Assembly: GCA_961205875.1 (NCBI GenBank)
Contig: OY540822.1
Coordinates: 1,924,501-1,988,500, forward strand
Direction: 5' to 3'
Source of the DNA: Sialis fuliginosa
Lineage: Eukaryota > Arthropoda > Insecta > Megaloptera > Sialidae
Length of the DNA stretch: 64,000 nucleotides
Made by a program: the position numbers and the translations under genes. This document shows positions 1-64,000 of this stretch, piece by piece. Position 1 is the stretch's first letter, and every line of letters starts with the position of its first letter. The notes beneath the pieces were generated by a model, which saw nothing but the letters and a program-made list of their open reading frames with translations, was not told the DNA's origin and did not search any database.

Positions 1-1
1 C

Positions 2-3000
2 GCACGTGATTGCCAGCAACGTATTCCGCGTTGTTTTACATGTAACATGAAAGGACATTTAAGTAACGAATGTGAATCAAAACAAAAAGAAAAGCGTGAT
101 CAAATAAAAAATGTTAAAGTTATTGACTACTCAGAAATTAACAATACTTACAAGAAAGCATGCAAAATCAATGGCTATGATGTTGTTGGTTATTTAGACA
201 CAGGAAGTGAGGTAAATGTTATTTCAATGTGTGTAGTAAGACGGCTGGAATTGAATATACAGAAAAATGAAAACGTATTGAAGGGATTCGGTGGTAAATA
301 TGTTTTTTGTAACTTAGAGGCAACGTTTTCTTTGCTAATAGATGACGTGTCATTAGACACCACAGCAGTGGTTACCGACGAAGTGTTAGACGGTGGAATG
401 GACATCATTATTGGTCAAACTGTTTTAAATACCGACGGACTATCAGTGGTAGTTAACAGTGGTGAAGCTAAGGTTGTAGAGGATTTATGTGATTATTTAC
501 GTGGAATAACTCTTAACGACTCTGCAGAACGCTCAAAAATAACATTAATGGAAAGTGTAAAAGTTTGTAGTGGAAAATCTGTACTAACGACAGTTAAAGT
601 GAATGATGTGCCAGAAGGAACGAATGTATATACGGCGGAAAAGGCATATGCTTTAGGCCAAGCTGTCGTGTACGTGCCAGCTGGAATTCATCAGGCTCCA
701 CGATCTCAGTTGATCATCTCAAATATGGGCAATCAGCCTATCTATTTCATGGAGGGTCAGTTGATAAGCCGAGGTGATGCGTGTGCTGAAATTCAAGCAT
801 CTAATGAAAAACTTTGTCTGAGGGTGAGTACTTGTAATAATGCATGTAGCAATCAAATCAACATAGATGAGGTTGATGTAGATAAATCAGTAGGGTCAGA
901 TGCAGTAAAGGCTCTCAAAGAGCTGTTGAATAAGTGGGGATGTTGTTTTGCGAGTACTACAAAGCAGTTGGGTGTCGTGCGAGATGAAAAACTGTCAATT
1001 GTGTTGAAAGATCCTAAACCTGTGTGTTATAAGCCTTACAGGCTGCCATTTAAAGAAAGAGAAATAGTACAAGAAAAAATTAAAGACCTTTTAGATGCTG
1101 GAATTATTAGAGAATCTAAATCTGACTTTGCAAGCCCAGTAATTTTAGTTAAAAAGAAAAACGGGGATCATCGTTTGTGTGTAGATTTCCGCGCATTGAA
1201 TAAAAATACAGTGAAAGATGTCTTTCCAATGCCAAATATAGAGGAACAATTGAACTGTTTAGCTAACAAAACATATTTTAGTAGCTTAGATTGTAGTCAG
1301 GGTTTTCATCAAATACCTGTATCTGAAGAGTCTATAGCAAAAACGGCTTTTATTACTACTGAAGGTCATTATGAGTACTTAAGAACCCCATATGGTTTAA
1401 TGAATGCACCATCCGTGTTTCAAAGATTAATAAATAAAATTATCGGTACTTTACATAATGAAAATATACTCGTTTATATGGATGACATTTTAATTCCTTC
1501 AACTACTGTAAAAGATGGTTTGTTCTTACTAAATAGGGTTTTTGATGTTATAAGTCAATCAGGACTTAAATTGAATTTGAAAAAGTGTTCCTTTTTAAAG
1601 TCAGAAATCGAATATTTAGGTCATACAATAAGTGCAACGGGTATTTCTCCAGGTAGTAAAAAGACAGAGGCTGTCGAGAAATTTAGAGTACCTCGTAATG
1701 TACATGAAGTGCGACAATTTTTAGGTTTAGCAGGGTATTTTCGCAAATTTATAAAGAGTTTTGCAATAATTGCGAGTCCTTTGACAAATCTAACGAAAAA
1801 GAATACTAATTGGTATTGGGGCGATCAGCAACAAAAAGCATTTGACTCACTAAAACAAGCGCTAGTTAATAAACCTGTGCTAACTTCATTTGATTCAAAA
1901 CTAGAAACCGAAGTACATACAGATGCTAGTAGCAAAGGATTAGGCGGAATTTTGATGCAAAAACAATTAAATGGAGATAAGCAACCCGTGGCATATTTTA
2001 GTAGAGTGACTAGTAGTGCAGAGCAAGTGTACCATAGTTATGAATTAGAAACACTGGCAGTTGTCGAATCTTTAAAACGATTTCGAATATATTTATTAGG
2101 CATCCACTTTAAAATTATTACAGATTGCAGTGCTGTACGATACACTTTCACAAAACGCGATCTTATTCCACGTATAGCTCGTTGGTGGTTATTAATTCAG
2201 GACTTTGATTTTGAGATTTTACATCAGTCAGGTAAATTAATGACTCATGTTGATGCTCTTAGTAGAAACGCTATTTCTGTAAATATTACTCAAGTTGCGA
2301 ATGTCGATGATTGGTTCTTAACGGTACAAATGCAAGATGATTGTTTGAGACAAATTGTGGATCAATTGAAGACAGGTACTAATGACTTTAAGGGAGAATA
2401 TGTATATAAAAATAATCGTTTGTATAGGAAAACTCATATTGGAGAAAGGTTAGTTGTGCCTAAATCAGCAAGATGGCAAATAATGAAAAAATATCACGAT
2501 GAAATTGGGCATCCAGGCCTTAAAAGATGTGAATCGCTAATTAAAGAAAATTACTGGTTTGCAAAGATGACGCGTTTTATAAAAAAGTATGTCTCTGCTT
2601 GTATTGACTGTGCATATAATAAGGGAAATCATGGGAGAAGTGAAGGCGAATTGCATCCGATCGAAAAAACTAGCGTACCAATGGATACAGTTCACGTAGA
2701 TCATATCGGTCCATTTCCAAAAAGTAAATCCGGATACATGTACATACTTACAATTGTTGATGCGTTTACAAAATATTTTATGGTAATGCCGTGTAAAACT
2801 CTTGGTTCAAGTGAATGTATCAAACATTTACGCCAAATATTCGGTACTTTTGTTGGGTATCCTAGAAGAATCATTTCTGACAGGGGTAAGGCATTCACTA
2901 GTAGATATTTTACCGAATTTGTAAATAGTAAACAAATAAGACATATCTTGACAGCGGTATGTACACCAAGGGCGAATGGGCAAGTAGAAAGGTTTCATAG

Positions 3001-3577
3001 AACATTTTTAAATTCTATAAAACCTTCGATAGATAATGAAAAGCATTGGGACGACAAAATTGCAGAAATAGTCTGGGGAATGAATAATACAGTGAATGCA
3101 AGTACTAATTATACTCCGTATGAGCTGATGTTCAGCCATAAAGGGCGACTCTTAAATAATTTAGAAAATGTAACATCGGAAAAAGATGTTGTAATGAAAC
3201 GAGAAAGAGCAGGTCGAAATTTAGAGAAAGTTGCTGAAAAAGCAAAAGAAAGGTATGATAAGAAACACAAGGCGCCAAGAAAGTATGTAAAGGGCGATTT
3301 GGTTTTGTGGAGGGATGGTATGTCCTGTGGTCGTACAGGAATCAATAAGAAACTTGATTCTTATTGTAATGGTCCCTATACTGTAATAAAGGTTTTAGGT
3401 AATGACAGATATGAAATTCGAAGTATAAAAGGGCTTAAAGGCTATAAAAATTTTAAAACAGTTGTGGCAGCTGACAGTTTGAGACGCTATTGTAGTACTC
3501 CCGGTACATCCAGTAGTTCTGAGTCTGATGATGAAATCAGAGATACAGAAGATTTGATTGATTTGCTTGAAAGTTAA
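2..3577 (+). CDS. Ty3/gypsy retrotransposon gag(end)-pol polyprotein, 5' truncated by window edge
   Basis: The frame is open from base 2, so the first ATG (base 47) is internal and the real start lies outside the window. Upstream of that ATG the frame encodes a CX2CX4HX4C zinc knuckle (end of Gag). Counting from the ATG: aspartic protease with DTGS at residues 51-54; reverse transcriptase with YMDD at about 477-480; RNase H with a TDAS motif; an integrase with an HHCC zinc-binding region, then the D, D and E catalytic residues, the last in a GQVERFHR context; and a C-terminal GPY-like tail. The frame is uninterrupted to TAA at 3575-3577, so enzymatically it may be intact. Gag's knuckle and Pol share one frame. 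No env follows. The clade is uncertain; the sequence around the RT core and the LTR edge recall mdg3/CsRn1-like insect elements. Confidence 0.93.
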   Translation, partial: ARDCQQRIPRCFTCNMKGHLSNECESKQKEKRDQIKNVKVIDYSEINNTYKKACKINGYDVVGYLDTGSEVNVISMCVVRRLELNIQKNENVLKGFGGKYVFCNLEATFSLLIDDVSLDTTAVVTDEVLDGGMDIIIGQTVLNTDGLSVVVNSGEAKVVEDLCDYLRGITLNDSAERSKITLMESVKVCSGKSVLTTVKVNDVPEGTNVYTAEKAYALGQAVVYVPAGIHQAPRSQLIISNMGNQPIYFMEGQLISRGDACAEIQASNEKLCLRVSTCNNACSNQINIDEVDVDKSVGSDAVKALKELLNKWGCCFASTTKQLGVVRDEKLSIVLKDPKPVCYKPYRLPFKEREIVQEKIKDLLDAGIIRESKSDFASPVILVKKKNGDHRLCVDFRALNKNTVKDVFPMPNIEEQLNCLANKTYFSSLDCSQGFHQIPVSEESIAKTAFITTEGHYEYLRTPYGLMNAPSVFQRLINKIIGTLHNENILVYMDDILIPSTTVKDGLFLLNRVFDVISQSGLKLNLKKCSFLKSEIEYLGHTISATGISPGSKKTEAVEKFRVPRNVHEVRQFLGLAGYFRKFIKSFAIIASPLTNLTKKNTNWYWGDQQQKAFDSLKQALVNKPVLTSFDSKLETEVHTDASSKGLGGILMQKQLNGDKQPVAYFSRVTSSAEQVYHSYELETLAVVESLKRFRIYLLGIHFKIITDCSAVRYTFTKRDLIPRIARWWLLIQDFDFEILHQSGKLMTHVDALSRNAISVNITQVANVDDWFLTVQMQDDCLRQIVDQLKTGTNDFKGEYVYKNNRLYRKTHIGERLVVPKSARWQIMKKYHDEIGHPGLKRCESLIKENYWFAKMTRFIKKYVSACIDCAYNKGNHGRSEGELHPIEKTSVPMDTVHVDHIGPFPKSKSGYMYILTIVDAFTKYFMVMPCKTLGSSECIKHLRQIFGTFVGYPRRIISDRGKAFTSRYFTEFVNSKQIRHILTAVCTPRANGQVERFHRTFLNSIKPSIDNEKHWDDKIAEIVWGMNNTVNASTNYTPYELMFSHKGRLLNNLENVTSEKDVVMKRERAGRNLEKVAEKAKERYDKKHKAPRKYVKGDLVLWRDGMSCGRTGINKKLDSYCNGPYTVIKVLGNDRYEIRSIKGLKGYKNFKTVVAADSLRRYCSTPGTSSSSESDDEIRDTEDLIDLLES

Positions 3578-3694
3578 TAGTAATAAGTAAAATAAGATAT
3601 ACAGTTATCAGCTGTAGGACAGTGGTAAAAACAGAAATGTACTGTGTTCTAAATTAAATAAGAAAGCAGTCAGTGCTAAGTTACAAGGGTAGAT

Positions 3695-4340
3695 TACTAC
3701 CGAGAATAAATAATTAACATAGCAGGTCGCTGCTGAAAGAAAAAGCTAGACTATTTGTAGGTTGTAAGTTTTTATAAACTAAATGTAAACTGTAAGTTTT
3801 TGTAAGTGCAGATTTCTGCTGAGAATAATTAGTTAATAGAGCAGGTTGCTGCTGAATGAATTTTCGATTTGAGTGCAGGTTACTGCCGAGAATAAGTAAT
3901 TAACATAGCAGGTTGCTGCTGAATAAATTTTGAATGCTTCGATTTGAGTGCAGGTTACTGCCGGAAATAAGTAATTAACAGAGCAGGTTGCTGCTGATTG
4001 TGAATGAATTTTTAATGCTTCGATATGAGGGCAGGCTACTGCTGAGGATAATTAATTAATAGAGCAGGTTGCTGCTGATTGTAAATATAATGCTTCGGTG
4101 TGAGGGCAGGCTACTGCCGAGAAGAATCAGTTAACAGGGCAGGTTGCTGATTGTGAGTGAAAAGCTTCGATCTGAGAATGATCAGTTAACAGAACAGGTT
4201 GCTGATGAGTGAAATGCTACGATGTAAGGGCAGGTGACTGCCGAGAATAATTATTCGACGGAGTATGTAAGTTGTTGAATGAAATGTTTTGATGTAAGGG
4301 CAGATTACTGTCGAGTAAAGTAGTTAACGTAATAAGTTAC
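3695..4340 (+). repeat. Tandem array in the 3' noncoding region of the gypsy element
   Basis: About eight diverged units of roughly 57-81 bp. Each has two related half-units, one with GCAGGTTGCTGCTGA and one with GCAGGTTACTGCCGAGAATA, separated by AT-rich spacer such as TTAATTAACA. It lies between the pol stop and the 3' LTR. Noncoding in all frames. The rest of the interval to 4848 is AT-rich noncoding sequence with a few decayed half-units and no gene. Confidence 0.85.
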
Positions 4341-4848
4341 TGTTGAAAGAAATAGCTACGTTGGCAAATAACTGATTGAGGGAGACATTCTAATTCGAGT
4401 ATGTATGGGATTGCGATGTACTGGCCACACACGTAACCTATATTTATTCGTATATGTCTTATGAAATCAGAAAATAATGAACTGAGAAAAGTGAGCAGGT
4501 TTCTGCTGAAAAACAAAACAAAACATTTCGGTATATATTTGTTGAGAGAGAGCATTTCTATTACGATTGCTCAGTTGTAAATTTTATTATTACTGATTAC
4601 GATGCACTGACCAAATATGTAAATGTAAGACGCGTGTGTCTTATGCTACTGATTGCATTCAAGTACAAGTACTCATATTACATGCTATAAATGAATGGCA
4701 TTTTTGTGTAAAAAAATTACAACTGTCCTAAAGCTGTTTACGCAAGGTAATGATACTGTGAGAAATGTTTGTATTTTTCCAGATTGAGTAAAGACGAGCA
4801 TCACAAAACAATTCGCGAGGACGCGAATATTATGCAGGATGGCCGAAT

Positions 4849-5145
4849 TGTTAAGAATATTTAAATACAAAAAATTATTTTAATACATAGGTACATAATA
4901 TACACAATACACATAATGTTATATAAGATAAGAGTAGTTTGTTTAGTCTATTCACCCTAGCCCTGGTGATAATGTTTACATTTTGTGAAGTGGATCTGAG
5001 ATGCAGATGCACAAAGAAGGACACATTTGCTTATCAGAGTATCTGTATGCAAGATTGCTTGCGAGCGTATGTTTTAAATATTGAGTAATAAAATACTATT
5101 TTACAAAATTATAAAGGAGTTTTATTTTTAAAATATTTCCTAACA
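4849..5145 (+). repeat. 3' LTR of the gypsy element
   Basis: Starts TGTTAAGAAT and ends TCCTAACA, so the termini form the short inverted TGTTA/TAACA expected of an LTR. It follows a conserved-looking edge (GCAGGATGGCCGAAT). It contains a TATA-like TTATATAAG and an AATAAA polyadenylation signal. Its end abuts sequence that is continuous in a sister MITE (near 37802), which confirms the right boundary. The 5' LTR is outside the window. Confidence 0.75.
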
Positions 5146-5708
5146 ATATAGTACAGAACATTTTGAACAAAGAAATTAATTTTTATGTATCGTTTTGTTT
5201 ATTTAATTTTTAGATTTTTATGTTGTTAAAGTTTGCAAGTTCTAGCAAATTGTTTTATGGATTATAATAAAGTTTTTATAAAACATGTTAAGGTATGTGT
5301 AGTGCCGTCAGCGCCAGCTACTAGCGATATTATTAAAAATATTAAATTGTAAAATAAAAACAATAGAAAATTAATTGTCAAAAAAATATAACTTGGATTT
5401 GTAACACACTTATGGGACACCTTATATAAATGTAACTATTTTAAAAATATGCTGCTTGTCTAGCCTGACAACTTTTGTATTAAGTTTTCTTCCATTTGTT
5501 ATAATAAATTGAACTTGGGAAATCCTGTACTATATCGATTTTTTTATTGCAGTATTAGGTACAAAACAGCTTTTTGCTCGAGACCTCGGGAACTTAGGCG
5601 GTTGCGACCATTGAGACTTTTAATCGGGATGATTTAGAGAATATTTTCCAGTTGGTTTCAAAGAGATTGACTGAAAGCCATTTCCCTATCAAAAACTGCG
5701 GGTCCCTT
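5146..5708 (+). mobile_element. Right part of a long-TIR MITE (AAGGACCCCGCAG family) split by the gypsy insertion
   Basis: Nearly colinear with 37803-38375 of the complete copy at 37627-38375, including the right terminal inverted repeat ending in CTGCGGGTCC. The left TIR is missing because the gypsy LTR joins it at the sequence ATATA; in the complete copy the site reads CGATATAGTACAG uninterrupted. Noncoding. Confidence 0.8.
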
Positions 5709-5904
5709 TTAATTAGAAAATATTATTATTTTTATTTCATTACATTGGATTATTATTATTATTTTTTTTTAATAATTTGTTAAAGATCTGTTGTGTTTTA
5801 GATAGTTTTCGATGTTGTATCTTCTAAATTAATTACAAATATAAATAATTTCGATGTACCTACAGTTTTTAACTATATACAATTTTTATTATTTCAGAAT
5901 TAAA

Positions 5905-6371
5905 ATGGATAGTGGTGATAGTGACTGCTAGATAGTATCGGTGACCATCGGTACACAAACCGAGGAAGATGTCGGTTTGTGTAACCGATGCAATGGAGTA
6001 TTGGCCGAGGATTCCGTGGCTTCAGCTGAAGCCGAAGCAGTGGTGTCGACCTCGGAGATGATGACGACATCACAGCAGTCGATTTTTAATGCATTATTCG
6101 ATGTGTACGGGGAAAATTCTTCTTCGATATCGACATGCCAGACTCCGCATTTGGTGACATTGGCGGAATTCTTGGGGCACGTTGTCGAAAAGACGTCCCC
6201 GTAACCATCGAAGATCTTATGTTGACGACCCCCTTCCAAGCAACTGTGGTGGTAGAACCAAATAAGCGGTTCGATAACCCCAGTTATTCACCATTAACAA
6301 TTGACGATGATTTCGATTGTGGTAGTGACTGGAAGTTTGACGACGACGGTATGGTAAAGGTAAATCAATAG
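5905..6371 (+). pseudogene. Broken GC-rich coding exon of unknown function
   Basis: A stretch much richer in GC than its surroundings follows a splice-acceptor-like TTATTATTTCAG. ATG at 5905 begins a frame that stops after eight codons (MDSGDSDC), then continues in the same frame from a second ATG at 5941 for 87 codons (GTQTEEDVGLCNRCNG, then an Ala/Glu/Ser-rich stretch and ENSSSISTCQTPHLVTLAEF). After about 6200 the coding-like composition moves to another frame (6135-6371), ending with an acidic tail (DDDFDCGSDWKFDDDG) and TAG. One stop plus one frameshift would explain this. I do not recognise the family; the CNRC pair could be part of a metal-binding motif. It could be a decayed host gene, a retrocopy or a transposon exon. 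Confidence 0.45.
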
Positions 6372-9300
6372 ATATTACCACTACCACCAAGTTGATTTAT
6401 GTATATACATATGTATAAATAATATTAATATGTATTTTAGTATAAATAAATAATAATAAAAATAAATTCTTTTTTAATTTATTTAGTATCTTGTTTCTAA
6501 TTATAATTGAAATGGTTAGACTTACCCCAACAATTGATAGTTTTGGGTTTACACAAAACATATTTAAACTTGACTGATTCATACACATATACACAACACA
6601 TAACAACATATACACTACACCTGTTTGAAATTTTAGTTTTCTACAACATCATCATTAATTAATCACTTGATCCATGTTTTAATCACAGATATATATCCAC
6701 ACATTCAAACACACATACACACATATATATAAAAACTTTAGTATTCCGTAACACCATTATATGATATTATATTCGATATACAAAAGTAAGTATACGATAT
6801 ATCCAATTATATAATAATAAAATATTGACTGGGTTTTATGAGTTGTACGAATTAAATTCAAATATTATTGAGTTTGTGTTATGTACAGTCACCTGCATTA
6901 ATGGTCTTGCATTTTGTATTCATTTTCGTTTATCACAAACTTAGTAGGCTCCTCCCATTTGATTATTATAATATTTAAATCATTTCTCCATGTATCAAAC
7001 AAAGACAGATATTTTGAAATTCATTTGCTAGATAAAGAACTACTCTTTGTTTATAGTACTCATATATATTTGTGCAATTAAATTATTATGTAATCTATTG
7101 AAAATTGTATAAGTAAATTTTGTGGCAATAAATATTTGATATTCCAAATTTTAGTATTTAAATATATTAACTTGATATAAAATTATATGTCTCATTAATA
7201 TGGATAAGGTGAAGATTAAAACGTTTTGAAGGGGGGTAGGAGTATGTAAGCCCCTCCCCCCACTGAAAGGCGAAGGATATTCGTTTAATGTTATGTTCCC
7301 CTTAAAAAAACTTATAAATTTAAAGTAATTTAAATAAAGGGGGTGGGATCATAGGGGTCATACCCCATAAGAAAGAACATATGTAAAACTATAACAAATT
7401 AAATAAAAATTTCTTAATTTAATATACTACAATTCTTTTGCTTCGAACTTCAAAACTTGTTTTGTCTACCCCCCCTTTGAAATTTAAAGTTAGTATTGTT
7501 AAACCAATTTTTTCAATTTCGGATTTTGATGGCAATATCCATTTTAACCTTCTCTGAATCCATTCTGATTATTTTCGACTTGATGGCTATGTGCCGATCT
7601 GTAGTCGTTAAAAAACGACAAAGAAAGTCCAGTGATAGTCATTGCACCTTTTTAAATGTAATTTAAAAATTTATAAATTTTAAACTAGCCATTATAATGC
7701 CTAATGATTATAAAAAAGGAATTTGAAATTTTTATATTTTGTTAAATATGTATACCTACTAGTGGGTTAAAATTAACGCATGTGTTATTGCAAAGGTAGT
7801 GATTTTATTGCTTATATTTATATTACAAGAAACGCAAATTATTATTGCAAATAAACTGCCCTGGTCGACACAAGACTTTTTTATACATCATGATACAGAT
7901 GAAAATTACATTAGTTAATACTTTCTGCTAAGAAATTGAATATAAACTACATTACTTTAATTGTTGTTTTTGTTAATGTTCGAGATATATTTTAATTCTA
8001 TTATGTGATTTTATTTCAAATGTTTTTATTTTTTTATTATAAATCGGTATAATAATTTTTATGCTTAAAAAAATGTTGTTTTGTCAATGGCTTCTTATTT
8101 ATTTAATATTTCAACAGTTTGGCACGTTTTAGATATTATTATTTCTATACATCTATTTAATTGACAGTTATAATAATAAATGATTTTATTTTCATAGATA
8201 ATTATATAGATTTCATATTATTAAAATTATTTTTAAATAAAAACTAAATTATTATTTTTGGTCAATTCATAAAAGATACAAAAAAAGAATATAACAAAAT
8301 TATAGAAAATAATGTTCTCTACAACTTTTATAGTCCAGGCTGTGGAGGCTAAAACAGATTATTTTTGTAAGTTTGCTCCGATTTTGGTTGTCCGCGACAG
8401 GAGTTATCCATGGTTCATTTGCAAAATTCTTAAGATTTTCTGATTTTTGGTAAATAGCGGTCTAAATAAGTATTATACAAAAAAATTTCATGTAAAATTT
8501 TGAAAAAAATTTTAAAAATCATTTGTTTATCCGTTACGCTGATTAAAATGGCTGAAAACACACTCTTTTAAGCTGTAATAACTAATAATGTTTAACGTTT
8601 TTTAAGTTGATATCTCTGGAAAATAAACATTTTGTAGTACAGAACATTAACTGAAAATTAGGACCTGATATCTTCAATTCTTTTTGTTTAATTAAATTAT
8701 TAATAATGGAATCATGCTTTTATTTTTGTAAAACTGTTTGTATGTGTTTCCAAAGACTTATATAATCGATTGTCGCCATAAAAAAGTAAAATTTATCAGT
8801 ATGGCAAATAGTGGCATTGAAATCTTATTGTTGAGTTTTTTTTATTATAAACAAATACAGTTGTTTCATAGAACCAGCAACATTAAAAAAATAATAGCCA
8901 AAAACCTGCTCCGAACAATTATTTATCTATTGGTGAAAGCCGCATTAAAATCGGTTCAGTAGTTTTTGAGTTATTTTATTGTATATTACACACTACACAA
9001 TTTTTATAAAAATTGATTGTTTATACAATTAATTAATTAACTCTACCTACATAAAAAAAGCTTATCTTTTACCGCTTATCTCGAAAAATATGATGTGTAA
9101 AACGTAAAATGTAATAGCAAAAAATAATATATTAATATTTTATTGTTAAAATGTATAAAATAATATCCAAATCCAATATAAACTGTAGATACATATTAGA
9201 TTTAAAATATACATAAGTAAATAACCATAATAAATATAAGAAATTATGTAACAAAAGAAAAATTTGTAATAATAAATCATTATTTGAAATGGATGTATAT

Positions 9301-9489
9301 TTATTGTTTTTATTTAAAATGTTATAACTGTAAGCTCCGCCCTAGAAAAAGATAACCGATGATGTTTGTCTTTAAATTAAAAATCTGTTGTAAGCGATTA
9401 TGGCCTTTAGGGTGCCAGACGAGTTCTACAGGCGACTGTACATAATGTATAAATATATTAATATTTTAAAACGAATGAAGAAACACTTA
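6372..9489. other. AT-rich noncoding stretch with diffuse repeats
   Basis: No gene seen. It contains a degraded copy (about 7505-7640) of a dispersed repeat also present near 29985-30200 and 47970-48190 (shared CTGAATCCATTCTGA). At about 8900-8975 there is a transposon-like tail (CGCATTAAAATCGGTTCAGT). The rest is low-complexity AT-rich DNA. Confidence 0.6.
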
Positions 9490-11544
9490 AGGTAAAGTAC
9501 CCAGTTATGGCACAACGCGAAAAACAGCAGCTATTGTGGAACACACGTATATTAATCAATTTTAATAATATTCATAGTTCGTTTTGCGTACTAAAAAAAT
9601 TAATCTAGTGTCATTAAACCTTTTAATTTAACTATAGTACTAAAAATCAAAGTATTATTTAAATATAAATAGTCGAAAAAAATTATTTTATTATAGCCTA
9701 CCTAAAAGTTGGTGTTCACTGACAGTGGCGGCGCAAGACCTAAATTTAATGTGGGCAAAATGAATTTGCGAGGCCCCCTGATGACGCGAGAGGACGAGTT
9801 TTATAGAAAAAAAAATTTTTGATTGAAAAAAAAAAAGAAGTGGTATAAATTGTGTTCATTTATTTACATATTATTTGTAATATACAAAATAGAAAATATT
9901 AAATTTTGCTTAGATTTTTATTTGTACCTATTCATAAAAAAATTGCAAACATCGATGTTTGCAATTTTTGGAGATCTCTACTGTAAATATAAGTAAAACT
10001 TAACAGTAAAAAATTAAAGAAACAGAAATATCCTGCTTTTAGCCTTATAGTCCAGTGAATGAAGCAATTTGATGGGAAATTTTCCGGAATAGCAATTTTA
10101 TGGTTGATTCTTATAGATTTCGAGCCGCTGAACACGAAAAAAATAACGCGCCCGCGTGAGGTGTGGGGCTTCACCTCTAAAAATGGGGCTTAAAGGGTGA
10201 ACATCAAGTTTTTTTACCGTTTTTTCGATTTATTTCAAAAACTAAATCGACGATGGGGTTATATTATGGTTGATATTTGTAGCTGATACTCAAATAAATC
10301 AATTAAGACCAGTTAGATAAAATTTAACCAAAAAACACCCCTTCCAGAGGGTGAAAATGCCGTAAAACTGTTAATTTTCGGTCCTAATCAGTAAAAATTA
10401 AATAACTCTGGAGCACATCATCGCACAGACTCGTATATTGGCTTAAATTCTTCCTAAAGCTCCAAAGAATCGAGATCAACCATAATATAGCCAAATATAA
10501 ATAGATTTACCAATGATATTAGCCAATATTTAAGGGTGTGTCACAAAATATTTGTAAAAATTTGTGTTGCACTAAAAACCAAGTAAAAAAATCAGGAATC
10601 AATATTTTTTTACAAAATTGCACTTGTGGCTTCTATTTATACCTACGATCAAGGTTGCGTAAGAAAAAAAGTTTTTCTTGCACATAAATGCATTTAAAAG
10701 GCATATCAAAATGCATCAAACCGCATTTTATCGTAAAAAATTAAAAAAGGTATTTTCGAGAAATAAACTATAAAAAATTATTTAATGTGCGTACATTGAT
10801 TCATATCAACCTAACAATTTTATATTCACCCTTATCGACTCATATAAAAATTCACAAAATGCATTTTTCATAATAAAATGTAAGAAAACGTAATAAATAC
10901 GACTTGTACGTAAAATAGCGATACACTCTTTGATTGGAATGTGCCACATTCAATGGTCATAGATAGACACAAAAGGGAAATTTTTAGATAGGTAGCTACA
11001 TGAAAATCCATGCAGGACACAAAATGGTGGCTGCAGGGTATGGTAACTCCATATGGAAGGGATAAACCTTTTCACTACACCGTTTATAGCGCTAGTGTGA
11101 CTGTCACGTGACTGTATTTTGAATTTACCGCTGTCTGTATACATGCATTGGTATTATTTTAATTGTTTGACAATTTGTGAAACAGTTAAAATGTGTTTGT
11201 AAAATTAGTTTTCGTTCGTTTGATTAGAAAATTATTGATAAATATTAATAGATAATGCTATTTTACTGTTGTGTACCGTTATGTTATATGTATTAATAAC
11301 AAAAATACATAAATAATGCAGTATAGACTGTTATAAAGTTTAAGCGAAGAGGTTTATAATATTTGAATTAAAATAAAAAAACAAGCACAAGGATTCCCAG
11401 AAAATGTATGGAAATTATAAAATGTGTGATGCTCACTGTGATAAATCATATAAATTTGAGGTGATCTATAAAAATAAAACTATACTTAATTAAAGTAGGA
11501 AGTTTAACCTAACTAATTGAAAATTTTTTTTATAGAGTGAAAGC

Positions 11545-12055
11545 AAAATACTTAATGCTGCAAAATCGTATATTGAAGACATTATGTCTGTTAATTTTAC
11601 ATTCATCATACAAGAACATCTATAATATATCCAATCTATGGAAGAATATTGATTTTTACTATATTGCATGTTGCATTTCTTCTCTTTTACGTAAGTTTGT
11701 TTATATTTTTACATATAATGTCATATATTTATTTTGTTTTTGTAATATAGTCTTGTATTTTTATAGATATGAAAAGCGAAAGTATCAGAACAATGTATTG
11801 AAGACATTGGAGAACTATTTTACATTCATCGTACCAGTACAACTGTAATATATTCAATTTATGGAAGAATATTGATTTTTACTATATTGGATGTTGCATT
11901 TCTTTTCTTTTACGTAAGTTTGTTTACATTTTTACATATAATACCATATATTTATTTTGTTTTTGTAATATAGTCTTATATTTTTATAGATATGAAAAGC
12001 AAAAGTATCAGAACAATGTATTGAAGACATCGGAGAAATATTTTACATTCGTCAT
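11545..12055 (+). repeat. Tandem duplication, 224-bp period, about 2.2 copies
   Basis: The phrase GTATTGAAGACAT recurs at about 11570, 11795 and 12019. Each unit carries a TTTTACGTAAGTTTG donor-like site and a TATTTTTATAG acceptor-like site followed by ATATGAAAAGC. Units are about 90 percent alike by eye. Short open frames in it are not convincing genes. Confidence 0.7.
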
Positions 12056-12457
12056 ATCACTTGGAGAAATAAATCAATCATAATTATGTATATATTAGTG
12101 ACGATGCGCGAGCTATATTCATGTAAGTCCAGTGACAGTTTATGTTTAGATCAGACACATTCGACATAGTCAGTACGGCAGAGAATTGCCCTTTCCAAAG
12201 ACACGACAAAATCCAAATGTATTCGATCTATGATAGTAATTTGCATGGCATCACCTGAATACAGCTCGTGCACCGCTGCTGGTATGTATGTTGTGTCAAC
12301 TGACCAATGACAACAGAAAAAACATTGATACATTTTTTTATACTAAATTTCCAAGTATTTTTTATTGAAAAAAATTAATATTGTAAAAACCAACAATAAA
12401 CTGACATGATTCAGTTATTTTTTTTAAATGAGTATTTCATTGTGAGACACAGAAATA

Positions 12458-13285
12458 GGGTGGCGCAAAAAAACAAACTGATTTGAAAAATTCATGACTT
12501 TTAAAATTTTATTTTGCTTTCTTTTTCTTCTTAGACCTTTTAAAGGTCTGGGGAATTAATAATGGAAAGATAAGAGATAAGATTCAGAGATTATTGAAAT
12601 ACTTTTTCACGTTAGTTATTTCTGGTAAAAGATATAGCCAAGTAAAAGTGGACACGATTGCTCCGGCCAGTAGAATGAGGTTAACGGTTAAATGTACAAT
12701 CTAGTGCGGTGTTACATCCCAAAAGATTATTGGGCCATATTTTTTTTGAAGATGTTAACAGAAATGCCATAACTGTAACAGGTGAGTGATACCGACATAT
12801 GATTTAAACTTTTCCGCAACCTGTTCTTACTAACAATCTAGTAATGTTCCAACAAAATGGTGCTACTGCACACACCGTCCGACTCAGTATGGAGCTTTTA
12901 AGGGAGATTTTTTGGCGAACAGATAATTTCAAAAAACTCGGCAGTCAACTGGCTTCCTTGTTCACCGGATTTAACAGCCTCAGATTATCATCTTTGGGGA
13001 TATCTAAAGGGGAGGGTTTATGTTAATAAGTCAACGATTATCCAGCAGTTAAAAAACAATATTTGAGCTGAAATTGAGGCACCAACTCTCAGTATTTTAA
13101 CTGATGTCATGGACATTTTGTAAGGCAGAAAATGGGGGTCATTTGCTCGACGTAGTGTTCCATAAGTAGCTTTAAAAAATCTCCATAAATTATAGTTTAT
13201 CATATCTCATCAAAATAATTTAAGAATTTAAAAATATACTTAATGTAAATGTTTAAAAACCATTTGCTTCCTTTGCGCCACCCTG
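12458..13285. mobile_element. Mariner-type element relic with GGGTGGCGCAAA termini
   Basis: Left end GGGTGGCGCAAA and right end TTTGCGCCACCCTG are inverted, each flanked by TA (left end lacks two bases). The 828-bp body includes the transposase remnant described separately. Confidence 0.75.
12695..13090 (+). pseudogene. Tc1/mariner (IS630) transposase, decayed C-terminal half
   Basis: Broken frames give recognisable blocks of the DD[E/D] catalytic region: GVTSQKIIGPYFFEDVN around 12708-12760, then FQQNGATAHTVRLSMELL at 12845-12900 (the family consensus is FQQDGA.HTA; the catalytic Asp is Asn here), and in a shifted frame SPDLTASDYHLWGYLKG around 12966-13013. At least one frameshift and several stops occur, so it is inactive. 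Confidence 0.8.
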
Positions 13286-13718
13286 TATTAGCATATAGCT
13301 TAAAAAATAAATAGTTCATTAATTAAAATAATATTAATTATTATTCCTGTTCTTTATAATTTGTTGATCTTTTTATATTAATTAAATATAATACGTATAT
13401 TTAAACAAATAAATTTATTTTCTTGTAAACTATGTACTTTGTTTTTCAGTTAATACATAATATTGAATTTTTATATAACATTGAACATAAAATTATGTTA
13501 TTAAAATAAGTGTTCATAATTACTTGTTTTAATAATATATTTTTTTTGTTCAAATATAAATATAAAATAATAGCTGTATTGAGGATATTTAAATTTCGCG
13601 GGATTTTAAAATGACGTCATGACTACACTCACAAAAGCGCTGATTAATTTTTGAATACATGAGAGTTGCCTATCTATAGTATTTACTTATCTATGGGTGG
13701 CTGTCAAAGATGACCCCC

Positions 13719-14065
13719 ACCGGTGTTATCAAAGTGGCTGTATCTCAGATTCTAGTTATCCGATTTCAATTTTCTTTTGTTTATTGTAAAGTTCTTATTA
13801 ATAAGATTTTTTTATACTATTTATATTTCTCTTAGTGTTGAGGGTTGCCCACAATTTTCAAAAATAATTTAATCAGCAATAAAGTTCGAAAAAAGTGAAA
13901 TTTTTAGATTTTCGAAAGTTGTGGGGAACTCTCGATGTTTAGAGAACAATAAATATTATCCAAAAAATTCTTCTCAATAAAAACTTTATAATAAACAAAA
14001 GAAAATTGAAATCGGGTAACTAGGAGCTAAGATACAGCCAATTTGATAACACCGGTGGGGGCCAC
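13719..14065. repeat. Short palindrome inside the foldback element
   Basis: Arms 13719-13835 and about 13960-14060 pair, both with CACCGGTG and GATTTCAATTTTCTTTTGTT. Noncoding; adds a second hairpin next to the right foldback arm. Confidence 0.6.
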
Positions 14066-14775
14066 CTTTTAAATGCATTTATGTGCATGAAAAACTTTTT
14101 TTCTTATGCAGCCTTGATCGTAGGTATAAATAGAAGCTACAAGTGCAATTTTGTAAAAAAATATTGATTACTGATTTTTTTACTTGGTTTTTAGTGCAAC
14201 ACAAATTTTTACAAATATTTTGTGACACACCCTTAAATATTGGCTAATATCATTGGTAAATCTATTCATATTTGGCTATATTATGGTTGATCTCGATTCT
14301 TTGGAGCTTTAGGAAGAATTTAAATCAATATACGAGTCTGTGCGATGATGTGCCCCAGAGTTATTCAATTTTTACTGATTAGGACCGAAAATTAACAGTT
14401 TTACGGCATTTTCACCCTCTGGAAGGGGTGTTTTTTGGTTAAATTTTATCTAACTGGTCTTAATTGATTCATTTGAGTATCAGCTAAAAATATCAACCAT
14501 AATATAACCCCATCGTCGATTTAGTTTTTGAAATAAATCGAAAAAACGGTAAAAAAACTTGATGTTCACCCTTTTACCCCATTTTTAGAGATGAAGCATC
14601 ACACCTCACGCGGGCACGTTATTTTTTTCGTGTTCAGCGGCTCAAAATCTATAAGAATCAACCATAAAATTGCTGTTCCGGAAAATTTCCCATTTTGACC
14701 ATTTTTTCTGCTTCATTGGCTGGACTATTACTGAACTCCTTAATAACTGTATCATAATTCATTTTAGATGCTATA

Positions 14776-15331
14776 AGGTACTGGCACCGCTATAAGGCTG
14801 ACCGTTTTAAGAGCAAAATATACCTATTGTTTTTTTGCGATTTATGGGCCTGTTTTTCGTAATTTCCATACGAACTCATTATTAAGTCAATTTAATTACC
14901 AAAGTCTACAAATATAGTGTGCTTTTAAATTATAGCCCTTTATTTTGTTTATGTTTTTTCTTCAGCAATGGATAAAGTAAAACCAATAATGGGCACCCAA
15001 TTATGGACACTTTCTAATGATTATAAAATGATAAGTACTACGATACAAAACTTATGAAATAAAAAATCGTCAAATTGTAAATAATGTAAAGCAGTTGCTA
15101 TGAAAATATAATAATTAGTAAATAGATCACACTATTAATTAATTTAAATGTCCACCACTATGACACTCATTGGCCGATTATCATCAGATTAAGCTGTTTT
15201 ACAGTTAAATGTCTATAGATTATGATTCATTAATGGCAGTAATCAAATATCAACAACAACTTCTAATTTCGTACATTTAATTAAACAAGAATCCAAAATT
15301 GGGGTATGATCCAAGACTGGTGCCAGTACCT
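14776..15331. mobile_element. 556-bp TA-flanked element, AGGTACTGGCACC termini
   Basis: Inverted ends AGGTACTGGCACC, TA on both sides. The body resembles 43530-44082, including GGCACC next to the ends and an internal TTTATTTTGTTTATGTTTTT. Noncoding; nested in the hAT element. Confidence 0.7.
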
Positions 15332-15575
15332 TATCTGCTTCAATAGATAAAACTTTTTTTAGAGCAAATGTGATAAGTATTACTAGATGCTTGCTAGTCG
15401 GTGGGTTTTATCGTTTTTGACGTGTAAATAGGGCTGCCATCGCACGATCGCCGACCTACGACAAAAAGGTTTAAAAACCTGCTGTATGAACCTTCGAAGC
15501 GCGAGGCCCCTCGGGCCGCGAGGCCGTAGGCGGTGGCCCACGTCGCCCACGCCTTGCGCCGCTACTGTTCACTGA

Positions 15576-16659
15576 CATGTTTATGACAAATGTAGTGATT
15601 TGTACGGTTCATTGTTTTGATGTAATTCTTAATATTTCAAGTATTATACGATATAAATAATAGTTCAAATTGTAGGTAAGTCTTTAATAAATGATATGAT
15701 ATAATTATTTCATAGATTTAAGTAAAGTCATTATTGATAAATACATGTTTCTTTATAGGAATGTTGAATGTCATTATTAACCAATATATGAAACAACCGA
15801 AACGCGTGTGCCTAAAAGTGGGACTTTTTCAATCTGTATTATGTATTATGGAACTTATTGTTTGCAACTAATTTGTGTCATTATCGTATTATTTCTGAAT
15901 TTGAATTATTGTTTTATCATCAAAGTGGTGTGATCAATCAATATTCATGCCTTTTATTTAATATAAGAAATAGGTGAGTGAAATAAAGTAAAAACCTAAC
16001 CTCAAAATATTACCTGTCAATAATATTTATAATTTAATTCTTTACTTATATTTGTTTTAGCAATGAAAACTAGAAAAATAAAGAGTATTAATCAAAATAA
16101 ATAAATAAAAAAATAAAATTAGAAGGAAAAATAGTACATCTGAAACGATTCAGTGCCAGCTGTCACATTATTAAGAAAGGAAATGTTTTGAATTCTTCAA
16201 AGGCGAAAGAATTGATTGAAATAACAAATGTTCTAGTATAAACTGGAATAGATAGATTAAAATTACCATCTTAACCTCTCCGAGGTATGTATGATGAAAG
16301 ATACAGAAACATTACAACGCAAAATAATGAAAACGCATTTGATCAAATTATCACAGTGGTTACCAAAGAATCAATATATGAAGAAGGTGTTACAAAGATA
16401 CTTAATGATCCCTTAATTGTATTAGATGGTAGGTACTGATTGTTTGAATTAATTAATTAATTAATGTTGAATATTTATCTATATTATTTATAATTCTAGA
16501 TATAATTGATTTACAACATAATGAAATTACCATCGGTTGGCACTTCAGATGAATTGTGAAAATTACAAATTGAGAAAACTAACAATTGCAAGAAGTGAAA
16601 CGAATGATTAGCTGAAAAAAATAAAGAATTTGAAGAACAAATGAAACAATTAAAAAAAT
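15576..16659 (+). other. Interval with degraded exon-like blocks, unknown origin
   Basis: About 16150-16235 reads with coding-like composition (KKGNVLNSSKAKELIEITN); 16279-16429 is clean and open (RGMYDERYRNITTQNNENAF, then DQIITVVTKESIYEEGVTK) and ends in GATGGTAGGT, a good splice donor. After an AT-rich gap, TATAATTCTAG offers an acceptor, followed by a broken Lys/Glu-rich coiled-coil-like segment (LAEKNKEFEEQMKQLKK) with in-frame stops. It may be a decayed intron-containing transposase or captured host gene. I do not recognise it. The sequence before 16060 is AT-rich and shows nothing. Confidence 0.4.
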
Positions 16660-19625
16660 AAAACGGCCAAGTGCATGTTCGGTACTCACATGATGGGTTC
16701 CGTAGTCATTATGATTTGTAAAAAAAGTTATTTCAAAATTTTTCATAAACTATTTTTGCTACAGTGTTTGTTAAAAGCTACATTCTGGATTGTTTTCAGA
16801 TTTTTTGAATTGATAGTTTAGTTAGCTCTGACAACGACATTTAAAAGCAAATAATTCATGACTGGAGGGTTAAAATCAAAATATAACATACTTTATTGCA
16901 TTTTAGGAGACCTATCTAAAGACACCCCACCTAACAGATTAAGTGAATTTTTTTTTAATATACTTTTCAGTCTATGAGAAGGGGGTCCAAATAACTTTTT
17001 TTTTTAAATCTTATCATTTCTGTTTTTGGGTTATCAGTCTTCGTCCGTATACCAAATTTCATTTTAATCGGTATAAAATTTATATAGACAGACAGATTGA
17101 CAGAGCGAAACTACACTGCTTGTCACAATTAGTGGGACACTTTTTCAATGTAACACAGTTTTGGTAAAAATTGTCATATTAATATGAAAATTCATAAAAA
17201 TCATAAGTGTGGTGTTGTTTCAAAACCCAAAGAGTAAAAACTTTGTGCGTGCATCGATAACGGGTGTACAACCCTTGGAGGGGTGAAAAATGGAAAGTGG
17301 CAATTTCAAGTATTGAAAAAAAGTTTAAAAATTGTTTATTCCAAGATAATGATAAAATTCACATTAATTTTTATACGTAGAATTTATTTGAATCCTAAAG
17401 GTATAAATTATTTTTTTTAAATTAATATTTAATTCTATTTACCACCTGTTATCATCCCCTAAATTTAGGTTATTAGAAATATAGGATAATATGAAAGAAA
17501 TTTTAAAAATCTTCAAGGGTTGTTAGAAATAATCACAATAAATATAAATTTACAATTTCAATAAAATCCAGTAATTTTCAACCACTTTTCTACCCTTTAA
17601 TATTCAACCCCCTGTGTATTACAATTAATTCGAACAACGTAGGTAAAGATAAATTTTTGAAATTTACAAAATAGGTAGTAAACTGTATATACAACGGTAC
17701 TGTATGTTAAAAAACACAAATAAATTATAAGGGTAGGCACCAACCCTTAAATACTAAACCGCCCCAAATAGTAGGGTAGAATATTAAATTTATGTGTGAT
17801 TTTATAAGAAATCAATTAATGCTCTTATTTGAAGATTTTTGTGAAAATTTTGTGCACCACAATTCATCCCCTATAGATGTAGCTACCCTAAATTTAAAAA
17901 ATATACATTTTTTTTAAAACATCGTATCTAAAAATTTAGTGGAATTTTTTTGTCATCCTTTCGTAATATAAAAGGCCGACATTTGATCTTTCTACACCGG
18001 TAAAATTAAAACAATACAATATCAGGAACTACCCTTAAATTCTTATTTCTTAAAAATAAAATAAATTTTATTTCAATTAATATTGAAAATATAGGTATCT
18101 ATGGAAATGAATGGACAATTTACGAGTTTTTCATAAATTTGGCTCAAATTAATTAAGACGTTTCTGATAATGTATTGTTTTAATTTTACCGGTAACGAAA
18201 GAACAAATGTCGGCCTTTTATATTACGAAAGGATGAAACAAAAATACCACGGACTGTCTAGATACCATATTTAAAAAAATGTGTATATTTTTTTTAAATT
18301 GAGGGCACCTATATCCATAGGGGTGAATTGTGGTGCACAAAATTTTCAAAAAAATTGTTAAATAACAGCTTTAATTGATTTTACATAAAATCGCAATTGA
18401 ATTAAATTTACAACCTTATTATAGGGGGTGATTTAGTTTTTAAGGGTTGATGACTACCCTTATAACTTATTTGTGTTTTTTAACATACAATTCTGTTGTA
18501 TACACAGTTTACAACACATTTAGCAAATTTTAACGTCTCAAAACGATTGAATTAATTTGAGCCAAACTTATGAAAAACTCGTAAATTGTCCATTCATTTC
18601 CATAGATACCTATATTTTCAATATTAATTGAAATAAAATTTATTTTATTTTTAAGAAATAAGAATTTAAGGGTAGTTCCTGATAGTGTATTGTTTTAATT
18701 TTACCGGTGTAGAAAGATCAAATGTCGGCCTTTTATATTACGAAAGGATGACAAAAAAATTCCACTAAATTTTTAGATACGATGTTTTAAAAAAAGTGTA
18801 TATTTTTTAAATTTAGGGTAGCTACATCCGTAGGGGTGAATTGTGGTGCACAAAATTTTCACAAAAATCTTCAAATAAGAGCATTAATTGATTTCTTATA
18901 AAATCACACTTAAATTTAATATTCTACCCTACTATTTGGGGCGGTTTAGTATTTAAGGGTTGATGCCTACCCTTATAATTTATTTGTGTTTTTTAACATA
19001 CAGTACCGTTGTATATACAGTTTGCTACCTATTTTGTAAATTTCAAAAATTTATCTTTACCTACGTTGTTCGAATTAATTGTAATACACAGGGGGTTGAA
19101 TATTAAAGGGTAGAAAAGTGGTTGAAAATTACTGGATTTTATTGAAATTGTAAATTTATATTTATTGTAATTATTTCTAACAACCCTTGAAGATTTTTAA
19201 AATTTCTTTCATATTATCCTATATTTCTAATAACCTAAATTTAGGGGATGATAACAGGTGGTAAATAGAATTAAACATTGATTTAAAAAAAATAATTTAT
19301 ACCTTTAGGATGCAAATAAGTTCTACGTATAAAAATTAATGTGAATTTTATCATTATCTTGGAATAAACTGTTTTTAAACTTTTTTTTCAATACTTGAAA
19401 TTGCCACTTTCCATTTTTCACCCCTCCAAGGGTTGTACACCCGTTATCGATGCACGCACAAAGTTTTTACTCTTTGGGTTTTGAAACAACACCACACTTA
19501 TGATTTTTATGAATTTTCATATTAATATGACAATTTTTACCAAAACTGTGTTAAATTGAAAAAGTGTCCCACTAATTGTGACAAGCAGTGTATAAGGTTT
19601 CGTAGTTTTCTACGAAACCCTAAAA
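16660..19625. mobile_element. Dispersed repeat (GGCCAAGTGC...GAAACCCTAAAAATT) split by a palindromic element
   Basis: Left part about 16660-17113, right part 19591-19625. The two halves join at the TA target of the palindromic element. The ends (GGTTCCGTAG near the start, CTACGAAACCCTAAAAA at the end) recall a repeat widespread in insect genomes. Noncoding. Confidence 0.5.
17114..19590. mobile_element. 2.5-kb palindromic Tc1/mariner-type element
   Basis: Ends are CACTGCTTGTCACAATTAGT and its reverse complement, both flanked by TA. Each arm is about 1.03 kb and near-identical to the other in reverse complement, with a roughly 0.4-kb centre carrying further diverged inverted pieces. No open frame of note. 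Same family as 35798-38806 and 20150-20810. Confidence 0.85.
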
Positions 19626-20149
19626 ATTAAGCAAGAAACTTAATTTTTCATAAACTTTGTTACCTTATTTTTAATATTTTATATTTTTCATATAGGTACA
19701 GCCAAATCTGTTTTCAAACAAATTTTTTTTACACGATTTTGAAGAAGCACGGTCGATAACAATAAAAAACTTTTTTATGCGTACTGATTTGATTTTACAT
19801 GATCCATTTATTCTAAATCACTGTAAAATTTATACAATTTATTATTTTCATACAATGAAGTTCTTTTTCTTGTTAAATTTTAAATTAAGGCTGAACGTAT
19901 CGTGAGAAAACAGAATTGGGTGTATTAAATTTGTATATTTAAATTTTATAACTTTATATTATTGATATTTATATTTTATTATGATTCATGACATTTAAAA
20001 AATTTAATAAAGTTCTGCTTAAGATTAATGTATGTTAATGATGTTTTCAAATTATTTTTCTTATTTCCTTTCATCGTTAATATTATTTTAGGTGCATTTC
20101 CAATAAAAATAAAAATCTAATATTTTAAATCCAATTAATATTACTGATA

Positions 20150-20810
20150 CACTGCTTGTCACAATTAGTGGGAAACTTTTTGAATGGAACAGTTTTGTTA
20201 AAAATTGTCATATTAATATGAAATTTCATAAAAATCATTAATGTGGTGTTGTCTCAAAGTCCAAGAAATAACTTTGTACGTGCATCCATAGCAGGTGTAC
20301 AACCCTTGAAGGGATGAAAAATGGAAAATGGCATTTTCAAGTATAGAAAAAAAAATGTAAAAACGAATTATTCAAAAATAAAACTAAAATTCACAATTAT
20401 TATTATTTGTATAACTTATTTGCACCCTAAAGGTACTCTCTTATTAATTTCAAAAAAAATATGATTTCAAACAAATTTAAAAATCTTCATGATTTATTAG
20501 AAACAATCACAGTCAATATAAATTTACAATATCAATAAAATCCAGCTATTTTCAACCACGTTTCTACACTTAATCACTCCAACCCCAATTTATTACAATT
20601 AATTCGAAGGACACAGGTAAAGATAAAACTGTGAAATTTACAAACTGGGTAGTAAACCCTGTATACAAGGGTACTGTATGTTAAAAATTGAAAATAAATT
20701 ATAAGGGTAAGAATCAACCCTTAAATACTAAACCGTCTTCAATAGTAGAATAGAAGATTGAATTCAAGTGTAATTTTATAAAAAAATCAATGAAAGCGGT
20801 GATTAATATT
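20150..20810 (+). mobile_element. Truncated copy of the palindromic element (left arm only)
   Basis: Starts CACTGCTTGTCACAATTAGT after TA and follows the left arm of 17114-18150 with many changes, then fades near 20810. The right arm is absent. More diverged than the other two copies, so older. Confidence 0.7.
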
Positions 20811-21610
20811 AAATAATTAAATCAATAAAATTATAAAAATCAATGGAAAAATAACTTATAGATGAAAAACTACTGTTCCATATTAGGTGAATGAATTATG
20901 GAACATAGGTGCCAATGCAAAAATCTTGTTTCATAATAGTGGACATTAGTTCATTCACTTTTTTTTTTATATCATGAAAAATATTATATTTATTTGAGTT
21001 TTGTAAGTATGACGTTATAGAGGAAACATAGGCCCATCAAATAATGTATTACAATGTTCCATTTAATAACTTATAGATTTTTTTATATGAGCGCAAAAAA
21101 AGGTGTGGAAAAATCGTTCCATAACTGGGTACTTTACCTTAAATACACACAATATTTTCAGAACACCAAAAATATTCCAGATTTAAAAATGTATTGTTGC
21201 TTTTTTTTGCTACTTGCACTAGAATTGCAGTTTAGAATAAATAATATAAAATATACCTACCTATAGTTGCAAGTAAAAAGAATTTCATTATTTCAAAATT
21301 TTATTTATAACAATAAAAAACAATCACAAACTTGTGAGCCGTGATTTTTTTCTGTATAACCGTGAGTGAGCGGACGTGACAGATTTTTTTTCGTGGGTGT
21401 GCGTGATCGTGAGCAAACATTTCTCACCTGCCCAGCTTTAGTGCGTATTTCCATATATTGTAAAACTGCCAAACCAATCAAACTATATCGACTGACTAAA
21501 AGTCTGTAGGCTCTAAATATTAGAAGAGAACATTTAATTTTGTTATTTGTTTAAATATGTTTATTTTATTTTGAGATTAAAGTTAATTCGGCTCATATTA
21601 CCCTTGTTTA

Positions 21611-22619
21611 CAGAGTGACCCATTTTAATTTAACACCTCTTTTAACTTTTTATGGTGAGGTTCAATCGAAAAACATGTCAGATGCAGTTTGCACGGTTTG
21701 GAGGGGGACATCGATGTATTGTGGTTAATTTTTCTTTGGCAATTTCAAGGTCATTTAAAGGTCTTAAATGGGAACTCCATATTTTTAATACAGATTCTTG
21801 TTCTACATAAAAAAATGAGTTTTGATTGAAATATTTTTTCCTAAAAATGCAACCTGGTACAATAAATTCAGTTTTCGAAAAACTACAACAGCCTTACCTC
21901 GCGAAATACTAGTTTTATGAATTGATAAAACTGAATACCGTTGACATTAGTATTATCCGATATACACTGCGAGGAGGTTGCATATCAATTTTGTCTGAAA
22001 AATCGATTATTATTTACTTAAAATTAAATTTTTTTGAAATTTCTAATATTAATAACAAATAATAATAATTATAATTCATTTTTTTATTGTAATTCAAAAT
22101 TCAGTTGAATTGTCAATAGTAACCTAGCTACAATGAAATTGATACTTTGTTTGTATATTTATTTTATTTTTAGACTGCAAATTAACAGGCATTTAAACAC
22201 TCGTCGGCCATTTTCAGGGAAAAATCCGATCGCAACCTCCTCGTAGTGTATATCAGGTAATACTAATGTCGATGGTATTTAGTTTTATCAATTCACAAAA
22301 TTAATGTGTAGCGGGTAAGGATTTTGTGGTTTTTCGAAAACTGAATTTATTGTACCAGGTTGCATTTTTAGGAAAAAATATTTTAAGCAAAACTTACTCA
22401 TTTTTTATGTAAAAATATGGAATTTCCGTTTAAGAAAATTAAGTTCGCATTAAAAAAATGGAGTTGACCTTCAAATGATCTTGAAATCGTCACCTAAAGA
22501 AAAATTAAGCACAGTACATCGATGTCCCCCTTCAAACCGTGCAAAACTTTCATTTGAAATGTTTTTTGATTGAACCTCGTCATAAAAAGTTAAAAGGGGT
22601 GTTCACTTGAGTCATCCTG
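21611..22619. mobile_element. 1-kb foldback MITE with TA target
   Basis: Arms of roughly 450 bp run from CAGAGTGACCC on the left and CAGGATGACTC on the opposite strand at the right; TA flanks both ends. Shared internal blocks include GACATCGATGTA and the sequence around GCGAGGAGGTTGC. Noncoding, Tc1/mariner type by termini and target. Confidence 0.75.
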
Positions 22620-22730
22620 TATATATATAATTCTCATTACCCACAACTGTTTGGGCAATATGACCAAAATTATTGTTTTTAAGCATTTACGTTTATTTTT
22701 TTGCAGATGGCTGCATTTATTTAAGAGGGC

Positions 22731-23234
22731 GTTCAAGTATTACGTAAGCAGGCTTAAGTGGGGAAGGGGGGGGGGGGGTCATTTGTTCTTACTTTTTCTG
22801 ACAGGGGAGTGAAGGGAAGACTAAGAATCTACTACAAAATAATGAATATTTTCAAAATAATGTTCATTATTTAAAATTAATAAAATTACTTTTTTTTACT
22901 TCCATACTTTTGTTTGCATATCCTTTGTAAGAAATAAACGTTCCGAGAATTACCGTTATCTGTATTGCACTAGAATGTATATAGCGTATTATATATATGT
23001 AGTACGTAGATACGTAGCAATCTACTTAAATTTAGCGATGTTCAATTCGTGGAATCGAAAACGATTTGAAACAAAATTTAAAAAAGTATTTAATTTTGTA
23101 TCTATTACAAATATAAAAAAAACTTCTTACATCTTATCATTTTGGGGAGGGGAAGTCTACAATTTTCTTATTTTTCTTACAAAGGGGTGTGAGGTTCTGA
23201 AATCAACGGAATTATACTTACGTAATACTTGAAC
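22731..23234. mobile_element. 504-bp MITE with GTTCAAGTATTACGTAAG termini
   Basis: A perfect 18-bp terminal inverted repeat (22731-22748, 23217-23234) bounds AT-rich sequence with G-rich runs just inside both ends (GGGGAAGGGGGG; GGGGAGGGGAAG). Target duplication is not clear. The short open frame inside is not a gene. Confidence 0.65.
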
Positions 23235-23681
23235 TGATTATAAATTTATGACATTTATGTTCAAAGTTTTATCAAATATTCAAATAAAATTTCAAGTGAT
23301 TGACTAAATCTTAACTTTATTTTAACTGTCCCATATTCCCCACTTCTTCTCTACCAATAATTATTTTATGGGACATTTACGACACTTTAGTTACAAAAAC
23401 ACTCTGTTTGATTGAGCTGTCACGTAATTTAACTGTTTATGAAACAATACAACTTTTTGACAGATAATATTAAATTACAAAATATATTCTAATAAAGGCT
23501 TTCGTGGCCGTTGTCCATATTGGCTTTATTATCGGGCTGGTATCCACTTTGACTTATTCAGAGGTGATTCTCAAGCTATTTCTGAATCAGAGGGTTCCCC
23601 TCTCTTCCTCCCATTTTGATTATATATGTTCCGCTCTAAAGAATTAATTTTACAATGAATAAATAATTAAATGTGCATTTA
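23235..23681. other. Noncoding interval, nothing recognised
   Basis: AT-rich. A short repeat-like phrase lies near 23500-23620. No coding signal. Confidence 0.5.
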
Positions 23682-24946
23682 CAGTAGTTTTTTGAAAAAA
23701 AAAACGGCACATGTATGTCACCGATTTTGCTTCCAAAATTTTGACCACACCCTTTTTTCCGACCGAATTACGATTTTTGAATGTTTTGAAATCGAGAGAA
23801 ATTAGACTTTTTTCGAGAGTACCTTATTTTTCGAAATATCCCTTATTATGTATGTTATAGCGTCTGAATTTTCATTTAAAATCGGTTTCAGTGTCGAATA
23901 TTTAATTTTGGCCGAATTTGGCATCAAAACATAAAGTTTTTTTCGTAAAAACAGTCAATTTTGAAACTGCCGACAAATATTTTGGTTTTAACCAAAATAC
24001 TTTCGGCATAGGTCATTTTTTAGTTTTCTATGTAGTTTCCAAATATCTAAAAAAATAATTTTGTCAAAAACTTTTAAAGTTATCTACGCTTTTTTAGGAT
24101 GTCTTATTTTCCAAATAAACGCTATTTTCACACCCTTAAAACTTTTCTCTCCATTCTCAATATTGCACCAAGTTTTAGGAAACTTTGTACATCAATTTTG
24201 TATTTATTTAATAACAATGTTAAAAATAAAGAATCTTTTGTAATGAAACTAAAAATTTTAAACCTATGTAGATTTGTAGGGAATTCCATAGCGAATTAAG
24301 TTGTATATTTTTTATTCTATTATTAGAAGCCCCGACATTTTAGAAAGACTGAAAATTCCTGTAAATCCTTATATTTAATACATTAGTAATTTAGGTTTTA
24401 TCAGTTAGGAGCTCAATATGAAAAAAATGTTTTTTGAGGATTGTTTTGAAGATAACCTTTTTTCCCCAAAATTAGATGCAATATGGAGAATAGAGAAATT
24501 GTTACTTTAAAAGTTTTTGACCAAATTAAAAAAATATATAGATATTTGGAAACTACATAATAAAAAAACTAAAAAAAAACATCTATGCTGGAAGTATTTT
24601 GGTTGAAAACAAAATATTTATCGGTAGTTTCAAAATCAACTATTATAAAAATTCGACTCGATAAAAAAAAAACTTTGTTTCGATACCAAATTCGGCTAAA
24701 ATTAAATATTCGGCTCTGAAACTAATTTCAAATGAAAGTTCAATAAAAAAACGAAGAGAGCGAGCCCTATAACATGCATTATAAGAGATATTTAGAAAAA
24801 TAAGGTATACCTTCAAAAAAAGTCTAATTTCGCTCGATTTCAAGGGATGGGGGGGCCAAAATTTTGTTTTATTGATATGTACTTTCAGAAAAAAAAATCG
24901 AGAGCAAAATCGGTGACACGTGCATCCTGTTTAAAAAAAACTACTG
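23682..24946. mobile_element. 1.27-kb foldback element, CAGTAGTTTTTT termini
   Basis: Arms of about 450-480 bp pair in reverse complement (for example ATCGGTGACA near both ends, and GGTTTTAACCAAAATACTTT against AGTATTTTGGTTGAAAAC). The centre is about 300 bp. Arms differ at many sites, so it is older than the palindromes at 17 and 45 kb. Noncoding. Confidence 0.7.
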
Positions 24947-25137
24947 GAAATGATCAAATATATTTATTTTTTTACTTACTGTGCATTTAAACAATATGTG
25001 AACCATTAATATAAGGTAAGTCCATTGTGAAATGACTTGATCGTAGGTTGAATCAATCGTAAAACGAGAGATCTCTGTATAAGATTATCTCTTACGAGGA
25101 AAGCTGCGATTTTTGAGTAACTATAATTATGTTCTAT

Positions 25138-27139
25138 CAGTGGCAAAGCGTCCATGAAAGTAGGGGAAGCAGTGCTTCCCTTTCAAAAGGGAAGCACTTT
25201 ATGGGTAAATTAATACAAATCTCTGTTTTCAGTTAATAAATAATTTAAAAATATTATTAAAATATTCATCTTTATGCGCAACTCAAACAATTTAACCAAA
25301 AGTCAAAAATAACATTTAATATTTATTTACACGTTCAATTATAAAACTATAATACCTATACGTCTTATTTTCTTGTATTTTAGTCGATATTTGTCTGACG
25401 AGTTGAAGTTCACTGCAGGAAATTTCACAAAATTTTTTTGAATTTTTGATTTCGTTAAAAGTATGTTTATTGTATAGAAAATGGCGTGAAAAGTTGAAAT
25501 TTTCAAACCACAGGTCTGTATCTCAAACCGTTCTTGAGATATAACCTCTCAAAGTTTCAGTTTTTTCAAAATTTTGAAGAAAAATGGCCATTACTTTTGA
25601 ACGTATGGTCGAAATTGATTTTAATTGATGGATTTGGAATCAGTATGTCAAAATCTGTATAATGATATGTATAATATGTTACATTTCAAAATCGTATTAG
25701 GTAGGCAATTGATGATACACCGGTGTCCTACGACCCCCGACCCTTTGACCTAGCAATCTACGCTGTTACTTCTGCTACTTAGTAACAGAGGGCACGAGTG
25801 CGTAGTTCAAGAGACTATTTGTTCAGGTGAGGTACGTACGCGCAGATTTTTAAGACCGGAAGGACAGAAAGAGAAGTGGGCACGTTTTTGCTTTTGACTT
25901 CGGAGGTGGTGGATCCGTTGAAATGTTTAATTAAATTTGTATGTTAAGAAAAATATATTTCGCTTATCGGAAAGTTTTTCTTGGTTTTTTGGAACAGTGA
26001 TCGCTGTGTGAAGTGCTAAAACTCCTTGTGGGTGACTCCAGGAGAGTATTGGTGAAGTTCTGGGTAGTATAGGTCTCCATGTTTGGAGGGCCCTATCCCC
26101 AAACCGTGTCGACGGATTTGAGCTTATACTCAAAAGGGTTACTCAATTTAAAGAGGAAGGTTTTCTGGTACTGGAGGAGAGTTCAGTAACTCCTGTGGAC
26201 GCTAAGGCGGATTTACGGGACCGGCAGCAACTGAGCGCGCGACCACCAAGTAAGGTGTAAGAGACTAAAGTTTGTACCACGTGAATGTTTGAACTAGCAT
26301 ACTATTATTCTTAATTTTTGTTAAATAATCATCACACATACCTCCATCTCACCTACGGTATAAAGCTTCTTATTATAGTCATAAAGTAAAAAGGCATTTT
26401 TTTTTACCCTTTGGTATTTTTCGGGGTAACCCAGTAAAAAAATACATGGCGCCCAAACATTTTATTTAAAACTGTAAATAAATAAAATTATGATATTAAG
26501 TTTCGGCTCTATTAATTTCACGACCCTCACCCGAACCACCCAACCTCCGCCTGAGCTAGGGGACAACGTGATAGTTCTATTGAAAAGTGTAGCAAATACC
26601 TTAAAACTCGAAAAAAAAAATTTCGCGAAAAATCATCGATTTTTGACTAAAATTTTTTTGTCGGATTTTAAAGTATTATACATGTCGTTATATAGATTCT
26701 GACACACTCATTTCAAATCTGTCAAGTAAAATCAATTCCGACCACCCATTCAAAAGTTATGGCCTTTTTTCACCAAAAATTTGAAAAAACTAAAACTTTG
26801 AGAGGCTAAATCTCAAGAATGGTTTGAGATACAGACCTGCGATTTGAAAATGTCAACTTTTCACGCCATTTTCTATACAATAAACATACTTTTAACGATA
26901 TCAAAAATTCTAAATTTTTTAGTGAAATTTCCTGCAGTGAACTTCAACTCGTCATACAAATATCGACTAAAATACAAGAAAATAAGACGTAGAATTATTT
27001 AGTTACTATATAAATATATAGGAATTTATTTAATAAAGTAAAAGCTTGAACTAAAGCTGTTTCATAACTAGTTTTTTTTGTTAATAGGAGGGGGAGGATT
27101 GACAAAACATGCTTCCCTTTTAAAAATTTCACACCACTG
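25138..27139. mobile_element. 2.0-kb hAT element with 8-bp TSD TGTTCTAT
   Basis: Left end CAGTGGCAAAGCG, right end CAGTGGTGTGAAA on the opposite strand; TGTTCTAT flanks both (25130-25137, 27140-27147). Just inside lie GGGAAGCAGTGCTTCCCTTT on the left and GCTTCCCTTTTAAA on the right. Internally, arms at about 25370-25660 and 26690-26990 form a foldback. The centre (about 25700-26600) is less AT-rich but has no convincing coding frame. Confidence 0.85.
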
Positions 27140-27147
27140 TGTTCTAT

Positions 27148-27988
27148 CTTCTTCGAAATCTATGAATCCATATTTTGAGTTGAAGTTTTGATCAGCTGAC
27201 ATCAATAAATTGTTTTTTCTCTAAAAAATATTTGTAATTATTGTAATTGTAAATGGTTAATTATCTACTACCTATTTATGAAAATTTGTAACCTATTTTA
27301 AGAAGAGGTGAAATTTGATATTACTATTGCTTGTAAACAAACATGAAATATTTCCAGAAATCAAAAATTCATTGAATATTTGTAATAGATGTTAAAAATT
27401 TACTGACGGTAAGTTTTCTTTGTTAAAAAAACATAAAAATATACCCATTGAAGTTTATAAAATTAATTATAATTAGTATGTAAAATTTAATGCAAAATTT
27501 TTATATATGATAAAATATTATATCCCTGTAAAATCAAATAATTTAATCGTGAGGAAGTAAACGATTAGTTTTCGAAAAATACGATATAACGATTATTATT
27601 TTTTTGTAATAATTTTTATATATTTTGTATTAGAGTTGGAGCAATTTCAAATAAATGAGGAGCATTAAATGAACAAAATTTTTTTAAATTACCACTAGTC
27701 CGTGCAAACTTCCTTACGATATTAATTTAGAAATGGTTAATAACAAAACAAAATTAAAAATTATTGGTATTTAATATTTTTGCGGGAATAATATTTTTAT
27801 AATCGTAGTTATTAGGAAACTAACATCAAAAAAATATATGTTTGCATTTTATAAAGAAACAATTCTTACAAAATGCTAATTCAAAATTTTCAGTATTTAC
27901 CAATATAGTTGGCCCTGTAGTCCGGGTGGTAGCAAAATGCATACCTTATAAGGCTAACGAAAAATACAGGTTTGGGGTAATAGTATAT
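27148..27988. other. AT-rich noncoding interval
   Basis: No gene, repeat pair or RNA gene recognised. Confidence 0.5.
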
Positions 27989-27992
27989 TTAA

Positions 27993-28502
27993 AGGCCCTT
28001 TTAGTTCTCAATTCAGTTTCAGTCGAACTGTCGGTTTTTCTATGTGTGTATCCGGGAATTTACACGATCCGTTCAGTTCCCAGTCCTTTCAGTTCTCTGT
28101 TCAGTCCGAATTACGCTTTCAAAGTGTACTTGTGTTTCTCGTTCAAAGTGTACAAACACATTGTATATACTGTTCAAAAGTGAACATGTGATAATGGAAC
28201 AATTTATGGATGAAAATGTCTCATTGCAGTAGCCTTAGCTTTGGTGCTGAAGAAACCACGAAAGAAAAGAAGCCAATGGAGTAAAACTTGGTACCTTAAA
28301 AGAAATTCATTGTCGCATGTAAATTTAATTAATGAACTTCTCTTAGACCCATGTACACTGAAACAAACTTTCAAGAAAACTAACATGAGCCAACGAACTA
28401 AGGCAGGACTGTCTCCGTTTCAGTTCTCCTGTCTGTTTTTAGTTTTTACACATAGGAAAAACAGACAGTTCGACTGAAACTGGGACTGAACTAACAAGGC
28501 CT
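27993..28502. mobile_element. 510-bp TTAA-flanked element, about 60-bp TIRs
   Basis: Inverted ends begin AGGCC and share CAGTTTCAGTCGAACTGTC. TTAA lies immediately outside both (27989-27992, 28503-28506). TTAA is the target of piggyBac and Kolobok elements, but a TTA (Harbinger) reading offset by one base cannot be excluded, and the internal fragment favours Harbinger. Confidence 0.65.
28241..28350 (+). pseudogene. Possible N-terminal fragment of a HARBI1/PIF-Harbinger nuclease
   Basis: The frame reads KKPRKKRSQWSKTWYLKRNS followed by LINELLLDP. This resembles the start of Harbinger nucleases (basic stretch, W..p...R...G.y..L..EL..D). After LLLDP the similarity stops. It sits inside a TIR-bounded element, which would fit a MITE derived by internal deletion of an autonomous Harbinger element. 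The match is short. Confidence 0.35.
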
Positions 28503-28506
28503 TTAA

Positions 28507-31500
28507 GTAGATAAAGGAAACGTCGGTCGACCGTCCTGTATCTTGGAACATTTTGCATAGTGAAGGGGGAAATACCCCTGCGGAAGAGCAAACTTACCTC
28601 ATCTCGTATTATCAATTAGATGAAACTGTTTTCATACCTGTTTGTCGGCCAGCTTGAATCCTGATAGTTTTTTCAGTCTGACCGATTTTACTTGAAAAAT
28701 ACTTAGTCATCGTATTAAGATTTCACCTCAGAAAAATTTCCAGCAAACTAGATTTTTGTATACATCTTTATTTTGTCATGAATGTCAAATATGTCCATCG
28801 ATATTGCGCTTCTGTCACGAGTTTTCGTGGTCAAAGATCATCAAAAATCACTTCTTCGTCGATAACTCCGTTTCTATTGATCGGACAGTAAAAATAGTTA
28901 TTATAAAATATGTAGATTACAAAATTCTCAACAAAAAGGTTCTATGCATTATTTTTGTACAAGCAGACGTTTTGCAAATAACTTAGTGCACAGTTTTGAA
29001 ACATTAACAATTAAAATACAAAACAAGACGGTTTTTTGTAAAACTGAGCAACATTTTATTTTAAAGGTCTTTTTGATGTTTTTTTTAGATAGTTTTTTCT
29101 TCAAATATTTAATTTTATACTTTCTAAGATATTGTTGCATTTGTACAACAATAATTTTATTAATTGCACTTATGTACATCTCGTATCTCACTAGATCATC
29201 TCAGTTTCCAGCATCACACAGACACTGCACACACTCGTCAAGGACCGCTCGCGCTGCTTCAACAGACACACTTACTCAGCACTTCTCAAACTGTGACTCT
29301 TGAAACTTATTTTTCTTCTGAATACTGATTTTGATGTCCAGATGATTTTTGTTTTTATTTAACAACTAGCTGATAGAACCCGGTGAAAGACATAAGGTAG
29401 ATAGTCTCTAATGTTTTCGTTTGTATATTATTAAGTTAGTAATTGCCAAAATTTAGTCTAAATAACAAATGGTTAATATTGAAAATCGATAACACATATT
29501 AAGGATGTATGGCAGGTACAGTCCGAGTCAAAAATGTTAATTAAAAAAAATAACTTTGAAACAATGTGGTAAAACTTTCTGAAAAGTGTGGGTACTTTTG
29601 ATTTATAATGGAATAATTTCTCCAAATTTCAGCTATTTCTTGGTTAAATTAGATGCCTGCCATACATCCTTAATAAAAACCCGTTTATCAAATTTCATAA
29701 TTGTATCACAAAAAAAAATATAGGAAATATAGAATTATAGTTTCAATAATAAAATTGTATTAATATTAATCAAAATATACGTATATACATCATTATAATC
29801 TAATATTCAAGTCTGAGAATAATAAACTTAATCACTAATTGTGAGTCAACTCTAGTTGGATCAGCAGCTCTCTGAATAGGCAGAAAGGGGCTAACTATCA
29901 GCTTATTAAAACAGATTTTATTTCAAATACAATATGAATCCGTGACTTTTGGGACACTTATATACTGTTATTACATTAGCCGATTTTTCACGAATTCACG
30001 ATTTTGATGGAATTACCCATTTTGACCTTCCTTGAATCCATTCTGACTATCGCCATGGTATCTGTGTGTATCTGTCTGTCGGTCTGTAGAGGCTGTAACT
30101 CAAATACGACAAATCGTAGAAGGGTGAAAGTTTATATTTAAAATTATTTTTTTCGTCTCGGGAAGAAAAACCTCCTATTAATGAAAACGAAAATTCAACC
30201 GAAAACCTTTGTTTACTCTGATAGTTTTTAAATTTATTATTTTTGAAATGGTGTGAATTACAGAAAAATACATTAGAAAATAGTTATAGAGAATATTAAA
30301 AAATAATAAAATTTTAAAGAAATAATTTATATTACTGTTGTAGGTGTCATGGGACTTTCTAATACGTATTACTGAGAGTGAACAGTGTACGTGTTTCCAA
30401 TTATATGAAAAAAAGTTGCCATAGGTATCATTGGACTTTCTTATACCGTTGTACTAACAATAAGTGTAAAGTATATGTACAATTAATTATGTAAAAAACA
30501 ATCTTTCTAGCTAAATCATAAATGGTAGAAAAAATGTATGAGATATAAATTATATGGTAACTAAATTATAATATACTCTACAATTTTTGTTTAAAATATT
30601 TTTATCTTATTCGCACAGTATCAAATATAATTTGAAAATTCCAAAATTAACAAGAGTTAAAATCCGTTTTCGGTTTAGTGATCGTTTTATTTACTATACA
30701 ATTTATATTCTATTAATTTTATTCTCCTCTTTATTAGTTCGCTAGAAATATTTTGTAGTAAAATTAGAAACACTGTTAACTTTCAGTATTACGTATAAGA
30801 ACGTCCCGTCGCAGCTTTTTTTTATATTTTGTTTATACAGTAGGCCAAGTGCAAAGTATTTAGGAGTAGAAAAACAATTACTGGATATCTGGCCTAATAA
30901 ACAAAATAACATTAATTTATAACATTTTTTTTATCAAAAATCAAAAAAAACCTTGGCCCACGATCAGACTATGGTTAAAAATTTTATAATTTGTAAAATT
31001 ATTACTGAGTATATTTGAGTGAAAAAAAAGTGACGTTTATATATTTAAAAAAAAAACTTTTTTTAATTCAAATTGAAAAAAAAATTCAAAAACGTGAATT
31101 CATATTTTTTTATTTGAAAGTACAATTCAAGATGAAAAAAATGGTGTACAGTTTTTTATACGAGTATATTTATATTTTTCAAAAAGTTATGGTAATTAAA
31201 CAATATATGGACGATTTTTGAAAAAATCATAACTCCTAACAAAGAAAAAAATCATGAGTTCTACTATACAGTATATGTTGCAAAATAATGAGCCAAATAA
31301 AAAATGGCCAGAGTCATAAGCTAGCTGATTTGGCATGGAATATTGCAAATATAAGTGAATAAAATGTGTATACTTATATATAATATCTGATTATTAGACT
31401 CTTATATTGAATTTAATTACAATTAATAACAATATTCTACTCCCTACTACATTCAAACGACATGCTACACAGGTTTCTATAAATGATACATATTTACAAA

Positions 31501-31548
31501 CTACTGCACCGGTTTCAATATCTGAATGCCCACGCTGAATGTAGAGCT
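28507..31548. other. AT-rich intergenic region with dispersed repeats
   Basis: 29985-30200 is a copy of the dispersed repeat with CTTGAATCCATTCTGACTAT and a GTCTGTCGGTCTGTAG run. 30343-30490 is a diverged roughly 75-bp duplication (ATGGGACTTTCTAATAC / ATTGGACTTTCTTATAC). Downstream of the NACHT gene stop, an ATTAAA on the minus strand (31412-31417) is a possible polyadenylation signal. No other gene seen. Confidence 0.55.
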
Positions 31549-34500
31549 CTAACATTTAATTGACATATTATAACCAAGTAGGAGAATGCTAGCTATTTGA
31601 TCATGTAATTGATTTATATAACTTGTTACTCTAACTTCGAATCTAGTATCACTATCACTGTTAGTAGTAACAGAGACAGTGGTATTAGTTCTGTCACTGT
31701 AACTGTCACTGTCACTGTCACTATCACCGTAGTCATACAGCTCATTCCCGTGCCGTAACAACAATTGTACTAGTTTGTAATTACCCGTTTTATACGCTAC
31801 TTGTAAAACTCGATCACCACAAACATCACTAATATTAACATCCGCACCTCGCTCTAATAACTCTCTTAATATATTTCTGTGATTACCCATAACAACATGA
31901 TGGAGAGCTGTTTCACCAAATAATGTGTTAACTGTGTTCAATTCTGCTCCTCTGTCTAATAGTACACGCACTACGTCTGCATGACCCCGGTAAGCAGCAA
32001 CATGTAGTATTGTATTACCAAATGTGTTAACTGTATTTACATCCATACCTCTATCTAACAGCTCATGCACTACGCCAGCGTGACCCCGGAAGGCAGCAAC
32101 ATGTAGAAAAGTATTACCAAATTTAGTAACTATGTTTACATCTACCCCCCTGTTTAATATTTCACGCACTACGTCTACATGACCCTGGTAGACACCAACA
32201 TGTAGAACAGTTTTACCTAATGTGTTAGCTGTATTTACATCTGTCTCTATGTCTAATAGTATACGCACTATGTCTGCGTGACCCTGGTAGGCAGCAACGA
32301 ACAGTGGCGTTACATTATTTTGATTAATTACATTCACATCCATACCTCTGTCTAATAACTCATGTACTACGTTTGTGTAACCCTGGTAGGCAGCTAAATG
32401 TAGAACTGTACTATCATCGTCAGAAATACGCATGTTCATATCTGCACCTCGCTCCAATAACTCACGCACTATGTCTGTGTGGCCAAAAGCGACAGCAGTT
32501 TGTAGAAGTGTGCCACTTTTTGTAATAACTTGATTCACATTCATCCCTGTATCTAAATACAGTCTCATTATGTCTGTGTGACCATTAGCAACAGCATTAA
32601 ATAAAGGTGTTCCACCACGTTTATCGAGTACGTTCATATCCAAACCTTTTTCAAAAAACACACGTATAGTGTCTGTGCTACCCCACACAGCAGCCCAATT
32701 TATAGGTGTTAAACCCAATATATCAGCTGTGTTAACAGCACCTTTATCTAGCAGCATACGAACAATCTCTGAGTGATTAGTAAATGCAGCATCATGTAGA
32801 GCTTTTCTACCTACGCGGTTACCATTACCGAACAAGTATTGGAATGATTTACTGTATTTATTTATATTTTGCTCAACACAATAATTTACAAGCTGTTTTA
32901 CAACTTTTATGTGACCTTTTTGTACTGCAACTGCAAGTGGTATTTCGTCATTTGACGTATAAGAAAGCATATATTCTATTATACTGCGATTATCTTCAAA
33001 ACATTTGAATATAAAACATACTGTTCCTGAATTATTCTCATTTGCAGCTAAGAATAAAATACTTAATAAAGGATCATTTACATTAACATATAACCATCCA
33101 AATTTTGTATCTTTATTTTTATAAATTTCAGAAATGTATACCTTTGTTTCATCAGTAAGTATTTTGGTTTGAATGTAACTATCTATACATTTTCTTAATA
33201 CTGTTAATTCACTATTTATCAATACATTTTTAAATAACAATTTAATAACTTCTTTTTCATGAAAGTTTTTTTCAATATAGTTTGCTACAAAATATTCCGC
33301 GAATGTCCTGTGGATGAATTCTGCTCTTTGATATCTTATTTGTGTAATTATACCTATTTTTATTATTTGATCTTTGAAGTCATCTTCAATTTGTTCTTTT
33401 GTTACTTCTTCACCAAAGAGTAATTTCAGTGCTAATATTTCATGATTTTTCTGATGAATTTTTTGTAACATTATTTCATCGATTTTAATAGATGGATTTG
33501 TTCCATCTTGCTTCTTTTTTTCTATTGAGTAGATTTGATACTTTTGGTTAACAAATTTGTTGAATAAATCTGGAAAATTTAATATTTCTTCAATTTTTAA
33601 TTCCTCGCCAATCGAATTGTTCAGCATCTCGGTTAGAATTCTCAATAGAAGAGGGATACATATAATTTGTTGTAAATTATATATTTTATTAATTTCTGTT
33701 ATTAATTTCTCGACATCTATATTTTTTGTTTGTAGTATTTTACTCATATATGATAGTTGATCTTCTTTATTGAACGGCTTTATTGATAATGAAAACGGTA
33801 CTTCTTCTAGACTGTCTCTTATTGTTAGTTCCGGCCTTGTCGTTATAAACAACTTGATAAATTTTATTTCGTTTAGTGATTTAATAAAATTAAATACAAT
33901 GTATTTATAATCCGGACAAATTTCATCAAATCCGTCCAGTAACAAAAATATTTTATTTCTATTTGCCACTGTAAATCTTAAAACATTCTCTGAAAGTTTA
34001 GAAGGTTTTACTTGAACTAATAATTTATCCTTTAAGAAAGCAACTGAGTCTTCTGGATTATTAAATTCAGGATTTTCATTAAAGACCTTAGTGTGGTCGT
34101 TAAGATTTAATCGGATAATTATATCAGTTGGGTAAATCTTTTGTAGATTATTAAATACACTACTGAGAAGTAGAGACTTACCCATTCCTGGACCATCGGA
34201 TATTAATATTGTTGTATTATGTGCGCTGAATAATTTATTTTCGTTTAAGATATTGTTATCAGAAGATTTATCGATTCCAAATATTTCTTTAAATTCTTCT
34301 GTTTTACTCCAATTTGAACAATACAGCTGCCTCGGAATATAAACATCTAATTTATTGATGCCAGGACGGTTAAACTGTATGTTTAAATTCTTATAATCAT
34401 CAACAAGGAAATACGTTAAAATATCTTCTGTTATTACTTCACTCAATTTCTCAATTTGTTCTTTTGTTAAAAAACTGGATTCTACATCAAGAATTTCAGC

Positions 34501-35744
34501 GAAACTGGACATTTGACCATTAAAAGATACGCATTTTTTTCCTAAAACATATTGTTTAGAGTCGTTAGATAAATGTTGGAATGTGTTTTCGTTATCTTCA
34601 TAAACTGGATGACAATTTTTCAATTCGGGTAAGTTTTGTTCTTTTGGAATTATAATGATGTATTTTTGTCCATCCTTTTTTAGAATATATTCTAATATTT
34701 CCAACTGGTCATCTGGTTTGACAACAATTATTAAGAGGTTAAACGAAGTTGCTGTTTTTATATCAGCCACTTGCTTAATGCTGTACACATGTTTCATAGT
34801 GAATTTTTTTATATCACATTTCTCTTCCCTCAATTTTTTTATTATTTGACAAATTTTGTGGAGGGTAAATTCAGAATTTTCAAATTTGATAGGAAATATA
34901 ATATAATCTGATTTTAAAAAATCGTACAATGGTATACTACTTTCAAAATCTAGTTTACTTTCTTCGTATTTACTATCACAAACTGATTGAATGTCTATTT
35001 CAGTAGTTTTAAATAACTCTGCTATTTCGTCTGATGTTATTTTTTTTTTATTATATAATGAAACATCCAGCATATTGTATAATTCATCCCATATTTGTGT
35101 TGTTGCTTTAGGTAAAATATTTTCTATTTTCTTTTTTACAAGACATTTATTCTCGTCATTGACAACAAATAACAGCTTATTCAGGAAGTTTCTCCACTCT
35201 TCTTTTGACACATTTGTGTTTTCAAAAAGTATATCAACGTTTTCTTCTTTTGTAAATTTGTACTGAAATTCAGTATCAAAAACAGGAATGAAAAATACAT
35301 TAGAAGAATGTAAACTTGTATTTGTTTTGTGACATTTCTGTAAGTAACCATCTTTTTGAATATCTAATGAGGCATTCGTGTATATGACGTATAAACTATT
35401 TTCAATATTTGGAATTTTTTTTTTTTTAAGAAAGTTTTTTAAGCTAAAAGTTTCTTTTTTTCCGTCGAACAGAAGATTGCTTGTCTTGATCGGGTTTTCG
35501 GATTTCTTGTTTTTTATTTGTATGAGTAGACGTGTCCAAGGTTCACTTTGGTTGTTTCTATACTCGTACACTAAATCATCAAACATACCAGCCTCTTTGT
35601 CCTCTTGGTGTAATATGTACTCATAGTTAGGATTCTCTTGTTTTAGTTGATACCCCTTCAAACACAGAGACATCGCCACGTGGTAGTGATAGTCGATTCC
35701 CCTTTTATTACCTTCAATGCCTCTATCCTTTGCAGTTTGTTTCT
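31549..35744 (-). CDS. Candidate nuclease-NACHT-ankyrin STAND protein, main exon
   Basis: A single exon of about 1,400 codons with no interruption; numbering is for the 1,427-residue frame opening at 35832. Residues about 36-180 look like a PD-(D/E)XK nuclease: E77, then FDD at 84-86, then QIK at 105-107. About 310-500 is a linker region. The NACHT ATPase has Walker A GPGMGKS (547-553), Walker B LLLDGFDE (630-637) and sensor FITTRPE (662-668), followed by a helical part with EFIHRTFAEYF (838-848). Twelve ankyrin repeats run from about 964 to 1370, then a Ser/Asp repeat and a short tail. This is the layout of innate immune STAND sensors: effector, switch, ligand-sensing repeats; function is inferred. 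The first 12 codons of the long frame come from a transposon end, so the true start is probably a separate exon at 39552-39588, joined at E30 (acceptor TTACACAG, exon starting at 35744). The spliced protein would be 1,410 residues. Confidence 0.85.
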
Positions 35745-35797
35745 CTGTGTAACAAGTTACCACAGTTTTACTATCACGCAAACTAATATTTATAATA

Positions 35798-38700
35798 CAC
35801 TGCTTGTCACAATTAGTGGGACACTTTTTCATTGTAGCACAGTTTTGTTAAAAATTATCTTATTAATATGAAAATTCAGAGAAATCATTAATGTGGTATT
35901 GTTTCAAAGCCCAAAGAGTAACAACTTTGTGCGTGCATCAATAGCGGGTGTAAAACCTTTGAAGGTGTGAAAAAAGGAAAGTGGCAATTTCAAGTATTGA
36001 AAAAAAGTTTAAAAACTGTTTATTTCAAGAGAATGATAAAATTCACATTAATTTTTATACGTAAAACTTATTGAACCCTAAAGGTATTAAGTATTTTTTT
36101 ATATCAATATTTAATTCTATTTATCACCTGAACCTAAATATAGGTCATCAGAAATATATAAAAATATGAAAGAATTTTTTTAAATCTTCAAGAGTTGTTA
36201 GAAATAATCACGATAAATATAAATTTACAATTTCAATAAAATCCGGCAATTTTCAACCAGTTTTCTACCCTTTAATATTCAACCACCTGTGTATTACAAT
36301 TAATTCGAACAACGTAGGTAAAGATAAATTTTTGAAATTTACAAAATAGGTAGTAAACTGTATATACAACGGTAAGTGTGATTTTATAAAAAAATCAATG
36401 AAAGCTCTTATTTGAAGATTTTTGTGAAAATTTTGTGCACCACAATTCACCCCTACGAATGTAGCTACCCTAAATTTAAAAAATATACACTTTTTTAAAA
36501 CATCGTATCTATAAATTCAGCGGAATTTTTTTGTCATCCTTTCAAAAAATAAAAGACCCACATTTGGTCTTTCTTCGCTGGTAAAATTAAAACAATATAC
36601 TATCAGGAACAACCCTTAAAAATTAAATAAATTTTATTTCAATTCATATTGAAAATATCTAGGTATCTATGGACAATTATTGGACAATTTATTAGTTTTT
36701 CATAAGTTTTAAAATAGTTCTGAGACATTGAAATTTACTAAATGGGTAATATGTTATAAGGGTAGGCATCAACCCTTAAAAACAAAACTACACCCGATAA
36801 TAGGGTTGTAAATTGAATTCAATTGCGATATACATATATTTTATAAAAAATTAATGAAAGCTATTATTTGAAGACTTTTTTGAAAATTTTGTGCACCACA
36901 ATTCACCCCTACGGATATAGCTATCCTTAATTTAAAAAAAATATACACTTTTTTAAAATATCGCATCTAGACAATCCGTGGAATTTTTGTTTCATCCTTT
37001 CGTAATATAAAAGGTACACATTTTGTCTTTCATTGCAGGTAAAATTAAAACAATACATTATCAGAAACGTCTCAGAATGATATAATTTGAACCAAACTTA
37101 TGGAAAACTAATAAGTTGTCCAATAATTGTCCATAGATACCTAGATATTTTTAATATGAATTGAAATAAAATTTATTTAATTTTAAGAAATAAGAGTTAA
37201 GGGTTGTTCCTGATAGTGTATTGTTTTAATTTTACCAGTGAAAAAAAACCAAATGTCGGTCTTTTATTTTTTGAAAGGATGACAAAAAAATTCCGCTGAA
37301 TTTCTAGATACGATGTTTTAAAAAAAAGTGTAATTTTTTAAAATTAAGGGTAGCTACGTCCGTGGGGGTAAATTAGGATGCACACAATTTTTACATAAAT
37401 ATCCATTTAATAGCGTTAATTTATTTTTCATATAAATATACTTGAATAAATTGTGTAACCCTATTTTTCTAGATAGTGTTGTTTATAAGGGTTGATACCT
37501 TCCCTTATAATTTATTTTTGATTTTTAACATATGGACCTGTTGTCTATATAGTTTACTATCTATATTATAAATTTCAGGAATTTGTCTTTACCTACGTTG
37601 TTCGAATTAATTGTAATGAAATTGTAAAGGACCCCGCAGTTTTTGATAGGGAAATGGCTTTCAGTCAATCTCTTTGAAACCAACTGGAAAATACATATTC
37701 TCTAAATTATCCCGATTAAAAGTCTCAATGGTCGCAACCGCCTAAGTTCCCGAGGTCTCGCACAAAGAGCTGTTTTGTACCTAATAATGCAATAAAAAAA
37801 TCGATATAGTACAGGACATTTTGAACAAAGAAATTAATTTTTATGTATCGTTTTGTTTATTTAATTTCTAGATATTTATGTTGTTAAAGTTTGCAAGTTC
37901 TAGCAAATTGTTTTATGGATTATAATAAAGTTTTTATAAAACATGTTAAGGTATGTGTAGTGCCGTCAGCGCCAGCTACTAGCGATAGTATTAAAAATAT
38001 TAAATTGTAAAATAAAAACAATAGAAAATTAGTTGTCATAAAAATATAACTTTGATTTGTAACACACTTATGGAACACCTTATATAAATGTAACTATTTT
38101 AAAAATATGCTGCTTGTCTAGCCTGACATTTTTTGTATTTAAAGATTTCTTCCATTTGTTATAATAAATTAAATATTGAACTTGGGAAATCCTGTACTAT
38201 ATCGATTTTTTTATTGCAGTATTAGGAACAAAACAGCTTTTTGCGCGAGACCTCGGGAACTTAGGCGGTTGCGACCATTGAGACTTTTAATCGGGATGAT
38301 TTAGAGAATATTTTCCAGTTGGTTTCAAAAAGATTGACTGAAATCCATTTCCCTATCAAAAACTGCGGGGTCCTTTATATTTATCGTGATTATTTCTAAC
38401 AACCCATGAAGATTTTTAAAAAATCTTTTGTATTTTCCTACATTTCTGTTGACCTAAACATAGGACACGATGACAGGGGATAAATAGAATTAAATTTTAA
38501 TTTAAAAAAACACTTTATACTTTAAGGGTTCAAATAAGTTCTACATATAAAAATTAATGTGAATTTTATCGTTTTCTTAGAATTAATAGTTTTTAAACTT
38601 TTTTTTCAATACTTGAAAATGCCACTTTCCATTTGTCACCCCTTCAAGGGTTGTACACCCGCTATCGAAGTATGTACAAAGTTGTTACTCTTTGGGCTTT

Positions 38701-38806
38701 GAAACAACATCACATTTATGATTTTTCTGAATTTTCATATTAATATGACAATTTTTTACAAAACTGTTACATTGAAAAAGTGTCCCACTAATTGTGACAA
38801 GCAGTG
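35798..38806. mobile_element. 3.0-kb palindromic Tc1/mariner-type element in the NACHT gene intron
   Basis: Ends match the 17114-19590 element (CACTGCTTGTCACAATTAGT) with TA on each side. Arms of about 0.9 kb (from 35798 and back from 38806) pair in reverse complement, with more sequence changes than in the 17-kb copy. A 749-bp MITE interrupts the right half. The left end supplies the spurious ATG that lengthens the NACHT frame. Confidence 0.85.
37627..38375. mobile_element. Complete 749-bp long-TIR MITE (AAGGACCCCGCAG family)
   Basis: Terminal inverted repeats of about 180 bp begin AAGGACCCCGCAGTTTTTGA, flanked by TA. The left TIR contains CGCCTAAGTTCCCGAGGTCT, and its complement lies in the right. 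Central sequence matches 5146-5708 closely. Nested in the palindromic element. Confidence 0.85.
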
Positions 38807-39189
38807 TATAAAAAAACTTCTATAAAAAAATATTACTTAAACGAATTTTAAAGAGAAAAGTTCAGTTTTCCACAAATTGTTTAACGAATGTCGTATGTTG
38901 CCTTAACCCATTACAATTTTACAAAGTCTAAATTACAACTTCACTTAGGTGTTAAATACCTTTGTGAAAAAAATGTCAATTTTCAAATTTTAAAAAAGTA
39001 TTGAAAAGAAAAGATTTCAAGTTTTAAAATGTTTTTTAATTTATTTCTGTACATGAATTTTTACCATAATTACACATTTTTGAACATTGCCCATTTTTAA
39101 TATGAATAATCTGATCCCTAATTAATTTGATGAATGTGTTTTTGTTGTAAAAATTACAAAGCCCAAAAAAAACAATAATAAAAGTAGAC

Positions 39190-39506
39190 CAGTGGTTCCC
39201 AAATTATTTTAAGTTGTCAATTAAAAATAATATTATAGATTGTAAGGGACTCAAACAAAGAATATAACAAATAATATTTACCAGTCAGTATAAATAACCA
39301 GTCAGAATAAAATAATTAAATAAATATATCATAGCTAGCTAAAGTAAAAAAAATCAGAACATTGTACAAATTATATTGAAACTAGTACAATTATAGATAA
39401 TTACATAACTAATGATCTATTTGTATTAATTTAAACAGCAAAATTACGCAAAAAAATATTGAAGGCTACAATGATACAATTGGGAACTACATGTTGAGAA
39501 CTGCTG
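39190..39506. mobile_element. hAT-like MITE, CAGTGGTTCCCAAATT termini
   Basis: Left CAGTGGTTCCCAAATT and right, on the opposite strand, CAGCAGTTCTCAAC resemble the common hAT MITE terminus. No clear 8-bp duplication. It lies in the proposed intron of the NACHT gene, upstream of the palindrome in transcript order. Confidence 0.5.
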
Positions 39507-39551
39507 GTCTGAACCCTCAATATATTTTTAATATAACAGTATGCAACTTAC

Positions 39552-39588
39552 CGGAGCCAGATGTACGGGTTTTGCTTTTGTCGGCCAT
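39552..39588 (-). CDS. Candidate first coding exon of the NACHT-ankyrin gene
   Basis: On the minus strand AACAAAATGG (a good start context) opens MADKSKTRTSGS and runs after 37 bases into CCG followed by GTAAGT, a near-consensus donor. One base of the next codon is left, so a phase-1 acceptor is needed. The main exon offers one at 35745: TTGTTACACAG followed by AG, completing a Glu codon and continuing KQTAKDRGIEGNKRG in the NACHT frame. The implied intron is 3,807 bp and is mostly the palindromic transposon. No other gene lies downstream on this strand that the exon could serve. This is a model from splice signals and phase only. Confidence 0.55.
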
Positions 39589-40180
39589 TTTGTTTTTGTC
39601 TTATTCTTCAAATAAAGTTATCACAATAAATCAGTTACTGGATGTCACCTGCAAATATTAAAAAATACTGTATATAAAATATAAATATAATTATTATAGA
39701 ATGTTAAGAGAATGTTATAGAATTATAATCTTTCAGAAATATTGCTTCCTCGCAATATTGAATGTACAAGAAGCTTTGTGACCGTTTTAAAATGAGAAAA
39801 AAAAATGTTCTCTGATTTCAAAATTTTATCTTGATCATTCCGTTTCAGGTCAAGACAAAAAGTTTTCATTCCGTGTCTGTCTGTCCCTTGAATCCTTGTC
39901 ACACGCATAACTCATGAACCACTGAACTTGGTTGGTTGGTTAGGTCTGGCTTGAGAACGGTCCCATTTATCAAAATCGTGTGTAAGGGGTAGGGGTGACA
40001 TCCAAAAATATTTATTTTTTCAAGATATCTCAAGAACGACACATGTTACGTGAAAATTTTATAGAATCTTTTTTGTAGAGCATTAAATTTTCTATAATAT
40101 AGATCACCACAATGTTACTTGTAAAATATTCGCTTACAAAGATTTATCTCAATTTGATTTTAAAAATTATCATTTGTTTT
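39589..40180 (-). other. Presumed upstream region of the NACHT-ankyrin gene
   Basis: Noncoding, AT-rich; directly before the proposed first exon. A TTTGCAGGTGACATCC acceptor-like site (near 39645) could mean a further noncoding 5' exon. No TATA box stands out among the many AT runs. Confidence 0.35.
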
Positions 40181-40341
40181 TAGGGTTCCGAAGAAACCCT
40201 ATTAATCTCACTTTGTCGTCCGTCCGTCCTTTTCACTCAAATAGCTCGTAAACTACATATATAAGCTAGAAACTTGAAATTTTTACTGAACATGTAAAAT
40301 GACAACCTCTAGTAAAATATGTACAAATTTATTGAATAAAT

Positions 40342-40941
40342 TTTAGTGACTGTGTGCAAGGTACATTTTGAATGATAACACTTTTGAAGTTTTTTAGTAA
40401 TTATTTATTTATTGTTGTATAAATGTATATATGTTGTATGATGTATGTTACTTATAATGTATTATGTGTATTCAGCGCGAAGGTACTGTAGTGAGATGTC
40501 TACTGTGTCAGGAGTTGAAAACCAAGTGTGTAGCGAGATGTTTACTATGTCAGAAGATGAGACCGAGTGTTGCGAGATGTTACTATGTCACGAGTTGACA
40601 ACCAAGTGTGTTGTCTCGAAAAATTAAAGATCCTGTTTCAGAGCGGTTAGACAAGGATAGCGATAGATATTTAGAGAGGGGGAAAAATTCAGAACGTACT
40701 CAGAACGTTTTGGAAAAACCCCGGTCGGCATGTTTGAAGCCTTAAGCCTTATTGCTTAAGCATTATCGGGAATTCCAAATCGAACGTGTTTAAAACGAAA
40801 TGAGATTTGAAAGTTTTATAATCCTGTAAGAAATTTGTCGCCAAACTGCAATAAAATTATTTCTTAAAAATAAATGTGTGTATGAAATATTTACATTAAA
40901 ATTTCGGAAATCTAATATGTTAGCGTGGGAACGTCGCTACA
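40342..40941 (-). mobile_element. 600-bp insertion, probable solo LTR, TSD AAAT
   Basis: Interrupts the left foldback arm; the right arm gives the empty site (AATAAATAATTTTTCAG), which defines both ends and a 4-bp duplication AAAT. On the minus strand it begins TGTAGCGACG and ends GTCACTAAA, near-inverted termini typical of an LTR with one changed base. It contains three roughly 40-bp tandem units (GAGATGTCTACTGTGTCAGG type, 40493-40615); the short open frame across them is a by-product. Confidence 0.7.
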
Positions 40942-43177
40942 AAATAATTTTTCAGAGGGGGCAATAAGGAGCTAAAGCTAGGTAAAAAAAATATTTTTTT
41001 TTATACCAAGGTATGTGGCACGTTAAAATGTATAACCAAACAAGCGGAATTTGAACCTTTTTCAATTTTTTTCTAAATCAAAAATGGTGCCTGTAGAGGG
41101 CTTTAAAGCAAATCTAAAAAAAAAAAAAAAAAATTGTATACCAAGATGTGTGGCATGTCAAAATGTACATCTCAATTAGTAGAATTTGACCATATTTTTT
41201 ATTTTTTTCTAACTCTAAAATGGCGCCTGTAGGGGGCGTAAAGCAGTATTTTATTCTGCCCCCCCCTCTAACTCTGTAACTACCAGCTCAAAAAATTTGA
41301 AAAAAATTTGGTAACGAGGCTTTGTTGGGACTACCAACGACAAATACTAAAGTCAACAATATAATTTTAAATTTTGGAATTATAGGGAGGGGCGTCATAG
41401 AATTTTTTATTTTGATATCTAGGCATTTGGTATGTCAAAATATAGATCTCAATTAGTAGAACTTGACATTTTTGTATATTTTAACTTTAACTTAAAAATG
41501 CACCTGTAAGTGATTCCAAACATTTCACGTAGTACGTACTTCGGAACCCTTATGGCGTACACTCGTGTATGTCTTGCCCGAATTATTTAAATTGCTATTT
41601 ACTTTGACATATTAAATGTCATTTTGACGTTTGCATAGCAGACATTTTTTAATTTAGATTGAAATTGTCAAAAGTTTAAAAATATATGAATGTCGTATTA
41701 AATAAAATTGTATAAAATTTAAATGGTTAATCAATGACTGTTCATGAGAATGCTTTATAGGTATTTATTTAAATTGTTCGATAATAATTAATACTATACC
41801 TTTGGTTAATTTAGTACGAAGAAGCACTGTGCAATTATAATTATTATTGAATCCAATTCGTTTAGTATAATTGACTATACATTATTTGTCATTTATTAAA
41901 AACGTATTTACGCAGATTTGCTAGATTTTTAAAATGCTCCAGCGGGACATAATCTACGTAGGAAGGGGTGTGGGGGATGTAAAAGTTCCAAAACAATTAA
42001 CAATTTGTTTTTAAATAGAGCTTAAATTGATTTTTTAAACTGTTACCTTTAGAAATACATAATATATTTAAACTGGAAGGTTTACAAGTCTACATTTAAC
42101 TTTATTCAAGGGTTATTTATTGTGTTAAAGGTCTTACGTCATTATGAAACCGAACCTGAAAATTATTTTTATTTGCTTTGCTTCAAATTGTGCAGTTCTG
42201 AAATTCCCTTAAAATAACCCACCCTGTGTTAAATCTAGAGAATCTACTTCGGGGGAGGGGGGAATTCTCCATGTAATCCCCTGGATGCAACACTATATGA
42301 TACTTCGGTTGACTTGTAGTATGATCCAAGACAGGTGCTAGTACCTTGTAGGATTTATTTATTTATTACATAAGAATAAATAGAAAACAATTTTTTGTAA
42401 AAAAACTTGACATTTTTCTCGACCACGTGTACGAGACAAGACCGAAACGAGATGGCTTTAATTTTCATTAGATGAAATCGAGACTTTAGTTCTAAAAGCT
42501 TTGATTTAGCCATCTCGTCTCATGGGCAGCCTTATTTACAGTTATCATATTCTAAAATAATTCGGGCAAGACATACACGAGTGTATGCCATAAGGGTTCC
42601 GAAGTACGTACTACGTGAAATGTTTGGAACCACTTGCAGGTGCATTTTTAAGTTTAAGTTAAAATATAAAAAAGTGTTATGTTCTACTAATTGAGATCTA
42701 TATTTTGACATACCACATGCCTAGATATTAAAAAAAATATTATGACGCCCCTCCCTATAATTCCAAAATTTAAAATTATATTGTTGACTTTAGTATTTGT
42801 CGTTGGTAGTCTCACCAAAGCCTCGTTACCAAATTTTTTTCAGATTTTTTGAGCCATTAGTTACAGAGATAGAGGGAGGGGGGGACAAAATAAAACACTG
42901 CTTTTAGCCCCCTACAGGCGCCATTTCAGAGTTAGAAAAAAAAATATGGGCATATTCTACTAATTGAGACGTACATTTTGACGTGCCACCCTTGGTATAC
43001 AATTTTTTTTTTTTTTTTTTTTTTTTATTTGCTTTAAAGCCCCCTACAGGCACCATTTTTGATTTAGAAAAAAAATTAAAAAAGGGTCAAATTCCGCTTG
43101 TTTGGTTATACATTTTAACGTGCCACATGCCTTGGTATAAAAAAAATATTTTTTTACCTAGCTTTAGCTCCTTATTG

Positions 43178-43200
43178 CCCCCCCCCCCCCCCCCCCCCCC
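43178..43200 (+). repeat. Homopolymer of 23 C
   Basis: Sits in the right arm of the foldback element where the left arm has only GAGGGGG (near 40956). Length likely unstable. Confidence 0.9.
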
Positions 43201-43462
43201 TGAAAAATTATTTATTCAATAAATTTGTACATATTTTACTAGAGGGTGTCATTTTACATGTTCAGTAAAAATTTTAAGTTTCTAGCTTATATTGTTTACG
43301 AGCTATTTAGCTTTGAGTGAAAAGGACGGACGGACGGACGGACATACGGTCGGACGACAAAGCGATATTAATAGGGTTTCTTCGAAATCCTAAAAAAACA
43401 ACTTTTGTTTGTGTTGTGTAGGCAAACAAATATACATTCACGTTATCAGAGGTTGCACTAGT

Positions 43463-44465
43463 ACGGACGTTAAGAACGATATTTCGACTAATCTCTGCAG
43501 TTTTTGATAGAAACATGAAATTTAGTATAAGGTAAAGGCACCAGTTATGGCCGCTATAAGAGTAAGGTTTACTGTTTTTGTGATTGACGGGTTTCTTTTT
43601 TGTAATTATCATGAACTCATATTACTAATAAAACAACTAACTCTTTATTTAATCAATTTAATTACCAAACTCCGTCAATATAGTTTGTTTTTTAAGTTAT
43701 AGCCTTTTATTTTGTTTATGTTTTTTCTCCAGTAATGCATAAAGTAAAACCACTAATGAGCACGCAGTGATGGGCACTTGCTAATGATTACAAAATGGTA
43801 AGTACTACGACACAAAAGATATAAAAGAAAGAATCGTCAAATTTGAAACAATGTAAAGCAATTGCTATGATAATATAATAATTAATAAATAAATTATACT
43901 AATAATAAGTTTAAATGTCCACCATTTTGACACCTATTAGCCGATTATCATCAAATCAGGCTGTAAAACAATTAAATGTATATAAATTAATAATCAGAAA
44001 TGATAGTAATCAAATATCAACACATATTTAATTTAAAAATTGTCATTACTGGGGTCCTTGCCAAGACTGGTGCCACTACATTGTACATTAAACCTTCATC
44101 TACAAAACTAGAAATGGGGACATTTCAAAAACCCGTGTGGTCCCCCTTTTAAGGGCAAAAATATCTCATCGGTGACTCTAATCGTAAAATTTATAATAAC
44201 AACTTTTGTTTAGAATCTAATAAACATTATTTTTGATACCTTCTATTTTTGTCGCCCGAATAACCATTTGCGAGATAAATAAGAAAAACTAAACCCGATG
44301 AGATATTTTTGCCCCTAAAAGGGGGACCACATGGATTTTTAAAATGTAAAATTTTAATTTTTGTAGAGGAAAATTTAATGTACAACTATACCAATTTTCA
44401 TGTTTCTATCAAAAAGTGCAGAAGAAAGGTCCTTTACGTCCGGACTATACACACAATAGTCGATA
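43463..44465. mobile_element. Palindromic MITE interrupted by a TA-flanked element
   Basis: Left arm about 43463-43529 and 44084-44200, right arm about 44270-44465; shared TTTTTGATAGAAACATGAAA on one strand and GTCCGGACGT near the ends, and GATGAGATATTTTTGCCCC against its complement near the centre. Noncoding. Confidence 0.6.
43530..44082. mobile_element. TA-flanked element, AGGTAAAGGCACCAGT left end
   Basis: Related to 14776-15331. The opposite arm of the host palindrome shows the empty site (GTATAGTTGTACATTAAA). The right end has decayed (GGTGCCACTACA), so the boundary is approximate. Confidence 0.65.
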
Positions 44466-45215
44466 ATGTCAGAAGTCTGAAGATTATAGATAAATTACTA
44501 ATACATACATTATCGACAGCCCTTCAGGGGGTTTAATACAAAAGGTGCTAAGTAGATATGTGTTTTATATAATTAATTAATAAGTTACTATTTTTACTTC
44601 CATGTTATGAAAGAAATGGAAGTATTGTAATACCATCGAAAAATCGTGTCCGAGAAAATGACAAATTCTGATTGTACTAACTTCAAAACGTAAAGAAAAG
44701 ATAATTTCCGCATGGCGGCTGTGCGTGTGTCTGTGTGTCAGGATGTAGATTTTTTTTTCGTTCACGATAACTACCGTAAAAATGCACCGATCTGAATTAT
44801 TTTTGGGGAAAATGTTTGCCTCAGTGAGTACTCCAGACCTATTGATTTTGATGCTAATCGGATTAGGGGTTTTGGAAATATTCGAAATTTTGTAACTTTT
44901 TTCGTCTAAAAAGTGAATATTGCGAGTATTATCTCACTAATTTTGATAAGATTTGGTACATATGCAGTTCAATTGAATCTAAGGGACATTTATTATTTGT
45001 ACGTGCCTAAAAAGCCATTAAAGGGGTGAAAAACACACTTAAAATTTGAATTTTAAATACTAATATGCCATTAATTCATGTTGCCTTGGAAACAAATGCA
45101 ATTAAAATCAAATTGTCAAATTAGTTTTTCTACGAATGTGAATTATGTTTTTTGACATTAGAAAACTAATATTTGTATACAAATAGCAAAAAGAGCTGTA
45201 ATCGTTGTAAGTATA
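44466..45215. other. Noncoding interval with transposon-like fragments
   Basis: Includes ACTTCCATGTTATGAAAGAA near 44600, echoed in reverse after the next palindrome (near 47876-47895), which may be ends of a larger decayed element. No gene. Confidence 0.4.
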
Positions 45216-47802
45216 TATGAGCGCGTCCAGCATAAGCCGGCCACCACGCGCAATTACGGCATTTTTGGCCCAAAGTGTCGTATCTTTAGCTCGCTCACAA
45301 ACGCTTACTAGATGCCAAAAAAAAATCCAAGGGCATAGATCGATAGATTTTTTCCTCCTCTTTCTAGTGGTGTAACTTAAAAAATTCCCAAAAAAATTTT
45401 TCAAGGTCAAAACTCAACTTGAATGTTTAAGTCAATTTATCTCAAATATATGTCTTCCGATTTCAAAATAAACTTCACCAATCGAAAGAGGAGGCAAAAA
45501 TCTATCGAAAACCGTGTTTTCCAGGATGGAGAAATGATTAGAAGTATGAAAAATATCGAGAGGAAAGAGCGCGGGTCAGCGCGCGCGGAGCTATTTTCCG
45601 TGTCTCCACCTTTGCAACTTGCTCACAATCGCTAAATAAATGCTGGAAAAATAATCTAAAGACATAAATCGATAGATTTTTTCCTCCTCTTTCTGTTGGC
45701 GTAACCCAAAATATTCCCAAAAAAATTTTTTTAGTCAAAACATGACTTGAATGTTCAAGTCGATTTTTCTTCAAATATAATTATAGATATAAGTATTGGT
45801 TCATATTTTTAATTTTTTAGCTTTCTTATAGTTATCAGAATCAAATTGAATTTCAGAACTCTTATTTTTTTACTATTTTTAGTCGGTGGATCGAGATAGA
45901 ATTTTTCAGAAGCGGAAAATTCTCTTAATTCTAACTGTTTCGTGTCATGTTATATATATACCGGGTGTTCCAGACCACCCGTCCACTATGTTTGATAAAA
46001 AATTTACTATATATATCGACCTTAAAGAATTTCAGGAAAATGTTTTCAACCCCCTAAAACTCCTCCTTGGGGGGTAGTTGGAGGGGTACATGTCCGTTTC
46101 TCAGCAAAATCAAATAGAACGGTGTATCCAAAAGTAGATAATTTTGAAGATCATAAAAAAGTAAGAAACTTTTGTAAAAAAAAATTTTTCATACATTCAA
46201 TTGTTTAGAAAATATGGCGACTTGATCCTAAATTTTAGGGTTTTACTAAAATTGCTCTAGTTTCGTTAAATAGTAATGAAATATTATTTTTAACTTTTCT
46301 TTAAAAAGTAGAAATAATGAACTATCTAATGATGTCTGATTATTTTAGTTTTGGATAATTTAAAGTATCATACGCAACATATCAAAAATGCAAAAGTTCA
46401 ATTGGGGATAATTAAAAAATTTTAAATGGAATGATATATCAATTAGTACTTTATCTTAAAAAATATATTTAAATTAACAACTTTTGTAAAGAAAATTTTA
46501 AATTTTATTTAAAAAAAAAAAAAAATTAGTTTAAAAATTTTTAAATAAAATTTAAAATTTTCTTAACAAAAGTTGTTAATTTAAATATATTTTTTAAGAT
46601 AAAGTACTAATTGATATATCATTTGATTTAAAAATTTTGAATTATCCCCAATTGAAGTTTTGAATTTTTGATATGTCGTGTATGACACTTTAAAATATCC
46701 AAATCTCGAATAATCATACATCATTAAAAAGTTCATTATTTCTGCTTTCAAAACAAATTTAAAAAATAAAATTTCATTAATATTTAACGAAACTAGAGCA
46801 CTTTTAGTAAAACCATAAAATTTAGGATCAAGTCGCCATATTTTCTAAACAATTGAATGTATGAAAAAAATATTTTTACAAAAGTTTCTTACTTTTTTAT
46901 GATCTTCAAAATTATCTACTTTTGGATATACCGTTCCATTTGATTTTGCTGAGAAACGGGCATGTACCCCCAAAACTACCCCCCAAGGGGGAGTTTTATG
47001 GGGTTGAGAATATTTTCCTGAAATTCTTTAGGGTCGATATATATAGTAAATTTTTTATCATAAAACTCTATCTTCAATAGTTTAGGCGTAAAACATAGTG
47101 GACGGGTGGTCTGGAACACCCGGTATATATATTATATTTTATAAAAAAAATTTTGTATTGTCACTTGTGGAATGCATTAATTATACATAAGCCATCTAGT
47201 GGTGCATAGAATAAGTATTATTATTTAAGAACTCGTGCGGGTGGTCTCAGCGCACAGACCCACGATTTAAGTCAAGTTTTGACAAAAAAAACATTTTTGG
47301 GAATTTTTTGGGTTACACCATGAGAAAGAGGAGGAAAAAATCTATCGATTTATGTCTTTAGATTATTTTTCCAGCATTTATTTAGAGATTGTGAGCAAGT
47401 TGCAAAGGTGGAGACACGGAAAATAGCTCCGCGCGCGCTGACCCGCGCTCTTTCCTCTCGATATTTTTCATACTTCTAATCATTTCTCCATCCTGGAAAA
47501 CACGGTTTTCGATAGATTTTTGCCTCCTCTTTCGATTGGTGAAGTTTATTTTGAAATCGGAAGACATATATTTGAGATAAATTGACTTAAACATTCAAGT
47601 CGAGTTTTGACCTTGAAAATAATTTTTGGGAATTTTTTAAGTTACACCACTAGAAAGAAGAGAAAAAAATCTATCAATCTATGTCCTTTGATTTTTTTTC
47701 TGGCATCTGGTAAGCGTTTGTCAGCGAGCTAAAGATACGACACTTTGAGCCGAAAATGCCGTAATTGCGCGGGGTGGCCGGCTTATGCTGAACGAGCTCA
47801 TA
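45216..47802. mobile_element. 2.6-kb near-perfect palindrome, TATGAGCKCGTYCAGCATAA termini
   Basis: Arms 45216-45790 and 47232-47802. The two arms encode an almost identical 70-codon frame (45423-45635 plus; 47382-47594 minus; they differ only at the last residue), showing near-perfect pairing. The arms are unusually GC-rich in places (GCGCGGGTCAGCGCGCGCGG). A second palindromic element occupies the middle. No protein family recognised in the 70-codon frame; I regard it as chance. Confidence 0.8.
45961..47123. mobile_element. 1.16-kb palindromic Tc1/mariner-type MITE, nested in the palindrome centre
   Basis: Ends CCGGGTGTTCCAGACCACCC and its complement, TA outside. Arms of about 560 bp meet at an A/T-rich centre near 46510-46530. 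Shared blocks include GTAGATAATTTTGAAGATCA and its complement. Noncoding. Confidence 0.85.
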
Positions 47803-48477
47803 TGTTTTTTTAATGTATTACGATATGTATATTCATAGTAGTAGGTTATATAAATAAAATATTTAAAAAGATAGAAAGAACATGGAAGTCATGTATGGTT
47901 CTCCATACCGACATTTTACTTTCTTATACCATGTATATGAAATATACATTAGTATAAGTAAGTATAGTGAAGCCGATTTTTTTCGAACTCCGGATTTTGA
48001 CGGAATTATCTATTTTGACCTTCCCTGAATCCATTCTGACTATTTTCGCCATGATGTCTGTGTGTCCGTCTGTCTGTCTGTCTGTCTGTAAGCGCTGTAA
48101 CTCAAATACGACAAATCGTAAAAGGGTGATATTTTATATTTAAGATTAATTTTTGGCTGGGAAGAAAACGTCCTATTTTTGAAAACGATCTTTCAACCGG
48201 ATACGGATGTTTACCTACGTCGATTTTTTAATTTTTCGAATTACACTGAAACAGTGCGAAATAGAGAAAAATGGTCAAGTTAAAAAATGTAGGTAATATC
48301 TATATCTATAATATATGTTCTATTCATTTTTTTGTAAAAACGAATTTTTGAAAAAAAAATTTATTATAATTCAAATGGTTCATAACAGAGAAAAAAATGT
48401 ATGGGGGATAAATTATAGATAATAAACAAAAGAATCACGTATACAATTTATATATGTAAATGTTCTAAGGTGTAGTT
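47803..48477. other. Noncoding, with a copy of the CTGAATCCATTCTGACT dispersed repeat
   Basis: 47970-48190 aligns with 29985-30200: ACTCAAATACGACAAATCGT is shared, and both have a GTCTGTCTGTCTGTCTG-type run. Neither has a clear end, so the family is not assigned. Confidence 0.55.
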
Positions 48478-48693
48478 CATAGGTTCCCAAACTTATTTGA
48501 CTCACTACCCCCTTTTCAGCTATAAAAAATCATAAGGCTCCCCTGATAATTAACATTTTTAGCAGTGAACATTTACACATCTAGTGTTATATAATAATCC
48601 AGGGCTTCCCAACTATATCCAGAGCCACCAGGGCTCTTTTTGATCCACCCAATACCGCCAAGGGAACCGAGGACCGCAGTTTGAAAACCAGTG
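48478..48693. mobile_element. 216-bp hAT MITE with 8-bp TSD GTGTAGTT
   Basis: Termini CATAGGTTCCCAAACT and, opposite, CACTGGTTTTCAAACT; GTGTAGTT repeats exactly outside both (48470-48477, 48694-48701). Confidence 0.75.
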
Positions 48694-48893
48694 GTGTAGT
48701 TATTAAATATTTAATTGTATAATTAATAATTAATTATAAATAAGTTTGTGTTGAAGCTAGCGTTGCTACAAAAAGGCACTTTGGATTTTGTATTATTCTA
48801 ATATATATATTTGAATTTTCAATTTGATTTCAATTTAACAAGATATTTAAGAAAACTATAAACTTTTTTTAGTTTATTGTTTATTGGCTGTTA

Positions 48894-49080
48894 CCCGCGA
48901 CTTCGTCTGCGTGGAATTTGTATTTATTCATCTAATCGATTTTGGGATACAAAGTAGCCTATGTTTTTCCACAGAATGCAAGCTCCATGCCAAATTTCAT
49001 CAAGATCGGTTCAGCGGTGTAGTCATGAAAAGGTAACAAACATACATACAGACAGACACATTTATAATATTAGTATGGAT
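48894..49080 (-). mobile_element. Helitron- or SINE-like short repeat
   Basis: On the minus strand it starts ATCCATACTAATATTATAAA and ends GAAGTCGCGGGTAACAGCC, the two edges of an abundant insect repeat. The inner GAACCGATCTTGATGAAATT block is also typical. Insertion next to AT without duplication would fit a Helitron; the terminal hairpin was not verified. Confidence 0.5.
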
Positions 49081-49705
49081 TGACATTACAGAGGATATTT
49101 GAGTGTGTAGTAGTAGCTTGTTTCTGTAGTTACAAAAATGAAAACTGCAGTTGTGAAAGCTAATTTGTGTAGTTAAAAAATTGCAAGTAGAAAAAAATAT
49201 ATAGAAAAGTGTAATGTCCGGTATTATAAACGAGCTAGCAAAATAAACTAGCTAGCAAGCACTTTCAAATGGGGTTTCTAACCTATCTGACAGTTCTCTT
49301 GTAGTTTCATGAAGTGTTTGACAATTTTCGCGCAGATGTGGTATGTAAACATTAACGGTATTAAAACAGTGGTGATATTATGAAAATTATTTTGTACGAT
49401 CAGAGTCGCCAACTGTGTTATAATAAGTTAAAGTATCACTGCTCTAAATTCCATAGCTAATCCATAGATACTAACACAGAATTAATACCCCATTTGAAAG
49501 TGCTTACTAGCTTCTTTATAATACCAGACATAAGTTTAGAGCAAAAATGGGTCTCTATAATTTGTAAGAGGGAAATATATAAAATGTAAAGCAAAAGAAA
49601 AAGGTATTTGCAGTTGAAAATTTTTCTTAAAATTGACAATAATTGACATAATTGCAAAATTAAAAGCAGTACGTTTTCAGAAGAAAATCAAAGACTTCTA
49701 ATATA
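49081..49705. other. AT-rich interval, nothing recognised
   Basis: A repeated phrase with GCACTTTCAAATGGGGTTTC (49258) and CCCCATTTGAAAGTGCTTAC (49488) is inverted, so 49200-49530 may be a small palindrome. No gene. Confidence 0.4.
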
Positions 49706-50441
49706 CACTCATCCAAACAATTAAAGGAACAAGAAATTAAACTTTTTTTTGGGTGTTTTCTGAAGTGCTGTATCTTTGTGAAAAATGGTCGTATCGAAAT
49801 AAAACAAAAAGCATTTTAAAGCTTCAAGTTTCTAGTTTTGAGATTTTTTAGCATAATTTTTTTTGAGTTACAGTTATCGCGCAAACAAAAGAAATAGTGG
49901 GATACAAAAATTTTCCAATTTTTCAAAAAAAATTTTAAGAGTCCGCGGGCTCGGGAAATTTTTTTTCAGTTAAACCAATGCATTGGTCAGTTAACTTGTT
50001 TATTCAGCTGTAATTTGTGTTTTTTTTTGGTCTCTCTCAATTTTTTTTCGCCGAGATATCTGACTTTAAATGAAAAATGATTCTTTTGTCTTCGATCATC
50101 AATATATCAGCAACTAATGATTAAACAGTAAATTTAAGGGCAGTTTTAAAAACTTGAATAAATTTCCTACAAGACCCTTGCATGACTTTATTAGAAAAAA
50201 ATTTTTTTTTGCCCTCACCATTAGTGTGAAAAAGTACAAAAAATGACATTTTATGTTCTTTTATTAAATCTATTGCTACTTTACAAATATTGATTGGAAG
50301 ACTAATGTTCGCAGGTATTTTTACAGCTTAATGTACCCCCAACAGTCCTGTAAATTTTGAAATTGATCCATCGAACCGTTTTTCCGGACCGAACCAAAAA
50401 ATATGTTTAAATTCTTGTTCTTTTAATTGTTTGGATGAGTG
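49706..50441. mobile_element. 736-bp Tc1/mariner-type non-autonomous element
   Basis: Termini CACTCATCCAAACAATTAAA (about 30 bp near-perfectly inverted) with TA at both sides. The inside is not palindromic and has no transposase frame. Confidence 0.85.
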
Positions 50442-51161
50442 TATATATTTAAAAACAGTGGCGCGTACAAAGAAGGCAAATCAGGTAAATGCCTAGGACC
50501 CCTAGCCAAGTAGGGGGCGGGAGCGAACCAGTAGCGGAATAAATGGGGAGGGGGGGTAAAGTGGAGAATATAAAAAATGTATAGTACAAGAATATTTAGA
50601 AAAAAAATTAAAAGTATGTTGAAGAGTAAAAAAACATATCCACCAGAGGGATTTTTAAATTCTTGCTAAAAAAATTTTTGTCCCAAAAAATAAATTTATA
50701 TATAATATTTCATAACGTGTCGCGGGATGATGGGTTGGAAGGGGGGGGGGAGGTAGGAGGGTCCAGAATTAACATTCCGCCCAGGGTTCCAACCTTCCTT
50801 TGTCCGTTATTGCCCCGAACAGACGGTGGTCTTGTTTTGTTTTTGTTTTTAGAAAATTTTATAATTTTTTAAAAATTGGCTTCAAAATTTTTTCTGTCAA
50901 GAGGCCCAACTGTTATAACATACCACTACTGATAGGAAAGTAATTTAGAGATAAGCTTAAATATAGAATAATGAACAATACAGTTACCTTAATCTCCAAT
51001 CGTGATATCTTCTAAGTCTACAATATCTGTATGTGACATAGAACCTTGCGACGTTACAGCGTGGGTCTATAACTATCCTTGGTGATGGAATTATTTACAA
51101 AATAACTGGACTCAGTCACCTGCAGATAACAAATCAACAAATAATTATACAGAAAGATTTA
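50442..51161. other. Noncoding, G-rich fragments of hAT-like repeats
   Basis: CAGTGGCGCGTAC at 50457 and CAGTAGCGG at 50529 look like hAT left ends, but no partner with a matching 8-bp duplication was found. Otherwise low complexity. Confidence 0.4.
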
Positions 51162-51914
51162 CAACTAGTGTAAAAAAAATTACAGTAGATCGAGGGTGTA
51201 ATTTTAATACGGATGCTTCAAATTACTCATTATAAGTTTATATTCTTGTTCTATAATTAAAAATAAGATAAAAAGTTTATATAAATATACCTCCTAATAC
51301 TTCATAGAGTTATAGCCAGTTGTATAACTGTTACACGTATTTTACTAACATGATTAAAAAACGAAACTATAAATGGCTGTTTTTAAGAATGCAGTTTTAA
51401 AGGTATATTCATATTAACTTTTCATCTTATTTTTAATTATATAACAAGAATATAAACTCATTTGTGTAAGTTGAAGCATCCGTATTAACTAAAATTCTGC
51501 AGTGCTTTCTTTTTTTCGATATTTCTCGAAAACGGTTGATCGTATGACAAATGAACAAAGTATATTTTTGTGTATTTTGTATCATATAATCTTCTACAAG
51601 AATCCAACTCAGAAAAATATTCAAGAACAAAAAAATACTTGATAAAAATCGGCGGGCCCACTGGCCGCATACACCTTTGGTCTAAATTATTATTATTTGA
51701 TACTGGAAACCGATAACATTTATTAATACCAATCCCTGAATCAAATTTCATAACTGTAGCATAATGGGTTCTCTAGATATTAAATAAACACTAATTTTGG
51801 ACAAAAGACAGTAGCTCCACTCCCTCACGAAGAATTTCCTGGTATAGGTTCACATACAGGTTTTTGCTTAAAATTACATCTTCGATCTCCTGTTAAATTT
51901 TTTTACACTAGTTG
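51162..51914. mobile_element. Foldback MITE interrupted in its right arm
   Basis: Ends CAACTAGTGTAAAAAAA and complement. Left arm 51162-51300 pairs with 51400-51488 plus 51872-51914; the gap is a separate insertion. Confidence 0.7.
51489..51867. mobile_element. 379-bp insertion with TTAA duplication
   Basis: The left arm of the foldback gives the empty site (GTATTAAAATTACA on one strand). In the right arm, TTAA stands on both sides of the insert (51485-51488, 51868-51871). The ends (CTAAAATTCTG; GCAAAAACCTG opposite) are only weakly inverted. TTAA suggests a piggyBac- or Kolobok-mobilised fragment. Confidence 0.6.
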
Positions 51915-51969
51915 CGTAAATAATATATAATAGTTGTATAATAGTAGTGACGTTAAATATAAATAAAAA

Positions 51970-52295
51970 CAAACTTGTTTGTTTAAAGTTTAAACGTCAA
52001 AAATTGTATTTAAGAAAAGGTAATCGCAAGCTTTCGATTCACAGAATCATCGTCAGGCTAAAATATAATAAATAACAATTAAATACAATTAATATAATGC
52101 AAAATATTGATATTTTAAAATAATAGGTATATATCTAAATTTTTATTTTAAAATATCAATATTTTGCATTATATTAATTGTATTTAATTGTTATTTATTA
52201 TATTTTAGCCTGGCGATGATTCTGTGAATCGAAAGCTTGCGATTACCTTTTCTTAAATAAAATTTTTGACGTTTAAACAAACAAGTTTGTTTTTA
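51970..52295. repeat. Near-perfect hairpin, about 150-bp arms, 25-bp loop
   Basis: Arms are about 51970-52125 and 52143-52295. They differ by a few bases and a 7-base duplication (GTTTAAAGTTTAAACGTC against GTTTAAACGTC). Each arm includes AAGGTAATCGCAAGCTTTCG. Noncoding. Confidence 0.8.
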
Positions 52296-52299
52296 TTAA

Positions 52300-53437
52300 A
52301 ATATATACCTATAGGTATTAAAAAAAAAATTCTATAACGCCTCTCCCTATTTCACCAAAATTTGAATTGATAAGGTAAATGTACATAATTCCGGCTTAGT
52401 ACATAATTACAGCCTATTTTATTAAAAATTAATAAATAAGATATTTTTAAGAGATTTCATTGTCGTTACTTCGGATTTCGAAAAATAACCGAACATAGAA
52501 TCAATTCAATTAATATCTTCTATGAAATCTCTTAAAGTTATCTTATTTATTAATTTTTAATAAAATAGCCGGAATTGTGTATCTTTATCTTATTGCTGAC
52601 TTTAGTATTCGTCGTTGTTCAAATTTTTAAAGCCAGTAGTTATCGAGTTTGAGGGGGGGGGGGGGGACAAAATAAATTACTGCTTGGATCTCCCTACAGG
52701 CGCCATTTTTGTGTTACAAAAAAAATATGGTCATATTTTACTAATGGAGATCTACATTTTGATATGAAATTAAAAATACAAAATTCTATGACGCCCCTCC
52801 CTATTTCTCCAAAATTTGAAATGATATTGTTGAGTTAAGTATTTGTTGTTGGTAGTCTCACCAAAGCCTCGTTACCAAAATTTTTCAGATTTTTTGAGCC
52901 AGTAGTTACTGAGTAAGAGGAGGGGGATATAATTAATTACTGCTTGGGGCCCCCTACAAGCGCCATTTTTTTACTATACCGTTTTTAACTATACTGATGG
53001 AGATCTATATTTTGACACCCCATACGCTTTGGTATACAATTTTTTTATTTGCTTTTAAAAATGTACACTCAAACAGAAACAGCTGATTGCAAATTATATT
53101 GTTTGTTAATTCATATCTAGATACATTTGAATAATATAAAATCGATTATTTCTGAAATCTCAAATTATGTACCTAATAATCTTGTTTTTTAGCTGGTATT
53201 TAAGGTATTGGCACCATAGTCTTGGATATGACCCTAGTAATGTTATACGTGTCACATGCCTTGGTATAAAAAAAATATTTTTTTTACCTAGCTTTAGCTC
53301 CTTAGCGCCCCCCTCCCTTAAAAATATTTTTTTCATTTTTTTATTAGAGGGCGTTTAGTAAAAATTTCAAATTTCTAGCTCATATAGAGATATTTTGCTT
53401 TGACTGAAAAGGACGGACGGACGACAAAAAAAAGGAT
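52300..53437. mobile_element. Partial, duplicated arm fragments of the 40181-43391 foldback family
   Basis: Two direct copies (from about 52313 and 52776) carry CGCC(C)CTCCCTATTTC, GGTAGTCTCACCAAAGCCTC (second copy) and the GCGCCATTTTT block. The right end reaches the GGACGGACGGACG run at 53412. A lone GGTATTGGCACCATAGTCTTGG end lies near 53207. Confidence 0.65.
52373..52590. mobile_element. 218-bp MITE with proven TA target
   Basis: Inverted ends AGGTAAATGTACATAATTCC / AGATAAAGATACACAATTCC. The neighbouring repeat unit (near 52817, AATGATATTGTTGA) is the empty site with a single TA. Confidence 0.8.
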
Positions 53438-53807
53438 AATTCTATAAGTTTTCGTGAGGGGGGAGGGGGTGCATAACTAACATTCTACCCCCTCCGCCAC
53501 TGCATTTGATAATAATGTTTGTCATTTCGGATAACATTTTTTTTATCTTACATGAATCATATTCAGAATGACACTCCCCCATGCTTGCCCTTGGCTACGC
53601 CGATGCTTTGCAGTTCACAACAAAAATATTAAATATTTTGTATTGTACTTTATCTTCTATATTCAGTTGTAATGTCGTTATAGATATTGTACCCCCCCCC
53701 CCCCCCCCCTCCCCCAACCCCTCATAATCATTTGTATTGTTTGGTGTAATTTTACTTACAAGTGTTTTATTTTTCGAAAATCAATTTATTGAATATTAAC
53801 TACGTGC
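53438..53807. other. Low-complexity noncoding interval
   Basis: C- and G-rich runs (C run near 53692-53709) and a lone hAT-like right end CCTCCGCCACTG at 53502. No gene. Confidence 0.45.
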
Positions 53808-54079
53808 AATTTGTGCAGTGGCGTAGTAAGAAAAATTTTCGGAGGGGGGGGGGGGTTAAGTTTGGTATTTCCAAAATATGTGAAATTATTATTAGAATGG
53901 AATGACATTTTTATTTGATTTTAGAACTAAAAAAAAAAAAAAGGTCGCACAATTGAAAATTAAAATTAATGTTGAAGACCTTTTTTTTTTAATCATGTAA
54001 TTAAGTACAGATAATTCTAATAATATGATCAAAAAAAAAAAAGGTCATTTACTTTAAAATTCTTATACTTATTTCGCAT

Positions 54080-54415
54080 TGTTGCGACCTAGTTGCCTAA
54101 AATCAACAACTTAATACTCTGGTGTGAGTTACGGTGTCTACGTTGGCCAGGGAGCTTGATGATGTAGAAAGGTGCAAAAATAGATATAACAAATTTAATT
54201 TTAAATACCCTTACTTTATTTGATTAAAATATACAGACGTAGATCAATAATTCCTTCCAAGATCACTGATTTGTCATATTTTCATGCACCGTTATATAGC
54301 CGACATTTATGCAAAGTATTCGTTTTTACACGCGCTTGGGAAACAAATTGTCATTATGGAAATGACTTGCCAATAATCCAAGCGCGTGGCTATACAACGC
54401 GTGCGGTTCACAACA
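54080..54415 (-). repeat. 3' LTR of the errantivirus-like element
   Basis: 336 bp, TGTTG...CAACA termini, identical to the other LTR. On the minus strand: TATA-like GGCTATATAACG about halfway, then AAATAAAG as polyadenylation signal. Upstream, an 11-bp inverted pair CCAAGCGCGTG/CACGCGCTTGG (54378-54388, 54329-54339) stands out from the AT background and may bind a regulator. Confidence 0.93.
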
Positions 54416-54430
54416 TACCTCCCCCCTTAA
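54416..54430 (-). promoter_or_regulatory. Polypurine tract
   Basis: On the minus strand TTAAGGGGGGAGGTA directly precedes the 3' LTR, where plus-strand DNA synthesis is primed. Confidence 0.85.
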
Positions 54431-54869
54431 ATTTGTCATTGTCCCCAATGATGCAAAAAAACGAAAATTGATTTAAGGGAGGCAAGGCGATTAAGACAAA
54501 TCAGTTCTCCAGGTCGTCATACTATCTGTAACATATACAAAAATAATATAATAAAATGTAATTATTCAGATAAATATGCAAGGCTTCATGGATTTGCGAC
54601 CGATGTTGAACTGGTTCCTAAGCCTCCAAAACTTGGCAGGGATTTAGTTGTATTGGTGCGGATTGTTTCGTCGCACGTAGCATAGTCCCGACCGTCCATC
54701 TCCATATCCTTGGTATCGGCGCTGGTCCTTGAGTTCCTTCGAAAGAATTTCTGAAGAACCCTTGCATATTTTCTTGTCAAAAAAAATATTATTACAACAA
54801 TAATTAATACTACACAAATTCCAACCGTTGCACTATGGGCCAGGAGACCCTGTTCTGTGGCCAAAAGTC

Positions 54870-56440
54870 TACTTTCGAATTTGAGAAAACGAATTAGACC
54901 ACTGAATTCAGCATTAATTGAAGTAGTTATGATGACAATTACATGTTGATTAATCAATTCCTGTTCAAATGACAGGGGCGCAAAGTTGAAAAATGTATAC
55001 AAAAAATTATGTTACTGTCGCTTGTAAAATGTAATATTTATTGTACAGTCATAAATTCCAAGCCGTATATTTGGATTATTTCATTCGTAGAAGTTCAAAA
55101 ATTATTTTAAATGTCACATGAATGCGTTATTTTCAGTTTTACTGAAGTAAAACCACATTTTTAGTATAAAAAAACAAGATTTTTCAGCAAAGCACCTGCT
55201 GCCGATTGCGAATACCGAAAGATACCGCTTTGTATTAAGTAATGAGACTCACAAATGTCTTCTCTAGGATGTGCACTTCAGCCTAGATCTGCCCCTTTTT
55301 GCCCGTTTTCATTTGCTTGACTGTGAAACTCTTCTAAACGTACAAGAATGATATGTAGGTACATATTTATTTCACATTGTATAAACGAATATACATAGTA
55401 CTACGAGTGTACAAACTTTCTCTGGACCGTGAAATTTGAGGGTGGCTTCCTTTTATGATCTAAGCACCCATTAAGAAAATATTTTTCTAAATTCAACCCC
55501 TACGGGGGTAAAAAGGGGTGTAAAATTTTGTATGGGTAATTTTTTTTTGGTTGGATTTACATGAAACTTAAAATGAATACTCTATAATACAGATAATGAA
55601 ACTAGTATTTAAGTATTTCCCAAAATTAAACTCCTAAGTGGTGCAAGGGGGTGGAAAAGTTTATATGACGAAAAAAATTTGTTTATATTTACTCGAATGA
55701 AACATTGCACACATATTGTACAAGACAAATAGCATTTTCGAAAATTCAACCCCTAAGAGATGGGAGGAAAGGGGGGGGGGTTATTGGTGTTTAATTTTTA
55801 AAATTTTGATATATTTATCTACATACTTTTTTGCGATATTAAGGTAAATTCGGAGAAAATATAATAATATTCAATTAAAATTAAAATTTCAATATTCAAC
55901 CCCTAATAGCGTAAGAGGTGGATGAGGGTGGGTTTTTGATATGTTTATCTGCATAGTTGCTTTAGTTATACAGGTGAATTTGGACAAAACAGTCTTCAAT
56001 AAAAATAAAATATCGACACTCAACCCCTAATGGCCGGGGTAGTCAGGGGGTGAGTTTATGCAATTTTTAGTTTCATTCATAGTGTTAGAGCGAAACTTTG
56101 TTGTGGATTGTTGTAAGGAGATTACTTGTATTTAGATTGTTATTTATTTACACCGCGTGCTTATAAAATAAATTTTATTTAAATTGGATAACTTTTGAAA
56201 TATATTGGTCGCCATATTGTATCCGCCATTTTGAATTTTTAAATTTTTATAAAAAATTTGAATCAGCGTCCCAATAAAACCTTATAAAATGAATTCTATT
56301 TAAATCGGATAACTTTTGAAATATATTGGTCGCCATATTGGATCCGCCATTTTGAATTTTTAAATTTATATAAAAAATTTGAAATCAGCGTCCCAAAAAA
56401 CCCTTATAAAATGAATTTTAATTAAATCGGATAACTTCTG
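54870..56440. other. 1.6-kb foreign segment inside env, with inverted 40-bp edges
   Basis: The edges 54830-54869 and 56441-56480 are 40-bp inverted copies of one env stretch with a single mismatch. The inside is noncoding, with several spaced phrases TTCAACCCCTA (about 55493, 55744, 55895, 56016) followed by G-rich sequence, a diverged repeat ladder of about 120-250 bp. Exactly how much of the left end is env is uncertain. Confidence 0.6.
56161..56440. repeat. Tandem repeat, about 121-bp unit, 2.3 copies
   Basis: Each unit contains GGTCGCCATATTG, ATCCGCCATTTTGAATTTTT and CAGCGTCCCAA. The third, partial copy ends at the right edge of the foreign segment in env. Confidence 0.85.
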
Positions 56441-58222
56441 GACTTTTGGCCATAGAACAGGGTCTCCTGGCCCATAGTGCGTTGTAAAGAAATGCTGACT
56501 AAGCCTGTCACCCTGTTTGTTTGTGTACGCGTTGCTTATTAGCTCTGTTAATTCCGAAGCTTTGTAACTAGCGCTGTTCAGCTCGTTAATATGTGACGTA
56601 AATTTTTTTAAAGGGCGTATCTCATGATTATTTTCAGACAGATAACTTAAATTTTTAAACAAAGAAGTAATTACGATATCCAAATCTAGTTTAAAGGGTG
56701 GAATAAACTCTATTATTTCTGATGTGTAAATGCTATGAGGGATTAAAGTTGCTGATTTAGTATACGCTTTACAATAAGACGCTAAAGACAAACTCCCAGT
56801 TCCCATAACATTAACTGAAATTTTAAAATTTCCCTTAGAAATAGAAATATTCTTACATATAATTTGTATGCTCTCCGTTTCGGGAACCGTAAAAATCCAA
56901 GTGTTAGCTTTACTTAACTGTACCCAATATGAATTTCCCATTTGAATAATTCTCTTATCACAATTAGTAGGTAGATTATTGACCGGCTGATACAGCTTTA
57001 CTTCGCAATCGTCCCTCAGGTGAGAGGATAATATCGGCTGTTTTTGCTGACAGACGTAGTCACCATTACTTTTTCTGAAACATGAACTTAAATATTCGTT
57101 AGTTAATTTTACGTAATGCTGTTTGATTTCATCTATAGCTAGATAATCTGAAGAAGGGAAAATGAAAACGTATCTTAGTCCACAAATTTTAACTGGTAAC
57201 GGCGTAAGTTTATACAAATCGAATGCACCTAATTCTAGTAACGGTAATAGAATTACAACAGTTAATTTATTATCTAAATAAAATGCGTTTACTGTGGAAA
57301 GTTTCAATAGCTCGTGGGCGTTATTTACATCCAGCTCGATTGGTGGTTGTAGTCCTTGAGGCAATTTCGGCAGGATCCTTCGCAATTCTCGTAGAAGTGT
57401 GACTGGAGTTATGATGAACGGGTGAAGAATTCCCTTTTGAGCGTTCAATAGTGCGTTTATGATTCCATGAATTTCAAGTTGGAATTGTTGTATGACTGCT
57501 GACAAAGTGGCGATGTGTTCTTCTACGTCGGCGTCTTTAACATAGTTATACATATAGAGTATTTGTCCATTTGTCTCATTTATTTGTGTTAACACCCTGT
57601 CCAGTTTGTCGTTTAATAACTCTTCGTTGTATTGAATGTCGCCTAAAGTATTATTTACTGCGTGTACGGTTGACTTGATTATTGAAATTTGATGTTCCAT
57701 CAGCGTTTTCATTGTTGTACTTTCCGTTGCTAACTCATTAATTTTTGTATTGTAGAATTCGGCGTCGTCTTCGTCCATAGTCCCAAATAAATATTTCGCT
57801 GTCTTTCCCACAAAACCTGCGAGAGCTCTCTTTGATCGATAACCGTCTTCATAATGTGTACCGATCAGCTGATATACCATATTCTTCTCAGTTTTTAATT
57901 TTGCCAACATCTGCGGTATCAAATTCACATACCGCGAACAACTCGCTATGTGCTGCGTCGACACATCTTTACATACATTGAGAGTACTGTTGTGGTATCT
58001 TGTTATTTGCGTGAATTTTTCTTCATAGTGTGTAATATTTATATACGTTATTATTTTCCATTCGTCGTTATAGAATTTGATTTTCGCTATTTCTTCGAAA
58101 TGTATTCCCGGTGTGTTGTTATAGTATTTTAACTTATATACTTCTTCCGTGGCCTTGCCATAATGTAAAAATAGAAATGCCCAAAATATGTACAGCATCT
58201 TGATACCTGAAACAATTAAAAC

Positions 58223-61200
58223 TTAGTTTACAAAATGTTTCAGTCTGTTCGCGTGTACCTTTATGACACGGCGATTTCCTTTCAACGTGAAATTAACAGG
58301 AGAGGATTTGGATATGATCACGTATGGGCCCACCCACTGACTGGATAATTTTTTTGACCGGCCCCTTCTGACTGTCTGATCAAACAACAGGACTTTATCG
58401 CCAACCTTGAATTCCTTGTCGTTTATTTTTCGATCGTAGTATCCCTTAGCTTTTTCCTTTCTCGTTTGTAAATGTTCCTTAACGACCTCATAGGTAGATC
58501 TCAATCTATTTTTTAGTTCTAACACATAATTATCGTACGTGTATTGCGACTGTGGTTTGGTCTGTATGGATGCTGGTATGCTGGCTTTATGACCGTAGAT
58601 TAATTCGAAGGGTGAGTAACCCGTTGCAGTATGAGGTGTTGTGTTATATGAGAACATGGCATACGGTAACCATTGATCCCAATCTGTTTGGTCGGACTTT
58701 ACAAAGTGACGTAGATATTCGGCAAGAGTTCGGTGGCTTCTTTCCAATGCTCCATTGGTTTCCGGGTGATATGCTGAAGTATGTACCTTTTTTATATGTA
58801 ATAGCTTGCAGAGGTCCTTGAACATTTCGCTCATGAAATTTGATCCTTGATCTGTCAGTATACGATCAGGGATACCAAACTTGCAGATTATATTCTCTGC
58901 GAATTCTCTGGCTATGGTCTCGGTTTCCTGATTCTCAACGGCCATTGCTTCGGAATATTTACTCAGTTCGTCTTGAAATGTCAGTATATATTTCTTTCCT
59001 GTGTTAGTCACGGGCAATGGGCCTACTATATCCAATGCACAATTCTCAAATGGTTTGTCTGCCGTAGTCGTTATCACGAGGGGTTTCTTCGTCCTGCGGG
59101 ATAGTTTGTTTTTCTGGCATGACTCACATTTTTGAATCATATTTTTGACGTCCTTTTTTAAACTCGTCCAATAAAACCTCTCTTTTATTCTCCGGTAAGT
59201 GCGTCCAACACCTTGATGACCACCAAGCGGAGTGAAATGGAAATCGTGTAGAATCTGAGTCCTTTCTTGATCCGTTATATGTTCGTCATCATGAATGAGT
59301 AAATTCACTTCCGTTTCCTTAAATACGTCGCACAACATTTTCTTTATTTCGTGCCAATTTAAATTATTGTCTAATAGATTTGGTTTAGACATACATAATT
59401 TGTTTATTTTATTCCTTGTTACGAGTTCTCTTAACACTTGAAAACATTTAAGCAGTATCTGCGGCTGTCCCATATCCGTTTTCTTCTTCCTGGATATCAA
59501 ATAAAATATATTCTTGCCGCCCTTGCTTACTGTACATACGGAACCAACATCCTGATTCTGCAGTTTTTGTACGACCTTACTGCATATTTTGAAATCTGAT
59601 ACGTCGCGCGACACACAGCACGTGACCGCCTCGCTATCTCTCCCCTTTAGAGAACCTCTCACTTCTACAATAACATTGCAGGCTGCTTGATCAGCTGATT
59701 CGTGCTGACAATTACATTTTTCAGTATCTAGTATGTACATTCTGCTGAGTGCGTCTGCGTTCGTATTCGATTTTCCTGATTTATGTACCACATCGTATTC
59801 ATACTCGTTAAGTTTTATCCTCCACCTCATTAGTCTTGATCCTGGATCCTTGATGTTAAAAATCCATGTTAATGGTTTATGATCCGTTACGATGGTGAAT
59901 TTTCTTCCATACAGGTACGGCCTAAAATATTTTGTGGCCCAAACGATGGCGAGTAACTCTTTTTCTGTCGTACTGTAATTAATTTCTGCCTTGTTAAGGG
60001 TCCTGCTCGCATATGCGATAGGTAAATCCCGTCCAATGGTTCCTTGAGACAACACTGATCCTATCGCCATGCCACTGGCATCAGTTGTAAGGATGAATGT
60101 CCTGTCGAAGTCTGGATATTGTAATAACGGTGGTTCGACTAACGTATTTTTCAAATTTTCGAACGCATTTTCTTGCAGCGGTGTCCACTCAAATTTGGCA
60201 TCTTTCTTCAATAACTTATTTAATGGTTGCGCAATTTTACTGAAGTCCTTTATGAAACGTCTATAATATCCTGCGAGTCCAAGAAATCCTTTGATTTGCT
60301 TTTAATCCTTAGGACGTGGGAATTCCTTGACAGCTTCAATATTCGAAGGCTCAGGCTGGATTCCTTTATCAGTAATTACATGTCCTAGATAACTGACCTC
60401 CTTTCTTAAAAAGTTGCACTTTTCGGGTTGTAACTTGAGATCGAACTTCCTTAATCTCTCAAATATTTCTCTGACTTTGAGTTGATGTTCGCTTAGACTT
60501 TCTGCATATACTACTATATCGTCTAGATATACGTAACATTTTATTCCCTGTAATCCAGATAGTACAGCGTTCATTAATCTCTGGAACGTTGCACCGGATC
60601 CTTTGAGTCCGAACGGCATACGTGTGAAATGATAGTGCCCAAATGGAGTACTAAAAGCTGTTTTGGGTGCATCGTTTTGGTCCATTGGTATTTGATGATA
60701 ACCACTTGCTAAATCTAAGGTACTAAAATATTTAGATTTTCCCAATTGGTCCAGTATTTCCGTGATGTTTGGCAAGGGAAAAACTGTATCCTGAGTGACG
60801 TCATTCAATCTTCTAAAATCCACCACGACTCTCCATCTTTTCTTCCCGTCTGCTCCCGGTTTTTTAGGAACGACTATTAGTGGGGCGTTCCAAGGACTTG
60901 TGCTTGGAACTACAATTCCTTGTTTCTGCATATCCTTCACTTGCTTGTTAATTTCTTCCTTATGGGCCTCTGGTATCCGATAAGGCTTTACGTTTATTGG
61001 CGACGCTCCATCCTTGAGTGGTATTGTGTGTGTTACACTCTCCGTAAAACTCAGCGAGTCTCCTTCCAAAAAAAATATATCGTTATATTCTTCGCATAAA
61101 TTTAATAATGCGGTTTCTTCTTCCTTATTACAGTTATCCGTAGTAAGGGATTTTCTTAACAGGACGTTTCTGTTAGTTTTGATCGTGGTCGTTGATTTTT

Positions 61201-62665
61201 TATAACTGCGGACTTGAACTTCTTCTAACTCCACCTCTGGAATGGTTACAATGCGTTCTTTTTCAGTAGTGTTTATTATGCTGACACTACATTTACCATT
61301 GACTGGCGCCGTTAGACATCTACCGACAAATACGCCTTGTGTGAGTTCTCGTGTTTCACACACACCTTCGTAAGTAGAACTCGTGAATGCTGACACCAGC
61401 ACTTCGCTTCTCGGGGGCAATGCACGTTCTGGTAATCCTAATTTGATATTTTCATTACCGATTTCTAGTACATGTTTCTTGTAGTTGATAACCACACCAT
61501 ATTTATTAAAAAAATCTCGCCCTAATATGCCTTGACACGCGAGTGGAAAATCAGGACTCACTACATGGAAAGGATGTACGAGTTCTGTATCTCCGATTTT
61601 CATGTGAGCGTAAAATCGTCCTAGTGTCTTGATTTTTTCCTTGGCTATCCCCTTCAAGATTAAATTTTCTTCCGTGCATAGCTCTGTATTGTTGTCGAGG
61701 TCAGAAATTTTCATAACGCTGACGTCGGCACCTGAATCTAAGAACAATAATGCTGTCCCTGTTTCCATCTCTCTCATTTTTATTTCAACTCTGTCGTAGT
61801 CTTCTTTATGTGCAATTGTGTAACATTTTAGATCCTTCACCTTGGTTGTACTCGTTGCAGGATAATTTTTTGGAACTCGTACTTCTCTTCTTTTCTTTCT
61901 GCATTCTCTCTCATAGTGACCAAAATTATGACAATAACTGCATCGTACGTTTCGAGCAAAACGAACGGATTTTGAAGCGCTATAGTTAATACGTGATTCT
62001 TGCTGCGGTCTCTGATCTCTCTTAACTGAATCCTCCTCGGCTAGGGCTGTTGAAATCGCTTCATCGATAGAGTTGTGTCCTCGAGCCTTTACCATTAATT
62101 TTAGAGGTTGTTGAAGACCCTCTAAAAAAACGTTTAGTGCCTGTGACGCAATTAAGTCATTAATTGCAGTCACACTCGTGCCCGATTTTCCGGCTGTGGA
62201 AATGTTTCTTAAGGCGTTGACTGTCTTTTCTAGGCGCTGAACATACTGAGAGACGCTTTCGTTTCTTCCTTGCCGCGTGTTGACGAATTCGGATTGTAGA
62301 TGGGTTAAATTTCTCCGATCCACAAAATGAGATTGTAGATGAGATTTCAATTCGGTCCAACCAGCAATTTGTCGATGTTGTATTGAACTATATGCTTCTT
62401 TTTTTAATTTGCCTCTTACAATTTCAAATAAAATGGGTGCTAGTTCTGTCTCAATTCCATTGAAACAGACGTCGCAAGCACTTACAAATCTGTTGAGTTC
62501 GTCGGTCGTCCCATCAAATTCAGGAATAATTCTGCTGGCTAGTTCCAGGCTTATTTTACTCATGTTGTTTTCTTCTATCTCTGCAGGTTCCTCAGACTGG
62601 TTAGATTCTTCAGGCTGGTCACCAGGCAGGCTTTCTCTCGGAGTGTTCCGGGTACTTATCACCAT
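58223..62665 (-). pseudogene. gag-pol: Gag-pol polyprotein of the errantivirus-like element, one nonsense codon
   Basis: One frame of 1,481 codons (4,443 bases) begins with ATG at 62665 and ends at 58223. It is broken only by TAA at 60302-60304, with the same frame open on both sides. Upstream of the stop: Gag (to about 240), CCHC knuckle (242-255), protease LDSGA (309-313), reverse transcriptase with YLDD (713-716). Just after the stop: the end of the RT connection (FLGLAGYYRRF), then RNase H (TTDAS; second and third acidic residues present), HHCC and the DDE integrase core (TDQGSNF; NGALERSH), and a GPY motif near the end. The stop lies within RT, not at the Gag/Pol border where recoding occurs, so it is most simply a mutation. 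As it stands only a truncated product without RNase H or integrase would be made. Confidence 0.9.
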
Positions 62666-62829
62666 GGGATATGATAATAAGGAGTGATTTGGGATTACAC
62701 TTACTTGTGCACTTCTGTCTTCTTTGACAGGATTCTTCTTTCTTCGGAGTCTTCAAAAAAAAACTTGCTTTTCTCTACTTGCACTTGAGTTTGATTCACA
62801 AACCCTTTTCACCTGACACCAAAATATAT
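62666..62829 (-). promoter_or_regulatory. Leader with primer-binding site
   Basis: On the minus strand, eight bases after the 5' LTR, TGGTGTCAGGTGAAAAGG (62804-62821) is in primer-binding-site position. TGGTGTCAG would pair with a tRNA ending CTGACACCA, as insect tRNA-Leu does; identity beyond ten bases was not checked. A short A/T-rich leader follows to the gag ATG. Confidence 0.7.
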
Positions 62830-63165
62830 TGTTGCGACCTAGTTGCCTAAAATCAACAACTTAATACTCTGGTGTGAGTTACGGTGTCTACGTTGGCCAG
62901 GGAGCTTGATGATGTAGAAAGGTGCAAAAATAGATATAACAAATTTAATTTTAAATACCCTTACTTTATTTGATTAAAATATACAGACGTAGATCAATAA
63001 TTCCTTCCAAGATCACTGATTTGTCATATTTTCATGCACCGTTATATAGCCGACATTTATGCAAAGTATTCGTTTTTACACGCGCTTGGGAAACAAATTG
63101 TCATTATGGAAATGACTTGCCAATAATCCAAGCGCGTGGCTATACAACGCGTGCGGTTCACAACA
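62830..63165 (-). repeat. 5' LTR of the errantivirus-like element
   Basis: Identical over 336 bp to 54080-54415. As the 5' LTR it carries the promoter for the genomic RNA, read leftward. Confidence 0.93.
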
Positions 63166-63176
63166 TTGAATATTTC

Positions 63177-63204
<28 letters not shown>
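63177..63204 (+). repeat. Homopolymer of 28 G
   Basis: Directly right of the 5' LTR, inside the hAT MITE, where related hAT copies carry shorter G-runs. Length probably unreliable. Confidence 0.9.
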
Positions 63205-63207
<3 letters not shown>

Positions 63208-63322
63208 TTATCACAAAAAAGATCATTTATTTCAAACTTGTAATACTAATTTCATATATTTTAAAATTTCGAGGGGGGTTTCGACCCTAAAACCCCCCCG
63301 TTCCTACGCCACTGAATTTGTG

Positions 63323-64000
63323 CAATATTATTTATTGTTATTATCAGCATTATCTCACTTCTATAGATACTTGAAATATCAAAGATTAATGAGGGGCCTT
63401 TCTTGGGCTTTATCTACATAGTTTTATAGCAGGTAAAAATAAAATGTTAGAATTATTTTATGTAGGATAAATAAAAATTAAGGAACGTATAAAACGAAAT
63501 TATAAAATAATACAAGAGTGATTGGGCCTCGTTACTGTCTCCGGCTCTGATCACTCCAGGGTACTTCTAGTCCCCCAGTTATTCATGTTTGATTTTGGTT
63601 ATGTTTATGTACAAATAACTGGATATATTCGCATTAAAATCAATAAAAAATGTATTGATTATATTCAATTCGTTTATTGTCATTTTCTTAACATCTGACT
63701 TTTTTTTTTTAAATAATATTATTATCAATGATGAAAGTAATAATTATAATTGTTATTCTAAAAAAATATTTAAAAATTAAATCAGGAAAGTAAATATTTT
63801 CCAAGTTAAGTGTATTGTAACTTTACTACAAGTAATGGTGTAATCCATAGACATAGAGAATGGACCAGGCATCTGACTCGAACACAGAACCGTGTCAAAA
63901 GAAAGAGATAGAAACAGGTATGGAATAACTGTGTAACTCTATGTCTATGTTCCAAACTACACTGCATCTCTCTCTCCTTTTTTGAACAGATGTTACACCA
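63323..64000. other. Noncoding end of window
   Basis: AT-rich. 63846-63950 forms a small hairpin (CATAGACATAGAG against CTCTATGTCTATG), perhaps a mini-MITE. No gene. Confidence 0.45.

Follow-up and report, generated by a model that had tools for sequence, protein, structure and literature searches.

The window, here the whole stretch of 64,000 nucleotides analysed from Sialis fuliginosa, contains a long reverse-strand reading frame that raises the question of whether an insect gene can join a nuclease of a bacterial defence type to a NACHT ATPase and ankyrin repeats, and what such a protein would do.

Gene model and domain layout

The features on which the analysis is based are as follows, with residues numbered in the 1427-residue frame.

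31549..35832, minus strand: open reading frame of 1427 codons without internal stop (ORF listing)
31549-35744, minus strand: likely coding exon
34987..35718, minus strand: predicted Cap4-like PD-(D/E)XK nuclease domain, residues 39-282, extent as in the structural match
35602..35604, minus strand: E77
35575..35580, minus strand: D85-D86, predicted metal ligand(s)
35512..35520, minus strand: Q105-I106-K107, the Q-x-K motif
34393..34905, minus strand: pre-NACHT region, residues ~310-480
33730..34206, minus strand: NACHT ATPase, residues 543-701, Walker A GPGMGKS, Walker B LLLDGFDE
31663..32985, minus strand: ankyrin repeats, residues ~950-1390, partly a 99-nt tandem array, limits by eye
35798..38806, no strand: TA-flanked long-inverted-repeat transposable element with ends CACTGCTTGTCAC, in the presumed intron and adjoining the exon, with a nested insertion inside

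The exon start at 35744, as given in a preliminary description made from the letters of the window, adjoins the acceptor-like TTGTTACACAG directly before it, and acceptor-like sequence ending in CAG or TAG lies near the equivalent exon start in 20 of 20 printed paralogue copies (both judged by eye). The ORF caller adds 29 residues before this start, about 12 of whose codons are inverted repeat of the transposable element. The first exon was not found.

The canonical NACHT domain of that description is present. GPGMGKS begins at residue 547 and LLLDGFDE at residue 630, the Pfam model PF05729 scores 33.5 bits against a cut-off of 26.7 (E 4.6e-8), and the protein, with a NACHT domain carrying Walker A and B, belongs to the NACHT clade of STAND ATPases. 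Ankyrin models of Pfam are strongly positive in the same frame; the twelve repeats described agree with the 12-13 or so counted by eye and not with the 10 detected by a purpose-built repeat HMM. The units of the 99-nt array are 73-78% identical to the reference unit, a sequence pattern that suggests repeat turnover. The repeats belong to ankyrin families, no leucine-rich repeat family of Pfam matches the protein up to E 1, and no death-fold domain was found in it with Pfam. Residues 1-500 match zero Pfam families over the cut-off. The pre-NACHT region is partly conserved in the homologue consensus, with an FQG..SL motif, and is modelled with modest confidence.

Relatives and the N-terminal domain

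A protein search with residues 30-520 gave no match, while the NACHT region found at least 36 proteins among the 7987 scored candidates sharing most words. Alignment A1 found at least 21 more among the best 7987 candidates scored; this search was partly ankyrin-driven, several proteins matching through ankyrin repeats only, and from its 21 rows the nuclease members P0037, P0039 and P0041 were kept. The nuclease domain is present in 13 of the 57 gathered proteins, the named ones coming from Halyomorpha, Anoplophora, Onthophagus, Culex, Contarinia, Loxostege and Zophobas and the others being P0001, P0008, P0011, P0016, P0019 and P0023. With the present protein they make up a set of 14, three rows of which were picked with the motif pattern. 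Control HMMs with the motifs masked searched the 57 proteins together with the ORFs from loci L001-L012. The full masked HMM recovered the 13 relatives and two copies from phage WO at E 2.2e-26 or below, with nothing else below 0.4; a masked HMM built from nine of the 14 rows recovered P0037, P0039, P0041, P0011 and both WO copies and missed P0034 (E 1.0). For most rows the control thus answers the bias of selecting by motif. A degenerate copy in P0025 (Ignelater, residues 27-169), which has lost the DD and the Q, was excluded from the set (E 1e-4 unmasked, 0.47 masked).

A single-sequence structure prediction of residues 1-511 was unusable (pLDDT 33.6), and a PDB search with the full alignment A1 gave 603 chains, the 60 listed all matching the ankyrin part. 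Fold prediction and a search of solved chains, run as a refutation check on the earlier reading of the N-terminus as a PD-(D/E)XK nuclease, gave a predicted PD-(D/E)XK core, which among the matches listed is covered best by Cap4 and Hachiman, tied.

The residues to which that reading appealed, E77, F84-D85-D86 and Q105-I106-K107, are all found at these numbers. The 14 proteins share only 20-33% identity with the present nuclease domain, and six of 175 aligned columns are invariant: D85, D86, Q105, K107, F129 and T152. That four of the six should be the named D, D, Q and K has a p of about 4e-7, a value that ignores kinship and the three motif-picked rows. The expected conservation thus holds for these four residues and not for E77, which is E in 11 of the 14 proteins and N in P0019, P0039 and P0041, as well as in both phage WO copies. 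According to the available text of PMC10732053, Cap4 requires D50, E67 and K69, the equivalents in AbpA are D45, Q58 and K60, and the changes Q58A and K60A abolish defence. D86, Q105 and K107 align with this D45-Q58-K60 of AbpA, D86 with the catalytic D45; E77 is outside the triad given in the available part of that source. Alignment and predicted structure together support a Cap4-like PD-(D/E)XK nuclease fold at the N-terminus.

The likeness to Cap4, the CBASS effector of family PF14130 that includes AbpA of E. coli K-12 and the Cap4-domain Lamassu protein LmuA, lies in the predicted fold and in the order of a G-x-x-[YF] helix, DD and Q-x-K. The two differ in sequence, with 14-20% identity in AbpA alignments. 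PF14130 matched neither the present domain nor any of the 14 members at the Pfam gathering score, while AbpA as a positive control gave E 1e-55. The LmuA profile of PADLOC reached E 2.4e-6 for one cut and matched neither the whole protein nor any of five further cuts. Between single sequences, E. coli Mrr shared 0.2% over 13 aligned columns around the QAK motif against 19% for AbpA. The partners differ as well: Cap4 goes with SAVED, HamA or Lamassu, and the present nuclease is joined to NACHT and ankyrin repeats instead.

A lipase-like N-terminus replaces the nuclease in P0010 and P0014 (both just over the Lipase_3 cut-off) and in P0002 and P0030 (both by precomputed Pfam), so the effector end seems, from these sequences, to have been exchanged within the NACHT family. 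P0008 carries a cysteine-protease-like segment at residues ~60-260 before its nuclease domain (Ulp1-like by eye, without Pfam match). PHROG family 9049, with no function assigned, matches six of the 14 members (best E 3.2e-43). Outside this set, tblastn queries made from the N-terminal part or from a homologous fragment gave nothing in phages and plasmids, nor did a viral-contig scan with the single sequence; a profile genome scan gave eight bacterial loci, among which the nuclease HMMs found no significant copy.

Copies in the Sialis genome and in phage WO

The search of the species' own genome (392 Mb, 20 contigs) gave 75 matches, and since 33 of 315 first-look candidates were scored, the copy counts are lower bounds. 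The nuclease domain is seen, in part or whole, in 29 of 30 retrieved loci. By position they fall into 20 genes, to which the more divergent L051 (29% identity) adds a further one, for at least 21 nuclease-bearing genes. E77, FDD 84-86 and Q-x-K 105-107 are kept in all 21, and the aligned nuclease block is without stop in all 20 genes. Over this domain the median dN/dS is 0.29 (95 of 190 pairs, those with dS 0.05-1.5, which leaves out near-identical and more divergent ones; the pairs are not independent), which indicates purifying selection on the nuclease domain as a group. L022, L024 and L028 are very young paralogues (dS 0 to 0.03). Nine copies could be traced to a stop past NACHT, and the repeat HMM detected from 2 to 12 ankyrin repeats in them:

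L021 10, L022 10, L023 12, L024 11, L025 5, L026 6, L027 3, L028 4, L029 2

In L028 a stop lies inside the genome match, and its low count may reflect truncation. The counts leave out L035-L039, L041, L046 and L048, whose frames run beyond the retrieved stretch; those of L032, L034 and L049 stop early, as would be expected of broken copies or of genes with further exons. Of the 21 paralogues, six are located within 0.21 Mb of a contig start (C8:34079, three clustered at C9:128624-206191, C11:176487 and C14:165104) and are perhaps subtelomeric.

The 14-protein model also found the nuclease domain in two IMG/VR contigs, L009 (E 1.3e-34) and L010 (E 1.8e-33). Positions 10700-13209 of L009 match 16 phage records, all of Wolbachia phages, with baseplate genes in the annotated ones. 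Positions 1-4800 of L009 and the whole of L010 have zero matches among phage records, and L010 is tied to phage WO by 99.9-100% protein identity with L009. L010 has the order nuclease (1085-1256), NACHT (~2007-2567), ankyrin (2986-3438), the same as in the present gene; upstream of its nuclease lie further ankyrin repeats and a weak match to OTU. The WO-linked gene, with ankyrin, weak OTU, Cap4-like nuclease, NACHT and ankyrin parts, spans L010 1-13209 and L009 2-10647; it is open across all of L010 and interrupted in L009. The NACHT tree pairs WO with Loxostege (97/70) inside a group with Onthophagus (99/94); of its 32 inner branches 15 are open, and Loxostege sits on a long one. The present gene is not close to WO, with 26% identity in the NACHT region.

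In 2016, arthropod NACHT proteins were described as relatives of a phage WO gene that encodes ankyrin repeats together with a latrotoxin domain (PMC5062602, available text), and the tree is consistent with a WO sequence nested in arthropod diversity as found there. The family of that study resembles the present one in its arthropod NACHT proteins and its ankyrin-bearing WO relative; its available text uses neither the word nuclease nor the word endonuclease, and what the present analysis adds is the nuclease domain, the relationship to Cap4 and the expansion within one genome. No description of a Cap4-like nuclease in insect NACHT proteins was found in the open-access literature, subscription journals being mostly outside this scope. 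The earlier remark that insects have few NLR-like sensors should be qualified, with NACHT homologues throughout arthropods (PMC5062602, in its available part) and at least 21 nuclease-bearing copies here.

Proposed action, alternatives and surrounding mobile elements

The protein is probably a STAND-type, immune-like animal sensor armed with a Cap4-like nuclease. NACHT ATPases are natural oligomerisers. In the available text of PMC10586767, oligomerisation is given as the presumed means of activating Cap4. The two points together suggest a chain from ligand through assembly and nuclease to cleavage. The ankyrin repeats would bind a ligand, upon which the NACHT ATPase would exchange nucleotide and oligomerise. 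This would gather the N-terminal nuclease domains, which could then cut nucleic acid, most likely double-stranded DNA, with a metal held by D86 (with D85) and Q105 and with K107 acting in catalysis. A family of at least 21 copies, some young, with ankyrin numbers that vary, points to a possible role in recognition of parasites, symbionts or mobile DNA. What the analysis shows is the set of sequence parts with their conservation, the predicted fold, the existence of the family and its purifying selection; enzymatic activity, substrate, oligomerisation, trigger and a role in immunity are inferences.

It is quite unlikely that the domain has lost its nuclease activity and become a scaffold or nucleic-acid-binding adaptor, with the protein signalling by assembling partners. 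The N at position 77 in three relatives and two phage WO copies would fit such a loss, as would P0025; however, E77 is no part of the published triad in the available text of PMC10732053, and D85, D86, Q105 and K107 show no variation across all 14 proteins despite their low identity and are kept in 21 of 21 genome copies. A Cap4-like nuclease sensor that acts as proposed above and serves a non-immune purpose, such as transposable-element control, germline genome defence or developmental programmed cell death, also seems unlikely. The family is expanded, with six of 21 copies close to contig starts, and the locus is surrounded by transposable elements, all of which agrees with such a purpose; the variable ankyrin number among close copies, however, better fits changing ligands. 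That the gene came into the insect genome from a symbiont or from phage WO, perhaps with a present role left over from a symbiont effector, would be compatible with the sensor reading and is highly improbable. L009 and L010 share the nuclease and the order of domains, and L009 has the WO baseplate genes, but capture by the phage from an insect better fits a WO sequence that pairs, in the partly open tree, with Loxostege within the Onthophagus group, and the present gene is only 26% identical to WO in the NACHT region.

Avs proteins consist of a nuclease, a STAND ATPase and a C-terminal TPR-like sensor. The animal counterpart of Avs that had been proposed agrees with the antiphage proteins Avs1-4 in its nuclease-like domain and STAND ATPase and departs from them in its ankyrin sensor and its place in an animal genome. 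Unlike the animal NLRs NLRC4, NOD2 and NLRP3, the protein has a nuclease-like N-terminus, and neither leucine-rich repeats nor a death-fold domain were found in it. This animal lineage is often described as being without classical NLRs; if the sensor reading is true, it has a multigene family of intracellular sensors with a nuclease effector, as in bacterial antiphage systems. Bacterial and animal immunity would then be linked at the level of the executing enzyme, the family would be a candidate participant in conflict with Wolbachia and the phage it carries, and insect sensing of intracellular invaders could be tested directly with point mutants. A wider picture is offered tentatively, as plausible and somewhat short of probable: arthropods may have a large, fast-changing, nuclease-armed NLR-like repertoire working like bacterial Avs and Cap4, which swaps effectors (nuclease, lipase-like) and ankyrin sensors, kills or cleanses infected cells by direct cutting of nucleic acid without a signalling cascade, and has had one member taken up by Wolbachia phage WO.

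Scanning the window for Rfam families and tRNAs gave no hit, and its other ORFs of at least 250 amino acids are retroelement genes. The insertion nested in the element next to the exon (37804-38376) is 95% identical to 5146-5709. Five close matches to the element end occur in the window, each starting with CACTG and with TA before it; further copies of the long-inverted-repeat element lie at 17114-19590 and from 20150. Retroelement ORFs at 56366-62665 on the minus strand encode gag, protease, reverse transcriptase, RNase H, integrase and a Baculovirus F-type envelope, and a second pol ORF at 47-3577 on the plus strand encodes reverse transcriptase, RNase H and integrase.
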